From Myxococcales bacterium 68-20 (GTDB taxonomy: Bacteria > Myxococcota_A > Polyangia > Polyangiales > Polyangiaceae), in assembly GCA_001899635.1 (NCBI GenBank), contig MKVQ01000004.1:562023-626022 (forward strand): a DNA stretch of 64,000 bases, in the 5' to 3' direction. Made by a program: the position numbers and the translations under genes. Shown piece by piece: positions 1-64,000 of the stretch (positions within the stretch are counted from its first letter, which is position 1; every line of letters starts with the position of its first letter). Below the pieces are notes generated by a model that worked only from the letters and a program-made list of their open reading frames with translations, did no database searches and was not told where the DNA came from.

Positions 1-315
1 CTCGAGCTCGGACGCTGAGTCCCAGAGATCGTCGAGCGGCGCAACGCCATCGGTGAGCTCTCGCGGCGCCGCCGGCAGGAGACGCGCGGCCTCGCCGGCA
101 CGAAAGCGGATCCCGATCACTCCCTCGGAGCTCGCCGGCGACACGATCGCCCGCGTCATCGTTCCCACGACGATCCCTCGCGACGAGCCGCCGAGCAGCA
201 CGTCGATGCATCCGTCCGGCAGGACGCGATGCGCAGCAGAGGGGCCCGAGATCGTCCAGTAGCACTCGACGAGCGAACGCAGCTCGGACGCGGGCGCGAT
301 CTCGGCGTACGGCAC
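1..315 (-). CDS. AraC-family regulator, N-terminal sensor part (partial)
   Basis: The minus-strand frame runs off the left edge, so only the first 105 residues are visible. It begins at a GTG (313-315) a few codons after an in-frame TAG. The protein reads VPYAEIAPASELRSLVECYW, followed by VLPDGCIDVLL and GIRFRAGEAARLL. This is the pattern of the N-terminal domain (DUF6597 type) of one-component AraC/XylS regulators: a 'xxVECYW' opening, a 'LPDGCxD' turn and a 'GxRFRxG' strand. The helix-turn-helix part would lie outside the window. The gene is divergent from the LTA-synthase-like gene at 435 and shares a 119-bp spacer with it, so it might regulate that gene. The family call is good; the ligand and target are unknown. 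Confidence 0.75.
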   Translation of the reverse strand, partial: MPYAEIAPASELRSLVECYWTISGPSAAHRVLPDGCIDVLLGGSSRGIVVGTMTRAIVSPASSEGVIGIRFRAGEAARLLPAAPRELTDGVAPLDDLWDSASELE

Positions 316-434
316 GCCGTCGTTCTAGCGTGCATGTCCCGAGTGGCAAGCGGCGTCGGGCTCGGGTGCCCCGTGCGACGAAGCGCGGCCATAGGCGACC
401 CCGATCTCATCATGAGCTAAGGTATCCGGCCGTC

Positions 435-2246
435 GTGAACGGCCCGCTCGAGTCGGCAAAGCACGCCCGTCTGCTGCGCGCGGGGCGACTTGCGAGCGCC
501 GCGCTGTTCGTCTCGCAGTTCGTCCTGCTCGACATCGTGCTCTCGGGCGGCGGCGCATGGGCCCATCGCCCTGGTAGCCTGCGGGCGACGCTCGGAAGCA
601 TCGCCGTCTGGACCGCGCTCTTGGTGCTCGCACGCGCGGGACGGCCGGCGCGGGTGCTCCTTGCCGCGCTCGCCGCCACCGTTCTCGTGGTGCAGGCGTT
701 CGTCCATCGCTTCGTTCACGTGCCGCTCGACGTCCAGGTCGCCGAGTCGGCCCGGCACACCTTCAGCATCATCCGCCCGGTCCTCGTGCGCATGCTGCCT
801 GCGGTGGCGCTCGCGACGGCGGTCGTGACGATGATCGAGCTCGCGCTCCTCACCGTTGCGCGGTGGGACGCCGGCCGACGAGCCCGGGTCGTGTTCGTCC
901 TCGCTGCGTTCGTGGCGATCGTGATCGGCCCCGAGCCTCGCCATTCGACGCCCGACGTCCGCGCATTCCATGCGTTGAGGGTCCTCGGTCACGACGCTCC
1001 GAGGCCGATCGCCGGCGCGGTCGCCCTTCCACCGCTCCACTCCGCTCGGAGCGAGACGCCGGATGTCCTCTTCATCCTCACCGAGAGCGTGCGCACCGTC
1101 GACTATGTCCCGCATGGGCCCGAGGCGACGGCTCCCGCCTCCGCGGAGGCAACTCCCGGCCGGCTCGAGCTCGACGAGCTCCGCTCGATCTCGAGCTACA
1201 CGGCGGTCTCGCTCTCGGCGATCATCACCGGCCTCTCGCAAGAAGGAGAACGCGACGACATTCTCCAAGCGCCGAACCTCTTCGACTTCGCCCACGCCGC
1301 ACGGGCGGACGTCGGGTACTACTCGGCGCAGTCGCGCGAGACGTTCGAGACGAAGGACGTGCGCGCCGCGGTGGACCACTTCGTCACCCTCGAGACCATC
1401 GCCGGCCGCGAAGTCGAGGACGAGGACCCCGAGTGGATCGGCAAGCCTCTCGACCACATGGTCATCGATCGGTTCATCGCCGAGCTCCCGGCTCGCCCGC
1501 ACCCGTCGATGACGGTCTTGCACCTGTACGGGACCCACGCGCCCTACTACTTCGAGGACGCAACGGCGAAGTTCAGGCCCTTCGAGCGCGTCGCCGGCTG
1601 GTCCGGGATGCCGAAGCTGCGCAACGCGTACAGGAACGCGATCGCAGAGCAGGACCGCCAGGTGGCGCGCGCGATCGAGGCGTTCAAGGCGCACGTCGGC
1701 CATCGTCCATGGCTGATCGTCTTCACCAGCGACCATGGCGAGTCGTTCGGCGAGCACTCGGCAATCCACCACGGGCAAAACCTCTACGACGAGCAGGTGC
1801 GCGTGCCGGGATGGTTCGCGGCAGGGGACGGGACATTGAGCGACGACGAGAAGCGCGCCCTCCACGACCACCGGCGGCGATCCGTGACGCATCTCGATTT
1901 GCTGCCGACGATGCTCGACGCGCTCGGGCTCCTGGAGAACTTCTCGGTGCGAAGCCACGTGGAGCGCTTGCCCGGGCGGAGCCTCCTTCGGCCCTACACG
2001 CCTCGCGCGCCCATCCCGGTGACGAACTGCACGAAGATGTTCCCGTGCCCACTCAACACGTGGGGGCTCTTCGCCGAGGAGCACAAGCTCGTCGCGCAGG
2101 TTTGGGATGCGGAGTGGCGCTGCCTCGGCGTGGGAGGTGGCGAACATCTCCTTCCGTCGACCGATCCGGCCTGCGTGGCGCTCGACGAGGCCTCGCGCCG
2201 CCACTTCCCGCTCCTTCCGAACGGCACGCCCAACCGTCAGCGCTGA
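435..2246 (+). CDS. LTA-synthase-like membrane sulfatase/phosphotransferase
   Basis: About 603 residues. Several transmembrane helices fill residues 15-190, followed by a periplasmic alkaline-phosphatase-superfamily domain. Visible motifs are PDVLFILTESV (metal-ligand Glu), SYTAVSLSAIITGL (the Thr region that normally carries the nucleophile), HLYGTHAPYYF, and FTSDHGESFGEHSAIHHG with the conserved Asp-His pair and late His. This architecture is known from lipoteichoic-acid synthases and phosphoethanolamine transferases, which move phospho-head-groups onto envelope glycans or lipids. The actual donor and acceptor cannot be read here. The open frame extends up to 330, but the first 35 residues are Arg-rich and uninformative. 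GTG at 435, just before VNGPLESAKHARLLRAGR and the first membrane helix, is the better start. A second family member lies at 38736-40514. Confidence 0.85.
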   Translation: MNGPLESAKHARLLRAGRLASAALFVSQFVLLDIVLSGGGAWAHRPGSLRATLGSIAVWTALLVLARAGRPARVLLAALAATVLVVQAFVHRFVHVPLDVQVAESARHTFSIIRPVLVRMLPAVALATAVVTMIELALLTVARWDAGRRARVVFVLAAFVAIVIGPEPRHSTPDVRAFHALRVLGHDAPRPIAGAVALPPLHSARSETPDVLFILTESVRTVDYVPHGPEATAPASAEATPGRLELDELRSISSYTAVSLSAIITGLSQEGERDDILQAPNLFDFAHAARADVGYYSAQSRETFETKDVRAAVDHFVTLETIAGREVEDEDPEWIGKPLDHMVIDRFIAELPARPHPSMTVLHLYGTHAPYYFEDATAKFRPFERVAGWSGMPKLRNAYRNAIAEQDRQVARAIEAFKAHVGHRPWLIVFTSDHGESFGEHSAIHHGQNLYDEQVRVPGWFAAGDGTLSDDEKRALHDHRRRSVTHLDLLPTMLDALGLLENFSVRSHVERLPGRSLLRPYTPRAPIPVTNCTKMFPCPLNTWGLFAEEHKLVAQVWDAEWRCLGVGGGEHLLPSTDPACVALDEASRRHFPLLPNGTPNRQR

Positions 2247-2344
2247 GGCGATGCCGCTCGCGCAGAGCGATCCCTCGATTGCTTCGCCTTCCTCACCCTC
2301 GGCCACCCGCGACCGACGCAGAGGCTCCCGACCTCGGGAACGCG

Positions 2345-3067
2345 TCAGTTGTTCGCGGCGCCGGGCGTGGGCTTGTTGAAGGCCTTGCAGTCCGAGGCGT
2401 TGTTGTCGGTGTCGAGCCCGTCGCTCTTGCGACCGACCGAGCCGTTCGTCGGCGCTGCCGGCGCCGCGGTCCCTTCGACGTACGGTCCGGTCGCGCCGCC
2501 CCAGCCCAGGGCATCGACGAGCGTGTCGGTGTCGTCGACGAGACCGACCTGGCCGCCATCGGCGCTCATGCCGTTCTTCATCGTCGCGTCCTTGCTCCCC
2601 GCGAAAGACGCGGTTCCAAGGACGAAAAAGGCCCCGGCGGCAATGCTATCGCCAGCCGCAAAGGTGTAATAGACGCTGCCCAAATCCGCCGGCGGGCCGC
2701 CACTCCCCGCCTTCGGCTTGTAGGCGAGCCTCCAGCCAGCGAGGGAGATCGCACAGGAGTTGGGGTTGTAGAGCTCGACGAACTCATCGTTGGCTCCCTG
2801 CGGGCCGGTCGTCATCAGCTCGTTGATGACCACCTTGCCGGTGCAGCCGGGATTGGTGCCCGCGTCGTCGTCGGGATCGGGGATCGTGCCGCTCGATCCG
2901 CCGCCGCTGTCGCTGGTGGGGAGGCGCGCGCCGCCTTCGGAGCCCGCGTCCGGATCGGTCCCGGCACCCCCTCCGATGTCGATGCCGTCCTCACCCTGAG
3001 CGCACGCGACCGCAATGCTCAGCGCAGCGGAGACACCCACGCCCCGCAAGGCAAGCCGCCAGGTCAT
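2345..3067 (-). CDS. Lamin-tail-domain lipoprotein
   Basis: 240 residues starting with a lipoprotein signal peptide (MTWRLALRGVGVSAALSIAV then ACAQG; lipid-modified Cys near residue 22). A Gly/Asp/Pro-rich linker follows (about 25-75). The C-terminal domain begins KVVINELMTTGPQGANDEFV and continues ELYNPNSCAISLAGWRL. That 'xxINExxxxxxxxxDEFVELYN...LxGW' pattern is the hallmark of the LTD (lamin tail) fold. In bacteria these domains are found on exported and surface proteins and are thought to be adhesion or nuclease-accessory modules; no catalytic residues are evident here. Probable location is the outer membrane or cell surface. The gene stands alone, convergent with the upstream LTA-synthase-like gene. 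Confidence 0.8.
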   Translation of the reverse strand: MTWRLALRGVGVSAALSIAVACAQGEDGIDIGGGAGTDPDAGSEGGARLPTSDSGGGSSGTIPDPDDDAGTNPGCTGKVVINELMTTGPQGANDEFVELYNPNSCAISLAGWRLAYKPKAGSGGPPADLGSVYYTFAAGDSIAAGAFFVLGTASFAGSKDATMKNGMSADGGQVGLVDDTDTLVDALGWGGATGPYVEGTAAPAAPTNGSVGRKSDGLDTDNNASDCKAFNKPTPGAANN

Positions 3068-3115
3068 TCGGGAACCTCGATCGATCTGCTGTGAAGCCGT
3101 ACGCGAGAGAAGCCG

Positions 3116-3352
3116 TTAGTTCGACAGCTTCGGCGAGCTCGCCTTCTCGGCGACCTTGAGCGAGCGCTCGCTGGCCCGCTCCCACTGGAGGATGTCCTCG
3201 AGGGCATCCACCATCGCGGCGCCCACACCCCGGTTCTCGACCACTCGGCGATCGCCCGCCACTGCGCGCGCAACCTCGGTCCGGCGCTCGCTCGGGGGCG
3301 TGCGTCGCTCCGCCTTACGGCGCTCTTCCGTCTCTTTGCTCGTCGGTTTCAT
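3116..3352 (-). CDS. Small basic hypothetical protein
   Basis: 78 residues, highly charged, opening with MKPTSKETEERRKAERRTPP and ending in KVAEKASSPKLSN. No signal peptide, membrane segment or known motif is seen. The gene is kept because a purine-rich GGGAGGAA lies 12-14 nt before the ATG and the frame fits neatly between the lamin-tail gene and the SDR gene on the same strand. The predicted structure is mainly helical. No function can be proposed. Confidence 0.5.
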   Translation of the reverse strand: MKPTSKETEERRKAERRTPPSERRTEVARAVAGDRRVVENRGVGAAMVDALEDILQWERASERSLKVAEKASSPKLSN

Positions 3353-3458
3353 GGCAGCGTCGTATTCCTCCCGTACTCGATACCCGCCCGGCGGGCCTAA
3401 AAACTAGCGAAGAAAAGCGGCCGCGCCAGCAGGCCCAGCCAAAGCTCCAGAAGATAGG

Positions 3459-4289
3459 TCAGAGGAAGTAGTCCTTGATGAGCTCGGAGTCCGGCATCCC
3501 GGGCGTCACCGCGTACGCCGAGAAGTCGGTCACGCCGGCCTCACGAAGCACATCCTCGTCTATCGCGAAGTTTCCAGTGTACTCGGAGCTCGTGCGCGTC
3601 AGGATCGCGTGGGCCGCGTCGGCCATGATCTCCGGCTTGCGGCTGCCCTTGACGACCTCCTCGCCGCCGAGGAGGTTCTCCACGGCCGCGGTCGCGATGA
3701 CGGTCTTCGGCCACAGCGCGTTGACCGCGATCTTCCGGTCCCGGAGCTCCTCGTGCATGCCGAGCACGCAGAGGCTCATCCCGTACTTCGCCATCGTGTA
3801 CGCGACGTGCGGCGCGAACCAGCGCGCCTCCATGTTCAGCGGAGGCGAGATGTTCAGGATGTGCGGGTTCTCGGCCTTCGCGAGGTGCGGAATGCACGCC
3901 TGAGAGCACGCGAACGTTCCGCGCGTGTTGATCCCGTGCATCAGATCGAACCGCTTCATCAGCGTCGTCAGCGTGTCCGTGAGGCTGATCGCGCTCGCGT
4001 TGTTCACGAGGATGTCGATACCGCCGAAGGTCCGGACCGCCTCGTCGACGGCCGCGCGGATCTGCTCCTCCATCCGGACATCGACGATGCACGCGAGCGC
4101 CTTGCCGCCCGCCGCCTCGATCTCATCCCGCGCCGTGTAGACGGTTCCCTGGAGCCTCGGATGCGGCTCGGCGGTCTTCGCCGCGATGACGACGTTCGCG
4201 CCGTCCCGCGCCGCGCGAAGCGCGATGGCCTTGCCGATCCCGCGGCTGGCCCCCGTGATGAACAGGGTCTTTCCCTTGAGTGACGTCAT
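3459..4289 (-). CDS. SDR-family oxidoreductase (HSDL2-like)
   Basis: 276 residues with a classical short-chain dehydrogenase Rossmann fold. TGASRGIGKAIA is the dinucleotide-binding glycine motif (residues 11-22), VDVR and NNASA follow, and AYTMAKYGMS carries the catalytic Tyr-x3-Lys. The catalytic-loop Ser is replaced by NISPP (residues about 147-151), as in the HSDL2/peroxisomal-type subgroup, where a longer insert after the first helix (KTAEPHPRLQGTVYTARDEI) is also typical. Length and motif spacing are normal. It probably reduces a ketone or oxidises an alcohol with NADP(H); the substrate is not evident. It is a single gene; the 550-bp region upstream holds direct repeats and a hairpin. 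Confidence 0.88.
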   Translation of the reverse strand: MTSLKGKTLFITGASRGIGKAIALRAARDGANVVIAAKTAEPHPRLQGTVYTARDEIEAAGGKALACIVDVRMEEQIRAAVDEAVRTFGGIDILVNNASAISLTDTLTTLMKRFDLMHGINTRGTFACSQACIPHLAKAENPHILNISPPLNMEARWFAPHVAYTMAKYGMSLCVLGMHEELRDRKIAVNALWPKTVIATAAVENLLGGEEVVKGSRKPEIMADAAHAILTRTSSEYTGNFAIDEDVLREAGVTDFSAYAVTPGMPDSELIKDYFL

Positions 4290-4355
4290 GACGAAGGAAA
4301 CCTAGCCGAGTCGAGACCGAAACGAACCGTCCTCACCTGCCCCGAGACCGCCGGT

Positions 4356-4418
4356 CGGAGGTCGAACCGACGTAGCGAGCCCCCGCCCCACCCCGGAGGT
4401 CGAACCGACGTAGCGAGC
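4356..4418. repeat. 25-bp direct repeat, two copies
   Basis: The 25-bp unit starting CGGAGGTCGAACCGACGTAG occurs identically at 4356-4380 and 4394-4418 (38-bp period), and the tail GCGAGC is echoed a third time immediately afterwards. It lies 70-130 bp upstream of the SDR start. It could be a binding-site array or simple duplication. Confidence 0.7.
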
Positions 4419-4712
4419 GAAGCGAGCGGAGGAGGAACAAGAATGAATCGCGTCCGCACTACGAGATGGAACCGGGTCGGTCAATGCGGAAAGCGAGAGC
4501 GCGGTCCCGTTTTTTCCCGGAGAAAGCGCCAGATGCTGGAGCGCTCTCAAATCGCGTATCCCACATCTAGAAAGGGCGTGCGCGTGGGGTAGCGGGTGCT
4601 AACGAAACCGGTTCCGCGGGGGGCGTGAACGGAGCTCCTGGGGGCCTGCTGTGTAAGCTCGTCGGAGGGTCGGCCGTTGGCCACGAGGTGCGGTCGCGTC
4701 GAAGCCGTTCCT

Positions 4713-4746
4713 CTGCGGGTGGTTGGGGCGCGAGCCCCAAGTTTTT
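4713..4746 (+). repeat. Dispersed hairpin element, copy A
   Basis: CTGCGGGTGG precedes the perfect 7-bp stem TTGGGGC / GCCCCAA with loop GCGA (4723-4740), followed by GTTTTT. On its own it resembles an intrinsic terminator, but it lies about 95 nt upstream of the lipoprotein start at 4841, in the same orientation, and related copies occur at 20176-20201, 32551-32600 and 53741-53769. Confidence 0.7.
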
Positions 4747-4840
4747 CTGCGTTCGCGAGCAGATCCCGAGCGACTCACGCGCGTCCGAACCAGCCCCATC
4801 ACCTCGTCGTCGCGAGGCCGAAGAAAGGATCGATCGGATC

Positions 4841-6256
4841 ATGCGCGCTCTCGTCCTCACCACCGTCATCGCTCTCGCCGCGGCGTGCGCGCCTCGTGAG
4901 CGGGTCATCGTCATCAAGGAGCCGGCGAGCGGCACCGACAAGAACGCGCAGCAGCAGCAAGAGCCGAGCAACAGCGCTCCGGTCGCGACGGATGGCGCCC
5001 CCATCGCCACGAGCGACGAGCCCGACTGGGGAATCAAGGACCCGAGCGACAGCCGCGAGTACGCACGCGTGATCGAGAAGGTCGCCGGCATGGTGAACGA
5101 CGGCGAGCTCCAGGCACGTGTGCTGCGCCGGAAGATGTCGGTCGTCAGCGTGATGTGGGAGGACACCGGGCGCGCGCAGGGCTCGGCGCTGGGGCCGAAC
5201 ATCTCCGACCTCACGCTGCAGGTCACCCGACGCGACGAGGGCGGGCAGTTCCAGTCGGCGGTCATGCCCGTCATCCGGCACCCGAACTTCGCCGACAAGA
5301 CGGGGGACGTCCCGGCCGATCGCTTCTTCGTCCGCGTCGGCAACGAGCAGCGCTCGCCCGGGAGCCTGAAGAGCGTCCCGCTCACCGACGTGCTCAAGAA
5401 CCTGAAGGCGTTCTCGTCGCGTCCGGACTCGATCCTCGGCAACGGGAACATGCTCGCGCCGCGCGACACGCACTTCCTCGTGAGCGCGCAGGCCGTCTTC
5501 CTCCCGATCCCGAAGAGCGGGAAGGCCCAGTTCAACCCCGTGCTCTTCAACTACCAGTCCGCGCCCGGCTCGCCCGCCGTGCTCACGATCCTGGTCACCC
5601 GCCAGGGATCGAGCATGCAGGTGATCGAGAACAAGCGCGAGGACTTCACCTCCGCGGGCTGGGGCCAGGAGCTCTACTTCAACAACAACGGCAACCGCGC
5701 GCCCTTCACTGCCGAGCGAAAGAGCGACGTCGAGCAGCGCATCGCCGCGCAGGGCGGACCGAAGTCGGAGGACGATAGGAGCGCGCTCCAGAAGGGCGCC
5801 GACGTCCTGTTCCTCGTGCAGGTACCGCTGAAGCACCACAACGTCGGGCGTCTCGGCGGCGCGATGCCGGGTGGGATGCCCAAGGCGGGCGGAGCGGGCC
5901 CCGTGATGCTCGCGCCTGCCGCTCCGCCGGCGATGGAGTCCGCGGCCGCAGCCAAAGACAAGAAGAGCGACGTCGAGCAGGCCGTGCTCGGCCATGGCCC
6001 GAACGTCGGACCGTTCAACGAGGGACACGGCCTTCGGTTCGAGCGCGATCCGACGTTTCCGATCCGCATCACCGTGCAGTTCTACAAGGCGACGAGCAAC
6101 GGCATCGTGAGCGACATCGATCTCGACAGCATCTCGCGATCGATCGGCAGCGTGTACGAGCACGCCGAGTTCGTCGGCTCGCTCGTCCTGCCGGAGGGAG
6201 ATCCGCGTCGTCCCACCGCGTGGCAGAAGGTGCCGCGCGAGTGGTTCCCCTGGTGA
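4841..6256 (+). CDS. Predicted lipoprotein of unknown function
   Basis: 471 residues. The start ATG at 4841 gives a clean lipoprotein signal (MRALVLTTVIALAAACAPRE, lipid Cys at about 16) and has GAAAGGA 12-18 nt upstream. A Gln/Ser/Ala linker (30-60) follows, then a large soluble domain with no motif I recognise. Landmarks are EYARVIEKVAGMVNDGEL, SVMWEDTGRAQGSALGPNIS, a Met/Gly/Pro/Ala-rich low-complexity insert (about 345-385), and a conserved-looking C-terminus FPIRITVQFYKATSNGIVSD...YEHAEFVGSLV. The ending suggests a folded C-terminal beta domain. Probable location is the periplasm or outer-membrane inner face. The leader carries hairpin copy A. Confidence 0.75.
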   Translation: MRALVLTTVIALAAACAPRERVIVIKEPASGTDKNAQQQQEPSNSAPVATDGAPIATSDEPDWGIKDPSDSREYARVIEKVAGMVNDGELQARVLRRKMSVVSVMWEDTGRAQGSALGPNISDLTLQVTRRDEGGQFQSAVMPVIRHPNFADKTGDVPADRFFVRVGNEQRSPGSLKSVPLTDVLKNLKAFSSRPDSILGNGNMLAPRDTHFLVSAQAVFLPIPKSGKAQFNPVLFNYQSAPGSPAVLTILVTRQGSSMQVIENKREDFTSAGWGQELYFNNNGNRAPFTAERKSDVEQRIAAQGGPKSEDDRSALQKGADVLFLVQVPLKHHNVGRLGGAMPGGMPKAGGAGPVMLAPAAPPAMESAAAAKDKKSDVEQAVLGHGPNVGPFNEGHGLRFERDPTFPIRITVQFYKATSNGIVSDIDLDSISRSIGSVYEHAEFVGSLVLPEGDPRRPTAWQKVPREWFPW

Positions 6257-6367
6257 TCACGCCAGCGTCGCACCCGCGGCGCGCAACGGCGTTTTCTCGA
6301 ATGCCTCCGCATACTCGCGCTTCACCGAGGCACCTCGGTTGCATCGAGGGGGTGCGGAGGCATGCCC

Positions 6368-6847
6368 ATGAAATCCCTCTTCCTCTGTTTCCTCGCCGCG
6401 TCTCTCGCCACCCTCGGCGCATGCAGCCGCGATCGAAGTCGAACGCAAGATCATGACGCGCTCACCATCATCAGCGAGCGCGAGATCGCGAACCCGAACG
6501 ATCAGGATCGCGCGGGGGCGTTGACGCTCACCAGCGCCTCGTTGGTCGCGAGCGAGGCCGCCATCGACCGGATCGTCAACTCACGCTGCGCGCGCGAGGT
6601 CGCGTGCAACAACATCGGCGCCGACAAGCTGTTCGCAAGCGGCGAGATGTGCGCCCGCGAGGCTCGCAGCAGGATGTACGACGAGCTGAAGTCGATGACG
6701 TGCTGGGCCGGGGTGGACGGCAAGAAGCTCGACGCGTGCCTCGACTCGATCCGCGGCAAGAGCTGCGCGGACCCGGTGGACGCGGTGAACCGGATCAGCG
6801 CGTGCCGAGCAAGCGAGCTCTGCCTGAAGGCCGAGTTGCCCCGCTGA
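6368..6847 (+). CDS. Six-Cys lipoprotein (DUF6184-like)
   Basis: 159 residues. ATG 6368 is preferred over ATG 6362 because GGAGG (6356-6360) then sits 7 nt away. The signal peptide MKSLFLCFLAASLATLGAC ends in a lipobox. The mature domain has regularly spaced cysteines: SRCAREVACNNIGADK, MCAREARSRM, MTCWAGV, DACLDSI, KSCADPV and SACRASELC. This Cys pattern matches small myxobacterial lipoproteins grouped as DUF6184, often noted beside biosynthetic genes; that assignment is from memory. Probably disulfide-stabilised and periplasmic. It follows the upstream lipoprotein on the same strand by about 110 bp. Confidence 0.7.
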   Translation: MKSLFLCFLAASLATLGACSRDRSRTQDHDALTIISEREIANPNDQDRAGALTLTSASLVASEAAIDRIVNSRCAREVACNNIGADKLFASGEMCAREARSRMYDELKSMTCWAGVDGKKLDACLDSIRGKSCADPVDAVNRISACRASELCLKAELPR

Positions 6848-6879
6848 TCGAGCGCCACGGCGCGATCGCGCAGCGTGCG

Positions 6880-7707
6880 TTAGCGCCCGAACTGCACACA
6901 GCGCCGGCTGAGCGTGCCGTGCTCGAAGCCGCGGATCGGGAAGCCGACCGCATGCTCGTAGAGGCTCGCCGCGCCTGCGACCACGAAGAGCGGATCGAGA
7001 TGCTTCGAGGTCGGGTGGGCACGCCGCGGCTCCGGGCCCTTCGTGCGCCAGGCGAGCAGCTCTTCGATCTCGGCGTCCGCCAGGAGATTCGCCACCCACG
7101 CGTCGAACGCGCGGGCCCAATCTGCAGGCGGCGCATCCCGCCGTGGATCGAGCTCGACGACGTTGTGGGTGATCCCGCCGCTCCCGACGATGAGGTATCC
7201 GCGCGCGGCAAGCACGCCGATCTTCCGTCCGAGACCGAACAGCCGCCGCGGCACTGCCCCGGCGACGAGCGAGAGCTGGAGCACCGGAATGTCCGCGCTC
7301 GGGAACATGCGGGAGAGAGGGCTCCACACGCCATGGTCCCACCCTCGCTCGGCGCGATCGACGGGGAGCAGCGCGGCGAGCTCGTAGGCGAGCTCGGGCA
7401 TGCCCGGCGCTGCGTACGTCACGCGCTCGAGGTCCGCAGCGCTCCCGGTGATGTCGTAACCGTCGAAGTCGTAGAGGAGCTTGGGCCGCGACGCGGTCGA
7501 GCCTCGCGTGAGCGTGTTTGCCTGCCACTGCGCGCTCACGACGAGGATCCCTCGCGGACGAGGAAGCTCTCGCGCCCACTGAGCGAGCTCGGTTCCGCTC
7601 GCAACGTCGAGCGCCGATGCGGGCGCGCCGTGCGAGACGAAGATCGGGGGAATGTGGTCCCTATGCCCGATGCTGCCGCTGGCTCGCTCGGCGCACACGG
7701 CGGTCAC
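6880..7707 (-). CDS. Class III extradiol ring-cleavage dioxygenase (YgiD/DODA-like)
   Basis: 275 residues of the LigB-type extradiol dioxygenase family that includes 4,5-DOPA dioxygenase. FVSHGAPASALD carries the first metal-ligand His, ERGWDHGVWSPLSRMFPSAD matches the family's central motif, GSGGITHNV carries another His, and SKHLDPLFVVAGA the last. The usual SAHW motif reads SAQW (ILVVSAQWQANTL), so one expected metal-ligand His is Gln. The start is a GTG (7705-7707) overlapping the TGA of the gene before it (GTGA), implying translational coupling. A start nearer to IPPIFVSHGAP cannot be excluded. Probable role: oxygenolytic cleavage of a catechol-like ring, if the altered site still binds metal. 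Confidence 0.82.
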   Translation of the reverse strand: MTAVCAERASGSIGHRDHIPPIFVSHGAPASALDVASGTELAQWARELPRPRGILVVSAQWQANTLTRGSTASRPKLLYDFDGYDITGSAADLERVTYAAPGMPELAYELAALLPVDRAERGWDHGVWSPLSRMFPSADIPVLQLSLVAGAVPRRLFGLGRKIGVLAARGYLIVGSGGITHNVVELDPRRDAPPADWARAFDAWVANLLADAEIEELLAWRTKGPEPRRAHPTSKHLDPLFVVAGAASLYEHAVGFPIRGFEHGTLSRRCVQFGR

Positions 7708-8627
7708 CGCCTTCGACGACTACGAAGCGCGACGACTCCTCCCATCGGCTGAGGCGGCTCGGGATCGAGCGGAGGAAGCGCCTGGACGAGGCGCTCGATC
7801 CGCGGCAGCGCGTCGGCGGCAGCGCGCTCGGCGCGAAGCTCGTCGAACTCGCCGTCGAAGACGAGGCAGAGGATGTAGATGCCCGAGAAGGACATCGCGA
7901 GGTAGAAGCTCGTCTCTCGCTCGACGTGGCGGAGGTGGCGGCCCTTGTGGAGGCCGTCGAGCGCGGGCAACCGTCGGACTGCCGCGATGGCAATGCGCGT
8001 CGCCTCGCTCTCTTGCGGCAGGTCGTCATCGTCCTCGCTCACGACCGCGGCCGATTCGGCAGGCACGGGCGCGCTGTCGCGCCGCCCGGCCGACGCGGGG
8101 CCGGCGGAGGACTCGGCTGCAGGAGGAAGATCGAAGCTGACGTCCTGGAGCGGACCGCTCTCGTCGTCGACACGAGACGCGAGCTCGCGATCGGATACCT
8201 CGCGAAGGAGAAGCTCGTTGCGAGCACGTGGCCGCGCAGGGACCGACGCGCAGCCCCAGACGACGGGCGAGTCGGTGTCGATGACGACCACGTCGATCGC
8301 GCGGGCACGCGCGGCGAGCGCCTTGAGCTCCTCGTGCAGGGACGTGGAGACCGGGGGACGCGAGCGCGTCCTCTCGGACGGGGGCGAGGCGAGCGCATCC
8401 ACGAACGTGTTCGCGAGCATCGCAAGGCGGCGCTCGAGGGCATCGCGATCCTTCGGCGCTTCGGCGAAGGTTGCGACGACGTGACGGCCATCCGAGAGCC
8501 GGCTGACCAGGACGTTGTCCGCCTCGGGCGTCGCCTCACCGAGCCTGAGCAGGCGAACGTCGTCCGCCTGCAGCTCTCGTTTGGCGAGCGATACGAAGCG
8601 CTCGAACGCGGGGGATTCGTCGGTCAT
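7704..8627 (-). CDS. Hypothetical protein, possible Roadblock/LC7-like fold
   Basis: About 307 residues from ATG 8627 (MTDESPAFERFVSLAKRE). An earlier GTG at 8651 is possible. There are two strand-rich blocks, one around AIDVVVIDTDSPVVWGCASV and one around SFYLAMSFSGIYILCLVFDG followed by an amphipathic helix ending in PRIERLVQALPP. They are separated by an acidic/Ser-Pro linker. The second block resembles the C-terminal strand-helix of Roadblock/LC7 (MglB-like) proteins, which regulate small GTPases in myxobacteria. I offer this as a weak structural guess. The 4-bp overlap with the dioxygenase gene downstream places both in one operon. Confidence 0.65.
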   Translation of the reverse strand: MTDESPAFERFVSLAKRELQADDVRLLRLGEATPEADNVLVSRLSDGRHVVATFAEAPKDRDALERRLAMLANTFVDALASPPSERTRSRPPVSTSLHEELKALAARARAIDVVVIDTDSPVVWGCASVPARPRARNELLLREVSDRELASRVDDESGPLQDVSFDLPPAAESSAGPASAGRRDSAPVPAESAAVVSEDDDDLPQESEATRIAIAAVRRLPALDGLHKGRHLRHVERETSFYLAMSFSGIYILCLVFDGEFDELRAERAAADALPRIERLVQALPPLDPEPPQPMGGVVALRSRRRR

Positions 8628-8780
8628 GCCAGAAGGCGAGCTTTCTAGCACACTTGACGGGCCCCTGTCCCGAAGCTGAAGCGCACTCCGGAAGCTACGA
8701 TCGCCCAGAAATCACGGCCAAACGCGGCCTCGACGCAGCGTCCAGCCCGGCTCGGCGCGACCTCGAGACGCGATTCGCGC

Positions 8781-10607
8781 TCAGTACTTCGGAGCCGGTC
8801 CGTGGTCGATCACGAACCGCATGTTCTGGATGCACGGCTGATCGCCGAGGACGAGGCACGCCTCGAGGCAAACCTGACGCTCGCAGCTCGAGCTCGCCAT
8901 CCCGCGACACATGAAGGTCTTCGCCTGCGTCGCCGCTCTCTGGCGAGTCGCATCGTCGCGCGCAAAGGTCGTCATCTGCTGGCGATGACTCCTGCACTGC
9001 GCCTCGGCGGCCCTGCCCATCGCAGCGATTCGCTCCTGCTCCTCCCTGTCGGGGCTGGGAGGCGTCGGTGCAGGCGCGCCACCGTCCTTCTGCGCAGGCG
9101 CGCCGCCGTCCTTCTGCACGGGCGCGCCGCCGTCCTTCTGCGGAGCAGGCCCAGGCTTCGGTGACGGGGGCAGGGCAGTAGACGACGACGTCGCGCTCGC
9201 CGAGGGCTGCGCCGACGGCGTCGGGATCGGCGCGGGTGCACCCGAGCTCATCGCGCCGGGCACGCCGGCGTCAGACGTCTCGCTCGTCGTTGCAGACGCG
9301 TCCTGACGGATGACGAAGTACCACGCACCTCCAGCGATCAGCGCGAGGGCGACGAGCCCGGCGAGCACGCCGAGAACGGCGACGAGGACGCCGGGCGAGG
9401 CTTGCTTCTGCCCCGTCGTGTTGGTCTGGTGCCACGTGCTCTGCGTGGTCGGGTGCGGCGCTCCCGGCAAGAGGCCCGGCACGGGAGCCGTCCGCGGGGA
9501 GCCCGCGGTGCTCGGCACGAACGACGGCCCGGGCGGATCGCTGCTCGTCGTCCCCATGCCCGTCGTCGAGGCCATCCCGAGCTCGAGGACGTGCGTCGGC
9601 GTACGTGCGAACGAGCCGACTCCGCTGAACGGCTGACCGAACGGCGCGGGTCCGGTCCCCGACCGCACCACGCGAGAGATGCGCGCCGCGGAGAGACGAC
9701 CTCGCTCGGACGCAAAGGGAGCGAGCGCATCCGCGAGCGCGGCCACGTCCTGGAAGCGGCCCGCCGGGTCCTTGTGCAAACAGCGAAGGATGACGCCTTC
9801 GAGCTCCGGCGGCGCCTGGGGACGGCGCACGCGCAGCGGGGTGGGCGGATCCATCGCGATCATCGCGCACAGCGCCGACGCGCTCGGAGCCTGGAAGACC
9901 GGAGACATCGTGAGGAGCTCGAACAAGATCGAGCCGAGCGCCCAGATGTCGGCACGCGCGTCGACGTTCTTCAGGCTGCGGACCTGCTCCGGGGACATGT
10001 AGAGCGGCGTGCCCATCACCATGTCCGTCGACGTCAGGTTCGGCGCGCCTTCGTCGACCGTCTTCGAGATCCCGAAGTCGAGCACCTTCACGCAGTGCGA
10101 TCCGTCCGGGCGCTGCGTGAGGAAGAGGTTCTGGGGCTTGAGATCGCGATGCACGATCCCGAGCCCATGCGCTTCGCCGAGCGCCTCGCACGCCTGGAGG
10201 ACGAGGTCGCAGGCCTCGTCGATCGGAAGCGCGCCACGTTGCGCGAGGACGTGCGCGAGATCGGCGCCGCGGAGATGCTCCATCACGATGAACGGCGCGC
10301 CGTTCGGGAGCGTGCTCACCTCGAAGACGCGGACGACGTGCTCGCTCTGGATCGCGGCCGCTGCGCGTGCCTCGCGGACGAAGCGCGCGACGGCCCCCTC
10401 CCGCGACGCCTTGTGTGGCGCGAGGAACTTGATGGCGACGGAACGACCGAGCGACGTGTCGAGCGCCGCCATGACCACGCCCATCCCGCCGGCGCCGACG
10501 ACCGCGTCGAGCCGGTATTTCCCGCAGATCACCTCGCCGGGGCGGGGCAGCTCTCTCGCGTCGCCGCCGTTGTCCCCTGCCCCAGTGCTTCGAGAACCCG
10601 AATCCAT
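8781..10607 (-). CDS. Membrane-anchored Ser/Thr protein kinase
   Basis: 608 residues. The Hanks-type kinase domain (about 25-290) shows VVGAGGMGVVM (P-loop), VAIKFL (ATP Lys), VHRDLKPQNLFL (catalytic loop), LDFGISK (DFG), GTPLYMSPEQ (activation segment) and DIWALGSILFELL. A Gly/Ser/Pro juxtamembrane stretch leads to one transmembrane helix (about 400-425; VLVAVLGVLAGLVALALIAG). The periplasmic part is Pro/Ala-rich, contains KDGGAP repeats, and ends in a small Cys-containing helical domain (AQCRSH, FMCRGM, SCERQVCLEACLV, QPCIQN). The kinase domain would face the cytoplasm and the Cys-rich tail may sense something outside. No cognate substrate is adjacent. Confidence 0.93.
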   Translation of the reverse strand: MDSGSRSTGAGDNGGDARELPRPGEVICGKYRLDAVVGAGGMGVVMAALDTSLGRSVAIKFLAPHKASREGAVARFVREARAAAAIQSEHVVRVFEVSTLPNGAPFIVMEHLRGADLAHVLAQRGALPIDEACDLVLQACEALGEAHGLGIVHRDLKPQNLFLTQRPDGSHCVKVLDFGISKTVDEGAPNLTSTDMVMGTPLYMSPEQVRSLKNVDARADIWALGSILFELLTMSPVFQAPSASALCAMIAMDPPTPLRVRRPQAPPELEGVILRCLHKDPAGRFQDVAALADALAPFASERGRLSAARISRVVRSGTGPAPFGQPFSGVGSFARTPTHVLELGMASTTGMGTTSSDPPGPSFVPSTAGSPRTAPVPGLLPGAPHPTTQSTWHQTNTTGQKQASPGVLVAVLGVLAGLVALALIAGGAWYFVIRQDASATTSETSDAGVPGAMSSGAPAPIPTPSAQPSASATSSSTALPPSPKPGPAPQKDGGAPVQKDGGAPAQKDGGAPAPTPPSPDREEQERIAAMGRAAEAQCRSHRQQMTTFARDDATRQRAATQAKTFMCRGMASSSCERQVCLEACLVLGDQPCIQNMRFVIDHGPAPKY

Positions 10608-10672
10608 CCTCCGGTGAGCGTAACAACCGACTGTATGGCGCGGAACAGCGGCTTTACCTATCGTACGCGCAG

Positions 10673-12274
10673 GTGGCGGGCGCTCTTCCCTCGAGCGAAA
10701 TCGATTCTATCAGGCGTGCACCTGCCGCGGATGGCGACGGGAGGACGCGCGAGGGCCGAGCCGCGTCCGCCGCGACGGGCCTGCTCGTCCTCCTCTCGTT
10801 TCTCTTCCGCCTGCCGCCCCTCCTCAACGCGCGGTCGACGAACTCCGACGCCGCCGTCGTCGGGCTCCAGGCGATTCACCTCCTCCAGGGAGAACGCTCG
10901 GCGTTCCTCTGGGGAAGCGGCTACCAGACGTCCGCCGATGCGTACGTCGCCGCCGGCTTCTTCGCGCTCGCGGGGCCGACGCCGCTCGCGCTCATGCTCT
11001 CGGCGCTCTCGCTGCACGTCGGAGCGACGTGGCTCGTCTTCGCGACGCTCCGAAGGCGGCTCGATCCGTGGACGTCGCTCCTCGCCTCTCTCCCGCTCGT
11101 CTTCGCGCCGAGCTCGATCCACACGTACGCGCTCTACCCGCCACGACAGCTCGGGATCACGCTCGCCGTCGCCGCGCTCTGGGCCCTCGACGGGGCGGCG
11201 CAGCGAAGCCGCCACCCGAATGCGTGGCTCGCGCTCGGAGGCCTGCTCTACGGACTCGCGATCTCGGCAGACCCGTATCCGCTCGTGCTCGCGCCGATCG
11301 TCCTGGTCATCGGGTATGGCGCGCTCGGCACAGCCCCGCGTCCGCTCGCGCGCGCGCCTCTCCTCGGCGCCGCCGTGCTCGCAGGTCTCGCTCCCTTCGC
11401 GCTGCTCCACGCCTCCGCCCGCGGGACGAGCGGCCCGATGGGTCTGACCACCAGCGTCCTTCATCGCAACTGGAAGCTCCTGGTCGACGAGTGTCTGCCG
11501 TGGGCGCTGAGCTACAAGGTGTATTACGCACACCACGTGATGGACTACCTGCCGTGGGACGCCCCCGTCCTCGTGCAGGCGGTCCAGATCACAGGCGCGC
11601 TCGTCGCCGGCGCGCTCGTCGCCGTCGGGCTCGGCGCCCTCTTCGTGCGAAAGGTCCCGCTCCCGATCCGACGCCTCGGCTTCGCTGGCGCGCTCGCCTG
11701 GCCGATCACGATCGGCGGCTTCCTCGGATCGGTCATGGTGATGGACCTCTTCTCGATGCGCTACCTCGCGGTGCTCACGCTGATGCTGCCGTTCGCGTCG
11801 GTGCCCGCTGCGTGGATGCTCGGCAGGACACGCTTCGCCGTCCTCATCGCACCACACCTCGTCGCGTCGGCGCTCGGCGGATGGGTCAGCTACGGGCCAT
11901 TCGTACGCGGTCCGGTGCCGGTGCTCGAGACTCCGGAGCTCCGCGACGACTACGCGCTGCTCGACCTCCTCCGCGCTCGGCGGATCACGTACGCCGAGGC
12001 GGACTACTGGGCGTCGTACCGACTGACGTTCCTCTTCCGCGAGCACGTCATCGTCGTACCGACGAACCCCACCGAGGATCGCTACGCGCCGTACCGGCGC
12101 GCGTTCGAGGCAGCGCCGACGTTCGCGTACGTCTTCGATCCGGGGCGCTCACGCGAGGACATCGCCGAGGCCGAAGCGCAGCTCGTGCGGACGAACGCTC
12201 GCGTGGAGAAGACACACGTCGGCACGCTCGCGGTGTTCTTGGTCACACGAGGCCGTGTCCCAGAGTCCCCCTGA
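10673..12274 (+). CDS. GT-C-type polytopic membrane protein
   Basis: 533 residues with about 9-11 hydrophobic helices (for example GLLVLLSFLFRLPPLL and PLALMLSALSLHVGATWLVF), followed by a soluble C-terminal segment (about 425-533). An acidic pair in the first loop (NARSTNSDAAVVGLQAIHLL) and the overall layout recall GT-C glycosyltransferases of the ArnT/GT39/dolichol-mannose-using class, in which the first loop Asp is catalytic. The C-terminal soluble region with TYAEADYWASYRLTFLF resembles the substrate-side domain. The start GTG at 10673 lacks a strong ribosome-binding site, so the true start may differ. It is divergent from the kinase gene. Probable role: transfer of a lipid-linked sugar at the inner membrane. 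Confidence 0.7.
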   Translation: MAGALPSSEIDSIRRAPAADGDGRTREGRAASAATGLLVLLSFLFRLPPLLNARSTNSDAAVVGLQAIHLLQGERSAFLWGSGYQTSADAYVAAGFFALAGPTPLALMLSALSLHVGATWLVFATLRRRLDPWTSLLASLPLVFAPSSIHTYALYPPRQLGITLAVAALWALDGAAQRSRHPNAWLALGGLLYGLAISADPYPLVLAPIVLVIGYGALGTAPRPLARAPLLGAAVLAGLAPFALLHASARGTSGPMGLTTSVLHRNWKLLVDECLPWALSYKVYYAHHVMDYLPWDAPVLVQAVQITGALVAGALVAVGLGALFVRKVPLPIRRLGFAGALAWPITIGGFLGSVMVMDLFSMRYLAVLTLMLPFASVPAAWMLGRTRFAVLIAPHLVASALGGWVSYGPFVRGPVPVLETPELRDDYALLDLLRARRITYAEADYWASYRLTFLFREHVIVVPTNPTEDRYAPYRRAFEAAPTFAYVFDPGRSREDIAEAEAQLVRTNARVEKTHVGTLAVFLVTRGRVPESP

Positions 12275-12740
12275 GACGAACAACGAACGGCCGAGCGGCC
12301 GGCGAAACAGCTCAGTCCGTGCAGGGGACGTCGGCGTACGGATCGGATCCCTTGTCGGGACGGACGACCGCAGCCTGGAGCCGGGGCTCGCTCGAGCGAG
12401 CTGAACGGGCCGCGCGCAGCCGCGCTTCGCTCGACGCATCGCGTCCTCCACGCTCGCGTCCACGAGCGACAGGAAGATGACGCGTTGCAGCTTGAGGCTT
12501 GGCAGACAGTGGATGACTCATGACGTTGATCATCGGACGCAAAGCGTATGCCCTTGTCGGTCGACTGGGCGAATACCTGGAAACTCCATCAGCCCTGCGA
12601 ATGAGCGTGCGCAGTTGACTGCATAAGGTGTCAATTCCTACACGGGTCCCTGTAGCTGAGAGGACGCAGCTAGCATTACTCGAGTCCTCATGACGCAAGC
12701 CGCCGCTCCCCCGAAAGTTTGACGCACGAGTCTCGAAGCC
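12275..12740. other. Intergenic region, no supported gene
   Basis: It starts with a short GC stem just after the GT-C gene (CGGCC-GAGC-GGCCG near 12289-12302), a possible weak terminator. A minus-strand frame (12312-12533) ends in a plausible tail, RPDKGSDPYADVPCTD, but has no ribosome-binding site and switches coding character between frames, so it may be a decayed gene. Nothing else is recognised. Confidence 0.5.
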
Positions 12741-15086
12741 ATGGCGCGCGTTCCGAAGAAGCTCGGCCCCTACCGCGACAAACGTGCTCCCGGCATAACG
12801 AATGAGCCGTTCGGGGATGAAGCTCCGGCGATCGACGCCCGAGCTTCGTCCAAGCCGGGCCAGACCGAGTCCGGCGCGTTCGTCGTTCATCTGCATGATG
12901 CAACGAAGCGTCACTACGACGTGCGGCTCGAGATCGGGGGCGTGCTCCTCAGCTTCGCAGTGCCGCATGGGCCGAGCCTCGATCCGGCGAAGAAGGTCCT
13001 CGCCGTGAAGACGGAGGACCACCCGATCGAATACCTCGATTTCGAGGACGTCATCCCCGACGGTCAATACGGCGCCGGCTCGATGATCGTCTGGGACCGT
13101 GGCTCGGTGACGTACGTCGAGGGCCCTGCGGAGACGGAGCTCGCGAAGGGCAAGCTGCACGTCGAGCTGCGCGGGATGAAGCTCCGCGGACGCTGGGCGT
13201 TCGTGAAGCTCGCGAAGGGCGAGACGGGAAACGAGTGGCTACTCTTCAAGAAGCAGGACGGCGAGTCGGATCCGGTTCGCGCGATCGCGATCACGGAGGA
13301 CCTGCCCAGGTCCGTGCTATCCGGTCTCACCGTCGACGAGCTGGCGGGGCGAGACGAGATCGAGCGGTCGCACCTCGAACGCGCGAAGAAGCTCGGAGCG
13401 AAGAAGGACGCGTCGCTCGTCGGCACGCTCCTCGAGCGTGAGCGCTCCCCGCTGGCCACGCCCTCCGTTCACGAAGGCGCCGCGGCGAAGGGCGCCAGGG
13501 TCTACGACGCCCAGCTCGAAGGGGTTCGCGTCCTCGCGGTGCGCGACGGTGACGTCGTCGCGCTGCGCGTGTGGACAGGTCGAACCCCCGAGCGCATCGA
13601 GGCATTTTACCCCGATGTGGTGAGAGCGCTGCGCGCGCTCCCGATGACGCGGGCGGCGTTCGACGGCGAGCTCGTCGCGTTCGATGCGACCGGTCATCCC
13701 AATCTTCCTCGTCTTGCGCAGCGCGTCGCGCGGATAGCGAAGGGCGAGGCTCATCGCGCGGTGACGACGACTCCGGTCGTCCTCGTCGTGAACGACGTGC
13801 TGGCACTGGGAGACCTCGACACCCGTCCACTGAAGCTCGAGGCGCGGCGAGCGCTCGTTTCCGGGCTGCTCCCTCCCCTCGGGTTCCTTCGTGCGGCCAC
13901 GCCGCTCGAGGGAGACGAGGCGCGAGTGCTTGCGACGTGCGCATCGCTGGGGATCGCGAACGTGATCGCGAAGGGCAAAGGCTCGGCATACACCGAGGGC
14001 CAAGGGAGATGGTCGCTCCTGTCGACCGGGCTACCGCCGCGCTCGCGATCCGTCGTCGATCACAAGGCGGGCGAGCATCAGACCACGCTCCGCCATGTCG
14101 TCGTCTCGAATCGCGAGAAGGTCTTCTGGCCCGCCGATCCGTCGGCGAACCTGCGCGCACGTACCGAGAACTACACGAAGGGCGATCTCGTCGACTACTA
14201 CGCAAGCATCGCCGACGTCCTCGGTCCGTACCTGAAGGACCGCCCGGTGATTCTGGTCCGCTATCCCGACGGCATCGACGGCAAGAGCTTCTTCCAGTGG
14301 AACGTGCCCGTCGGCATGCCGCCGTGGATCCGGACGCTCACGCTCGCGCACGACCTCGACGAGGGCGCGCTCGCGTCGACGGGAGCCACGAGCCCCACGC
14401 CGTCGCGGGTGTCGTCGCCGCCGCCGAGCCAGAAGGCGCCGAAGCGTGTCTTCCTCGTCGAGGATCGTTCAACGCTCGTCTACATCGCGAACCTCGGGTG
14501 CATCCCGCTCCACGTGCTCGCGAGCCGCGCGCCCGATCTCGCGCGAGCCGACTTCTTCACGATCGACTTCGACGTAAAGCAATCCGAGCTGCGCCACGCG
14601 GTGACGCTCGCCCGAACGCTGCGCGGTCTGCTCGACGCGATCGGGCTCGTGGGCTACCCGAAGACGTCCGGTCAGACGGGCCTCCACGTGCTCGTGCCGC
14701 TCGGTCCGAACCAGAGCTTCGACACCGCGCGCGCGCTCGCCGATCTCCTCGGGCGGCTCCTCGTCGAGCGGCATCCCGACATCGCGACGATGGACCGGAT
14801 CGTGTCGCGCCGAGGCGATCGGGTCTACGTCGACACCGGCCAGACGGGGACGTCGCGAGCGATCGTCGCGCCGTACTCGGTCCGCGCCGTCCCGGGCGCC
14901 ACCGTCTCGACACCGCTCGCGTGGGAGGAGGTCACCGCCGACCTCGACCCGCGAGCGTTCACGATCACGACCGTGCCCCGGCGAATCGCAGAGCGAGGCG
15001 ATCTCTTCGCGGGACTGCTCGCGGCGCAGCCCGACATCCCGACCGCGGTCGCGAAGCTCGCCGTGCTCGTCGAACGTAGCCGCTGA
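12741..15086 (+). CDS. ligD: LigD-type repair protein: phosphoesterase + degenerate ligase + polymerase
   Basis: 781 residues in the order PE-LIG-POL. The 3'-phosphoesterase domain (about 40-200) keeps HLHDATKRHYDVRLE, SFAVPHGPSLDP, EDHPIEYLDFE and DGQYGAGSMIVWDRG. The polymerase/primase domain (about 470-775) keeps TIDFDVK (metal Asp pair), KTSGQTGLHV and RVYVDTGQ (third Asp). The middle adenylation domain is present by length but lost key residues: the KxDG nucleotidylation motif reads QLEG (Gln258 in place of Lys), the EGxxxK region reads NVIAKGKGS and the last lysine motif reads RWSLLST. No OB-fold follows. LigD normally works with Ku in non-homologous end joining; no ku gene is in the window. 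It is likely a nucleotide-adding/end-trimming enzyme without sealing activity. Confidence 0.9.
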   Translation: MARVPKKLGPYRDKRAPGITNEPFGDEAPAIDARASSKPGQTESGAFVVHLHDATKRHYDVRLEIGGVLLSFAVPHGPSLDPAKKVLAVKTEDHPIEYLDFEDVIPDGQYGAGSMIVWDRGSVTYVEGPAETELAKGKLHVELRGMKLRGRWAFVKLAKGETGNEWLLFKKQDGESDPVRAIAITEDLPRSVLSGLTVDELAGRDEIERSHLERAKKLGAKKDASLVGTLLERERSPLATPSVHEGAAAKGARVYDAQLEGVRVLAVRDGDVVALRVWTGRTPERIEAFYPDVVRALRALPMTRAAFDGELVAFDATGHPNLPRLAQRVARIAKGEAHRAVTTTPVVLVVNDVLALGDLDTRPLKLEARRALVSGLLPPLGFLRAATPLEGDEARVLATCASLGIANVIAKGKGSAYTEGQGRWSLLSTGLPPRSRSVVDHKAGEHQTTLRHVVVSNREKVFWPADPSANLRARTENYTKGDLVDYYASIADVLGPYLKDRPVILVRYPDGIDGKSFFQWNVPVGMPPWIRTLTLAHDLDEGALASTGATSPTPSRVSSPPPSQKAPKRVFLVEDRSTLVYIANLGCIPLHVLASRAPDLARADFFTIDFDVKQSELRHAVTLARTLRGLLDAIGLVGYPKTSGQTGLHVLVPLGPNQSFDTARALADLLGRLLVERHPDIATMDRIVSRRGDRVYVDTGQTGTSRAIVAPYSVRAVPGATVSTPLAWEEVTADLDPRAFTITTVPRRIAERGDLFAGLLAAQPDIPTAVAKLAVLVERSR

Positions 15087-15091
15087 GCGCA
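15057..15091 (+). repeat. 35-bp direct repeat, copy 1 (3' end of ligD)
   Basis: The last codons of ligD and its stop region share 33 of 35 bases with 16832-16866. The first 23 bases are identical (begins CTCGCCGTGCTCGTCGAACG). The two copies bracket the padR-sip-fur remnant segment. Confidence 0.75.
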
Positions 15092-15182
15092 AGCGGACCA
15101 GCTACGTCGCGGCGCGCGCACGCAGTCGCTCACACGAGCCCGAGGCGCGACGGGGTCGGCAGGGCTCGTGTCGGGGCACCAC

Positions 15183-15211
15183 TTGACGAGTCGAACTCCT
15201 GCGATATATCG
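15183..15211 (+). promoter_or_regulatory. Sigma70-like promoter with palindrome over the -10, upstream of padR
   Basis: TTGACG (15183-15188), a 16-bp spacer and TATATC (15205-15210) form a good housekeeping-type promoter. The 10-bp palindrome CGATATATCG (15202-15211) sits on the -10 box, where an autorepressor such as PadR would block initiation. The leader to the padR ATG would be about 100 nt. Confidence 0.6.
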
Positions 15212-15315
15212 AGATGCATCCGAATCGATCGCCGACATTCCGTACGGAAGACAAGCGCAAGGGGCGCAATACGCCCGACGACTGCGCGACGCGGTCGCGT
15301 TGAAAGGAAGAGCAC

Positions 15316-15960
15316 ATGAACTCGAGCCTGTTTTCATTCTTCGGACATCGACATGGTGGCGCCGAACTAGCCGCGGGCCGCGGAGGGCGCGGGCGCGGGC
15401 CGTTTGGCGGTGGCATGTTCGGCAATCCGTTCGGCAGCGGCATGTTCGGCGGCGGTCCACCCGGTGGCGGTGGCTTCTTCCGTGGCGGTGGTAGCCGCGC
15501 ACGACGCGGAGACGTCCGCACTGCAGTGCTCCTGCTCCTCGCCGAGCAGGCTCGCAACGGGTACCAACTGATGCAGGAGATCGAGCAGCGCAGCGAAGGC
15601 GCGTGGCGTCCCAGCCCGGGGTCGATGTATCCCGCACTCCAGCAACTCGAGGACGAGGGACTCGTGCGTGTGGAGGCCGAGGGCGGCAGTCGCCTCTTCC
15701 ACCTCACGGAAAAGGGGAAGAAGGCGGCAAGCGAGAAGTCCGCGTCCAAGGAGCCCGCGCCCTGGGCCCCGTCGAACTTCGGCACCGAGTCCGTCGGAGA
15801 GCTCCGCGAGTTGTTCCATCAGGTCGCAATGGCGACGATGCAGGTCAACCACGTCGGTACGCCCGCGCAGGTCGCAGCGGCTCGTAAGATCCTCGCCGAG
15901 GCACGTCGGTCCCTCTATCAGCTCCTCGCCGAAGCGGACGGTGACGAAGGGGAGCGCTGA
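15316..15960 (+). CDS. PadR-family transcriptional regulator
   Basis: 214 residues. The N-terminal 60 residues are a Gly/Phe/Met-rich, disordered extension (repeated GMFG and GGG). The winged helix follows: RRGDVRTAVLLLLAEQARNG, YQLMQEIEQRSEGAWRPSPG, SMYPALQQLEDEGLV and RLFHLTEKGKK. This is the standard PadR DNA-binding domain with YPAL recognition helix. A C-terminal helical segment (about 150-210) is probably for dimerisation. AAAGGAAG lies 5-12 nt before the ATG. The TGA overlaps the ATG of the siderophore-interacting protein gene (TGATG), so the two are coupled. The palindrome over the upstream -10 box suggests autoregulation. Probably controls iron or redox-linked flavoreductase expression. 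Confidence 0.9.
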   Translation: MNSSLFSFFGHRHGGAELAAGRGGRGRGPFGGGMFGNPFGSGMFGGGPPGGGGFFRGGGSRARRGDVRTAVLLLLAEQARNGYQLMQEIEQRSEGAWRPSPGSMYPALQQLEDEGLVRVEAEGGSRLFHLTEKGKKAASEKSASKEPAPWAPSNFGTESVGELRELFHQVAMATMQVNHVGTPAQVAAARKILAEARRSLYQLLAEADGDEGER

Positions 15961-16631
15961 TGTCTCTCAAGGGCAAGTTCGCGCGCCTCCTCGGCGGCAT
16001 GCTCCTGAAGACTGCGCGCGTCGCGTCCGTCGAGGCTGTGGGCCGTGGATTCCAGCGACTCCTGCTGCACGGCGACGTCCCGACACCACGCGCCGGAACG
16101 AAGGTGCAACTCCTCCTGCCGTCGGACGAGATGCGTACGTACTCGCCCATCGCCGCGCCCGATGGCATCACGCTGCTCGGCTACAAGCACGCCGGCGGGC
16201 CTGGCGCGCGTTGGATGTGCGAAGTGAAGGCCGGGGACAACGTTCGTTTCGCCGGTCCGCAGCGCTCACTGGAGCTTCCTGCAGGGCCCGTCATCCTCGT
16301 CGGTGACGAGACCAGCGTGGCGGTCGCATCCGCGTTCGAGGCCGAGCGGCCTGGCGAGGTCCACGCCGTGTTCCAGGTGGACGCCATCGAGGACGTTCAC
16401 GTTGCCGTGGGAGCCATGGGCCTCCGCCGCGCCACCGTCGTCCCGCGCGGCGGGACCTACGACGTCGTGGAGGCGGTGCTCGCCGCTCGGGCAGCCGCTC
16501 CCTCGGCCAGCCTCGCGCTGACCGGTGGGTCGGAGCTCGTCGTCGCGGCACGCGCGGCGCTTCGCGCGCGCAGCCTCCACGACATCAAGACCAAGCCGTA
16601 CTGGGTCCCGGGTTCGGCCGGGCTGGATTGA
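15960..16631 (+). CDS. Siderophore-interacting FAD-binding protein
   Basis: 223 residues, shorter than typical members of about 240-280. The N-terminal FAD-binding barrel carries MRTYSPIA, matching the family's RxYT/S(P/V)R-type flavin motif, and ARWMCEVKAGDNVRFAGPQR matches its phosphate-binding region (GPRG-like). The C-terminal NAD(P)H-binding half includes GPVILVGDETSVAVASAFE and ends KTKPYWVPGSAG, like the KPYW tail of ViuB-type ferric-siderophore reductases. It would reduce ferric siderophores in the cytoplasm to release Fe(II). It is translationally coupled to padR and followed at 6 bp by a decayed fur-like frame, which supports an iron role. Confidence 0.88.
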   Translation: MSLKGKFARLLGGMLLKTARVASVEAVGRGFQRLLLHGDVPTPRAGTKVQLLLPSDEMRTYSPIAAPDGITLLGYKHAGGPGARWMCEVKAGDNVRFAGPQRSLELPAGPVILVGDETSVAVASAFEAERPGEVHAVFQVDAIEDVHVAVGAMGLRRATVVPRGGTYDVVEAVLAARAAAPSASLALTGGSELVVAARAALRARSLHDIKTKPYWVPGSAGLD

Positions 16632-16636
16632 AAGCC

Positions 16637-16854
16637 ATGCGAACCCGCACGGCGGCAGGCGACGAATCGCTCCTCGCGCAGGCTCGCGAGCGGCTGGATC
16701 GCTACCTCGCCGACAAGGGGCTGAAGCGCCCCCGCAAGCGCCTCACCACAAGCGCCAGCTCTACGGTCTCTGCGCTGGCTGTCAGGCCGAGGGCACGGCA
16801 GGTCTGGATAGATCGAAGAGCGGGTCGGCAACTCGCCGTGCTCGTCGAACGTAG
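16637..16854 (+). pseudogene. fur-like pseudogene with internal deletion and frameshift
   Basis: The frame opening at ATG 16637 reads MRTRTAAGDESLL then ARERLDRYLADKGLKR, which matches the first helix of Fur-family repressors. After about 35 codons the frame loses sense. In a shifted frame the text HKRQLYGLCAGCQAEG appears (about 16747-16794), matching the C-terminal 'HRLELYGxCxxC' structural zinc-site tail of Fur. The winged helix and dimer core between them (about 90 codons) are missing. Position directly behind the siderophore reductase fits a former iron regulator. It is read as a remnant, not a functional gene. The call rests on short matches and needs an alignment. Confidence 0.5.
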
Positions 16855-16866
16855 GCGCGGAGCGCA
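16832..16866 (+). repeat. 35-bp direct repeat, copy 2
   Basis: Matches the ligD 3' end at 15057-15091 in 33 of 35 positions. It falls at the far end of the padR-sip-fur remnant segment, leaving about 1.74 kb between copies, consistent with insertion with target duplication or with an unequal duplication. Confidence 0.7.
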
Positions 16867-16917
16867 GCTGGCCCGAAGGCGTCTCGGTTGCGAGATGCGT
16901 TCGAGCCGGATACCTCG

Positions 16918-18039
16918 TCAGTCCGCGCGACGGCGACGCCGACACGTAGCGGAAGCGACCAACGCGACGAGCGCCGCCACTCCACCAATCTCGCCGAGGG
17001 ACCCGCGGGTGGCGAGCGAACATCCACCCGAGTCGCTGGAGGCGTGCTGGTCATGGGCCGAGGCACCCGTCGTGTTGGTGCCTTGGGTCCCGGGACCGGA
17101 CCCCGTCGCGCGCGCCCACGCATCCTCGTATCCCGCCGGGGCCGTGTTGCACTTGCGTAGGTCTTCGGAGAAGTCCGGCTCGTAGCTCGCGAGCGGCGGA
17201 AGCGTGCCGTGCGTCACGCAGATGGGCGCGCTGCGCACCGTCTCGGGGGTGGAGCGTGCGGTGTTCGTCACTGCGAGCACCGCGCAGTACTGGGCAGCTT
17301 GGTTCTTGAACTCGACGCCGATGGACGTTCGCTCATCGCCGAAGATGTAGGCGTCTCTCTCTCCGCTGATGTCCACGACGGAGACGCTGAGGAACTCCTG
17401 CTCCGCTACCGGGAACGGGCTCCACGACATCATGAAACGCACGCGCGGCTCCCCCGCGGTGGAAAAGCAGTGCCCCGTCCTGACGGCACCACACGTGTCG
17501 ACGTCATTCGGGGTGGCGCCGTCGCAACAGACGATGTCGTTGCTGAAGCTCTCCCACGCGAGCGAGGCGTTGGCAGCGAGGTTTGCCGGGACCGCGAGCG
17601 GCGTCATCGGGCCCGCAGTCGTCTCGAAGCCGAAGCTCCTCGTGGGCGCTCCGTTCGCGATCGTCCCGCCATCGATCGTCGTCGAGACCTGATAGTGGGT
17701 GCTCGCAGCGAGCGGCGCCGCGGGGCGGAAGAAGTAGACGCGATCGCCCGCAGTGGCCTCGACGCTTCCGTCGATGGCCGTCCCGAGATCGTCGGTGACG
17801 TGCACCTGGAGCGTCCCGCGGGATGCGGCGCCCCCCGGTCCCTTGGCGTCGAAGGTCAGACCGAGCGGGATCGGCGCGTCCGTGGGAAGCCCGTTCGCGA
17901 TGAACCTGGGTTCCGCCACGCTCCAACCAACGGGCCCCCGCATGGGCGAGCACGCCTGGGCAGGGCTGGAAGGAAGGAGCGAGGCGGCCACGGAGAGGGA
18001 GGTGAGCGCCGCAAGCGACAGGAAAGTGTTTCGCGCCAT
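16918..18039 (-). CDS. Exported Ig-like protein with MYXO-CTERM-like tail
   Basis: 373 residues from ATG 18039, chosen because MARNTFLSLAALTSLSVAAS...AQA is a clear Sec signal peptide; the frame is open further upstream. The mature part begins with ACSPMRGPVGWSVAEPRF. It carries a bacterial Ig-like region (PLGLTFDAKG, DRVYFFRPAAPLAASTHYQV) and a Cys-bearing domain (DIVCCDGATPNDVDTCGAVR). The C-terminus GGCSLATRGSLGEIGGVAAL plus ATCRRRRRAD has the MYXO-CTERM layout (Cys, hydrophobic helix, Arg cluster), a sorting signal processed for surface anchoring in myxobacteria. Function beyond surface display is unknown. Confidence 0.75.
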   Translation of the reverse strand: MARNTFLSLAALTSLSVAASLLPSSPAQACSPMRGPVGWSVAEPRFIANGLPTDAPIPLGLTFDAKGPGGAASRGTLQVHVTDDLGTAIDGSVEATAGDRVYFFRPAAPLAASTHYQVSTTIDGGTIANGAPTRSFGFETTAGPMTPLAVPANLAANASLAWESFSNDIVCCDGATPNDVDTCGAVRTGHCFSTAGEPRVRFMMSWSPFPVAEQEFLSVSVVDISGERDAYIFGDERTSIGVEFKNQAAQYCAVLAVTNTARSTPETVRSAPICVTHGTLPPLASYEPDFSEDLRKCNTAPAGYEDAWARATGSGPGTQGTNTTGASAHDQHASSDSGGCSLATRGSLGEIGGVAALVALVASATCRRRRRAD

Positions 18040-18252
18040 GCCAGCCACAGCAGCAACGTGCATGCCGTCGTCGCGCACTCGTCTTTTCCAGGATTTCCGG
18101 GATGCGGCCGCGCCTCGGCCTGTGCCAACGCTTGCCACCCGGCACGGGCACACTGCGCCGAACGTCAGCTCGGTCGTGGTCGACGGCTCGCGTGCCCTCC
18201 CCGTGATCGCCGGCGAGGCCACGGAAACAGCCGGACGAGGTCGCGGCGTGCG

Positions 18253-20091
18253 CTAGGGCGTGACGATCCCGGCCGCGTAGTCGATCGTGACGTACTGGTT
18301 CAGGCCGAACGTGCCCGGCTCGAAGCGCTTCGTTTCGCCGTTCGGCCAGCGGACCTCGAGCGCCGCCTTCGTGACACCGCCCTCGCAGCCCTTGTCGCCG
18401 AGGCCGAAGAGGAGCGCGCGCGCGTCCGCCGAGCTGTACGTGCCGCGGCTCGACTTCACCTCGCGCACCCAGCGCTTCTCGGAGACGATCACGGTGACGC
18501 GCGCGCCGATCGCGTCGCGGTTCACGTTCGTGCCGTCGCCGCGGAGGCGCACCCCGAGCCAGCCGTTCTTCTGACCGATCGTGTTCTCGAAGAGGAAGTT
18601 CGCCCGGCCGGCACCGCCGTTGTCGCGCCCGCCGACGAGGAGATCGAGATCGCCATCGCCGTCGATGTCCGACCACGCGAGGTTCTGTCCCGACTTCACC
18701 CGATCGGTCGCCCCGCTGCGGTCGTTGATGCCGCTGATGAGGCCGACGCTCGTGAACGAGCCGTCCTCGTTTTGGTGCATCAAGCCGAACCACGCCTTCT
18801 GGTCCGGCTTCGAGTAGTTTTCTTCGTACTTCTTGTCGCGCGTGACGGAGAGGTCGATGCGCCCGTCGTTGTCGAAGTCGACCGCGGCCGCGTCGATATC
18901 GCCCTCGTTGAACGGGATCCCTCGATCGAGCGTCACGTTCTCGAACGCGAAGCCGCCTGCCTCGCCCTTGTTCAGGAGCAGCATCGACGGATCGCTCCAC
19001 TTCCGCGACTCGTCGGCGTCGACGGGATGGGAGATCGTCGCCAGCCAGATGTCCATGTTGCCGTCGCCGTCGATGTCCTGGCAGTCGATCCCGAAGCCGT
19101 TCGACCCGACGTACTTCGAGGGATCCACCGGCTGCTCGTCACGGCCCTTGCCGGTCGACGCGAGATAGGAGTTGCCGGTCGCGAGCGCGTTGAAGCCGCG
19201 CTTCGTGGCGACGTTGGTGAACACGCCGGCACCGTCGTTCTGCCAGAGCGCACGCCAGCCGAGCCCGACGCTGACGCCGTAGTGCGAGACGAAGATGTCG
19301 AGGTCGCCGTCGTTGTCGTAGTCGCACGCGACCACGCCGTTCGTCGGCTGCGCCGGCCGCTTCTTCAGGTTCTCCGATGCGTCGCTGAACGTCCCGTCGC
19401 CGTTGCCGAAGTAGAGCTGGTCGAGCGCCCCCTGCGAGGTGCCGCCCGCACCGACGTACAGATCGAGCCGCCCGTCGCCGTTGAAATCGGCGAAGACCCC
19501 GTTCGCCGCGAGGGCTGCCTTCTCGAGGCCCGAGCTCTCCTTCTTCGTGAAGTGGCCCTTGCCGTCGTTCAGGTAGAGCGCCGACGTCTCGCCCTCGAGC
19601 GCGATGTCGAGGCCGGCGAAGCAATCCTGATCGCCGTCGTTGTCCACGTCCGCGAAGACGAAGAAGCCCGCCTGCACCCCGCGCAAGCCGGACTCGTCGG
19701 AGAAGTCGCGGAACGTCTTGTCGCCGTTGTTGAGGAAGACGAGGTGCTCGAACGGGATCCCCTTCTGCGGGTTGGGAAAGAGGCTGTGAGCCACGATGTC
19801 GTCGCGACCGTCACCGTCGATGTCCGCGAACGCGAGGCGACTGTGGTCGTTGATCGGGATCGGTACCGTGGGGTTCGGGACGAAGTTGTCCTTCTGGATC
19901 CCGGATGGCGCCGAGATGTCGACGAAGAAGTCCTCGCCGGGCGCCGTGAGCGGCCGCTCGGTGCACGCGAGCACCGGCCCGGGAGCGCCGCCGTCCGCCG
20001 CGTCTCCGCCTGCCGTCGCGTCCGACGAGCAGGCCGCGACCGAGAAGACCGAGAGTCCGAGGAGGTACGCGAGGTTTGTCCGGGTGGTCAT
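18253..20091 (-). CDS. FG-GAP/ASPIC-UnbV (CRTAC1-type) lipoprotein
   Basis: 612 residues from ATG 20091 (MTTRTNLAYLLGLSVFSVAA then CSSD lipobox). The body holds at least six FG-GAP/VCBS beta-propeller repeats with Ca-binding DxDxDGxxD loops: FADIDGDGRDDIV, FADVDNDGDQDCF, FADFNGDGRLDLYV, CDYDNDGDLDIFV, CQDIDGDGNMDIWL, AVDFDNDGRIDLSV and SDIDGDGDLDLLVGG. The C-terminal ASPIC/UnbV domain reads GWLGVRLRGDGTNVNRDAIG, ARVTV, SRGTYSSADARALLFGLG and LEVRWPNGETKRF. Such proteins are exported, Ca-stabilised propellers, probably in adhesion or glycan binding. The leader contains hairpin copy D. Confidence 0.92.
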   Translation of the reverse strand: MTTRTNLAYLLGLSVFSVAACSSDATAGGDAADGGAPGPVLACTERPLTAPGEDFFVDISAPSGIQKDNFVPNPTVPIPINDHSRLAFADIDGDGRDDIVAHSLFPNPQKGIPFEHLVFLNNGDKTFRDFSDESGLRGVQAGFFVFADVDNDGDQDCFAGLDIALEGETSALYLNDGKGHFTKKESSGLEKAALAANGVFADFNGDGRLDLYVGAGGTSQGALDQLYFGNGDGTFSDASENLKKRPAQPTNGVVACDYDNDGDLDIFVSHYGVSVGLGWRALWQNDGAGVFTNVATKRGFNALATGNSYLASTGKGRDEQPVDPSKYVGSNGFGIDCQDIDGDGNMDIWLATISHPVDADESRKWSDPSMLLLNKGEAGGFAFENVTLDRGIPFNEGDIDAAAVDFDNDGRIDLSVTRDKKYEENYSKPDQKAWFGLMHQNEDGSFTSVGLISGINDRSGATDRVKSGQNLAWSDIDGDGDLDLLVGGRDNGGAGRANFLFENTIGQKNGWLGVRLRGDGTNVNRDAIGARVTVIVSEKRWVREVKSSRGTYSSADARALLFGLGDKGCEGGVTKAALEVRWPNGETKRFEPGTFGLNQYVTIDYAAGIVTP

Positions 20092-20175
20092 CTCGAGCCG
20101 TGGAGTAGCACGTCCTTTTACCTCGTAAAGCGAACGGAGCCCCTCCCAGCGGCCGCCTCCGCCCCAACAAACGAG

Positions 20176-20201
20176 GTCGGGGCTCGCGTCCCAACCACCC
20201 C
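20176..20201 (-). repeat. Dispersed hairpin element, copy D (diverged)
   Basis: On the minus strand GGGGTGGTTGGGACGCGAGC then CCCGAC resembles the element at 4713-4746, with changed stem bases. It lies about 85-110 nt upstream of the ATG of the FG-GAP lipoprotein and in the same orientation as that gene. Confidence 0.5.
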
Positions 20202-20365
20202 AGACGAAGCGCGGAGTGGAACCGTGCGAACGACGCGATGACGCGGCGAGACGCGGTCCGCGCGACGCCGCCGGCGCACCGAACGACACCGATGACGGCC
20301 CGAAAATAGGTGGCACCTGCGCTGCACTTGACGCCCCGGACCTCCCGCGCCAGTTAGGGTAGGCC

Positions 20366-21040
20366 GTGGCAGCCAGCTATTTCGACGTCGACGGAACGCT
20401 CGTACGCACGAACCTCGTCCACCCGACGCTCTTCTACTTGATGCATCAGCGCACGCCGATGCGGAGCCTGCAGAAGCTCGCCCGGGCGGCGTTCCGGAGC
20501 CCCGCGTTCATCTGGGCGGAGATGCAGGACCGGCGGATGTTCAACGAGATGCTCTTCACCTCGTACGAGGGCATCTCGCAGGATCGCCTCCACATCCTAG
20601 CCGACGACGCGTTCGACACGGTCCTCAAGAAGGCGATCTACCCGCACGCCCGCGACCTCATCGCGCGCAGCCGGGACGAAGGCCACGACGTCGTCATCGT
20701 GTCGGGCGCGCTCGACTTCCTCATGAAGCGCCTCGCCGACTACCTCGGCGCCACGCACGTCATCGCGAACAAGCTCGAGATCAAGGACGGCTACGCCACG
20801 GGCCGGCTCCTCCGCCCGGTGGTCGCTGGTCCGGAGAAGGCTCGCCTCATCCGCGAGCACGCTCGCGAGCACGGGCACGACCTCGACGAGTGCTTCGCTT
20901 ACTCCGACAGCTACTCGGACGTGCCGATGCTCAGCGTCGTCGGTCATCCGGCCGCGGTGAACCCGGACAGCAAGCTCCAGCGCCTCGCGCGCACCTACGG
21001 CTGGCCGGTCCTCACGCTCGAGAAGACCTCGGTCAACTGA
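20366..21040 (+). CDS. HAD-IB family phosphatase (SerB-like)
   Basis: 224 residues starting at GTG 20366. HAD motifs are FDVDGTLVRT (nucleophile Asp and acid/base Asp), IVSGALDFLMKRLADYLGA (motif II Ser), GPEKARLIREH (motif III Lys) and YSDSYSDVPMLSVVGHPAAV NPD (motif IV acidic residues and the typical 'VNPDxxL' end). This is the HAD-IB subgroup that includes phosphoserine phosphatase-like and lipid/PSPase1-like enzymes; the cap is helical (about 25-95). The actual substrate cannot be told from sequence. It is a single-gene unit in the divergent gap after the FG-GAP gene. Confidence 0.88.
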   Translation: MAASYFDVDGTLVRTNLVHPTLFYLMHQRTPMRSLQKLARAAFRSPAFIWAEMQDRRMFNEMLFTSYEGISQDRLHILADDAFDTVLKKAIYPHARDLIARSRDEGHDVVIVSGALDFLMKRLADYLGATHVIANKLEIKDGYATGRLLRPVVAGPEKARLIREHAREHGHDLDECFAYSDSYSDVPMLSVVGHPAAVNPDSKLQRLARTYGWPVLTLEKTSVN

Positions 21041-21198
21041 CCGCCTCCTCCTGACTGGCGGACGCGCACGGCTCGGCGAGGAGTCGGTCGACCGACCGCG
21101 TCCTCGTGACGCCTGTGGCGGGGCTCGAGCGCACGAGGACGTGTCGCTGGACGTCTGCGGTTCGTGCGCTCCGGCGGCCGAACGCCGCGGCCCCAGTC

Positions 21199-21236
21199 CC
21201 GTACGACCGTACGATAAATTTGGTACGCTCGTACGG
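21199..21236. promoter_or_regulatory. 38-bp palindromic operator before tetR
   Basis: The half sites CCGTACGACCGTAC (21199-21212) and GTACGCTCGTACGG (21223-21236) are inverted copies, with 15 of 19 symmetric pairs matching over the 38 bp. The AT-rich centre GATAAATTT could be part of a -10 region. The palindrome ends 1 bp before the tetR ATG at 21238, typical of an autorepression operator. Confidence 0.75.
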
Positions 21237-21237
21237 A

Positions 21238-22017
21238 ATGAGCGCGCGGAGCCATACGCCCAAGGGACAGCTCGCGCGGGAGCGCATCCTCCGCGCCGCG
21301 GAGCCGCTCATCGCGGCTCGGGGCTTCCACGGGACGAGCATGCGCGACGTCGCAGACGCGTCCGGGCTCCCGCTCGCCACCATCGTCTATCATTTCGCGC
21401 GAAAGGAAGCGCTCCACGGCGCGGTGCTCGGCGAGATCGCCGCGCAGCTCCTCGGCGCGCTGGCGGAGGCGCGAAGAGCGAGCTCGTCCCCGGCGGACGG
21501 CGCCATCCGCGGGCTCATCCGCTGGTCGCTGCGCCATCCGGGGCGGGTGCGGCTCCTCATGCGAGAGCTGCTCGACAACCCGACGCGCGTCTCCCACGCA
21601 TCGTCGCTGCCCCTCGCACCGGTGCTGACGACGCTCGCGGACGACGTCCGCGCGGCCGGTCATCCGCAGCCGGAGCTCGCTGTGCTCCACGTGGTCGGCG
21701 CGGTGAGCTACGTCGTTGCGGCGCGTCCAACCGTCCGGCGCATCGTCGGGACCGAACGCGACCGCGAGATGATGACGTCGTACGAGGAGGAGGCGGCCGC
21801 GTTCGCGCGGAATGCGCTCGGCCTCGACGGCGGCGACGACCGAGATGCGGGCGGCAAGAAGGCCGGCGTGAAGAGGGCGCCGGTAAAGAAGGAGCAGCAC
21901 CATGCATCGAGATCGACAGATCGAGCTCGTCCGGCGCGTCCTCGCACACGTCGAGGCGAAGACGACGGACACGGCGCCCGCGGGCGAGATGCTGGACGTG
22001 AGCGCCTACTCCGATGA
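21238..22017 (+). CDS. TetR/AcrR-family transcriptional regulator
   Basis: 259 residues from ATG 21238. The N-terminal HTH reads ARERILRAAEPLIAARGFHG, TSMRDVADASGLPLATIVYHF and ARKEALHGAVL, a textbook TetR domain. The ligand-binding half contains GAIRGLIRWSLRHPGRVRLLMRELL. A Lys-rich tail (GGKKAGVKRAPVKKEQ) precedes a 39-residue end that overlaps the Rieske oxygenase gene by 116 bp in another frame. The strong palindrome directly before the start implies autoregulation and control of the oxygenase downstream. The open frame runs further upstream to 21106, but that would place the operator inside the gene. Confidence 0.9.
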   Translation: MSARSHTPKGQLARERILRAAEPLIAARGFHGTSMRDVADASGLPLATIVYHFARKEALHGAVLGEIAAQLLGALAEARRASSSPADGAIRGLIRWSLRHPGRVRLLMRELLDNPTRVSHASSLPLAPVLTTLADDVRAAGHPQPELAVLHVVGAVSYVVAARPTVRRIVGTERDREMMTSYEEEAAAFARNALGLDGGDDRDAGGKKAGVKRAPVKKEQHHASRSTDRARPARPRTRRGEDDGHGARGRDAGRERLLR

Positions 22018-23062
22018 AGCGCTGATCGACCGCGAGAACCAGGTGCTCTTCCGGGAGCTCCCGCTGGCGATCGGCCACGCGTCGCAGCTCCCTCGACCGG
22101 GAGACTTCATCACCCACGACGCCTCCGGCGTGCCGCTCCTCGTCGTCCGTCGCGACGATGGAGGCGTCGATGCGTTCATCAACGTCTGCCGTCATCGCGG
22201 GACGCGGGTGGAGGCCGCGCCGCATGGCAACAAGCGGGCGTTCTCGTGCCCGTATCACGGATGGACGTACGGCAAGCGCGGCCAGCTCGTGACGATCCCA
22301 CACGAGCGCGGGTTCGCCTGCGTCGACAAGACCTCGCGCGGCCTCGTGCGCGTCGCCGCAGGGGAGGCCTCCGGCATCGTGTTCGTGAGGCCCGCGCCGC
22401 TCGCCGAAGGCGAGGACGCCGCGCTCGACGCGCGCGCGTGGCTCGGGCCGCTCGTCGAGGACCTCGAGGGCTTCGGCGTGAGCTCGTCGGTCCTCTACGG
22501 CGCGCGGTCGGTCGACAAGGCGCTCTCGTGGAAGCTCGCGATCGACATCTTCCTCGAGACCTATCACTTGCGCCCGACCCACAAGGACACCATCTACCCC
22601 ATGTTCTTCGACAACCTCGGGCTCGTCGATCGGGTGGGACCGCACCTGAGGAACGTCTTCCCGAAGCGCACGATCAACCAACTCGCAGCAGAGCCCGAGT
22701 CGAGCTGGACGCTCCGCGCGCACGCGAACGTCCTCTTCCACCTCTTCCCGAACACGCTCGTCCTCGTGCAGCCCGACCACACCGCCGTGCTCCACGTCTG
22801 GCCGAACGGAGCCACGCGCGCGACGGTCGCCTCGTACCTCCTCGTGCCGGAACCTCCGGCCTCGGACAAGGCACGAGGTTATTGGGACGCAAACGCCGCC
22901 GTCCTGTACGGAGCGACAGAGGAAGACTTCACGATGGGCGAGTCGATCCAGCGCGGCCTCTCCTCGGGTGCCAATCGTGAGGTCGTCTTCGGCGCGTTCG
23001 AGCACGCGCTCGGTCACTTCCACGCCGAGGTCAGGCGACATACGCACGCCAGGAGCGTCTAA
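21902..23062 (+). CDS. Rieske 2Fe-2S ring-hydroxylating oxygenase, large subunit-like
   Basis: 386 residues. The Rieske cluster motif is CRHRGTRVEAAPHGNKRAFS followed by CPYHGW (Cys-x-His...Cys-x2-His, about residues 97-119). The mononuclear iron site is in the catalytic domain at DIFLETYHLRPTHKD (His-x4-His with the preceding acidic residue). GAAGGAGCAG lies before the ATG. Length is that of a single-component aromatic-ring or quaternary-amine oxygenase alpha subunit. No reductase or ferredoxin gene is adjacent, so electrons come from elsewhere. The gene is co-transcribed with, and overlaps, the tetR gene, suggesting induction by the oxygenase substrate. Confidence 0.92.
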   Translation: MHRDRQIELVRRVLAHVEAKTTDTAPAGEMLDVSAYSDEALIDRENQVLFRELPLAIGHASQLPRPGDFITHDASGVPLLVVRRDDGGVDAFINVCRHRGTRVEAAPHGNKRAFSCPYHGWTYGKRGQLVTIPHERGFACVDKTSRGLVRVAAGEASGIVFVRPAPLAEGEDAALDARAWLGPLVEDLEGFGVSSSVLYGARSVDKALSWKLAIDIFLETYHLRPTHKDTIYPMFFDNLGLVDRVGPHLRNVFPKRTINQLAAEPESSWTLRAHANVLFHLFPNTLVLVQPDHTAVLHVWPNGATRATVASYLLVPEPPASDKARGYWDANAAVLYGATEEDFTMGESIQRGLSSGANREVVFGAFEHALGHFHAEVRRHTHARSV

Positions 23063-23540
23063 CGCGCAGGTGCCGGGCTTCATGAGCTCCAGGGCCAAGG
23101 CTCTCACGGGCTCATCACGCGCGGCGCTTCGAGCATCGCGCACGGACAACGGCTCGGCTCCGGGTACTCGACAGCCGAGCCGTCGACCATGGAGTGTGAA
23201 GCGTTCGCGCCTCCGCTGTGCGAGGCGGATTGGGACGACGCGAACGTCTGCACCGACCGAGACTCGACAGCAGCACTGACGAGATCGAGAGCGCGATTCG
23301 CCCAGGCCGCGGGTGAGCCGTCTCGCGAGTCCTCCGCTCGGGTCGGGAACAAAAACGGTGAGGTCGAGCACGAGGCGCACGTTCGAGGGACGCGCGCGAA
23401 CGGCCGAAATCGGGCGCCCTTCCCGGCCGGGTTCAAGAGGCCACTGGAACACGATGCCCGCAGAGCATTGCCGCTCCCCGCAGCTGCAGCGCTGGTGGTC
23501 CCCCGGGTGCAGAGGCGGCGACGTGAGGAGGTACCTCGAC
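23063..23540. other. Intergenic region, no supported gene
   Basis: 478 bp between the Rieske gene and the Gly-rich lipoprotein gene. Open frames on both strands lack start signals and protein-like composition. It probably holds the promoter and leader of the lipoprotein gene. GAGGAGGT at 23526-23533 is the ribosome-binding site of that gene. Confidence 0.5.
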
Positions 23541-24110
23541 ATGAAGACCATCTCGAAACGAGTATTGCCCATCATCACGTTCGGAGCCGGACTGTGGCTT
23601 CTCGGCGGCTGCATGAGCCCAACCGATGAGACAGATCCCCTTATGGACGAGGCTCAGGCGACGGACACGGAGGCACAGGCGACGGACACGGAGGAGCAGA
23701 CGGAGACGGTGAACCAGGCCCTCCCGATCGGGGCCGCCGGAATCGGGTTCGCCGCGCCCATCGGAGCCATCGCCGCCCCCATCGGGTTCGCTGGGATCGG
23801 AGCCGCCGGCCTCGGCGTCGCGCCCGGCATCGGCTTCGCCGGTATGCCCATCGGAGGCCTCGGCCTCGGCGTCGCGCCCGGCATCGGCTTCGCCGGTATG
23901 CCCATCGGAGGCCTCGGCCTCGGCGTCGCGCCCGGCATCGGCTTCGCCGGCATGCCCATCGGGGCCGTCGGCCTCGGCGGCGTCGGCCTCGGCGGAGTCG
24001 GCCTCGGCGGCGTCGGCTTCGGCGGAGTCGGCATGGTCGGAGGTGCCGGAATAGGCTTCGCCCCGGGCATGGCCCTAGGCGTGGGGTGCGCCGGAATCGG
24101 CTGCCTCTGA
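23541..24110 (+). CDS. Gly-rich tandem-repeat lipoprotein
   Basis: 189 residues. GAGGAGGT sits 8 nt before ATG 23541. The signal peptide ends LLGGCMSP (lipid Cys about 24). An acidic segment with two copies of EAQATDT and then EEQTETVNQAL follows, reminiscent of the short acidic prosegments of small secreted myxobacterial peptides. The remaining 120 residues are almost only Gly, Ile, Ala, Val, Leu, Pro, Phe and Met: three 18-residue repeats beginning GLGVAPGIGFAGMPIG, then five GGVG(L/F/M) units, ending VGCAGIGCL with two cysteines. Such a sequence would be flexible or form beta-rich fibres. Function is unknown; it might be a surface or matrix polymer or a modified-peptide precursor. Confidence 0.8.
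   Translation: MKTISKRVLPIITFGAGLWLLGGCMSPTDETDPLMDEAQATDTEAQATDTEEQTETVNQALPIGAAGIGFAAPIGAIAAPIGFAGIGAAGLGVAPGIGFAGMPIGGLGLGVAPGIGFAGMPIGGLGLGVAPGIGFAGMPIGAVGLGGVGLGGVGLGGVGFGGVGMVGGAGIGFAPGMALGVGCAGIGCL
23808..23969 (+). repeat. 54-bp in-frame tandem repeat, three copies
   Basis: Units at 23808-23861, 23862-23915 and 23916-23969 encode GLGVAPGIGFAGMPIG plus GL, with the last unit ending AV. They are nearly identical at DNA level, which indicates recent expansion. Shorter 15-bp GGVGL repeats follow to about 24030. Confidence 0.85.
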
Positions 24111-24136
24111 CGGGCGATCCAAGCGAAGCTCTCTGC

Positions 24137-24178
24137 CACCGCATGCGCGCTCGGAACGATTCGAGCGCGCATGCGGTG
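24137..24178. terminator. 17-bp perfect hairpin, probable bidirectional terminator
   Basis: CACCGCATGCGCGCTCG (24137-24153), loop GAACGATT, then its exact complement to 24178. It sits between the convergent ends of the Gly-rich gene (24110) and the response-regulator gene (24213). No T-run follows, so termination would rely on the stem. Confidence 0.7.
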
Positions 24179-24212
24179 CTGCCGACACGCGACGACCAAC
24201 GATCGCCGAGCG

Positions 24213-24581
24213 CTACCGACCGGTGCCGTCGGTCATCCGACGGACCAGCGCGATCAAGGCATCGCGATCGAATGGCTTCGCGAGCCAGCCGTCGGCCTGG
24301 ACCTCGTCCGCGCGCTTCGCCGGATCGGTCGACGCGGTCACCACGACGATGCGCGGCCTCGGTCCGCCGCGCCGATCGAGCTCCTGACAGAACTGCCAGC
24401 CATCCATGACCGGCATCGACATGTCGAGGAGCACGACGCTCGGGCGGCGGGCCACGATCCGACCGAGCGCCTCCTTGCCGTTCGCCGCGGTCTCGACCTC
24501 GAGCCCCTCCCCCTCGAGGATGATCGCGAGTAGCTCGCGCAGCGAGGCGTCGTCCTCGACGATGAGCACGGACGACGTCAT
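24213..24581 (-). CDS. Single-domain response regulator
   Basis: 122 residues, a stand-alone receiver (CheY-like) domain. VLIVEDDASLREL supplies the acidic pocket, VVLLDMSMPVMDGW the phospho-acceptor Asp, VVTASTD the switch Thr and WLAKPF the conserved Lys. There is no output domain, so it signals by protein contact or relays phosphate. Its ATG overlaps the TGA of the histidine-kinase gene (4 bp), so the two are made together and very likely form a pair. Confidence 0.93.
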   Translation of the reverse strand: MTSSVLIVEDDASLRELLAIILEGEGLEVETAANGKEALGRIVARRPSVVLLDMSMPVMDGWQFCQELDRRGGPRPRIVVVTASTDPAKRADEVQADGWLAKPFDRDALIALVRRMTDGTGR

Positions 24582-26179
24582 GTCGTCCTCGCGAGCGGCA
24601 GCCTCATATGGAACGAGCTGCCCTTCCCCTCCTCGCTCTCGAACCACATCTCGCCGCCGTGTCGGCGAACGATCTCTCGGGCAAGGTACAGCCCGACGCC
24701 GAGCCCGCCCCTGTCGTGCACCCCTCCGGCGTGCACCTTGAAGAAGAGGGTGAAGACCTTCTTCTGCTGGTCGAGAGGGATACCGATGCCGTGATCGCGG
24801 ACCGTCATCGTCACGTCGCGATCGTCCGCCGAGAGCTCGATGTCGATCGCGGTGCCCGGCGTGGAGTAACTCACGGCGTTCATGATCAGGTGCCGGATCG
24901 CCTGCGCGATCCGCGCGGAATCGACGATGACAGGAAGGTTCGGCCGCATCTCGACATGGAAGCGATGGCTCGGAGCACAGCGCTCCGCTCGGCGAACGAC
25001 GCCGAGGGCCAGCTCCGTGAGGTCGATCCGCTCGCGTGTGAGGCGAAGGCGCCCGAGGATCATGCTCGCCAGGTCGAGGAGCGTCTCGCTGAGGTGATCC
25101 ATCCGGTCGCACGCGCGAACGATGGCTTCCAGCATCCGGTCGAGGTTCGGGGGCGTCCCCTTCGCGCTGTCGAGTTGCTGCGCATAGCCCTTCGCGATCG
25201 CGAGCGGGGTCTTGAGCTCGTGCGCCACTCCTGAGAGCAGCTCTCTCTTGAGGCGCTCGATGAACATCTCGTCGGTCGCGTCGACCGCGACGATGATGAC
25301 GCTCTTCACCTGTCCGTCCTCGATGATCGGCGAGCATGTCAGTCGAACGTAGCGGCGCTCCCCCGTACGCCTGACGACGAGCCCGTAGATCTCGCCCTCC
25401 ACCTTCTCGCGGCGAAGGACCCGCTGGAACGGCCAATCGCTCCTCGGGATCGTCCGGTCCGCAGCGTCGACGAGGTCGATCGCATCGTGGATCTCCTCCC
25501 AGGTCTGGAGCCCGGCTGACTCGAGGAACTTGCGGCGGATGGCGCGATTGCCGTGGATCAAGGCACCGCGCGCATCCAAGACGGCGACCCCTTCGGCGAT
25601 CGAGTCCATCGCCGTCTCCCACCGGCGCCTCACCGCACGGTGCTCGGCGGCCTCGAGGCAGCCCGAGGCGATGTCGGCCATGTTGATCGCGAGCAGCTGC
25701 TCCTCGGGCTGCCAGGCGCGCCTCTCGCCGACATGCTCGAAGCAGAGTACGCCGTACACCTGGCCGTGGTGCCAGATCGGGACGTCCATCATCGACGTGA
25801 TCCCGAGCGGCTTCAGGTAGAACTCCGTGAACTCGGCGGTACGCGGATCGGCCTGAGCGTCGTCGGCGGTGATCGTCCGGCGCTGCTCGAGCGCGCGGAG
25901 GTACGTCGGAAAATCGCGACCGTGGATCGGCATGAAGGAGACGTGCGCGTTCTCGCCGAGCAGGTAGAGGTCCTTGCAGACGATCCTCGTGTCGAGGTCG
26001 GTCTCGGCCCCGATCGGAGCTCCACCGTCGACCAGCGCCCAGATCGACACCCGAGCGACGTCCATGACGACCGCCGCGGCCTCGGTGATCGCCTGGAAGG
26101 CGTCGTGGATGTTGCTCTTGTCACGTCGCGCGAGCTCGAGCAGCACGCGCTCACGAAGCGTGACGGCGGGCATCTCCAT
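24578..26179 (-). CDS. GAF-PAS hybrid sensor histidine kinase
   Basis: 533 residues. The N-terminal GAF domain (about 15-175) reads RVSIWALVDGG... and MMDVPIWHHGQVYGVLCFEH. The PAS domain (about 185-310) reads AMDSIAEGVAVLDARGALIH and ends in the PAC motif. The HisKA box is LLSGVAHELKTPLAIAKGYA, the N box HLIMNAVSYSTPGT, the G1 box DHGIGIP and the G2 box GGLGVGLYLAREIVRRHGG. There are no membrane segments, so it senses a cytoplasmic signal through GAF or PAS. It feeds the coupled receiver protein. It heads the stress/cofactor cluster, next to a universal stress protein gene on the same strand. Confidence 0.93.
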   Translation of the reverse strand: MEMPAVTLRERVLLELARRDKSNIHDAFQAITEAAAVVMDVARVSIWALVDGGAPIGAETDLDTRIVCKDLYLLGENAHVSFMPIHGRDFPTYLRALEQRRTITADDAQADPRTAEFTEFYLKPLGITSMMDVPIWHHGQVYGVLCFEHVGERRAWQPEEQLLAINMADIASGCLEAAEHRAVRRRWETAMDSIAEGVAVLDARGALIHGNRAIRRKFLESAGLQTWEEIHDAIDLVDAADRTIPRSDWPFQRVLRREKVEGEIYGLVVRRTGERRYVRLTCSPIIEDGQVKSVIIVAVDATDEMFIERLKRELLSGVAHELKTPLAIAKGYAQQLDSAKGTPPNLDRMLEAIVRACDRMDHLSETLLDLASMILGRLRLTRERIDLTELALGVVRRAERCAPSHRFHVEMRPNLPVIVDSARIAQAIRHLIMNAVSYSTPGTAIDIELSADDRDVTMTVRDHGIGIPLDQQKKVFTLFFKVHAGGVHDRGGLGVGLYLAREIVRRHGGEMWFESEEGKGSSFHMRLPLARTT

Positions 26180-26304
26180 TTCTTCGCATTCCAGGAAATC
26201 TCCAGCTCGTCGGCATCGACGGTCCGAACGATGGCAAGTTGCGGCTTGTAGGCGAGGTGGTCAATGCGACTCGGCACGCAACGAGCCGGCGCCCGATGCC
26301 GGCG

Positions 26305-27204
26305 TCACGAGGGCGCGGGCTCGCGCGCGACGAGAACCGAGGCGAGCGAGTTGCGGATGACCTTCTCCGCGACGCTGCCGAGCACCAGACGCACCAGGCC
26401 CCTACGTCCGCGGCTGCCCGTGATGATCATCTCGACCTCGAGCTCCTTGGCGCGCTCAAGGATGACGTCGGCGGGGTCCCCCTCGCGCTGCTCGAAGCTC
26501 GCAAAGCCGTGCTCCTTCGCCAGGCTCTCGAGGGTGCTCAGCCCGAGCGCCTCGAGCTGCTCGACGGCAGCCGCGGCGGGCGGTGTCCACGTATTGCCGA
26601 GGGGCATGAGCGCCGACGGCAACATCGAGGACGGCGGCTTCATGACGTGCAGAAGCGTGACGTGGATGCCGGAACTGCGCGCGATCGCCCCGGCGATCCG
26701 GAGCGCCGGCAGCGCCCCCTCGCTGAAATCAGTCGCGACGAGGATCTTCTTCGTCGGCCCGCCATCGCGCGCGACGAGGACCGAGGTGTGGGCGTAGCGA
26801 ACCACTCGCTCGGCGACGTGGCCGAGCACGATCTGCGCTCCTTCGCGCGGCTTCCCTCCAACCGCGATGAGAGACGCGCGATTCGCCTCGGCGATGCGAA
26901 CGATCTCCTCGTCCGGCGCCCCGCTCTCCACGGTGACACGAGCGTCGCCGGCGGACGCCCCGAGCACGTCGGTCACCTGATTGGTCACGAGCTCGGCAGC
27001 GCGTGCGATCAAGTCCGGGCCGAACAGGAGGTCGTTCTCTGCCGAAGTCGGCATCAGCGGATGCTGGCGGAAGACATCCGGCACGACATGGCAGACGATG
27101 AGCGGAACGCCGAGCGCCGCCGCATGATCCCCGCCGCGCTCGATCGCGGGACGCGAGGCATCGCTCAGGTCGGTCGCGACGACGACGGGGCCCACGGGAT
27201 CCAC
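26305..27204 (-). CDS. Tandem universal stress protein (UspA x2)
   Basis: 299 residues from GTG 27204 (VDPVGPVVVATDLSDASRPA). AAGG lies 9-12 nt upstream. There are two Usp domains. The first (about 5-145) ends GGKPREGAQIVLGHVAERVV. The second (about 150-295) opens KKILVATDFSEGALPAL and ends GSRGRRGLVRLVLGSVAEKV, keeping the G-x2-G-x9-G-S ATP-binding signature; the first domain's is partly degenerate. Tandem Usp proteins of this kind are induced by starvation, hypoxia or redox stress and bind ATP or nucleotides. Neighbours on the same strand are the GAF-PAS kinase pair and the NAD-salvage genes. Confidence 0.92.
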   Translation of the reverse strand: MDPVGPVVVATDLSDASRPAIERGGDHAAALGVPLIVCHVVPDVFRQHPLMPTSAENDLLFGPDLIARAAELVTNQVTDVLGASAGDARVTVESGAPDEEIVRIAEANRASLIAVGGKPREGAQIVLGHVAERVVRYAHTSVLVARDGGPTKKILVATDFSEGALPALRIAGAIARSSGIHVTLLHVMKPPSSMLPSALMPLGNTWTPPAAAAVEQLEALGLSTLESLAKEHGFASFEQREGDPADVILERAKELEVEMIITGSRGRRGLVRLVLGSVAEKVIRNSLASVLVAREPAPS

Positions 27205-27273
27205 TGTCGTGAACCTTGGTCTCGGTCGCGCCCCGTTCAAGCGTCGTGTGCGCGTTTTCGAAGGGAGAAACTG

Positions 27274-27585
27274 GTGAGCTCGATGCCGCCGGAAGCCCAG
27301 CCGGTACGGGCGCGGAGCCCAGCCTGGGGGCGACGGTCTGCTTCTCGCATCTCCGCGACGCCGAATCGGGTGACCGCGATGGTGACCTCGAGTCAGAGAA
27401 GACGCCGCCCTCGCAGCCCGGGCGGGAAGCGGAGCTCGCGGGACCGCGAGCTCACCGCGGCTCGATCGACGACGAGCTGGCTCGCCTGGGTCGACGGATA
27501 CTGGCGCTCGGACGGCGTCTGGGTGAGCGGGCACTACCGTCAAACGTCCGGATCGCTCCCGCCTCCGTCGGCGTTGGAGGACTGA
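27274..27585 (+). CDS. Tentative small protein with YxW-type motif
   Basis: A possible 103-residue frame from GTG 27274, with GAAGGGAGAAA 3-13 nt upstream. The middle is Arg-rich and uninformative, but the end reads WLAWVDGYWRSDGVWVSGHY, which resembles the W-x-x-GxW/'VxGHY' repeats of YXWGXW proteins. It overlaps the 3' end of the NAPRT gene by 46 bp on the other strand. It may be real, a fragment, or chance. Without it, the 335-bp gap 27205-27539 contains only the USP upstream region. Confidence 0.3.
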   Translation: MSSMPPEAQPVRARSPAWGRRSASRISATPNRVTAMVTSSQRRRRPRSPGGKRSSRDRELTAARSTTSWLAWVDGYWRSDGVWVSGHYRQTSGSLPPPSALED

Positions 27586-28958
27586 GGCTCGTCGAGCTCG
27601 CGCCTCCGGCACTCCGCGACGGCGAGCGCCTGGAAGCGGGCGAGCTCGGCGGAGCGACTCACGCGATAGCCAGCGTGCTCTTCGGGGAGGAAGAGCGCTG
27701 CCGGGAACCGCGTGACCTCCGAAGCGCAGAATGCGCGGGCCTCCGCGAGCGAGCGCGACACCACCCATTCGCCGTTACGGACCACGGGCTCGAGCAGCGG
27801 CTCCCAGTCGGGGCCCGGCAGAGGCTCGTCCCGCAGGACGATCACGTCCTCCACCGATGTGCGATCGGCGCCCTCCGTCCGGCGGTGGACCTGCTTCGGA
27901 AGCACCAGCGTCTCCTTGCTCGTGCTCAGCTTCAGACGCGGTCGGCCGTCGTACGCGACGAGCTTGTAGACCATGTCGAGAACGGGCGCGTCCGCCGACA
28001 TCCCGACGCGCGTGCCGACGCCGAAGCCGTCGATCGGTGCCCCCGCTCGGACGAGGGTGTCGATCGCGTATTCGTCGAGGCCGCCGCTCGCAACGATCGC
28101 GACGTCACGTAGACCGGCGCGATCGAGCATCGCTCGGGCGGCACGGCTCAACGCATCGAGGTCCCCGCTGTCGAGGCGGATCGCGTCGAGACGGCGTCCG
28201 GACTCGTGGACCTCGCGCGCGACCTGGATCGCATGCTCGACGCCCTGGATCGTGTCGTACGTGTCGACCAGCAGCGTGAACGGCCCCGCCGCGGTCCTGG
28301 CGCAGGCACGGAACGCCTCGAGCTCGCTGTCGAAGGCCTCGACGAACGAGTGCGCGACCGTCCCATTCGCCGGGATCGCGAGGGTGTGCGAGGCGAGGAC
28401 GTTGCTCGTCGCCGAGAAGCCCGCGATGAAGGACGCGCGCGCGACCGCCAGCCCGGCTCCGATCCCCGGCGTGCGCCGGAGGCCGAACTCCACGACGTCG
28501 CGGCGGCGCGCTGCGGCGACGCACCGAACCGCCTTGCTCGCGACCAGCGTCGGGTAGTGAATCGCGTTCAAGAGCGTGGTCTCGACGAGCTGCGCCTCGA
28601 TCATCGGTGCATCGACCTCGAGCACGGGCTCGTCCGGGAAGAAGACGCGTCCCTCGCGCATTGCCCAGACGTCGCCCGTGAAACGAACGTCGCGCATGAG
28701 GCGCGCGAGCTCCGGAGCGACGCTTCCGGTGCCAGCGACCGCAGAGGCGGCCTCCTCGTCGAACTCGAGCGCAGTCAGGCGATCGAGCGCGACGTCGAGA
28801 CCGGCGAAGACGAGACACGACCGCGTGGGTGGCAGCTTGCGTACGAAGAGGCTGAACGTGGCCCGCGCGTTCATGTCGAGCGCGAGGTAGCTCGCGGCCA
28901 TCGTCAGCTCGTAGAGATCGGTCGCGAGCGCGATCGTGCTCGGCCGGTACGACGCCAT
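27540..28958 (-). CDS. pncB: Nicotinate phosphoribosyltransferase
   Basis: 472 residues. TDLYELTMAASYL opens the protein as in all NAPRTs. RDVVEFGLRRTPG, NGTVAHSFVEAF (the phospho-acceptor His region), LLVDTYDTIQGVEHAI, AIRLDSGDLDAL and VGTRVGMSADAPVLDMVYKL are family motifs in order. It makes nicotinate mononucleotide from nicotinate and PRPP with ATP hydrolysis, the entry step of the Preiss-Handler NAD salvage route. Length is near the bacterial form (about 440-490). It lies 53 bp downstream of the PRPP synthetase gene, which makes its co-substrate, and likely shares its transcript. Confidence 0.95.
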   Translation of the reverse strand: MASYRPSTIALATDLYELTMAASYLALDMNARATFSLFVRKLPPTRSCLVFAGLDVALDRLTALEFDEEAASAVAGTGSVAPELARLMRDVRFTGDVWAMREGRVFFPDEPVLEVDAPMIEAQLVETTLLNAIHYPTLVASKAVRCVAAARRRDVVEFGLRRTPGIGAGLAVARASFIAGFSATSNVLASHTLAIPANGTVAHSFVEAFDSELEAFRACARTAAGPFTLLVDTYDTIQGVEHAIQVAREVHESGRRLDAIRLDSGDLDALSRAARAMLDRAGLRDVAIVASGGLDEYAIDTLVRAGAPIDGFGVGTRVGMSADAPVLDMVYKLVAYDGRPRLKLSTSKETLVLPKQVHRRTEGADRTSVEDVIVLRDEPLPGPDWEPLLEPVVRNGEWVVSRSLAEARAFCASEVTRFPAALFLPEEHAGYRVSRSAELARFQALAVAECRRRELDEPQSSNADGGGSDPDV

Positions 28959-29011
28959 TCGTGACGACGACGCAAGATCGGCGCCTACGTGACTCGACGT
29001 CGACCTCGACC

Positions 29012-29983
29012 TCAGCGTGCGGCTTCGTTCCAGACGACCGGACGCTCCGCCGCGAGGCTTCGGATCGTGTCGGCGAGGAGGGGCGCGATCGACACCGTCG
29101 TCCGCTCGAAGGCAGCTCCCGTGCGCTCCGGGACGCTATCGGTAGTGATGAGCCGCGCGATGCGTGCATGCGAGAGCACGTCGAGAGCAGCGCCGGGGAG
29201 AAGCGCGTGTGTAGCCACGACCGTGACCTCGTGCTTGGCTCCACGTGCCCCGAGCGCGGCGACTGCGGCCTCGATCGTGCGGCCGGTCGACACGAGGTCG
29301 TCGACCACGATGCACGACCTCCCGTTCACGTCCCCGACGACGTCGTGCACCTCGACCTCGCGGCCGCTCACGCGCGTCTTGTGCACGATCGCGACCGGTC
29401 GCTGGAGCAGCCGGCCATACTCGCGAGCGAGCTTCGCGCCGCCGAGGTCGGGCGAGACGATCACCGTGTCTGCGCGCACGTGGGCGCGGGCGGCCTCGGC
29501 GAGGAGCGGGACTGCGGACAGATGCTCGACGGGCATCGGAAAGAAGCCCTCCACCGACGCCGAGTGGAGGTCGACCGCGACGAGCCTGGCGAAGCGGCCG
29601 CACGATACGAGGTCCGCCGCGACGCGCGCGCCGAGCGGCCCTCCCGTACGTGTCCGGCGCTCCTGCCTCGCGAAGCCGAAGTACGGCACCACGGCGGTGA
29701 TGCGCGCTGCCCCCGCACGATGAAGCGCGTCCGCGAGGAGCGCGAGCTCTAGCGAGTGCTCACCGACCGGCGGTACCGTCGGCTGCACGACGTAGACGTC
29801 GTGGCCTCGCAAGGCCACGTCGACCGAGACGTCGATCTCTCCATCGGGGAAGCGCTCGATCCTTGAGACGGCAGGCGCCTCGCCGAGCGCGGCGGCCACC
29901 GAGCTCGCCAGCACGGGGTGCGCGGTGCCCGCCACCACGACCGGCCCGGAAGCGGCGCGGCGGTTCGTGTCTTCGCCGGTCAT
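29012..29983 (-). CDS. prs: Ribose-phosphate pyrophosphokinase
   Basis: 323 residues with tandem phosphoribosyltransferase-fold domains. ERFPDGEIDVSVDVALRGHD, VVQPTVPPVGEHSLELALLA and VVPYFGFARQERRT (ATP loop) are followed by VDLHSASVEGFF and the PRPP/ribose-5-P loop CIVVDDLVSTGRTIEAA. The catalytic Lys-Arg flexible loop sits around HKTRVSGREVEV. It makes PRPP from ribose-5-phosphate and ATP. Several positions differ from housekeeping Prs (for example SASVEG for the usual QIQG), so this is probably a second, pathway-specific paralogue. It sits 6 bp after the glutamate-cysteine-ligase-like gene and just before pncB. Confidence 0.93.
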   Translation of the reverse strand: MTGEDTNRRAASGPVVVAGTAHPVLASSVAAALGEAPAVSRIERFPDGEIDVSVDVALRGHDVYVVQPTVPPVGEHSLELALLADALHRAGAARITAVVPYFGFARQERRTRTGGPLGARVAADLVSCGRFARLVAVDLHSASVEGFFPMPVEHLSAVPLLAEAARAHVRADTVIVSPDLGGAKLAREYGRLLQRPVAIVHKTRVSGREVEVHDVVGDVNGRSCIVVDDLVSTGRTIEAAVAALGARGAKHEVTVVATHALLPGAALDVLSHARIARLITTDSVPERTGAAFERTTVSIAPLLADTIRSLAAERPVVWNEAAR

Positions 29984-29989
29984 GCCCCC

Positions 29990-31477
29990 TCACCGCTCCG
30001 GCCAGGTCGAGATCGGCTCGCCCGCGTCGCTCAGCTCGCGGTAGCGACGGAGCAACGCGTGCGCCGCCGCTTCACGAGGCACCTCCGCAGCGAGCGCCTC
30101 GTACAAGCGCCTCTGCCACACCGCGCCCGTCACGCCACGACGGATGCGCTCCGCCACGATCCCGAGCCAGGCGTCGACCTCGTCCTCCGCGACGCCGGAC
30201 GAGAGGAGCCCCGCGCGCGCGAGCGGAAGCAGTTGCGGAGCGAGCTCCATCGGTGAGCACATACGCGGAGACGGCGCGCGCTCGGTCGGCCAGAGCAGGT
30301 CGGCTGCGAGCCCGAAACGCGCGGCGTCGTAGAAGCTTCGCCGTGCCTGCCCGAACGTCATCCTGGTAACGAGCGCATCGGCATGCTCGGACAGCGCGAC
30401 GGTCAACCCGATCGCGAGCGCGGCGTTGGCCACCATGTCCCGGATCGTCGGCCCTGCCGGGAGTGCGCGCATCTCGATCCTGAGATGACCGCCGATCGCA
30501 TGATCGTAGACGGCGCGATTCCATCGCCACACAGTGCCGTGATGGAGGCGAAGCTCCCGGAGCGGTGGGACTCCGCCGCCTAGCGCCACCACCTCCGGGT
30601 CTTCGTCCTCACTGCATTGCGGGAGCAGCGGCGGATGCAGAGCAACGGACTCGGCGAAGAGCTCGCTCGCGCTCGATCGCACCCAGCCGTGACCGAACGA
30701 CACTCGCGATGGTCGCCAGTCGCCCTCGTGCGTGGAGCATCGATCCTCGACCGCCTGCCGGAAGAGCGCGACCCGCGTCTCGTCCCACAGCCTCCGCCCG
30801 AGGAAGATCGGCGAGTTGGCCGACACCGCGAGCACGAACGCCGTCGCGATCTGCGCGGCGTTGAAGGTCCTCGCGAACTGCTCCGGCAAGACACGGAGGT
30901 GGACCTGGAACGAGGTGTTGGCGCCCTCGAACGTGACGTCGTCGGTCGTCACGTCGATGACGTCCGTCCCTTCGATCCGCACGGTGGCGGGCTCGCCCCG
31001 GAACCGCCGTATCCCCGCCGAGAGCGCGCGGTACCGACAGCTGTTGGTGAGCGACGACGAGCGGAGGTCGTCGAAGGTCAACGTGGGCAGGACGCCGATC
31101 ATCACGAGGTCCGCCCCGTGGTCCCGCGCTGCAGCGCGCGTGATCGCAAGCGTGCCCGCGAGCTCCGCGGCCATGGCATCGAACGGACGTCCCGCGAGCG
31201 GGAACGGCGACGTGTTGATCTCGATGTTGTACCGATTGATCTCCAGGGTCACCCGATCGTCGAGCGCCGCAGCGAGGACGGCGCGGTTCACCGGCGCGGG
31301 ATGGCCGTCCTCGCCGACGAGATGGAGCTCGAGTTCGGCACCAACGGTCGTGGGACCGACGCCGAAGCCGGGACGGCGCAGCATGTGCTCGAGCGCCGCG
31401 ATCGAGCGACCGAGCTTCTCGGAGAAGCGCTCGTAGTCGTCGTCGTCGAATTGGTCTCGTTCGATCTCGAAGCCCAT
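29990..31477 (-). CDS. Glutamate-cysteine ligase family protein (carboxylate-amine ligase)
   Basis: 495 residues. Typical GCS2-family blocks are VGAELELHLVGEDGHPAPVN (acidic metal residues), INRYNIEINTSPFPL, DLVMIGVLPTL, FEGANTSFQVHLRV, SANSPIFLGRRLW and GGHLRIEMRALPAGPTIRDM. These enzymes couple ATP hydrolysis to amide-bond formation between a carboxylate and an amine. Whether this one makes gamma-glutamylcysteine or another amide is not visible. It is tightly spaced with prs (6 bp) and the deacylase gene (18 bp), and a ligase/deacylase pair suggests an amide intermediate made and broken within one pathway. Confidence 0.87.
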   Translation of the reverse strand: MGFEIERDQFDDDDYERFSEKLGRSIAALEHMLRRPGFGVGPTTVGAELELHLVGEDGHPAPVNRAVLAAALDDRVTLEINRYNIEINTSPFPLAGRPFDAMAAELAGTLAITRAAARDHGADLVMIGVLPTLTFDDLRSSSLTNSCRYRALSAGIRRFRGEPATVRIEGTDVIDVTTDDVTFEGANTSFQVHLRVLPEQFARTFNAAQIATAFVLAVSANSPIFLGRRLWDETRVALFRQAVEDRCSTHEGDWRPSRVSFGHGWVRSSASELFAESVALHPPLLPQCSEDEDPEVVALGGGVPPLRELRLHHGTVWRWNRAVYDHAIGGHLRIEMRALPAGPTIRDMVANAALAIGLTVALSEHADALVTRMTFGQARRSFYDAARFGLAADLLWPTERAPSPRMCSPMELAPQLLPLARAGLLSSGVAEDEVDAWLGIVAERIRRGVTGAVWQRRLYEALAAEVPREAAAHALLRRYRELSDAGEPISTWPER

Positions 31478-31495
31478 CGCTCGTCTCCCCGTTGC

Positions 31496-32485
31496 TCAGG
31501 TCGACCACGGCGGGGTACAGGCGACCTCGCGAACCACGAAGAATCCGTCTTCGCCCTGCCCCTGGTAGCGCGGCATCAGGAGCAGCCCTGTTTCCGGCGC
31601 ACGCACCGGACCACGCCGATCACGGGCGATGATTTGTTCCGCCTCGATCGGGTCGAAGCCCGCGAAGCCCTCGAGCATCTCGAACTCGTCGCCGACCTTG
31701 ACGACATGGCGATGCCGGACCTCCACGACGAGAGGTCGACTGCCTGGCGACGGACGGATCGCGGCGAGCTGAGCGTCCTCGGCAGGGACGTGGGCTGCGT
31801 CGAGCGCTCCGACGGCGACGAGGAGCATCCAGACGGCCCCGATGTGCCGCTGGACCGCACGAGGGTCCTCGTGCTGCCCCGCCTCGAAGGAGATGCCGAC
31901 ATGACCGCGAGCGGAGGCCCAGGTCAACATGGACGCGCCCACGACCTTCTCGAGCCCGAGCACCACGTTGACGGACAACGCACAAGCGAGGCGGCGGTTC
32001 GCGCTCGTATCGGAGAAGCACACGAAGGGCTCCGTCGGGCCGGACGTCGTGTGGAGGTCGAGGAAGACGAGCCGCGAGGGCTCACGCTCGAGCGCGAGGA
32101 TCTCGCGGTGGAGCTCACGCTGCTCGTGATCTTCCGTGGTGAGCGCATCCTCCGGAGCGGCGTGGAGACGTGTGAGCTCGGGCTCGTGCCAGCCGCGGTT
32201 CAGATCCCGTGACACGAACCGGACACCATGCTCGAGCGCACGGCGGTTGCCCGTGAACGCGATGACCTTGCCCCGGAGCACGCTACGGCGAGCGGCGAGA
32301 TCGGCGAGGACGGCGCGCGCAGCGAGCATCCCCGCCGGCTCGTTGCCGTGGATGCCCCCCGTGATCACGACCGTTGGCCCCTCGGCGGCGCCCGCGACGA
32401 CTCCGAGGCAACGCGGAGCACTTGCGCGACGCGACTCGACCGGGCCAAAAGCTCCGCCCGAGGCTCCGTGTGGACCTCCGCTCAT
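31496..32485 (-). CDS. Succinylglutamate desuccinylase/aspartoacylase family deacylase
   Basis: 329 residues from ATG 32485; a frame extension to 32527 has no support. The M14-like zinc site is GGIHGNEPAGMLAARAV (His-x2-Glu) plus LVFLDLHTTSGPTEPF (second His), with SRDLNRGWH (Arg/Asn substrate residues) between them, and SFEAGQHEDPRA as the usual catalytic Glu region. Members hydrolyse N-acyl amino acids or small amides. It is the first gene of the minus-strand operon running through the ligase, prs and pncB. Confidence 0.87.
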   Translation of the reverse strand: MSGGPHGASGGAFGPVESRRASAPRCLGVVAGAAEGPTVVITGGIHGNEPAGMLAARAVLADLAARRSVLRGKVIAFTGNRRALEHGVRFVSRDLNRGWHEPELTRLHAAPEDALTTEDHEQRELHREILALEREPSRLVFLDLHTTSGPTEPFVCFSDTSANRRLACALSVNVVLGLEKVVGASMLTWASARGHVGISFEAGQHEDPRAVQRHIGAVWMLLVAVGALDAAHVPAEDAQLAAIRPSPGSRPLVVEVRHRHVVKVGDEFEMLEGFAGFDPIEAEQIIARDRRGPVRAPETGLLLMPRYQGQGEDGFFVVREVACTPPWST

Positions 32486-32550
32486 GCTTCGAGGCGAGCA
32501 TGCAGCGTGCCCGCGACGGATCGACATCCGCTTCGCTGACCGCGAGCGCC

Positions 32551-32600
32551 GCGGGTGGTTGGGGCAACGACTGCGGGTGGTTGGGGTGCAACCCCAAGTT
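32551..32600 (+). repeat. Dispersed hairpin element, copy B (doubled 5' part)
   Basis: GCGGGTGGTTGGGGCAACGA (32551-32570) is followed at once by CTGCGGGTGGTTGGGGTGCA and ACCCCAAGTT. The stem TTGGGGT / ACCCCAA has a 3-nt loop (32581-32597). The 5' half of the element is thus present twice. It lies 66-115 bp upstream of the deacylase operon start but on the opposite strand to it. Confidence 0.7.
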
Positions 32601-32629
32601 CGGGGTTCGCGGTCATGAGGCCATCAGAG

Positions 32630-33484
32630 TCACGCTCCTTGCCAGAGCTCGCGCAACGGAACCGGGAGCTGGCTCCCGACATCGTCGACCGCCTTTTCCG
32701 GAAGGACACGCTTGGCCGCCTTGAACACGGCGCGAACGATCGGCTCGGCGTCCGAGGGCTCGATCGCGAGATGCGCGCCGACCCTCCGGAGGAGCTCCTC
32801 GCGATCGAAGGTCTCGGACTCCTCCGCGCGGTGCAGCGAACATCGCTTGACGAGCCCACGCAGCGTGTCGGGCAGGCCGAGCGAGAGCTCGCGCGCCTCA
32901 CCACCGCTCACGCGCGCGGCGAGCACGCACATCACGGCCGAGAACGCGTTCATGCTCGTGATCCCGGGTGGCAAGGACACGCTGCGCTCGATCTCTTCCT
33001 CGATCGCGAGGCGAGCGTCCCGACTGGAGAGCGTCACCTCCTCCGGCGGCGGCTCGAACCGCATCCCCGAGAGCCAGAGCTGCTGGAGACCGTGCGGGAG
33101 CTGATGGGCGACATCGTCGACGAGCTTGTCCGGCAGCTCGCTCCGCACTGCCTCGAAGACGACCTCGCATACCAGCTCGGCGTGCGCTGGTGTCACGTCG
33201 AGGTGTTCGGCGACGCGCGCCAGGAACTCGACGCGATCGAACCTCATCGTCGGCTTTCCGGTGCGGTGACGGACGCAGGTGGCGAACAAAGGCCGCATCG
33301 AGGCAGGGAGTGCCTCGACGACGTGGTGGACCTCTCCGGACGTGAGCCGATCCATGAGGGTGCACATCACGGCAGCGATCGCGTCCTCGGCGGCAAGGTC
33401 ACGAGGCAGCTGCGCGTTCTTCGCGACGATGCCCCGGACGCGATCGGTGGCGGTTTGATCGGCGATGGATCGATCGAGATGCAT
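32630..33484 (-). CDS. Tandem DUF2267 protein
   Basis: 284 residues from ATG 33484 (MHLDRSIADQTATDRVRGIV); the frame extends to 33580. Two DUF2267-like units are visible. The first has FDRVEFLARVAEHLDVTPAH, AELVCEVVFEAVRSELPD and DVAHQLPHGLQQLWLSG. The second has FDREELLRRVGAHLAIEPSD, VRAVFKAAKRVLPEKAV and QLPVPLRELWQGA. The family is helical, cytoplasmic and of unknown biochemical role, often found in stress-induced gene clusters, as here. It is divergent from the PRTase-hydrolase gene with a 101-bp shared spacer. Confidence 0.85.
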   Translation of the reverse strand: MHLDRSIADQTATDRVRGIVAKNAQLPRDLAAEDAIAAVMCTLMDRLTSGEVHHVVEALPASMRPLFATCVRHRTGKPTMRFDRVEFLARVAEHLDVTPAHAELVCEVVFEAVRSELPDKLVDDVAHQLPHGLQQLWLSGMRFEPPPEEVTLSSRDARLAIEEEIERSVSLPPGITSMNAFSAVMCVLAARVSGGEARELSLGLPDTLRGLVKRCSLHRAEESETFDREELLRRVGAHLAIEPSDAEPIVRAVFKAAKRVLPEKAVDDVGSQLPVPLRELWQGA

Positions 33485-33585
33485 GCCGCCGGGTGATGCA
33501 TCCCGTATGCGCGATCGCAGCAAGCGCGAGCCGTCAGCCGCGACTCGTTTGTTCGTCCGGTATCGAAGTTGAAAGGACACCGGTC

Positions 33586-34989
33586 ATGAGTCCCACATGG
33601 CTGGCTGGGGAGAAGCTGTTCCGAGATCGTCGCGATGCAGGTCGTGAGCTTGCCGCGCAGCTCCGCAAGTACCGCAACGCGAAACCGATCGTGCTCGGAC
33701 TCCCGCGCGGTGGGGTCCCAGTCGCGTACGAGGTCGCCCGCGAGCTCGACGCTCCCATGGACGTCTGCGTGGTCCGCAAGATCGGCGCTCCCGACGAGCC
33801 GGAGCTCGGCATCGGTGCAGTCGCGGAGGACGGTGCGCTCTGGGTGAACCGCGAGGCAATGACGCTGGTCGGCGTCTCGAGCTCGAAGCTGCCGAAGCTC
33901 ATCGAGGCACAGCGCGCGGAGGTCGAGGCTCGGGTGAAGCGCTTCCGAAAGGGCGCGCCGCCACTCGACGTGCACGACCGGCTCGTGCTCGTCGTCGATG
34001 ACGGGATCGCGACGGGCGGCACCGTTCGAGCGGCCGTGGAGACGCTTCGCGCGCGTGGGGCCGGCCGGATCGTGGTCGCTGTCCCCGTCGGCGCCTCCGA
34101 CTCCATCGACGAGATCGCCGCGGTCGCCGACGAGGTCGTGTGTCCGCACTCCGAGCGAGCCTTCTTCGCCGTGGGCCAGTGGTACGACGATTTCACCGCG
34201 ACCACGGACGACGACGTCATCGAGCTGCTCGATCGCGCGAGCTCCGAGCGCAAGAAGCGCGAACGCAAGGGGCGCGAGCGAGCAGAGCTCACCTCGACCT
34301 CCCACCAGCGCAACGTTCAGATCCCCGTCGGAGATCGACGGCTCGAGGGGCAGCTCACGATCGCTGCACGGGGTGAGGCGAAGCCCACCGGGCTCGTGAT
34401 CTTCGCGCACGGCAGCGGGAGCGGCCGGCACAGCCCGCGCAACCAGTTCGTCGCCGGCGAGCTCCAGCGGCAGGGTCTCGCGACGCTGCTCCTCGACCTC
34501 CTGACGCAAGAAGAGGAGGTCGTCGATGCGTTGACCGGACATCTTCGCTTCGACATCGGGCTCCTCGCATCGCGGCTCGTCGCGGCGACGGAGTGGGCGC
34601 GTCAGGATCGAGAGACCAGGGAGCTCGACATCGGCTACTTCGGCGCGAGCACGGGCGCCGCCGCAGCGCTCATCGGAGCCGCGGAGCGTCCGGAGCTGGT
34701 CCACGCGGTTGTCTCGAGAGGCGGCCGGCCGGATCTCGCCGAAGGCTGGCTCGGTCGCGTCAAGGCGCCGACGCTGCTGATCGTCGGTGGAGCGGACCGC
34801 GAGGTGGTGCGCCTGAACCGCGAAGCGTTCGCGGATCTGCAATGCACGAAGGAGCTCGAGATCGTCCCGCACGCGACCCACCTGTTCCCGGAGCCCGGGG
34901 CGCTCGAGCGCGTCGCCGAGCTGGCCGGAGGCTGGTTCAAGAGCCACCTCGGCGTGCGCGTACCGCGAGCCGCCCAGATTCGCACGTGA
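33586..34989 (+). CDS. Phosphoribosyltransferase / alpha-beta hydrolase fusion
   Basis: 467 residues from ATG 33586 with GAAAGGA 9-15 nt upstream. Residues 1-210 are a PRTase: FRDRRDAGRELAAQL, GLPRGGVPVAYEVA, VVRKIGAPDEPELGIGAVAE and the PRPP loop LVLVVDDGIATGGTVRAA. After a basic Lys/Arg linker (about 215-230), residues 235-455 are a dienelactone-hydrolase-like domain: FAHGSGSGRHSPRN (oxyanion region), GYFGASTGAAAAL (nucleophile elbow), LIVGGADREV (Asp) and PHATHLFPEPGALE (His). Such fusions occur in stress clusters; the substrate is unknown. Its last 53 bp overlap the convergent capA-like gene. Confidence 0.92.
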   Translation: MSPTWLAGEKLFRDRRDAGRELAAQLRKYRNAKPIVLGLPRGGVPVAYEVARELDAPMDVCVVRKIGAPDEPELGIGAVAEDGALWVNREAMTLVGVSSSKLPKLIEAQRAEVEARVKRFRKGAPPLDVHDRLVLVVDDGIATGGTVRAAVETLRARGAGRIVVAVPVGASDSIDEIAAVADEVVCPHSERAFFAVGQWYDDFTATTDDDVIELLDRASSERKKRERKGRERAELTSTSHQRNVQIPVGDRRLEGQLTIAARGEAKPTGLVIFAHGSGSGRHSPRNQFVAGELQRQGLATLLLDLLTQEEEVVDALTGHLRFDIGLLASRLVAATEWARQDRETRELDIGYFGASTGAAAALIGAAERPELVHAVVSRGGRPDLAEGWLGRVKAPTLLIVGGADREVVRLNREAFADLQCTKELEIVPHATHLFPEPGALERVAELAGGWFKSHLGVRVPRAAQIRT

Positions 34990-36073
34990 CGATCTCCGTC
35001 CCGAACGGACGACAACATTCGTCGAGCGACCGCTGGAGCCACGCCGCGTCCGCCGGCGAGGCGTGCTCGAGTCGCATTCTCCGCAGGCGGAAGGGCGCCA
35101 TCTGGAGATCGACGCAACCGCCGTCGAGGTCCCAGCGGAGGAAGTACGTCAGGACGAGGTCGTTCCGGAACTCCTCGTAGCCCGAGATGCCTTCGTAGTC
35201 GTTGATGAGGTCACCGCAGCCATAGAGGATCGGCCTCCCGCGATGGATCTCGATCGGTCGCGCATGATGCGACGAGTGACCGAACACGACGTCGACGCCG
35301 CGCTCGACGAGCGCGTGGGCGAACCGGACGTGCTCCTCTTCGACGTGGTAACCCCAGTTCGATCCCCAATGGAGCGACACGACCACGACATCGCCGCTCC
35401 GCTTCGAGCGCGCGACGCGCTCGGCGAGCTCGTCCGCTTTGGCGATGTCGAGGACGCGCAACAGCGCCACACCGGGGACGTCCGGCTTCGCCTGCCATGC
35501 GAGCGGAACGCCGCTCCCCGGCTCGGCAGCCGCGACGACGAGCACGCGACGTCCAGCGTCGACCTCGACGACCGCGGCCTCCGCCGCCTCTGCCTCCGTG
35601 CGGCCGGCGCCTGCGGTCCTGAGCCCTGCGGAGTGGAGCGTGGCGAGCGTCTCGACGAGCCCTTCGCGTCCCCAGTCGAGCACGTGGTTGTTCGCCAGGA
35701 CGGCGACGTCGAGCCCAGCAGACGTCAGAGCCGGCACGTTCTCCGGGTGCATCCGGTAATGAATTCCCTTCGCCGGCCACGCAGCATCGCTGCGCGTCAC
35801 GCTCGTCTCCAGGTTGACGATGCGGACGTCCACGGCTCTCAGCTCCGGGAGCGAATCGCCCCACGGGTAGTCGAACGCGACCGGCCTCGCGATCGGACCG
35901 TTCTCCCGCTCCGCCAGCTCGACGTAGCCCCGGGCGTCGCGGATGTACTCCTCGAAGAGCTCCGGGCTCGACGGATGGGGCAAGATCTGATCGACGCCGC
36001 GGCCGGTCATCACGTCGCCGGCGAGCATCAGCTCGAGGCCGCGAGGGGAGCGCGAACCAGATGCACGATGCAT
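34937..36073 (-). CDS. CapA-family (poly-gamma-glutamate cap-like) metallophosphatase-fold protein
   Basis: About 378 residues from ATG 36073, chosen because GAGG precedes it closely and the conserved region starts soon after. The frame extends to 36352, but that would run into the divergent PEBP gene. Motifs are LAGDVMTGRGVDQI (metal Asp), VRIVNLETSVT, AVLANNHVLDWG, VVSLHWGSNWGY, VFGHSSHHARPIEI and ILYGCGDLINDYEG. This is the calcineurin-like CapA/PgsA enzyme family. No signal peptide is visible, unlike envelope CapA, so it is likely cytoplasmic. Its 3' end overlaps that of the PRTase-hydrolase gene by 53 bp. Confidence 0.88.
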   Translation of the reverse strand: MHRASGSRSPRGLELMLAGDVMTGRGVDQILPHPSSPELFEEYIRDARGYVELAERENGPIARPVAFDYPWGDSLPELRAVDVRIVNLETSVTRSDAAWPAKGIHYRMHPENVPALTSAGLDVAVLANNHVLDWGREGLVETLATLHSAGLRTAGAGRTEAEAAEAAVVEVDAGRRVLVVAAAEPGSGVPLAWQAKPDVPGVALLRVLDIAKADELAERVARSKRSGDVVVVSLHWGSNWGYHVEEEHVRFAHALVERGVDVVFGHSSHHARPIEIHRGRPILYGCGDLINDYEGISGYEEFRNDLVLTYFLRWDLDGGCVDLQMAPFRLRRMRLEHASPADAAWLQRSLDECCRPFGTEIVTCESGRLAVRARRGGS

Positions 36074-36160
36074 GGACCTCATTGGCGTCCGATGACGCAT
36101 CGACGATGCCAGCCCCCGGAGCTCCGCTCGTGACGGCATGCGCGCTGCTTGTCGAAGGTC

Positions 36161-36640
36161 ATGTCGTTCAACCTCACCTCGCCGAACTTCGAGCACGAGC
36201 GCGAGATACCGTCGCGGCACACATCCGACGGGGTCGACGTCTCGCCCGCACTCGAATGGTCCGATCCACCGAAGGGCACGAAGGGTTTCGCGCTCATCGT
36301 CGACGATCCCGATGCGCCCGATCCACGCGCGCCGAAGCGCACGTGGGTCCACTGGGTGCTCTACGACCTGCCCGCCGACGCCCGCGCGCTACCGGAGGGT
36401 GCGTCGAGGGACAGCTTCCCCATCGGCACGGTCGAGGGCGAGAACGACTGGAAGCAGATCGGCTGGCGAGGTCCGAGCCCGCCGGTCGGGAGGCATCGAT
36501 ACTTCTTCAAGCTCCACGCGCTCGACACGTCGCTCGAGGACCTCGGCGGAGGCGCCTCGAAGCATGACCTCGAGAACGCGATGATGGGCCACATCCTCGG
36601 CACCGCGACGCTGATGGGCACCTATCGCAAGAAGGGCTGA
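36161..36640 (+). CDS. YbhB/YbcL-type PEBP (Raf kinase inhibitor-like) protein
   Basis: 159 residues from ATG 36161; GAAGG is close upstream. SFNLTSPNFEHEREIPSRHT opens the fold, LIVDDPDAPDPRAPKRTWVH is the conserved ligand-pocket strand (DPDAP), WVLYDLPAD follows, and PPVGRHRYFFKLHALD is the GxHRY-like anion-binding motif. Bacterial PEBPs are small, usually cytoplasmic or periplasmic, and bind phosphorylated or lipid ligands; no signal peptide is seen here. It is divergent from capA within the stress cluster. Confidence 0.92.
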   Translation: MSFNLTSPNFEHEREIPSRHTSDGVDVSPALEWSDPPKGTKGFALIVDDPDAPDPRAPKRTWVHWVLYDLPADARALPEGASRDSFPIGTVEGENDWKQIGWRGPSPPVGRHRYFFKLHALDTSLEDLGGGASKHDLENAMMGHILGTATLMGTYRKKG

Positions 36641-37135
36641 GGTCACGGCGAGGGTGGCAAGAGCAGCGAGACGCGACGCCTCATCAGCTCGCGCTCGGCG
36701 TCGCGGACGTCAGCACGATCTTGGGGCGAGCAATCGGTCAGCGACGCGTTTTCATTTTCCAGCGAGTTCCCTTGGATCAGGCGGTCAAGCGGTCGGGCGG
36801 TCCGGTACACCGTCGTCGCCTGCCGACGGGAGGAGGTGCGTGCTCCGGTCCTCGATGGGGCCGGCGCAGCGTGCGGGTGCCTTTGCATCCGAGATGCCAG
36901 GCAGACGGATGCAGGTTTTCCCGCGAAATTCGACGCCATCCGACACGTGCGCAGGGCATCCAGCCCATGTCCGGAGTGCGTGCACGCGTGCTCAGCCGCT
37001 GCTTCCCCACTGCGAAGCCGCGTGCGCATCACCGCGTCGTGGGCGCCGAGTTCCCCGTGCTTTGTCGGCCTCTTGGGCGATGGCTCGCTTCGCTGGCACG
37101 CCCGGCGCTGCCCGTGGTACGAGGCCCATGCGGCC
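36641..37135. other. Intergenic region, no supported gene
   Basis: 495 bp between the PEBP gene and the LarA-like gene. A minus-strand frame (36643-37137) and a plus-strand extension of the LarA frame are open but Cys/Arg-rich and without start signals. The region is less GC-rich than its neighbours around 36730-36780 (TTTTCATTTTCC), the most promoter-like stretch in it. Confidence 0.5.
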
Positions 37136-38716
37136 ATGTCTCATCCCCTCGTCGTCACCCTCGATCGCAAGAGCGCTCCGCGAACCCTCTTTTCCGGCGA
37201 CCGCCTCGTGGAGGTGGACCTCCCTCCGGGAACACGCTGCATCTATCCGAGGCAGCCACTCGCTCCGCTGAAGGACGTCGAGGCCGCGATCCGCTACGCG
37301 ATCAACCATCCCTACAACTCGGATCCGCTCCACGCGAAGCTCCGTCCGGGGATGAAGGTCGTCATCGGGATCGACGACATCTCGCTCCCCCTCCCGCCGA
37401 TGCGCCGCCCCGACGTGCGCGAGCGCGTCCTCACCGTCGTCCTCCAGACGCTCGCCGATCACGGCGTCGAAGACGTCGAGATGATCATCGCGACGAGCTT
37501 CCACCGCCGCATGACGGGCGAGGAGATCCGGCACATCGTCGGCGACAAGATCTTCAACTCCTACTACCCGGAGCGCCTCTACAACCACGACGCCGAAGAC
37601 CTCCGCAACATGGTGGAGCTCGGCACGACGGAAGAGGGAGAGATCGTCGAGCTGAATCGCAAGGTCGTCGAGGCCGACCTCGTCATCTACGTGAACTTGA
37701 ACCTCGTCCCGATGGACGGCGGTCACAAGTCCGTGGCGGTCGGCTTCTGCGGGTACAAGAGCCTCCGCGCGCATCACAACCCGAAGACGATGCGCAAGTG
37801 CCACTCGTACATGGACCCGTCGAAGTCGGAGCTTGCGACGAGCGTCCAGCGGATGGGCAAGCTCGCGAACAAGAAGCTCAACGTCTTCACGATCGAGACG
37901 ACGATCAACAACCGCATGTTCGATCGGCCGCTCGAGTTCCTTCACAAGAACGAGGACGATCTCTCCGCGATGGAGCGGGCGGCGCTGAAGGCGCTCACCG
38001 TCACGCTCTCGAAGGTGCCGCAGCCCGCGCGCCAGGCGATCTTCCAGAAGGTGCCCTCTCCGTACGGCGTCACCGGTGTCTTCGCCGGCGAGACCGAGGC
38101 CGCGCACAAGCACACGCTCGCGCGCTGCTATGAGCAGTACCTCGTGCCGATCAAGGGACAGGCGGACATCCTCGTCACCGGCGTCCCGTACGTCAGCCCG
38201 TACAACGTGAACTCGTTCCTCAACCCGCTCCTCGTGCAGGTGATGGTGAACGGGTACTTGTTCAACATGTACAAGGGCGTGCCGATGCTCAAGAAGGGCG
38301 GCACGATGATCGTCACGCACCCGTGCACCGATCAGTTCGACAAGGAGCACCACGCTCCGTACATCGAGTTCGTGCACAACCTGCTGCCCGAGACGCGCGA
38401 TGCCCTCGAGCTGCACAAGCGCTACGAGGCGAAATTCGCCTCGAACCCGGCGTACATCCAGGCCTACCGCACCGGGCACGCGTACCACCCCGCGCACGCG
38501 TTCTTCATGTGGTACTGGGGCGAAGCTGGCCGCCAGCACACCGGCCGCGTGATCGTCGTCGGAGCCGACAACGAGTACATCCCGAAGCTCATGGGCTGGG
38601 AGACCGCGCGCTCGATGCCCGAGGCGCTCGAGATGGCGAAGGACACCGCGCCGCCGAACCCGGACATCGTCCTCTTGCACATGCCGCCGATCGTGATGGC
38701 CGAAGTCACGGCCTGA
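37136..38716 (+). CDS. LarA-like (DUF2088) nickel-pincer racemase-family protein
   Basis: 526 residues from ATG 37136. The N-terminal LarA domain shows VVIGIDDISLPLPPMRRPDV, VEMIIATSFHRRMTGEEIRH (family His region), YYPERLYNHDAEDL and DGGHKSVAVGFCGYKSLRAH, which aligns with the Lys/His cofactor-binding region. A long C-terminal half includes PYVSPYNVNSFLNPLLVQ and GGTMIVTHPC. Classical lactate racemase LarA is about 425 residues and uses an NPN cofactor made by LarB/C/E; none of those genes is in the window. It probably racemises or epimerises an alpha-hydroxy acid or related substrate; cofactor loading is unproven. Confidence 0.85.
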   Translation: MSHPLVVTLDRKSAPRTLFSGDRLVEVDLPPGTRCIYPRQPLAPLKDVEAAIRYAINHPYNSDPLHAKLRPGMKVVIGIDDISLPLPPMRRPDVRERVLTVVLQTLADHGVEDVEMIIATSFHRRMTGEEIRHIVGDKIFNSYYPERLYNHDAEDLRNMVELGTTEEGEIVELNRKVVEADLVIYVNLNLVPMDGGHKSVAVGFCGYKSLRAHHNPKTMRKCHSYMDPSKSELATSVQRMGKLANKKLNVFTIETTINNRMFDRPLEFLHKNEDDLSAMERAALKALTVTLSKVPQPARQAIFQKVPSPYGVTGVFAGETEAAHKHTLARCYEQYLVPIKGQADILVTGVPYVSPYNVNSFLNPLLVQVMVNGYLFNMYKGVPMLKKGGTMIVTHPCTDQFDKEHHAPYIEFVHNLLPETRDALELHKRYEAKFASNPAYIQAYRTGHAYHPAHAFFMWYWGEAGRQHTGRVIVVGADNEYIPKLMGWETARSMPEALEMAKDTAPPNPDIVLLHMPPIVMAEVTA

Positions 38717-38735
38717 TCGATCCGAGAGCGTCACG

Positions 38736-40514
38736 CTGAATCGCTCGCGCGCGCCGTCACTCGCGGCCGTCTCCGCGCAGGTCCGAGGCGCGCTCCCGCG
38801 CGCGTGGAGGTCGACGTCGCTCGCGTGGGCCGCGCTCGTCGCGATCGACCTCGTTGGCCGCGCGAGCTACCTCGCGCCGCGCCTCGCCACCGCTCGCGGC
38901 GCCCTCAACTACGCCGCCGCGAGCGCCGCGCTCTGGGTCGTCGTCCGCCTGCTCCAGCTCGCGTCGGGTCGGCCGCGCCTCGCGCTCTTCGCGCTCGTCG
39001 TGTCGCTGCCGATGGCGATCGAATGGGCGGTGTTCGCCTCCTACGGTCAGTTCGTCGCGCCGACGGACCTCGTCGCGTTCTTCGAGTCTCCGCACGTCGT
39101 CTTCCAGGCCGCGGGAGAGGGCGGCGATCGCTTCGGCTCCCTCGCGGTGTTCGTCCTCTCCACGGGAGCCGCATGGCTGCTCCCGCACGAGGTCCAGCCG
39201 CTCCGCTGGTGGCGCGCGGTCCTCGCGAGCCTCGTGTTGATCGCGACGGTCGCGGCCGGCGCGAGCTGGTGGCGCGCGTCACCGAGCCTCGGTCACTCGC
39301 AGCCCGCGTTCGCCTGCGCGCTCGCAGGGCTGATGCGGCAGGCGACGGTGAGAGCGAACGGCGGAGGCCGCATTGCCGTCCCTTCGGTCCCCATGCCGAC
39401 CGACGGCGCGCCCTCCGCGCCGCTCCCCAACATCGTTCTCGTCCTCGGCGAATCCCTCGTCGCGAGCCACCTCTCGCTCTACGGCTACGATCGTCCGACG
39501 ACACCGCGCCTCCAGGCGCTCGCCGATCGCGGCGAGCTCGTGACGTTCGTCGACGCCGCCGTCATGGGCCCGCACACGCGAACGAGCCTCCCGTACATCA
39601 TGACCGGCCTCTCGGGTCCCGATCCGGGCGGCCGCGTGCTGCTCGCGCCGACGGTCACCCAGTACGCGAAGGCACGCGGCTACCACACCGCATTCATCAG
39701 CGCGCAGGAAGAGTCGTGGGGCGACCTCGACTCCTTGCTGCGCGAGGGCACCGATACGTTCCGCACCGGCATCGAGTTCGCGCCGCACGTCGACGTGCTC
39801 AAAGGCGCCGACGACCTCGTCGTGCTCGAGGAGGGAGTGCTCCCCGCGATCCGGTCGCTCGCCGAGCCGTTCTTCCTCGTCGTCCACATGGACGGCAGCC
39901 ACATGCCCTACCGGCAGCACTCACCGCCGTCGCACAAGGTCTTCGCCGAAGACGGGGTCAACTCGATCGGCGCCTACGACAACACGATCCGCGTGACCGA
40001 CGAGTTCGTCGCGCGCCTCTTCGACGCGCTGCGCGCGCGCGATCCCGAGGCATGGCTCTTCTTCACGAGCGATCACGGTCAGCCGCTCGGAGAGGGAGGC
40101 GCGTTCTTCAACCACGGCTACCAGACGAACGTGGTGAAGGATCCGCTGCTCGCCTTCCCTCCACCGTCAGGCAATCGCGCCATGTGGACCGCGCTCGCCG
40201 GCGCCCAGGTCTCCGCATGCGATCTCACACCGACGATCCTCCATCTCATGCAGACGGCGCCGCTCCCCGAGGCGCCGACCGACTGCGTCGATTGGCTCGC
40301 CGGGCCGCCGGGACCTCGGCATCGCGTGGTGAGCGCATACACGCCGACGTACGTCACCGAGCCGACGATGCTCCTCCTCCTGCCCGATGGCAGACGCGCG
40401 GTCTACGATCTCTCGCGAAACACGGTGACGCTCGACGACGGCGCCGTGCGGCCGATGTCCGAGCACCCGCTTCCGCCCGAGCTCGCGGCGAAGCTCGTGA
40501 TCACGAACCGCTGA
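38736..40514 (+). CDS. LTA-synthase/EptA-like membrane phosphotransferase
   Basis: The catalytic part is clear: VLVLGESLVASHLSLYGYDR, GPHTRTSLPYIMTGLSG (nucleophile Thr region), LVVHMDGSHMPYRQHSP and FFTSDHGQPLGEGG with NHGYQTN, as in EptA and lipoteichoic-acid synthases. The first ATG/GTG/TTG of the frame is GTG 39000, but the frame is coding-like before it and encodes membrane helices (LAWAALVAIDLVGR, LWVVVRLLQLASG). A GAGAG followed 7 nt later by CTG at 38736 (then NRSRAPSLAAV) may be the true, non-canonical start; a sequencing error is the other option. It begins about 20 bp after the LarA-like stop, so the two may be co-transcribed. Confidence 0.8.
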   Translation: MNRSRAPSLAAVSAQVRGALPRAWRSTSLAWAALVAIDLVGRASYLAPRLATARGALNYAAASAALWVVVRLLQLASGRPRLALFALVVSLPMAIEWAVFASYGQFVAPTDLVAFFESPHVVFQAAGEGGDRFGSLAVFVLSTGAAWLLPHEVQPLRWWRAVLASLVLIATVAAGASWWRASPSLGHSQPAFACALAGLMRQATVRANGGGRIAVPSVPMPTDGAPSAPLPNIVLVLGESLVASHLSLYGYDRPTTPRLQALADRGELVTFVDAAVMGPHTRTSLPYIMTGLSGPDPGGRVLLAPTVTQYAKARGYHTAFISAQEESWGDLDSLLREGTDTFRTGIEFAPHVDVLKGADDLVVLEEGVLPAIRSLAEPFFLVVHMDGSHMPYRQHSPPSHKVFAEDGVNSIGAYDNTIRVTDEFVARLFDALRARDPEAWLFFTSDHGQPLGEGGAFFNHGYQTNVVKDPLLAFPPPSGNRAMWTALAGAQVSACDLTPTILHLMQTAPLPEAPTDCVDWLAGPPGPRHRVVSAYTPTYVTEPTMLLLLPDGRRAVYDLSRNTVTLDDGAVRPMSEHPLPPELAAKLVITNR

Positions 40515-40625
40515 CGCGCTTCGCGAGCCGCTCGTCCGAACGCGGTCGTGCGCGCGTGGAGGACAGACCGCGCCACCCTGCCCACGAGAGGATCTCGGCG
40601 TCGGCCTCCTTCGAGTCCTTCGTCG

Positions 40626-41309
40626 TCATGCCAGCCACTTCTCTCGCGTCCACGCCATCTCCCAGAAGGCGAGCTCCCACCGACTCGAGGTGATGAAGGC
40701 GTGCTCCGCCCGCCGCAGCGCAGGCTCCGGCAGCCCTTCACAGGCGGCGTCGGTCAGCTCTCGGCCCCAGGTCGCGAGCCGGGTGAACTCCTCCGAGGCG
40801 TACATGTCGATCCAGGCGCGATAGCGCTCATCCTCGGGCAGCCCGCGCTCGGCCAGCCGCAGGCCGATCTCGTTGTAGCCCCAGAGGCAGGGCAGCAACG
40901 CGCCAAGCAGCTCGGCGTAGTCACCGGTCGTCGCGGTGCGCAGCAGAAAATCAGTGTAGCCCTGGTTGGTCGGCACCTTCGTCTCGGCCAGCAGATCCGC
41001 CTCGGTGATACCGAACCCGGCCACGTACGAGCGGTGCAGATCCATCTCCGTGACCATGATTCCGCGCAGTAGCTCGGCGAAACGGGTCATCGCCTCCAGG
41101 TCGGGCGCCCGCATCACGGCAGCGCCGAACAGCCGGGCATAGTCAATCAAGTAGAGGTAGTCCTGGCGCAGCCAGATGCCGAACCGCCCCGCATCGAGCG
41201 TGCCGTCGCCGATGCCGCGCACGAACGGGTGCGCGTGCTGGGCCTCCCAGATCGCGTCGGCGACCTTCCGAAAACGGATCGAGGCAGGCGTCGTGCTGGT
41301 CTTGGACAT
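40626..41309 (-). CDS. tenA: TenA-family thiaminase II / aminopyrimidine aminohydrolase
   Basis: 227 residues from ATG 41309 (MSKTSTTPASIRFRKVADAI); the frame extends upstream without coding signal. AQHAHPFVRGIGDGTLDAGR, FGIWLRQDYLYLIDYARLF, the catalytic-Cys segment GALLPCLWGYNEIG, YRAWIDMYASEEF (active-site Tyr and Glu) and RWELAFWEMAW are the TenA helices in order. It hydrolyses aminopyrimidine breakdown products of thiamine for salvage, or thiamine itself. No other thi genes are adjacent and no TPP riboswitch was recognised upstream. Confidence 0.92.
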   Translation of the reverse strand: MSKTSTTPASIRFRKVADAIWEAQHAHPFVRGIGDGTLDAGRFGIWLRQDYLYLIDYARLFGAAVMRAPDLEAMTRFAELLRGIMVTEMDLHRSYVAGFGITEADLLAETKVPTNQGYTDFLLRTATTGDYAELLGALLPCLWGYNEIGLRLAERGLPEDERYRAWIDMYASEEFTRLATWGRELTDAACEGLPEPALRRAEHAFITSSRWELAFWEMAWTREKWLA

Positions 41310-41920
41310 GGCTGCGTACGATAGTCGTGATCGCCTCTGAAAGCGGCGGCTCGTTCGAATCGACGACGGTCGAGCTCTGCAGTCGACTCGGACGCCGAGC
41401 GACCCGATCGCGAGCACACGCGTAGGCGCCCCCCGAACGTGTCTACCCGGTCGCCGATCCGAACGTCGCACGGCGTCTCGGGCTCTCTCCGGCCTGACTC
41501 GGCTCTCGCCGGTGGCTCGCTCAGGCGTAGTCCGCTATCGAGCGGAATCCTGATCAACGGCGCCATTGGACTCCGTGCACGTGTGGCGAGGGCGAGGAAC
41601 CATGTCGATCGGATGACGAGCTCGGCGGACGAGCCCACCGTTCGGAGAGCTCGCTGGAAAAAGAGAACCTCGCAACGCGCAAGCGATCGCGGACGCGCGG
41701 CGAGGCCTCCGACGAAGCCCCACGATTTCCGTTCGATTCGACGTCGGTGCGGGATCACGCAGATTTCTCCACGCGTCATCAACGAAATTCGGGTTGCCTC
41801 CCGTCGCGCACCGAACAATGGATCGGTCACCTCGCTCGGCTGCCACTGTCCTGCCGATCTCGGCGGACGACGCTCACCGGCGACGCACCGACAACACAAC
41901 GGCTTCGTGGAGGCATCCAG
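41310..41920. other. Intergenic region, no supported gene
   Basis: 611 bp in the divergent spacer between tenA and the pentapeptide-repeat gene. It is lower in G+C near its right end. Frames on both strands (for example 41439-41924) show no protein-like pattern. It presumably carries both promoters. Confidence 0.5.
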
Positions 41921-42538
41921 ATGAACCCCTTCGAAAACAGGGATTGGTTCGAGGGCGAACTGTTCGACGGACTCAGTCTCGACAGCTTCAACCTAGGCAA
42001 TCGCGAATTCCACAAATGCGTCTTTCGTAACTGCAAATTTCCAGAAACGCGATGGTCACGCACTCGTCTCGACGAGTGCGTGTTCGAGGGCTGCGATCTG
42101 ACGCGCGCCGACCCGACGACGCTCTCGCTACGCGACGTGGCATTCAAATCCTGCAAGCTGATGGGGATCGACTTCTCCAACGTCGGCTCGCATCCGCATG
42201 TCAGCTTCGAGGACTGCAACCTCCGGTACGTGTCGTTCGTCTCGGTCGGATTGCGAAAGACGCCCTTCAAACGATGCGTCATCACCGAGGCAAACTTCTT
42301 CGAAGCGGACCTGGCCGAGGCCAATTTCGACGCCTGCCAGTTCGCTGACACGCGGTTCGAAGGCTGCGATCTCCGCAAAGCGCGCTTCCGCGCGGCCCAG
42401 GGGCTGTTCATCGATCCCTCGAGGAACCGCGTGAAGGACACGCGCGTCCCCCTCGAGACGGCGATCCTCCTGGCGACCTCGCTCGGCATGCGTGTTCTCG
42501 GCTTCACCGCCCCGGCGGAAGACGAGACGCCGGGCTGA
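41921..42538 (+). CDS. Pentapeptide-repeat protein
   Basis: 205 residues from ATG 41921, with GTGGAGG 8-14 nt upstream. Most of the chain fits A(D/N)LxX repeats with central Phe/Leu: SFNLGNREFHKCVFRNCKFP, LDECVFEGCDLTRAD, VAFKSCKLMGIDFSN, ANFFEADLAEANFDACQFAD and TRFEGCDLRKARFRAA. These form a right-handed quadrilateral beta-helix. A short C-terminal helix (LETAILLATSLGMRV) resembles the dimerisation end of Qnr/MfpA-like proteins, which mimic DNA and protect gyrase, but the gyrase role is only a guess. Its G+C is visibly lower than its neighbours, suggesting different ancestry. Confidence 0.88.
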   Translation: MNPFENRDWFEGELFDGLSLDSFNLGNREFHKCVFRNCKFPETRWSRTRLDECVFEGCDLTRADPTTLSLRDVAFKSCKLMGIDFSNVGSHPHVSFEDCNLRYVSFVSVGLRKTPFKRCVITEANFFEADLAEANFDACQFADTRFEGCDLRKARFRAAQGLFIDPSRNRVKDTRVPLETAILLATSLGMRVLGFTAPAEDETPG

Positions 42539-42656
42539 CGCCGCTCGCCCAGGCCGTCGTCGGTGCTCGCAGCGAAGCGTCGAAAAGCGATTCAGCCGTC
42601 GTCGTCGAGCGCCCGCAAGCAGTGCTGCAGCGCTTGCTGCATCGTACGCATCGTAC

Positions 42657-43370
42657 AGCGGCCGCGGCTTCAACGAGCTGACGCTCAACAAGGAGAACCG
42701 CCCGCACAATCCGATGATCAACGCGGGCGCGATCGCGACGAGCTCGCTCATCCGTCGCGGCGCGAGCGTCGCCGACCGCTTCGATCACGTCATGGAGCAA
42801 TGGCGCCTGCTCGCGGGTGGACAGAAGGCGGGCTTCTCCAACGCGGTCTACCTCTCGGAGAGAGACAAGGGCGATCGCAACTACGCGCTCGGCTACTTCA
42901 TGAAGGAGAAGCGCGTCTTCCCCGAGGGCACCGATCTGCTCCAGACGCTGGAGTTCTACTTCCAGTGCTGCTCGATCGAGACGTCGTGCGACCGGATGGC
43001 CGCCATCGCGGCGACCCTCGCCAACGGCGGCGTCTGCCCGATGACGGGCGAGCGCGTGCTTCGCTTCAGCACCGTGAGAAACTGCCTCTCGCTGATGTAC
43101 TCGTGCGGAATGTACGACTTCTCCGGGGAGTTCGCGTTCACGATCGGGCTGCCGGCGAAGAGCGGGGTCTCGGGCGGCCTCATGGTCGTCGTCCCGAACG
43201 TACTTGGCCTTTGCACCTGGTCGCCGCGCCTCGATCCGCTCGGCAACAGCGTCCGCGGCATCGCCTTCTGCGAGGAGCTCGTCGGTCGCTTCAACTTCCA
43301 CAACTACGACAACCTCGTCGGCTCCCTCGACTCGAAGCGAGACCCGCGCCGTCGAATGCTGCTCGGCTGA
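42657..43370 (+). pseudogene. 5'-truncated animal-type glutaminase
   Basis: From about codon 42657 the frame reads SGRGFNELTLNKENRPHNPM, INAGAIATSSLI, GFSNAVYLSERDKGDRNYAL, LEFYFQCCSIET, TLANGGVCPMTGERVL, SCGMYDFSGEFAFTIGLPAK and FHNYDNL. This follows human kidney-type glutaminase nearly motif by motif and keeps the later substrate residues (the NAGA Asn, SER-Glu and the MYD Tyr). The N-terminal half of the fold, including the catalytic SxxK serine and lysine, is absent: upstream of 42657 the frame is Arg/Ala-rich non-homologous sequence. It should be inactive as a glutaminase. The truncation is internal to the window, so it is a real deletion or rearrangement. Confidence 0.8.
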
Positions 43371-43549
43371 CGCCGCGACACAGAGCGCTCGTCTCGAGGA
43401 CGACCGTCAGTCACCGTCGCTCACAGATCATGGATCGGCGGTCCGGCAGCATTCACGGAATGCCGTTTCGGGCAGCACCGCCAAGCCCTCATCATATCCA
43501 GAACCTACAGCGGCAAGCGGCGCGGCACGGCTTGTGCTCGCGTGTGGGC

Positions 43550-44911
43550 ATGATGCGCTGGTTCTTTGGGGTGGCGAGCTCGATGATGGCTCTCGCGATC
43601 GGCGCGGGCTGTCAGGGGACGAGCGTGGACGATGTAGAGTCCAGCGAGGCGGCCAACACCGAGGGGCGGCCCCTCACGGTAATCGCCGCTCGCGAATGGG
43701 GCCGCTGCTGGTTCGACGCCGTCAGCACCGGAGCGCAGCTCTCGTGCACCTCGACACCGCGTGGAGAGGACCCGCTCGGCGCGAAGCTCGAAGTGACGTC
43801 GGTCGGATATGGCGCCCCGGACCCGTCGCAGGTCGTCACCTTCAGCAAGGACCTCGACATCGAGGCTGGCGGCACCGTCGTCCTCGGCACGTTCCCTCGA
43901 ACGAGCTTCCCGGTCATGGTGATGATGCACGTGACGTTCACCCGCGAGGCGTCGGAGGCCATCGGCAACCACCGCGGGGTCGACCTATGGCTCGAGCCCA
44001 AGGTCGATCGACCGGAAGATCTTTCATCGAGCCGCCCGGCGGTCATCAAGCAGCCGTTCGATCTCTGGCCAGTGGCGTTCATCGATGGGGTCTCGAGCGG
44101 TCGCGGCGCGTTCTCGGTCGCGTCGGAGTACACGTTGCCGCTCGGCTCGCTCGAAGGCTTCCTCGACGAGCGCGAGATGCCTATCAGGCAGTGGTTCACG
44201 GGCGTGCAGCAGAAGGGAAAGGTCCGCTACTTCGCTGCACCGACGTCGGGCGCGATCCCGCTCGAGCTCAATGTCCACAACATCGCCAAGCCTGCGTCGA
44301 TCGAACGCCCCGGCTACTACACGGTCACGGCCGACGGATTGCGCGTCGCGACCTCCGAAGAGAGCGCGCGTGACTTCCCACCATCCGCCGACGGCGACGA
44401 TGCGGAGCCCACGCCGAACAACCCGGGATCCACGCCGGACGCTTCGTCGCCCAGCCCGCCCGCGCCGCCGGCCGACACGGATCCGTCGTGCGGTGGAGAT
44501 GGGCAGGTCCGGTGCAACAACACGCGCTGCGATGACGGCACGCGATGGGACACGACCACGCAAAAGTGCGTGGCATGCGGAGCAAACGGACAGACGTACT
44601 GCTTCGACAGTCCGAACAACAGCAGCGGCAACTGGAAGTGCGATGACGGCACGCGATGGGACGCGACCACGCAAAAGTGCGTGACGTGCGGAGCAAGCGG
44701 ACAGACCTATTGCGTCGACAGCCCGAACAACATCAGCGGCAACTGGAAGTGCGATGGCGGCACGCGATGGGACGCGACCACGCAAAAGTGCGTGACGTGC
44801 GGAGCAAGCGGACAGACCTATTGCGTCGACAGCCCGAACAACATCAGCGGCAACCGCATCTGCAACCCCGGGCTCCGCTACGACTCGAGCACGGGCAGCT
44901 GCATCCAGTAG
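43550..44911 (+). CDS. Lipoprotein with Cys-rich 37-residue tandem repeats
   Basis: 453 residues from ATG 43550 (MMRWFFGVASSMMALAIG then AGC lipobox). Residues 30-275 form a domain of unknown type (VIAAREWGRCWFDAVSTGAQ and RSRPAVIKQ-like stretches give no match I know). A Pro/Ala/Asp linker (about 285-318) precedes Cys-rich repeats: three 37-residue units of the form CDDGTRWDATTQKCVTCGAS-GQTYC...NWK and a partial fourth (CNPGLRYDSSTGSCIQ). Each repeat has four to five cysteines, likely disulfide-paired, as in TIL/EGF-like surface modules. Probably an outer-membrane or surface protein that binds a partner through the repeats. Confidence 0.82.
   Translation: MMRWFFGVASSMMALAIGAGCQGTSVDDVESSEAANTEGRPLTVIAAREWGRCWFDAVSTGAQLSCTSTPRGEDPLGAKLEVTSVGYGAPDPSQVVTFSKDLDIEAGGTVVLGTFPRTSFPVMVMMHVTFTREASEAIGNHRGVDLWLEPKVDRPEDLSSSRPAVIKQPFDLWPVAFIDGVSSGRGAFSVASEYTLPLGSLEGFLDEREMPIRQWFTGVQQKGKVRYFAAPTSGAIPLELNVHNIAKPASIERPGYYTVTADGLRVATSEESARDFPPSADGDDAEPTPNNPGSTPDASSPSPPAPPADTDPSCGGDGQVRCNNTRCDDGTRWDTTTQKCVACGANGQTYCFDSPNNSSGNWKCDDGTRWDATTQKCVTCGASGQTYCVDSPNNISGNWKCDGGTRWDATTQKCVTCGASGQTYCVDSPNNISGNRICNPGLRYDSSTGSCIQ
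44528..44860 (+). repeat. 111-bp in-frame tandem repeat, three copies
   Basis: Units begin at 44528, 44639 and 44750, with a degenerate fourth from 44861. Units 2 and 3 are nearly identical, pointing to recent duplication or gene conversion within the lipoprotein gene. Confidence 0.9.
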
Positions 44912-44987
44912 AGCGCGCTCGATCGCGTCAAAGCCGACGCCCGCAGGGGCGGCTATGCGCCCGGGCAGAGCCCGGGTGAGGAGCCGC

Positions 44988-45629
44988 TCATCCGGTCGCG
45001 GTCGTGCGCGCGTTGTAGCGCGCGAGGAGCGAGGTGAGCTCTCGCTCGCTGACGAAGACATCGTCGACCTCGTCGCTCTCGAGGAGCATCTCATAGAGGG
45101 CGCCCGCGTCCTGCATCGGGAGCTCGGCACCGAGCGCGCCGCCGCCCGTGGCGAGCGCGATGTGCTCCTCACGCACGAGCCATGCGAGGAAGGCCCTTCC
45201 GTCGTCGTCGCCCTGCTTCCGTCGCGTCGCCTCGACCTCCACCTCGTAGTCGGCCAGATACGCGACAGCCGCTTCGCGATGCGCTGCCGGACTCGCTTCG
45301 ATGTCGCGTCCGAGGTCCGCATCGAACAAGGTGCACTTGAGTGATGCGGCGAGGGCGTGGAATGCCCAGGTGAGCAACGCAGCACTCGGCCCATGGGCCC
45401 TTCCCGTCACGCGCAGGCCTTGCCCGGCGAAGTCGAGCAGGAACGCGGCGGAGGCGGCGTCACTCGGCGAAAGCCCGAGCGTGAGCCGTAGCTCTTGCCC
45501 GTGCATCGTGCCTCGAGGCTCGGTGGCGCCCGCATGGACCTTCGCGCGCAGCGCAAGCACCTGCGTGAACTTCGCAGGAAGGAGGAGGCCGCTCGCGGTC
45601 GTCTGCTTGAGGGTGAGGTCGTTCGACAT
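44988..45629 (-). CDS. Hypothetical protein
   Basis: 213 residues from ATG 45629 (MSNDLTLKQTTASGLLLPAK). No signal peptide or membrane segment. A predicted alpha/beta protein with blocks GQELRLTLGLSPSDAASAAF, LLTWAFHALAASLKC and AHREAAVAYLADYEVEVEAT. I do not recognise the family. The C-terminal part (ELPMQDAGALYEMLLESDEV) is acidic and helical. It follows the ferritin-like gene on the same strand by 85 bp and could be in its operon. Confidence 0.65.
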   Translation of the reverse strand: MSNDLTLKQTTASGLLLPAKFTQVLALRAKVHAGATEPRGTMHGQELRLTLGLSPSDAASAAFLLDFAGQGLRVTGRAHGPSAALLTWAFHALAASLKCTLFDADLGRDIEASPAAHREAAVAYLADYEVEVEATRRKQGDDDGRAFLAWLVREEHIALATGGGALGAELPMQDAGALYEMLLESDEVDDVFVSERELTSLLARYNARTTATG

Positions 45630-45714
45630 GGGCTCGCAGGGAGGAACGCGTTCTTTACATCAAGCTGGCGAACGACGCGATGAGAGCGAGGTCCGTCCCG
45701 GAGCCGCGGACCGG

Positions 45715-47184
45715 TCACGCGACCGCGGCGAGCGCCGGCTGCATGAAACGCCCCTCGAGCGCATCGAGGAGCGCGAGCGCGCGATTCGCCGGGGGGATCC
45801 CGGCGACGTCTTCGAGCTCGCGCCCCGGTTCGCGCCCAAGCGCCGACCGTAGATCCGCGAGCGCCTCTGCCCGGGCGCTCGCAACCGTCATGCGGTCTTC
45901 GACCGAGAGCTGAGGCTCCAGCCAGGCCGCGACGTCCCATGCAAGACCGGCGTGGCGGGTCTCGTCCTCCGCGATACCCCGCATCATCGCTGCGATCGAC
46001 GAATCGCTCGCGGCCAGGGCCTGGTGGTGAGCGACCAGCGCGCCGTACGTCTCGCGCACGCAGCCCTCGACGGCGTTCTCGAGCGCGATCTCGAGCATCG
46101 TCCGCCTCGCGACCGGCTCGATCACGGGAGCCACCGGATGTCCGCCGCGTCGCCTTGCAGCCTTCGCGGTCATCCTCGCATGCCTGATCTCGTCGTCACG
46201 ACTCGCGAGGGCGCTCTCGACCAGCGCGTGCGGCGCTCCGAGCATGGACAGCTCGCTCGCCAATCGCTCGAACGCGACGACACTCGCGGCCTCGAGGTGG
46301 GCAGCATCGGTGAAGAAGCGACCGACAGGGTCGATGCACTCCTCACGAGCGCGCGCACGCGTCGACGCGAGCCCTTCGGGTCTCCGTCCGATGGCGCAGT
46401 TCGGGTCCCCCTCCTGCACGAGCTTCGTCTGCGTGACGGTCACCTCTCCCGTGCCGGTCACGTCGAGCATGTGCTCCTCGATCTTGGCTCCCTCACCGCA
46501 GGCGTGTCCCGATTGCACACGGAGCAACCATCCGGTCGGTGTCCGCTTCGCGTTGGCGCTGCCGTCGCAGACGAAGCGATACTCGCCCGTAGCCGTGGCG
46601 AGGAACGCGGCGTCCTTGCCGTTCTCGACCACCTTCACGAAGTCACGGAGGGCGTCGATCGATGTGACAATCCCGATCGCGTCCTGCGCCGTCCACACCA
46701 GGTAGCGATGGCGCGGCGGCTCCATGCCGTAGGAGAACGCCCGCCAGCCCGCAGCGGAGCGCAGCGCGGCAAGGTCCTGCTTACACTTCGTCGTTCGCGG
46801 GCCGAACGCGCAAGGAGTTCCTTGGCTCGCAACCACGACAGGGCTGCTGCTGCCATCGAGCTCGTACTCGTCGCGCAGCTCCATGTAGTCGACCGCGCCA
46901 TCCGCGGGGGCGCTGCCGTCGGAGCGCGTGACGCCCTCGAGAAGCCGGTGCTCCTGGCCCGTGCACACGTCGACATCGCGATCGAAGCCCCCGGACGAGC
47001 GGCTCGCCCCTGAAGTCCCCTGCGCCCCTGACATCCCGTTCGGGGCTTCGGAGCCGCTCCCCGTCGGCGACGTGCTCGCCCCCTCCACGCTCCCGAGCGG
47101 AGCAGCGCTCCCTCCGCACCCAGCCGCAATGGCAGCACCGGCGATCGCTGGCAGGAGAGCCGCAAGACGAATCTGATGGCGCAT
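45715..47184 (-). CDS. Lipoprotein with C-terminal ferritin-like domain
   Basis: 489 residues. Lipoprotein signal MRHQIRLAALLPAIAGAAIA then AGCGG; a Gly/Ser-rich linker to about 70; a soluble domain with Cys pairs (DVDVCTGQEH, GTPCAFG, EYRFVCDGSA, GHACGEG). The ferritin-like four-helix domain (about 300-455) keeps the diiron ligands: HLEAASVVAFERLASEL (Glu), RDDEIRHARM (ExxH), ENAVEGCVRETYGAL (Glu) and AEDETRHAGLAW (ExxH). Such exported ferritin-like proteins are common in myxobacteria; they may act in metal or redox chemistry in the envelope. Catalytic activity is not shown. Confidence 0.87.
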   Translation of the reverse strand: MRHQIRLAALLPAIAGAAIAAGCGGSAAPLGSVEGASTSPTGSGSEAPNGMSGAQGTSGASRSSGGFDRDVDVCTGQEHRLLEGVTRSDGSAPADGAVDYMELRDEYELDGSSSPVVVASQGTPCAFGPRTTKCKQDLAALRSAAGWRAFSYGMEPPRHRYLVWTAQDAIGIVTSIDALRDFVKVVENGKDAAFLATATGEYRFVCDGSANAKRTPTGWLLRVQSGHACGEGAKIEEHMLDVTGTGEVTVTQTKLVQEGDPNCAIGRRPEGLASTRARAREECIDPVGRFFTDAAHLEAASVVAFERLASELSMLGAPHALVESALASRDDEIRHARMTAKAARRRGGHPVAPVIEPVARRTMLEIALENAVEGCVRETYGALVAHHQALAASDSSIAAMMRGIAEDETRHAGLAWDVAAWLEPQLSVEDRMTVASARAEALADLRSALGREPGRELEDVAGIPPANRALALLDALEGRFMQPALAAVA

Positions 47185-47326
47185 GGCGCGTCCGCACGTG
47201 CAACGCGTGTTCCCAGCGGAGGTTCGCGAAGAATACAGCTCAGCTCGCGAGACCTCTGCCGCGCATCGGCTCGCTGACGAGGTAGATCGCGAGCTGGAGA
47301 ACGGTGGCCCGTGAGAAAACGGCGGT

Positions 47327-47728
47327 CTAACGAGCCCGCGGTTGGATCGCGTGGCGCTGGGAGAGAGACAGCTCCGCCCAGTCTTCGGCCGGGTAGACGA
47401 TGTCCCGATCGTCGGCGTCGACGCGGACCGCCACCGTCGCCCCGTCCACGATCCTGGCGAGCCCGAGCTCGAAGACGTACCAGCGCGCCGTCACCGCGCG
47501 ACCGTCCACGAGGAGCTCGAGAATGACCTCGGGGCCATGGCGCCCGCCGTATCGGAGCGCACCCGAGCTTTGCTTCGTCGAGAGCACGGTCGCCGACGCT
47601 CGGCGAGCGCGGGAGAGTCGCGCCTTCCTCTCGCGTTCCATCGCTTCGCCTCGCCGCGCCGCGTAGACGACGAACGCGACCAACGCGACCAACGCGGCGA
47701 TCGTCCAAACGGGTCCCGAGAGTGACAT
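47327..47728 (-). CDS. Small single-pass membrane protein
   Basis: 133 residues from ATG 47728, preceded by a strong purine-rich ribosome-binding site (AGGAGGAGAAGGGAAG). One N-terminal transmembrane helix (GPVWTIAALVALVAFVVYAA) is followed by a basic segment and a beta-rich cytoplasmic domain (SATVLSTKQSSGALRYGG, VILELLVDGRAVTARWYVFE, VDGATVAVRVDADDRDIVYP). The latter resembles the DUF3592/NfeD-like beta-barrel fold of small membrane proteins; this is a loose fit. Isolated gene of unknown function. Confidence 0.72.
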   Translation of the reverse strand: MSLSGPVWTIAALVALVAFVVYAARRGEAMERERKARLSRARRASATVLSTKQSSGALRYGGRHGPEVILELLVDGRAVTARWYVFELGLARIVDGATVAVRVDADDRDIVYPAEDWAELSLSQRHAIQPRAR

Positions 47729-47989
47729 CTTCCCTTCTCCTCCTTCCTCCCGGCGCACGGTGCTGCGGGCGCGCGGGCAGGACGAGGTTCGCACCGCACG
47801 CCGCATGCCACGACGCCCTAGCTGAAATGCCCGAGCAAATCAGTTCCGGCGTGCGGCTCGCACCGGCTCGGGGGCGTGCGTGCACGGGTCCGCGCCGTGC
47901 GCGCACGCCCGGCGCATCGAGGGCCCGCTCGAACGAGTCGCCGTGCGCTCGCCGTCTCATCCAAGAGCAGGCTTCACTGTTCCGACTTG

Positions 47990-49030
47990 TCAGTCGACCG
48001 CCCTGACGCCGTGATCGCGCGCTTGCACGCCCGGGTGGTGGGACGACGACGGGCTGCTCTTCGCCGCCATCGTGAGCACGCCAACCGAACACAGTGCGAG
48101 AAAGCAGATGATGAACGCAAGCCGACGGCCCGAGCGGTCGGGAATGGCTTGTAGGAGCACGTCAGGGCTCGTGTGACCGAGCACGTCGAGACTCGTGTGA
48201 CCGAGCACCGGGCGGACGGATGGGTCCGGCGCCGATGGCTGCATCGGCGCCTCGGACGGCCTCGGTGCATCGAAGACCGCGAGCACGTTCCGACTCGATT
48301 CGCTCCGCCCGGGTGCAGGTCGGAGACCGCTCCCCGAATCGCTCGCATCCTCGAGGTCGAGGCAGACCTCGGCGCTGACGAGCGCGGAGCGGAGGGATGG
48401 CTCGGGCGCCGGTGGCTGCATCGGCGCGTCGGACGGCCTCGGTGCATCGGTGACCGCGGGCACGCTCCGACTCGGTTCGGTCCGCTCGGGAATCCGTGCC
48501 TCGGACGGCCTCGGCGCATCGGTGACCGCGGGCACGTTCCGACTCGGTTCGGTCCGCTCGGGAATCGGTGCCTCGGACGGCCTCGGCGCATCGGTGACCG
48601 CGGGCACGTTCCGACTCGATTCGGTCCGCTCGGGAATCGGTGCCTCGGACGGCCTCGGTGCATCGGTGACCGCGGGCACGCTCCGACTAGATTCGGTCCG
48701 CTCGGGAATCGGCGGCCCCGGCGCTTCGGTCCGCTCGGGAGCGGCTCGTAGACCGCTCGCCGAATCGCTCGCATCCTCGAGGTGGCCGCTATCGAGCACG
48801 GCGATGGGCTTCCGAAGCACCACCGAGGGCGCCAGTGAAGGCCTCTTCGCGGCGACCATCGCGATCACCTGGCGACGCTCGGAATCCGGAATCCTCGTCG
48901 TAGGGAGCTCGTCGGGAGATCCCTTTCCGTCGCGCATCGCGATCACCTGACGACGCGCGGCGCTCGGAATCCTCGTGGTGGGGAGTTCTTCCAGAATTGC
49001 ATCGTCAGGATGGCGAACGATCTTGCTCAT
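47990..49030 (-). CDS. Tail-anchored repeat protein of unknown function
   Basis: 346 residues from ATG 49030, with AAGGGA 6-11 nt upstream. The N-terminus has two copies of ELPTTRIPxxxRRQVIAM (ILEELPTTRIPSAARRQVIA and the next). The middle is low-complexity: 24-residue repeats built on PERTEPSRNVPAVTDAPRPS (four DNA-level copies) plus further diverged ones. Near the C-terminus is a single membrane helix (RLAFIICFLALCSVGVLTMA) with a short Ser/His-rich tail. The repeats are cytoplasmic if it is tail-anchored. LPTTRIP-type motifs could be docking or phosphorylation sites (Thr pairs) for the Ser/Thr kinases of this genome; that is inference. Confidence 0.7.
   Translation of the reverse strand: MSKIVRHPDDAILEELPTTRIPSAARRQVIAMRDGKGSPDELPTTRIPDSERRQVIAMVAAKRPSLAPSVVLRKPIAVLDSGHLEDASDSASGLRAAPERTEAPGPPIPERTESSRSVPAVTDAPRPSEAPIPERTESSRNVPAVTDAPRPSEAPIPERTEPSRNVPAVTDAPRPSEARIPERTEPSRSVPAVTDAPRPSDAPMQPPAPEPSLRSALVSAEVCLDLEDASDSGSGLRPAPGRSESSRNVLAVFDAPRPSEAPMQPSAPDPSVRPVLGHTSLDVLGHTSPDVLLQAIPDRSGRRLAFIICFLALCSVGVLTMAAKSSPSSSHHPGVQARDHGVRAVD
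48431..48718. repeat. 72-bp tandem repeat, four copies
   Basis: GGACGGCCTCGG followed by CGCATCGGTGACCGCGGGCAC recurs with starts at 48431, 48503, 48575 and 48647. It lies inside the tail-anchored protein gene, in frame (24 codons). A more diverged copy lies near 48254. No spacer/repeat alternation of the CRISPR kind. Confidence 0.9.
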
Positions 49031-50136
49031 GGCGATCCCTTCAGCGCCCGTGGTCGAACGCAGGTTTGGAGCGACGGTCGTTGTCGACGAGTGCCGCGCG
49101 AGGCCGGACGCCACCTTGGAGCTCACGCATCCCTGCGTCAGTAGCTGCCCGGACGGTGCGAACTGGCGATGCGGAGTGCGCTGGGCGCGGTGGCCACGTT
49201 GGAGCCGCTCACAGAGCCTCCAGCGTGGGGTCGATTGCGACCACGGCGCGGGGCTGCAAGAGCACTGCCGTACGCTCGATGGAATGCGCCTCGGGTCGTA
49301 GCACTCGACGACGACCGGCCATCGAAGGCGCGCTGCAGCGTCGGGGCGAGCTGAACGCATCCCAAGCGCGCCCCACAGTCGGTAGAGCGTGCGTGGCCGA
49401 ATTGGACAACCGGGGTGAGCTGTCTCGCACTGCGACCTCGCGAGCAGCTACTCCGTCACGCGGGCGTTTGTCGCCGACCTCGCATGCGTCCTGGCTCGTC
49501 ACGCGTCGAGAAGACTGTAGGCACATGGAGCGTAGAGAGGGGCTCCGCGGTCGATGTCGAACGAGCCGAGCGAGAGTGTTTCGCGTGTCCTCGCGTGCCC
49601 CGCAGCCACGGCAATCCTCGCCATGAACGCCGTCGCGTGGATCACACCCGCCTCGGTCCTCCCGAGCTCCGTTCAGCAGACGACGTCCGCTCGGCAGCGC
49701 GATGCTCGAGGCCGCTTCCTCGCGAGCCCTCGGCGCCCAGCCGGCGCGCACACGACAGGGCGGCTCGTCCCCCACGGCCGGATGACGAGCGCGCGTCTGC
49801 GCAGAGAACGCGTCAGCGCGAGAAGGCTACAGAGAGCACGGTGTACGCATCGAACCTTCGAAAGAGAACGGCACATCGCCGGCCGCATTGACTCGCGGAG
49901 GCAGGCCCGATGCTCTGCGACCATGGCCCAAGTCGTCTCGCGAGCTGTTCGCGCACTGGTCACTTCGACGTTCAGCGCCGGATTGATCGCGGCGCGTGGC
50001 TCGGAATCCAGCTCGTGGTTCAGCGACCTCGACCCCTTCACCGAGACGCCGCCGCCCTAGAGCCTTCGTAACCACGCATTGCGCTCGAGGGGCTCGGCCT
50101 CGTCGCTCCCCAAGGTCCACTCGACCTCGCCATTTC
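49031..50136. other. Gene-poor kilobase
   Basis: About 1.1 kb with no supported gene. Several short frames on both strands (for example 49209-49775 minus, 49415-49891 plus, 49554-50060 plus) have mixed, Arg/Ser-rich composition without start signals or motifs. Base composition is patchier and less GC-rich than coding parts. It could be a decayed gene region between the tail-anchored protein and the kinase operon. Confidence 0.5.
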
Positions 50137-51171
50137 TCAATTGCAGCAGATCGTCCGTTCGTCTTCGAAGGAGATCGTGCCAATCGGCGTCGACGGGGTT
50201 GCCGGCGTGCAGCCCCCCGTCACCTTCGACTTGTAGGCCTTCAGCTTGGTGATGCTCCCGTTCGCGGCGCATGCGCTCGTGATCGTGATGGCGGCGCTGC
50301 CCTGGCAGACGGGGTGAGTCCACAGCTCGAGCTCGACGTCACATGGGGTAGAGTCGCAAGAACAGCCCGTACACGCTCGCTGGTCCTTCACGAACGTGCC
50401 GCTAAGCCGCTGCTTGGTGAACGCCGCCGCCGGGCACTTGTTTGCCCCCGCTTTCGCCACACATCTCGCGAAGCCCGTTGCCTTCGGCAAGCACCGTTGC
50501 GCTCCAGGACAGCCAGCAGCGGCGCTCTGTGGTGGCGTGCACGTACGCCCATCCGTCGGGTCGCTCTTCGTCGGCGTATCCTTCGCGCTGCACGTTCCAT
50601 TGCCCGACGTGGCCATCGTGAAGCCACTCGGAAGATCCCAGCTCTTGCCAGTGCAGCTCGCATTGACCTGCAGAGCATCCGTCGAAGGAGTGACCATGCA
50701 GGTCAGCTCCGTCCCCTTCGTCAGTGTGATCGTCGCACCGCAGTCGCTACCGCAGTTGCACGCGCACGTGATCGTCCCATCGCCTTGAAGGACGCTCACA
50801 TCCGTAGACCCGGTGTAGCCCTCGGGGCAACTCGGCCTCGCGTCGTCTGCGAGCACCATCGGAGCCCACCCGTCCGGCGCTGGCTCCACGCATTCGAAAC
50901 CATCCGTGCATGCCGGGTCCGCGCAGTCGACGCTGCCATTGCAGTCGTTGTCGATGCCGTCGTCGCAGACCTCGACGCCAGTCGGCTCGCAGGTGGGCTC
51001 GATGACTGCTGCGTCACTGCCCGCTGCGCCGTCTCCCCCTCCGCCCAGGTCAGCGTCGCCGTCACTCCCTGCGATGAGCGCATCCGGGTCGATGACGAAT
51101 CCGCACGCCGCAACCAGCCCCGCCGCGCCGATGAACGCAGCAACCAACCCGCACACCTTCATCGCCTTCAT
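50137..51171 (-). CDS. Cys-rich MopE-like lipoprotein
   Basis: 344 residues. The signal MKAMKVCGLVAAFIGAAGLV then AACGF is a lipobox. An acidic Gly/Asp linker precedes EVCDDGIDNDCNGSVDCADP, the 'putative metal-binding motif' typical of MopE-like myxobacterial exported proteins. The rest holds over 20 cysteines (ITCACNCGSDCGATITLTKG, ACTGCSCDSTPCDVELELW) and ends ERTICCN. Several disulfides are expected; possibly copper/calcium binding. It is the last gene of a three-gene operon with the kinase, its ATG overlapping the previous TGA by 4 bp. Confidence 0.85.
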   Translation of the reverse strand: MKAMKVCGLVAAFIGAAGLVAACGFVIDPDALIAGSDGDADLGGGGDGAAGSDAAVIEPTCEPTGVEVCDDGIDNDCNGSVDCADPACTDGFECVEPAPDGWAPMVLADDARPSCPEGYTGSTDVSVLQGDGTITCACNCGSDCGATITLTKGTELTCMVTPSTDALQVNASCTGKSWDLPSGFTMATSGNGTCSAKDTPTKSDPTDGRTCTPPQSAAAGCPGAQRCLPKATGFARCVAKAGANKCPAAAFTKQRLSGTFVKDQRACTGCSCDSTPCDVELELWTHPVCQGSAAITITSACAANGSITKLKAYKSKVTGGCTPATPSTPIGTISFEDERTICCN

Positions 51172-51995
51172 TGAGCCCCGCTCGTCATTGCGGTCGAACG
51201 GGCATCCGCATCGACCTTGGGGTGCAGGAGGAAGAGGACCGTACCGACGCCCGCTCCGACGAGGCCGACGACCAGCGAGATATCGGCGAGCGTCACCGTC
51301 GTCGCGACCGAATCACGCTCCGAGATCGAGCAACGTTGCCCGCATGACGCTGCGTAGCCGTCGTAGTCGAGGCGCGCTTTCATAGCGAAGACCGAGAACG
51401 ACAGCAGACCAGCGGCCCCGATCCCCCAAGCCGTCCAGCTCGACGTAGGAATGACCGTACGCGCCGACCGTTCCGATGCTGGTGAAGGGATTGGCGGCCG
51501 CGACCGTGGAGGAACCTGCTCCGCGACGAGCTTGCCGACGATGACACGGTCCTTCTCCCCTTGCGCCGCGATGATCTCCGTCTCGAACGGCTTGCTCGCC
51601 GGGCGCGTGATCCGAATGCGATATTTTCCCGGGTCGACCTCGACAGCACGACCGTCGAGATCGAGCGTTCGATCGTCGAGAAGGACGCTGGCGTCGGCTA
51701 TGTCCCGACCGCTGTCGTCGACGACACGGATGACGAGCGTCGGGATCTTCTTCCCGACATCGCTCAGCCAGTCACCACAATAGGTTGGTATGGGAGCGGG
51801 ACATTCGCTCTGCGCGCACTTCTGGAAATGCGCACGCGCCTCCAAGAGGTGACCTTGGTCACGCACCACCTGCCCGTCGGACGCCGCGGCCATGCAGTCC
51901 TTGTCGGCTGCGTGCGCGACGTTTATCGATGCGAGACCGAACGCGATGACGGCGATGCCGATCGTCGACAGGCGAAGCCAAGGACACGACCTCAT
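51168..51995 (-). CDS. Exported membrane protein with PEGA-like domain
   Basis: 275 residues from ATG 51995, chosen because ATGA then overlaps the kinase stop by 4 bp; GTG 52001 is also possible. The signal peptide ends INVAHA. KDCMAAASDGQVVRDQGHLL begins a small helical Cys domain (with SECPAPIPTYCGDWL). A PEGA/carboxypeptidase-regulatory-type beta domain follows (TLVIRVVDDSGRDIADASVL, VEVDPGKYRIRI). Two membrane segments (AWGIGAAGLLSFSVFAM and LVVGLVGAGVGTVLFLL) flank a periplasmic loop with DGYAASCGQRCS. Genes of this design sit beside Ser/Thr kinases throughout Polyangia, suggesting a partner or sensor role. Confidence 0.8.
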   Translation of the reverse strand: MRSCPWLRLSTIGIAVIAFGLASINVAHAADKDCMAAASDGQVVRDQGHLLEARAHFQKCAQSECPAPIPTYCGDWLSDVGKKIPTLVIRVVDDSGRDIADASVLLDDRTLDLDGRAVEVDPGKYRIRITRPASKPFETEIIAAQGEKDRVIVGKLVAEQVPPRSRPPIPSPASERSARTVIPTSSWTAWGIGAAGLLSFSVFAMKARLDYDGYAASCGQRCSISERDSVATTVTLADISLVVGLVGAGVGTVLFLLHPKVDADARSTAMTSGAQ

Positions 51996-53521
51996 CGGCA
52001 CACCTCCGTGAATTTCGTATGACCTGCGCTATCCACCGACGGAACGATGCGGCACTTGCGGGATGGGGATGCCGCAGCAGCCCCCGTCGAATCCGGCCTC
52101 GTGCCCGACGATGTCGGCGCCGTCCGGATGCCGCGGCGCGGCAGCGCCGGCGGTTCGTCCGCTCCCATCGCCACCGGCGCGGACGATGCCGCGGTCGCCG
52201 TCGTCACCGCGACGCTCGTGCCGGATGGTGCAGGTGAGGACGCCGATGACGTGACCGTCGCCGCCATCGATGTCGAGGCGCCGGGCGAGAAGGGGGCCGG
52301 CGAAGGCTTCGTCGCGGTCATCGCGAAAAGGACGCCCGCGAGTACTAGTGCGAAGAGGATCGTGAGTGTCGGGAACAGGCTGCGTGCTCGAGGAGGCAGA
52401 TCGGCTCCCGTCCAGTAGGACGGATTGGATGATGGCTCGCGCGAAGCGCCTTCTCGACCATCGTCGCTCCTTCCGGTCAGGGTCTCCGCTTCGCCAGCGA
52501 TGTTCTCGTCACCGACCTGCGGCGGCGCGGGAGGCCCGAGGCCGACGGCCGTGCCGGTCGGCCCGCCCATCGCACGCTGCAGAGCCGCGAGGGACTTCTC
52601 GCGCATCTCGAGCAGATGCGGACGTTCCGCTCGAAGCCAATCACCGATCTCCGCCGCATGTGCGACATCCGTCGCCTTGCGCAGAGCAGTTCCCATATCC
52701 CTCGCGCTGACGAAGCGGTCCGCTGGCGCTCGCTCGACAGCGCGCATGACGACCGCGTCGAGCTCGTGCGGCACGTCGACGGAGAGCTCGCTTGGAGCCG
52801 CGATCGCAAGGTCGAGCACGGCTCGCATGTTCTCCGCCATCGAGTCGAAGTCGATCAGGCGTCGTCCTGTGATCGTCTCCCAGAGCACGACGCCAGCGGC
52901 GTAGATGTCCGTTTGCGCGGTGAGCGGCGTTCCGAGCAACTGCTCCGGCGCCATGTACGAGATCTTTCCCTTCACCGATCCGTCGCCGGTCGAGTGCACT
53001 CGCCCCGCGGCCCTCGAGATCCCGAAGTCGGCGATCTTCGCCACTCCCTGAAAGCTCACGAGGACGTTCTGCGGGGAGACATCACGGTGGATGATGTCGA
53101 GCGCCTCGCCATTCTCATCGGTTGCCTCGTGTGCGGCGTGAAGCCCATCGAGCATTGCGGCGATGATCCCGACCCCGATCCTGAGGGGCACCGGGTTCTG
53201 ATCGGCCAGCCGCCGGAGGATCTGACTCAACGAAGCGCCATGGACGTACTCCATGACAAGATAGAGCTCGTCCAGCTCTTCGAGGACGTCGAGCGTCATG
53301 ACGATGTTCGCGTGCGTGAGCGCCGAGGTGACGCGCGCCTCGTCCTGGAAGAGCGTCATGAACTCGGGGTCACGCCCGTACTGGGCGTGAAGGCGCTTCA
53401 TCGCAACCGTCTTGCCGAAGCCGCCTCTGCCAAGCATCCGCCCGAGATGGACGGAAGCCATCCCCCCCGACGCAATCTCGGGCCCCAAGACGTAGCGACC
53501 GACGCGCCGTCCCTGCATCAC
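51992..53521 (-). CDS. Membrane-anchored Ser/Thr protein kinase (second)
   Basis: 509 residues. Kinase motifs are EIASGGMASVHLGRM (P-loop), VAMKRLH (Lys), IIHRDVSPQNVLV (catalytic loop; HRDVSPQN form), IADFGISRAAG (DFG), GKISYMAPEQLLG (activation segment) and DIYAAGVVLWETITG. A Ser/Gly/Pro linker and one membrane helix (FPTLTILFALVLAGVLFAM, about 383-402) are followed by a Ser/Ala/Thr-rich periplasmic tail with terminal KCRIVPSVDSAGHTKFTEVC. The first gene of the operon with the PEGA-like and MopE-like genes. Its leader contains hairpin copy C. Confidence 0.94.
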   Translation of the reverse strand: MMQGRRVGRYVLGPEIASGGMASVHLGRMLGRGGFGKTVAMKRLHAQYGRDPEFMTLFQDEARVTSALTHANIVMTLDVLEELDELYLVMEYVHGASLSQILRRLADQNPVPLRIGVGIIAAMLDGLHAAHEATDENGEALDIIHRDVSPQNVLVSFQGVAKIADFGISRAAGRVHSTGDGSVKGKISYMAPEQLLGTPLTAQTDIYAAGVVLWETITGRRLIDFDSMAENMRAVLDLAIAAPSELSVDVPHELDAVVMRAVERAPADRFVSARDMGTALRKATDVAHAAEIGDWLRAERPHLLEMREKSLAALQRAMGGPTGTAVGLGPPAPPQVGDENIAGEAETLTGRSDDGREGASREPSSNPSYWTGADLPPRARSLFPTLTILFALVLAGVLFAMTATKPSPAPFSPGASTSMAATVTSSASSPAPSGTSVAVTTATAASSAPVAMGADEPPALPRRGIRTAPTSSGTRPDSTGAAAASPSRKCRIVPSVDSAGHTKFTEVCR

Positions 53522-54162
53522 TTCATCCGGATGCTATCAGCGCAATAGCGACTGGCCACAGACGCAACGAATGCTTCTTTGCATGTCGCTCAATCGATCT
53601 AGACGCAGAGACAGGAGCAAGCACGAACTGTCGCCGCACCGGAGGTTCAATCGCCGCAGTCGTACTTCCCGTCGCAGACCAGGGAGCGTCGAAGCCGCGC
53701 CCGAGACCGAGGCGGAGCCTTCATGGAGCGCGGCGCTCGAACTTGGGGCTCGCGCCCAACCACCCGCAGTGGCGCCTTCGGCGCGAGTCGAATTCCGAAG
53801 CATGGGTGATCGAACCCGCCGAAGAAGCGCACGTCATGCACCAGATGCGAACGCGCGACTGGAGCAACGAAGGCCATGCGGGCACCTCCCGTCGAACGAT
53901 TCGCGCTGTTCGAAAGCGGGACCACTCTGCTGCCTTCACGATTGATTCAATTGGCAACGTTGCCGAGCTACTCGCATTGAGATGCATCCCAACACCGCCA
54001 CCAGAGACAGGGGCCGATCGCTCGGGCGCCCTTCCATCTCTGCGATTGTCAGATCTCATTGGGAGCTTTGCGCGTCCCTGCTCGTGATCCGCGGGCTTGA
54101 CTCGACTGCACACCTCGGATGTCCTTTCGCCTTCCACTGCAGCGAGGGGATGGACGCGCACC
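53522..54162. other. Intergenic region with hairpin copy C
   Basis: 641 bp between the kinase operon and the 1292-residue protein gene. It contains the dispersed hairpin (53741-53769). Short frames such as 53537-53803 minus and 53743-54087 plus read through the hairpin repeat (GLAPNHPQW) and lack coding support. GAGGGGA before 54163 is a plausible ribosome-binding site. Confidence 0.5.
53741..53769 (-). repeat. Dispersed hairpin element, copy C
   Basis: On the minus strand CTGCGGGTGG then TTGGGCGCGAGCCCCAAGT matches copy A except for one missing G in the stem. It lies about 220-250 nt upstream of the Ser/Thr kinase ATG, in the kinase's orientation. Confidence 0.7.
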
Positions 54163-57100
54163 ATGACGACTCAGGAAGCCGACTGCTTTCGCTCCGAATC
54201 CGCGCATCTGGAGCTCAGAGACGCGCTTCGACAACCAGTATCCGAGCTTCTCGGGGTGAACGCCGCGGCCCAAGCGGCGCTGAACGCGCTGGGAATTCAC
54301 ACGGTCTTCGATCTTGGGACCGCGTGGATGTTCGCGAACGCTCGCGCCGCCGCGGAAGCTGGAAAGACCGGGAGGATGACCTCTCGCTTCGGGATCATAC
54401 CGGCCGACCTGCTGAAGTCATCCGCTTCCTGGTCATCACTCGACGACATCGGGGGGCTGTCCCTCGACGCTTTGCGCGGCATGACGAACCCCGTCGCAAC
54501 CCAGCTCCAAGACGCGCTGGATGTGAAGACGATCCGGGAGTTCGCCCTCTGGCCACCGCACCTCGTTGCCAGCCGGCTGGTTCAGAACGCGGCCGGCTCC
54601 ACCATCGACGATCACCAGAATCCGGAGGCCGAGGCTCTCCGCCCGCGCTTCGGCGAGTATCCGACCGAGCGGGTCTACTACTCGACTTTGATGATGCTGC
54701 AGATGCATCAGGACGGACAGCGTGAAGCGCTTGCCGGACCGATTTCGCTGAAACCAGCCGTCAAGAACAAGGCCGGTTTCAATCAAGTGGCGATTGGCGC
54801 ACAGCTCACCTTCTCCCAGTCGTGGTACGCACAAGGCATAACCCTCGGCCACATGCTTCATTCGCTGGCCCTTGCACCGGGTGAGGCCACGCGAATCGCG
54901 GTCATCGACTGGTCCCGCCGGACACACGCAAGTGCGACGGAGGCCATCACCGAGAGCGAACAGCTCGACAACTCCACCCAGCACGCACGCGCTCTCAGCG
55001 AAGTGCAGAACGCAGTCGCGAACGAGTTTCAGAAGGGAGGATCATCCAGTCAGAGCAGCTCGACCTCCTCCAGCAGCTCCTTCGCTGCGACGGCGGGCAC
55101 CGGCTTCGTGCCAAGCCTTTGGGCGGATGTCGAAGCGTCTGGCGGCGGCCAGACGGCCAGCACGGAGGCGCAGGCGTCGAGCCAATCCTGGTCGCTAGGA
55201 AAGCGTTCGGTGAACGCGAGCATGACCCAGACGGTCAACGACCGCACCGAACAGCACGCCACGTCCGTTCGCAACCGCCGAGCATCGGCAGTGAGGGAGG
55301 TCTCGCAGTCCGAGCACGAGCAGGTCAGCACGAGAGTCGTCGCCAACTACAACCACATGCACGCGCTGACGGTGCAGTACTACGAAGTCGTGCAGGTCTA
55401 CCGGGTGGTCGCGCAGCTTCATCAGGCGGAGCGATGCCTGTTCATTCCCCTCGAGCTCTTCACGTTCGACGGGCCCGACGCACTGGACACGGTCGAACGG
55501 TTTCGCGGCGCACTGATTGCGGGCGCGTTGACGCGGCGGGCACGATCCCTCTTCAGCGACGATGCCACCACTGTCGCGATCCGACCGGCGGTCGACGTCA
55601 AGCTCCCATCCCAACGCCTCGACGTCCGGCTTCTGTCGACGAGCAGGGCGGTTCAGATGGCACGGCTGGATGAGGCGCTCACGCCGGAGCTCAAGACGCT
55701 CGCAGGGACGCGTGAGAACGGGGCAAGCTCGTTGCAGAGCGCGGTGCTCACCCACCGCGTCTGGGACAAGAGCGAGATCGCCTTGACGTCCCGCATCGTC
55801 GCCCGTCCCATCGTTCGCACCGATTCGGACGCGCTGTATTTTCCGGACGATGCCGAGGTCGTCGGACTCGTATTCGATAACCTGAACGTGAAGTCGGTCC
55901 GAATCGACAGGACGGGGACAGAGACTCCGGACAACACCTTCACCGTTCCAACCAACAGTGGGCGACTGGATCTCCCGTCCGGGATCCCGCTCATCGACAT
56001 CGAAGCGATCTTCGCGGCCAAGGCGGACGATGCGCCTCGATCGGGAAAAGTCACCCTGCAGCTCTCCTATATGGGCCGGCGCTTCAACACGCCGATGATT
56101 CCGGTGGAGCTCTCGTCTGGCATGAACATGCAGAAGGTGGCCACACTGGAGAGCGACTCCGCGGACCGCCGCAAGGAGATGCTGGCCCACCTCAAGGCGA
56201 ACCATGTGCACTACAGCCAGGCTATCTTCCGAGCCCTCGATACGCCGACGATCGTGATGCTGCTGTCGCAGTTCGACTGGAATGGCAAGGCGCTCTCGGA
56301 GCAGGTCGAGCCGAAGCCCCTATCCGTCGTGGGTAACTACCTCGTTCTGCGCGCCCCAGTGGAGAACGACGAATCCTCGGGAGTGACTGAGCACAAGAGA
56401 GAGCTTTCGTGGGAGAAACTGCTCGAGACGCGTGGCATCGAGTTCGGGGAGGCGAACTCGCGACTGATCCCCCTTCCAACGGCTGGAGTCTTTGCCGAAG
56501 CGGTGCTCGGACGGTCGAACTCGGCTGAGAAGCTGGACATCACCCGCTTCTGGAACTGGCAGGATTCGCCCATTCCCTTGCAGCCGACGGAGATCGCCCC
56601 CGTCGCGACCGGGTCTCGCGGCCAAGCAGAGGATCTGAAGCCCGGACAACTTGGACAGCCCGTCCTCAACATCGTCAATCCTACCAGCCTCCCCGATCCG
56701 GCGGGGTTGACGGCGGTGCTCAACGCGGTGTCCAACGGCAACATGTTCAGGGACATGAGCGGGCTTGCCGGAACGCAGGGGCTGGTGCAGGCAGGCATGT
56801 CCGGGACCCTCCAGGCAGCAACGGAGGCGGGCCAGCTTGCGAGCGAGAACATGCGGACATCGGCGCAGAAGTCTGTCGCCATGGCGCAAGTAGCCGCCGA
56901 CATCATCAAGTCCGTCATGGGCGCGAAGGGCGGCGGCGGCTCCGTTCAGGGGATCTCCGGCGACGGCGCGCGCATCAACCATGGGCGGGATCTCGACGCG
57001 CGCGGAGTGTCGGCTCGAAACGGTGGAGGCGCGGCGGGTACCTCACCCGGTCAAGCCGGGGGCCAAGCGGGTGGATCCGGTTCGGTGGGCGAAGCAGCGA

Positions 57101-58041
57101 CCAACGGGTACGGGGCTCCCGGCGCGATGACCGGGGGCGATGGCAGCGGCGCGGGTGGCTCGGGGTTCTCGCGCGAGATTGCCTGGGGAGATCAGGCGGC
57201 CTTGAACTACTCACCGGACGCGCTGGGTGCGGTGGCGGCGGACTACCGGCCCACAGATGTCCCGGAGCTGGTCCAGGCTGGCTTCTTCGACAAGGACCAT
57301 TTGCAGCCCAGGTCCCCCAAGGAGGTGGCGGAATGGTACGGCCGTTTGGCCGATCTCGTTTCCGGGAGTATTACGAACTCACTCGCGTCCCGCATGCTCA
57401 AGCACTGGCTGGGGGCCACCGGCACGAAGTTCACGTTCGACGCTAGTGAGGTCAGCAACGAAGCCTTCGTCATCGAACACCTGCGCGATGAGGTGCGCCG
57501 CGTCTTTCTGTCCGAGAAGAAGACGAGCAAGGGCGCCGTGGCCGGCATCGTCCCGCGCATCCAGGGAAAGCCTGGGTTCCCGAAGTGGGACGGCAGCTCG
57601 ACCGTGCCCATGCACTACGAAGGAGATTCAGTTTCTTTGCCAATGACCGTTCACGCAATGGCGCTCATTGGCAAAGCCAAGCCTCACGACATCGATCTGT
57701 TCATGTCGCTGCACAGCTTCGGCATCCGAACGAACGTGGTCGCTTCTCTTTCCCCCAAAGGTGGCGCCAAGTTCAAGGTGAACTTCGATTCATGGGAGTC
57801 GCAGGCGTTCGACCGGTATGACTGGGATACGAAGAAGAGCCTGACGGTGCCCAACCCGGACTTCAACAACCCGAAGGGCTTGCCGAATCCCATTGCTCCG
57901 GGCGAGGAGAAGCTCGTCGTGTTCCACACCAACGCCAGGCGAGTTGAACAGGCGGGCCTGGCTGCCCCGTACGACGTGGCCTCCACCCTCTGGAAGCCCA
58001 CCGACGTGGCGATCGTGGGCCCCGCCACGGTGAAAGCATGA
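54163..58041 (+). CDS. Large uncharacterised protein, 1292 residues
   Basis: No family recognised with confidence. From ATG 54163: two helix-hairpin-helix-like turns (VSELLGVNAAAQAALNALGI HTVFDLG and MTNPVATQLQDALDVKTIRE); a conserved-looking core (AIGAQLTFSQSWYAQGITLG, LHSLALAPGEATRIAVIDWS); a Ser-rich stretch (about 290-320); RNRRASAVREVSQSEHEQVS and VVANYNHMHALTVQYYEVVQ; beta-rich middle (about 550-680); a Gly-rich linker (about 922-1005); and a C-terminal domain (about 1020-1292) with SLPMTVHAMALIGKAKPHDI and LHSFGIRTNVVASL. No signal peptide or membrane helix. Codon use is less GC-biased than in most neighbours, hinting at transfer. The modular layout could fit a secreted toxin or structural-injection protein, but nothing proves it. 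Confidence 0.8.
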   Translation: MTTQEADCFRSESAHLELRDALRQPVSELLGVNAAAQAALNALGIHTVFDLGTAWMFANARAAAEAGKTGRMTSRFGIIPADLLKSSASWSSLDDIGGLSLDALRGMTNPVATQLQDALDVKTIREFALWPPHLVASRLVQNAAGSTIDDHQNPEAEALRPRFGEYPTERVYYSTLMMLQMHQDGQREALAGPISLKPAVKNKAGFNQVAIGAQLTFSQSWYAQGITLGHMLHSLALAPGEATRIAVIDWSRRTHASATEAITESEQLDNSTQHARALSEVQNAVANEFQKGGSSSQSSSTSSSSSFAATAGTGFVPSLWADVEASGGGQTASTEAQASSQSWSLGKRSVNASMTQTVNDRTEQHATSVRNRRASAVREVSQSEHEQVSTRVVANYNHMHALTVQYYEVVQVYRVVAQLHQAERCLFIPLELFTFDGPDALDTVERFRGALIAGALTRRARSLFSDDATTVAIRPAVDVKLPSQRLDVRLLSTSRAVQMARLDEALTPELKTLAGTRENGASSLQSAVLTHRVWDKSEIALTSRIVARPIVRTDSDALYFPDDAEVVGLVFDNLNVKSVRIDRTGTETPDNTFTVPTNSGRLDLPSGIPLIDIEAIFAAKADDAPRSGKVTLQLSYMGRRFNTPMIPVELSSGMNMQKVATLESDSADRRKEMLAHLKANHVHYSQAIFRALDTPTIVMLLSQFDWNGKALSEQVEPKPLSVVGNYLVLRAPVENDESSGVTEHKRELSWEKLLETRGIEFGEANSRLIPLPTAGVFAEAVLGRSNSAEKLDITRFWNWQDSPIPLQPTEIAPVATGSRGQAEDLKPGQLGQPVLNIVNPTSLPDPAGLTAVLNAVSNGNMFRDMSGLAGTQGLVQAGMSGTLQAATEAGQLASENMRTSAQKSVAMAQVAADIIKSVMGAKGGGGSVQGISGDGARINHGRDLDARGVSARNGGGAAGTSPGQAGGQAGGSGSVGEAATNGYGAPGAMTGGDGSGAGGSGFSREIAWGDQAALNYSPDALGAVAADYRPTDVPELVQAGFFDKDHLQPRSPKEVAEWYGRLADLVSGSITNSLASRMLKHWLGATGTKFTFDASEVSNEAFVIEHLRDEVRRVFLSEKKTSKGAVAGIVPRIQGKPGFPKWDGSSTVPMHYEGDSVSLPMTVHAMALIGKAKPHDIDLFMSLHSFGIRTNVVASLSPKGGAKFKVNFDSWESQAFDRYDWDTKKSLTVPNPDFNNPKGLPNPIAPGEEKLVVFHTNARRVEQAGLAAPYDVASTLWKPTDVAIVGPATVKA

Positions 58042-58047
58042 CCACGC

Positions 58048-58064
58048 GGCGGCGCTCAGCCGCC
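58048..58064. terminator. Short GC hairpin at a convergent junction
   Basis: GGCGGC (58048-58053), loop GCTCA, GCCGCC (58059-58064). It begins 6 bp after the stop of the 1292-residue gene and overlaps the stop end of the convergent lipoprotein gene. No T-run; a weak candidate. Confidence 0.35.
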
Positions 58065-58655
58065 CGCTCCGCAGCTCGGTGGGTCGATCGAGCCGCGCGG
58101 GAGCGCGGATATACGCTTTTCGAGCTCTGCGAGTAGGCGCTCGGCGTCCAGTCCGGGCACCTGACCGAAGGGAAGGACTGTCACCCAAATCGAATAGGGT
58201 GGCGACTTGCCACGCACCTCGTGAAAGCCGGGCTCACGCGAGAAGGATCGGAACGGCGTGCAGGTGAGGGCAAAAAACTCGACCAGCGTGCCCTCGTACT
58301 CCTTGGGCCTCTCCGAGTTGGAAATCTGAAAGCTCGTCTCCCACATCCGGGACGGGCTCGAGGGACCACCGATGTTCCAGGGCCCGACTGATAGACGTAG
58401 CCCTGGGGCGGCGGCAGCCACTGCATCGCGCACGATCGGGGCCAGCTCCTCCGGCTCGTGTACGCGATCGCGCGGCGAACGACTCGCAGGCTGCAGCATC
58501 GGACTCGATTGACCTTCGACGTCCGGAGGTGGAGTCGTGACAGGAGCGGGAGCGACTACCGCAGGAGCCGTGGGATGGACATCCGTTCGGCAGCCCGCGA
58601 GGGCAAGGACTGCGACCGCTAGCCCGCTCAATCGATTCCGTTCGAAGTGCACCAC
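58056..58655 (-). CDS. Small lipoprotein of unknown function
   Basis: 199 residues. MVHFERNRLSGLAVAVLALA then GCRTD is a good lipobox. A Pro/Ala/Val linker follows (to about 60). The folded part (about 65-195) has EELAPIVRDAVAAAAPGLRL, MWETSFQISNSERPKEYEGT, VEFFALTCTPFRSFSREPGF and DAERLLAELEKRISALPRG. I do not recognise it. It is convergent with the 1292-residue gene, with only 14 bp between stops. Confidence 0.65.
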   Translation of the reverse strand: MVHFERNRLSGLAVAVLALAGCRTDVHPTAPAVVAPAPVTTPPPDVEGQSSPMLQPASRSPRDRVHEPEELAPIVRDAVAAAAPGLRLSVGPWNIGGPSSPSRMWETSFQISNSERPKEYEGTLVEFFALTCTPFRSFSREPGFHEVRGKSPPYSIWVTVLPFGQVPGLDAERLLAELEKRISALPRGSIDPPSCGAGG

Positions 58656-59314
58656 GAGAGGCTACAGCACTCTCCATTTCGCCGACACCAAGGAGGTGTT
58701 GGCGATTTCGTCGAGAAAACGCCGCGCCGTCTCTGGCCTGCGGGCCGGCTGACGACGGCTGCGGCGCTGATGGCGGTCAGGTTTCCCCTATCGACGCGCT
58801 CGGGAAGACTCTCCGCGGCTCTCACTCGATGAGCTTCCATCGGCTACGCACGCGTTCACGAAGAGCAGCACCAGACCAACGAGCAAGGCCTTGGGCGGAC
58901 TACCGATCGTCCCCATGCGTGAAACGATGACACGCACTCGCCGGCGCACCGATGGAGCTCCGAGCACGGAGCGCTCCTCATCGCGCCGTCGTGCTCGTGC
59001 CATACCGGTCTCGACAGTTGCGACCTCGTCGGAGGCAATCCCGTCCCGTCGAGCAGCGTGAGCGACCTCCAATGCGAAGGCAAGGAAGTGAGTGACTGCC
59101 GCGGGGGCTGCTCCTTTCCCTCGCGCGACGACACGCCATAGAGCTCGCCGGCTCGGCTTCCGCAGACGTGAGAGCATGCAGCATGGCCCCGGACTGTGCC
59201 CGGGCCGAGCGCATGGGCACACGCCCAGATCGCTAAGTCATCGAAGGAAGTCACGTCAGCGTCCCGGCTGGCGTGGCGCGGTCTCTGCTCCTCCTTCACG
59301 TGGAGGTTGCAACC
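58656..59314. other. Intergenic region, mostly empty
   Basis: 659 bp before the first serpin gene. Apart from a possible lipoprotein-signal fragment (58788-58916 minus) I see no gene. GGAGG at 59302-59306 is the ribosome-binding site of the serpin gene. Confidence 0.5.
58788..58916 (-). pseudogene. Possible truncated lipoprotein gene
   Basis: A 42-residue frame starting MGTIGSPPKALLVGLVLLFV then NACVADGSSSSESRGES looks like a lipoprotein signal peptide with lipobox and the beginning of a Ser-rich linker, but it stops at once and no continuing frame is recognisable. There is no clear ribosome-binding site. Probably a remnant or a chance hydrophobic frame. Confidence 0.3.
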
Positions 59315-60682
59315 GTGAAGACTTTCTCGAACGTCGCTTTCGTCCTCGCCGCCGTCGGTCTTGCCGCATGCTCCTCGTCGTCGTCGCCGCGCTCGGGGAC
59401 GGACCCGATCGAGATCGACATCGTCAGCTCGGAGCAGCAGCGGGACATGAGCCCGCAGCTGTCGGACGCCGAGCAAGCGACGCTCACGGCAGGCCAGGCC
59501 AACTTCGCGGTCGACATCTACCATGCCGTCCGCTCGCAGCCCGAGAGCGCCGACCAGAACATCTTCCTCTCGCCCCACAGCGTGTCGACCGCGCTCGCCA
59601 TGACCTACGCCGGCGCGCGTGGAGATACCGCCACCGAAATGAAGACAGCGCTTCGTGTCGGTCTACCGGATGACCGCATCCACACGGCATTCGACTATCT
59701 CGATCTCGCGCTCGCGAATCGCGGCAAGAACGCCGAGGGGCAGGACGGCAAGCCGTTCCGCCTCATCGTCACCAACTCGCTCTGGGGTCAGAAGGGCCCG
59801 TCGTTCGAGACGCCTTTCCTCGACACCCTCGCCGTCAACTACGGCGCGGGCCTCAACATCGTCGACTTCTTTGCCCAGACCGAGAGGTCGCGCACCACGA
59901 TCAACGGCTGGGTCGAGGAGAGGACCGAGAAGCGCATCAAGGACATCCTGCCCAAAGGCGCGGTCGACGATAGAACGCGGCTCGTCCTGGTAAACGCCGT
60001 CTACTTCAACGCGGCGTGGGCCGCGAAGTTCGAGCCGAGTAAGACCGCTCCAGCTCCCTTCACGAAGGCTGACGGCAGCGTCGTGCAGGTGTCGATGATG
60101 AACCGCCCGGCGTCCCGACGCTATGCGAAGGGCGACGGATACGAGGCCATCGAGATGGCCTACGACCACGGGCGGTCGTCCCGCTACGCACACCTATACG
60201 AGGACGTCGAGATGGCCCTCGACAACAGTGAGCTTGCGATGCTCGTCATCCTGCCCACGGCCGGGACATTCGCGAACTTCGAGTCGTCGCTCACCGGCGG
60301 CAAGCTGCTCGACATCCTCGCGGGCCTCGAGACGAAACCGGTAAACCTCTCCTTCCCGAAGCTGAGGCTCGACGTCGCCTTCGGCCTGAAGGAGCCGCTG
60401 AAGTCGCTCGGAATGAACCAAGCCTTCAGCGAGGAGGCCGCGGACTTCAGCGGGATGAGCACGACGGAGCGGCTCTCGGTGGCAAACGTCCTCCACAAGA
60501 CGTTCCTCGAGGTCGACGAGAGCGGCTCCGAAGCCGCCGCGGCGACGGGCGTGTTCAACGTCGCCCAATCGGGGTCCGCACCGATCGAGATGAAGGTCGA
60601 CCGCCCGTTCATCACGGCGATCGTCGACCGTCCGACGAAGACGCTCCTCTTCCTCGGACGCATCCTCGAACCGAAGCTCTGA
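59315..60682 (+). CDS. Serpin lipoprotein 1
   Basis: 455 residues from GTG 59315, with GGAGG 8-12 nt upstream. The signal VKTFSNVAFVLAAVGLAA then CSSS is a lipobox. The serpin fold runs from about 55 to 455: NIFLSPHSVSTALAMTYAGA, LIVTNSLWGQKGPSF, INGWVEERTEKRIKDILPKG, LVLVNAVYFNAAWAAKFEPS, SELAMLVILPTAGTF, LHKTFLEVDESGSEAAAATG (hinge), and DRPFITAIVDRPTKTLLFLG. The reactive loop after the hinge is VFNVAQSGSA, so P1 is probably Gln or a neighbour. The intact hinge (small residues) indicates an inhibitory serpin. A membrane-tethered protease inhibitor would protect against host, prey or self proteases. Confidence 0.95.
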   Translation: MKTFSNVAFVLAAVGLAACSSSSSPRSGTDPIEIDIVSSEQQRDMSPQLSDAEQATLTAGQANFAVDIYHAVRSQPESADQNIFLSPHSVSTALAMTYAGARGDTATEMKTALRVGLPDDRIHTAFDYLDLALANRGKNAEGQDGKPFRLIVTNSLWGQKGPSFETPFLDTLAVNYGAGLNIVDFFAQTERSRTTINGWVEERTEKRIKDILPKGAVDDRTRLVLVNAVYFNAAWAAKFEPSKTAPAPFTKADGSVVQVSMMNRPASRRYAKGDGYEAIEMAYDHGRSSRYAHLYEDVEMALDNSELAMLVILPTAGTFANFESSLTGGKLLDILAGLETKPVNLSFPKLRLDVAFGLKEPLKSLGMNQAFSEEAADFSGMSTTERLSVANVLHKTFLEVDESGSEAAAATGVFNVAQSGSAPIEMKVDRPFITAIVDRPTKTLLFLGRILEPKL

Positions 60683-60871
60683 TTCGTCGCGAGCCGCGCG
60701 TCGCGGCGGCGTGGTTCGTCGTCCACACGCGACGACACGCCGCCGGCCGGCGTTGGCAGGGCCCTGGGTGCCCGGCCGCGCGCGTGGCACATGCGAGCAT
60801 CGATAGGTCATTGATTGAGGCGCCCCAAGCGTGTCGGCCGGCCTGGCTCGGTCTCTGCTTGGTGGTTGCCC

Positions 60872-62311
<1,440 letters not shown>

Positions 62312-62385
62312 TTCGTCGCGAGCCGCGCGTCGGTCGCGACGCGGCGGTCGAGGATCCGAGTCGGCAGCGCTAGGATGCTGCCTCC

Positions 62386-63180
62386 GTGAGCTCGACAGCG
62401 GCGCGACCATCCTGGGGTGGACGACTCCTGCTCACGCCGGGGCTCGTCCTCTACCTCGGCGTCGGGGGGACGGCGGACCGTCACGCGCACCACGCAGTCC
62501 AGTTCGTCTGGGTGTCAGGCGGAACCGCCGACGTGATGCTTGCCGACCGCCGCGTGCAGGTGGGGGCCACGCTCGTTCCGGCGCGGGTGGACCACGCGTT
62601 CGAGGCGCACGGTCGACCGCTGGCATTGCTCCTCGTCGACGGACACGGCGCACGCGGCTCGGAGCTCGACCGGCGAGCTCGCGAGCTCGCGGGCGAAGAT
62701 CTCTCCGCCCGGCTATCGCACCTCCCGTTTCCGTCCGTCGAGCTGTCGCTGGACGAGGCAGAGGCGTGGTGTCGAAACGTCCTGCTCGCGCTCGGCGTCG
62801 AGTCGACGGGGACGCAAGCTCCGTCGCGGCCGACACGCCGGGCGATCGCGTACATCGAGCAGGCGCTCGACGGCGTGCCACGAATCGGCGACGCCGCGGC
62901 GTACGCGTCGACGTCGGCGAGCCGTCTGAGCCATCGCTTCTCGGAGGAGATCGGCCTGCCCTTCCGCCGCTTCGTGCTGTGGACGCGCATGAAGCGCGCC
63001 GTGGAGGTCGCCCGAAGTGGCGGGGATCTGACGGAGGCGGCGCTCGCGGCGGGCTTCAGCGACGCCGCCCACCTCAGCCGTACGTTCCGCGCCATGTTCG
63101 GCCTAAGCCCGTCCCTGCTCCTGCCGTTCGTCGAGCTCACGGGAACGCCGTGGTCGGACTCGTCCCCCCTCGCGCAGTGA
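62386..63180 (+). CDS. AraC-family transcriptional regulator
   Basis: 264 residues from GTG 62386. The N-terminal cupin-like sensor domain has RHAHHAVQFVWVSGGTADVM and VGATLVPARVDHAFEAHGRP (metal/sugar-binding-like barrel). The C-terminal double HTH has RRAIAYIEQALDGVPRIGDA, AAYASTSASRLSHRFSEEIG, LPFRRFVLWTRMKRAVEVAR and LTEAALAAGFSDAAHLSRTF with RAMFGLSP, the canonical AraC signature. The ligand is unknown. It begins 75 bp after serpin 2 on the same strand and could regulate the serpins or the downstream gene. Confidence 0.93.
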   Translation: MSSTAARPSWGGRLLLTPGLVLYLGVGGTADRHAHHAVQFVWVSGGTADVMLADRRVQVGATLVPARVDHAFEAHGRPLALLLVDGHGARGSELDRRARELAGEDLSARLSHLPFPSVELSLDEAEAWCRNVLLALGVESTGTQAPSRPTRRAIAYIEQALDGVPRIGDAAAYASTSASRLSHRFSEEIGLPFRRFVLWTRMKRAVEVARSGGDLTEAALAAGFSDAAHLSRTFRAMFGLSPSLLLPFVELTGTPWSDSSPLAQ

Positions 63181-63288
63181 CAGGAACGTTCAAGCCGCGG
63201 CGACGCCGGATTCCTACGCTTCCGTTCGAGACGATCGCGGGCGCAGCCGTCGGGGCTGGCCATCGTCGATCCCGAGGACCATCACGTC

Positions 63289-64000
63289 ATGAGCCGACGA
63301 CACCTCCGCGCAACCGCCCTGCTCGACTACGAAGACGAGGGCATCCAGAGCCTCATCGAGCGGCGTGGCTGGCGAGCCCTCGATCCGTACGAGCGCATCG
63401 GCGCAGCGTACGCGTTCGTGCGGGACGAGATCGCCTTCGGCTACAACGAGACCGACAGCCTCCCGGCGTCGCGCGTGCTCGCGGATGGCTACGGCCAATG
63501 CAACACGAAGGCTACGCTCCTGATGGCCCTGCTCCGCGCGCTCGGTATCCCGAGCCGCCTCCACGGGGCAACGATCCACAAGCGCCTGCAGAAGGGTGTC
63601 GTGACCGGCCTCTTCTACGTCATCGCCCCCACGAGCATCTTCCACACGTGGGTGGAGGTCTCAGTCGAGGGCCGCTGGGTCGGGCTCGAGGGCGTCATCC
63701 TCGACGCCGCGTATCTCCAGGGCCTCCGCTCGTCCGTCGCGAGCGACACGACGTGTTTCCTCGGCTTCGGCGTCGGCACGGAGAACCTCGCGCAGCCGCC
63801 GATCGAGTGGCGCGGGACCGACACGTTCATCCAGAGCACGGGAGTGAACGCAGACTTCGGCGTGTATGACGATCCGGACGGCTTCTACGCGGAGCATGGG
63901 AACAACCTCTCCGGCTTCCGAGCCTGGCTCTACGCTCGCTGGATTCGCCACGTGCTGAACCGCAACGTCGCGCGGATCCGGGCGCGCGGCGGCGACGCTG
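63289..64000 (+). CDS. Transglutaminase-like cysteine protein (partial)
   Basis: 237 residues are visible; the frame runs off the right edge. ATG 63289 has GAGG 12-15 nt upstream. The transglutaminase-like core has VRDEIAFGYNETDSLPASRV, LADGYGQCNTKATLLMALLR (catalytic Cys), GIPSRLHGATI, SIFHTWVEVSVEGRWVGLEG (His) and VILDAAYLQGL (Asp). Bacterial members are proteases or amide transferases acting on peptides. No signal peptide is visible at this start. It follows the AraC regulator by 108 bp on the same strand. Confidence 0.85.
   Translation, partial: MSRRHLRATALLDYEDEGIQSLIERRGWRALDPYERIGAAYAFVRDEIAFGYNETDSLPASRVLADGYGQCNTKATLLMALLRALGIPSRLHGATIHKRLQKGVVTGLFYVIAPTSIFHTWVEVSVEGRWVGLEGVILDAAYLQGLRSSVASDTTCFLGFGVGTENLAQPPIEWRGTDTFIQSTGVNADFGVYDDPDGFYAEHGNNLSGFRAWLYARWIRHVLNRNVARIRARGGDA

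Follow-up and report, generated by a model that had tools for sequence, protein, structure and literature searches.

A lineage-restricted family of REP-like, two-hairpin repeats dispersed through the genome of a Labilithrix-like soil bacterium

The hairpin that recurs in the window, by which we mean the whole 64,000-nucleotide stretch of DNA analysed here, belongs to a new, lineage-restricted family of repetitive extragenic palindromes (REPs) whose unusual features are a two-hairpin unit, a hairpin loop that acts as an insertion hot spot and a missing link to RAYT genes. The genome to which the window belongs (G000; 11.89 Mb in 52 contigs) contains about 150 dispersed copies, and the host is a Labilithrix-like soil bacterium. 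The copies are probably miniature mobile repeats specific to this lineage and moved in trans by a Y1-type enzyme, and a role as a gene-control switch is very unlikely.

In the window, the preliminary description had placed the hairpin at four positions, and it is present at all of them. When up to 3 mismatches are allowed, a 25-nt pattern matches three copies (4717, 20176 on the minus strand and 32575; 0.00 expected from 100 shuffles). The fourth, at 53741 on the minus strand, lacks one G and was picked up by a covariance model (R1, built from 17 copies), which recovers four of four. The copies and their neighbouring genes are as follows.

4684..4746, plus strand: copy 1, 56.6 bits; its 3' module, CTGCGGGTGGTTGGGGCGCGAGCCCCAAGTT at 4713-4743, is intact, its 5' hairpin either diverged or absent
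4841..6256, plus strand: neighbour of copy 1; called a lipoprotein in the preliminary description, no Pfam match
18253..20091, minus strand: neighbour of copy 2; FG-GAP_3 / UnbV_ASPIC (Pfam), start codon estimated
20171..20221, minus strand: copy 2, 22.3 bits, diverged; GGGTGGTTGGGACGCGAGCCCCGAC at 20176-20200
31496..32485, minus strand: neighbour of copy 3; AstE_AspA_cat deacylase (Pfam), start estimated
32540..32603, plus strand: copy 3, 34.3 bits; two GGGTGGTTGGGG units in tandem
51992..53521, minus strand: neighbour of copy 4; protein kinase (Pfam)
53737..53797, minus strand: copy 4, 60.3 bits, full length; 5' hairpin GCGCCGAAGGCGC, left target AATTC; the 3' stem lacks one G

Pfam agrees with the earlier naming of the FG-GAP/ASPIC protein, the AstE/AspA-type deacylase and the kinase, and gives no match for the protein at 4841. 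The gene finder put the start of the copy 2 neighbour further upstream, where it overlaps the copy itself, and the flanks of copy 3 pair as an inverted repeat, GACCGCGA / TCGCGGTC.

The hairpin first described is real but forms the 3' half of a unit that reaches about 30 nt further 5' into a second hairpin. Inspection of 30 loci gives a true unit of about 54-59 nt, composed of a 5' hairpin, then GTGG and a TTGGGG...CCCCAA hairpin, and a GTTC end. Its consensus, to the right of a flanking AATTC, is RACGMGSGCC-GAA-GGCSCACC-WCTGCG-GGTGG-TTGGGGCGCGAGCCCCAA-GTTC. There are two forms of the 5' hairpin, GGGCC/GGCCC and GCGCC/GGCGC, and it is absent from some copies; the 3' palindrome (TTGGGGC-GCGA-GCCCCAA) has a 7-bp stem and a 4-nt loop. 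The doubled 5' half reported at 32551 is a 21-nt internal tandem unit found in other copies too: 13 of 117 copies carry 2-5 exact GGGTGGTTGG units within or just upstream of the match. At the aligned tag position 91 of 117 copies read GTRG (GTGG 85, GTAG 6); the 30 pattern-found loci carry GTGG by search design. Both stems show compensatory changes. In an alignment of 117 copies that was fitted to the model, so that all its figures are biased in the model's favour, 8 of 11 modelled pairs have changed on both sides, with 59 double-changed cells compared with 22.0 (sd 3.4) after shuffling and 5-20 in slid-partner controls; for the 3' stem, double changes occur in 5 of 6 modelled pairs and 94.9% of cells are paired.

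Several searches bear on the size of the family. The exact core, GGGTGGTTGGGGN{2,9}CCCCAA, occurs 51 times in the genome and its reversed control not once, while R1 gives at least 147 matches. A 400-kb sample picked regardless of matches held 3 at ≥30 bits and 5 at ≥22 bits, a density that corresponds to roughly 90-150 copies genome-wide. With our own gene finder, which predicts about 76% coding sequence and whose start codons are unreliable, 122 of 126 rows are intergenic and four lie inside ORFs; two of the rows (L009, L010) duplicate window copies, and the intergenic count includes 11 that overlap predicted gene ends (9 at the 5' end, 2 at the 3' end). The preliminary description would have given up its proposals had the motif been rare elsewhere in the genome, equally common in coding DNA or devoid of conserved stems, and none of these is the case. 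Among the identities it offered, the REP reading has held up, given a GTGG tag with a palindrome, about 150 copies, an intergenic location and stem-preserving changes.

As defined in the consulted sections of PMC3686654, a REP consists of a 5' GT(A/G)G followed by a downstream palindrome, and the element, with its GTRG tag and palindrome, is a REP in this sense. GTGG stands at the foot of the stem, directly before TTGGGG, and the copies are many (at least 147) and almost all intergenic. The RNAMotif filter described in the consulted part of PMC6006769 looks for at least three G/C among the first four stem bases and TTGG has two, but this is a search filter that lies outside the definition in the consulted sections of PMC3686654. 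Further similarities to GTAG- and GTGG-tagged REPs are the existence of sub-families and of occasional intragenic copies. Unlike those REPs, the element has a second, unrelated hairpin in front of its palindrome, and its units keep a single orientation and expand as 21-nt tandems rather than forming head-to-head dimers. REPIN and BIME arrangements differ in the same way, since the six neighbouring pairs less than 200 nt apart among the 147 matches listed are all direct and none is inverted; two inverted pairs (L175, L217) occur among 100 loci examined. The stem TTGGGG..CCCCAA is absent from the REPs in Tables 1-2 of PMC3686654. A mild bias towards divergent spacers separates the element from the REPs covered in the consulted text of PMC3733652, which reports GTAG repeats in all proteobacterial divisions. 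Similarities also exist with the Rickettsia palindromic elements (RPE) of the CGTC superfamily described there, which are short palindromes that may sit in frame in ORFs and have no known dedicated transposase, but the element lacks the CGTC tag and is intergenic in the proportion given above. No myxobacterial REP family was found described in a literature search, and the text of PMC3733652, figures and supplements aside, names none of the myxobacterial genera searched for.

Insertion can be followed most directly at two kinds of site. One copy lies in frame within the ORF of an Lhr helicase (L190:3001-3064; DELGARAPTTRSGGSSGRVEYV), to which it adds about 20 residues. It is absent from all 14 aligned relatives (31 relatives matched the stretch), including G003 and G006, whose matched stretches are 85% (residues 209-500) and 83% identical, respectively. 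The other three ORF copies probably lie in linkers, two of them in kinases and one in a TPR protein, as named from sequence reading. The second kind of site is another dispersed hairpin repeat, CGTCCAA-NNC-TTGGACG (CCCTCGAGCTCCCCGAATCGTCCAA-NNC-TTGGACGGCTCTTCAG), discovered through flanks shared between element copies. A search of the genome found 12 of these, of which seven are empty, with a bare 3-4-nt loop, and five are filled by the element; L039, found separately, brings the filled repeats to six. The comparison of filled and empty loops therefore covers these 12 repeats, all with at most 3 mismatches to a single pattern, and L039. When five filled copies were compared (L288 being left out), four were closest in element sequence to copies outside the second repeat and one was a tie, which makes the loop insertions look like separate, independent events. 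Taken with the insertion in a coding gene, the seven empty and six filled versions of one hairpin target provide natural before/after sites, from which target choice and element ends can be read directly. Such behaviours are already known, as the consulted part of PMC3733652 reports REPs within palindromes (T. roseum GTAG-23, A. variabilis GTAG-15) and in repair genes. At L288 (G000:C18:139819-139843) the element in the filled loop is longer and diverged and contains several internal units; unit amplification and loop insertion thus occur together at this locus.

The ends of the element are sharp: among the 75 best copies, conservation begins at AATTC and stops at GTTC. In the six filled loops the left triplets are CTC, CGC, CTC, TTC, GTC and TTC, varying as they do in empty loops, and the right side is GTTC in four. 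This suggests that the unit is placed after its target and brings its own GTTC end, probably without duplication. Equal triplets stand on both sides in two of the six loops, which would also fit a 3-nt target duplication. A duplication test on the 75 best copies gave a best z of 3.06 over about 1,080 choices of offset and width, which is not significant.

Sites of the attC type have the form RYYYAAC ... GTTRRRY. The 5' end of the element can be read in this way and the 3' end does not fit, so an attC-like reading was set aside.

In the layout of IS200 and REP elements, as given in the consulted part of PMC6006769, a guide tetranucleotide lies at the hairpin foot, the target borders the left end, and the right end carries a terminal tetranucleotide. 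The element resembles the IS200/IS605 elements of that account in a target-like sequence outside its left end, a conserved right end, two subterminal hairpins and the lack of clear duplication, and differs from them in being about 54 nt long and without tnpA or tnpB; guide-target pairing would here be hypothetical. It is from this layout that we infer Y1 movement in trans. Copies would spread as folded single strands. The unit would insert immediately 3' of a short target, such as AAYTC, a related sequence or a hairpin loop of the form AANNC, with no clear target duplication and with its terminal GTTC supplied by the unit itself. As in IS200/IS605 and REP elements, the tetranucleotide at the hairpin foot would guide a Y1 HUH transposase, which may be an unlinked RAYT-like protein or one that has since been lost. 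Copies would then persist mainly through tolerated insertion between genes, with effects on neighbouring genes being incidental.

REPs usually have a RAYT as their partner, which does not fit here. With PF01797 at E ≤ 0.001 no RAYT was found in G000, G003 or G006. At E ≤ 10 weak matches appear in G000, and NF047646 shows them to be RAYT-like; at E ≤ 0.05 this model finds 10 RAYT-like genes in G000, all below its curated cut-off. HUH and Tyr...Asn motifs are readable in the five proteins that were extracted. The genes are located as follows.

L300-L309: RAYT-like genes on G000 contigs C14, C25, C30, C13, C48, C49, C28, C43, C23 and C6

These Y1 transposase genes are apparently of two types and are missed at the PF01797 and NF047646 cut-offs. 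Up to 1.5 kb on either side of them, none of the 10 loci holds a copy of the element, although the genes on C25, C28 and C30 lie less than 1.3 kb from a contig end and their flanks are incomplete. Similarly, none of 25 RAYT-like loci in other genomes of the genus (L310-L334) holds a copy (best E 0.16), and a repeat search in the surroundings of six RAYT-like loci was uninformative. NF047646 has no match at E ≤ 0.001 in G003, G006 (83% complete) or G001, while G004, G005 and G009, which have the most RAYT-like genes after G000, have no clear copy (G009 has two weak matches). In these respects the family is unlike the REPtron, or RAYT-associated REP, as no RAYT was found beside a copy. Since RAYT-like genes in the genus neither adjoin nor co-occur with the copies, the family offers a test case for REPs moved in trans or by non-RAYT enzymes. 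Separately, short in-frame tandem repeats (CLACLAC, RTQRRTDS, LALALA) were observed before or beside the RAYT-like domains of L290, L292 and L298. A tentative reading is that of an orphan two-hairpin REP-like element, mobilised in trans, for which hairpin loops are landing sites and insertion in 3-nt AANNC loops (in the second hairpin, at gene 3' ends) has been repeated and independent, so that one mobile palindrome comes to lie within another; it might be mobilised by a RAYT that is distant and unlinked, or by an enzyme so far not recognised as REP-mobilising.

The absence of any RAYT-like gene linked to copies, together with negative co-occurrence across the genus, also gives some room to movement by non-Y1 means, which we regard as doubtful. 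On this account a non-autonomous element would be moved by a DDE transposase with a short duplication, by a hairpin-specific recombinase, or by template switching or gene conversion between hairpins. Slippage could make the tandem units found in 13 of 117 copies, and there is weak complementarity between the flanks at the junction: without second-repeat copies it is 2.80 compared with 2.48 (sd 0.09), a z of 3.3, with seven other offsets at -1.2 to 2.0. When wobble pairs were allowed the mean was 4.65 compared with 4.36 (sd 0.10), with 11 stems of at least 7 against a mean of 5.7 (largest shuffle 16). Flanking stems of at least 6 bp outside the second repeat are not clearly enriched (0.027 compared with 0.015, sd 0.012). 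However, the consensus has no terminal inverted repeat, the duplication signal is not significant, and the AAYTC flank and GTTC end fit IS200-like elements. Moreover, sharp-ended insertions in unrelated sequence argue against plain gene conversion.

The core minus its first two bases was found, among 96 genomes including its own, in G000 and once each in G003 and G017; since the reversed control matched two of the 96 (once each in G039 and G083), the single G017 match is at chance level. Among 38 genomes searched with R1, 12 had a match at E ≤ 0.01, with clear copies in G000, G003 and G006; the weak matches in the other nine (E 1e-4 to 0.01; L133-L141) looked coding-like by eye and were not counted. 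In 108 family genomes under stricter filters, these three genomes and two weak single matches pass E 1e-4. In a collection of 84,980 species, from which the own genome is possibly absent, the exact core gives 40 stretches including the G003 copy, with about 60 expected by chance on a rough uniform-base estimate. There was no exact core match in viral contigs and no blastn match in plasmids. G003 shares sequence with contig JAHBWA010000019.1 of a Labilithrix sp. MAG, a genus of the Polyangiales in the Myxococcota. G003 and G006 have two diverged copies in stretches that are homologous between them (L143/L148, L150/L151), which suggests that the family is old there, while the many near-identical copies in G000 suggest a more recent amplification in that genome. 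For REPs elsewhere, binding of IHF, DNA polymerase I and gyrase has been reported (consulted part of PMC6006769), and the core pattern is exact in 51 copies, as might be expected of a selected DNA site for a protein that organises the chromosome, such as gyrase or IHF, which has been spread and kept for that function. We consider this improbable: the Lhr insertion is lineage-specific, and among the genomes of the genus and family that were searched, clear copies are restricted to G000, G003 and G006, which makes a core chromosome function unlikely.

Least probable is that the repeat is a cis-acting leader or attenuator, an intrinsic terminator or a small-RNA gene family, readings that were rejected on orientation, position, T-runs, Rfam and folding energies. 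Its attraction lay in the conserved stems with compensatory changes and in the window copies, which lie upstream of starts, with one ending in TTTTT and three of four sharing the orientation of their gene (copy 32551 being antisense to the deacylase). This orientation match is not general, because across the genome copies in co-directional spacers lie 24 times on the same strand as the genes and 30 times on the opposite one; in divergent spacers 28 match the strand of the nearer gene and 19 oppose it. All spacer types are occupied. Of the intergenic rows, 117 have a neighbour on each side; 48 of these are in divergent, 55 in co-directional and 14 in convergent spacers, compared with 53, 101 and 28 of 182 background spacers of at least 100 nt, so that divergent spacers are mildly enriched (48/117 compared with 53/182, Fisher p 0.045). 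The presence of copies in every spacer type and on either strand, with four in ORFs, speaks against both the leader attenuator and the small RNA that had been suggested. The terminator-like TTTTT does follow the copy at 4713 but is no feature of the family, as a T4 run follows just 5 of 117 copies. Rfam gave no family at gathering score in the window, and in four loci nothing over the element, the two weak sub-threshold matches both lying outside it. Single copies have unremarkable folding energies (z -1.6 to 0.05), and the Lhr copy is missing in relatives.

The second hairpin repeat has a context of its own. It is a double-hairpin repeat, and its loci, which read TCGAGGGGTTTCACCCCTCGAGCTCCCCGAATCGTCCAA-NNN-TTGGACGGCTCTTCAG, are L277-L288 on G000 contigs C5, C6, C16, C18, C21, C24, C41 and C43. 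At 9 of the 12 the gene on the right side ends towards the repeat, on the opposite strand, and this second repeat is possibly a repeated terminator.
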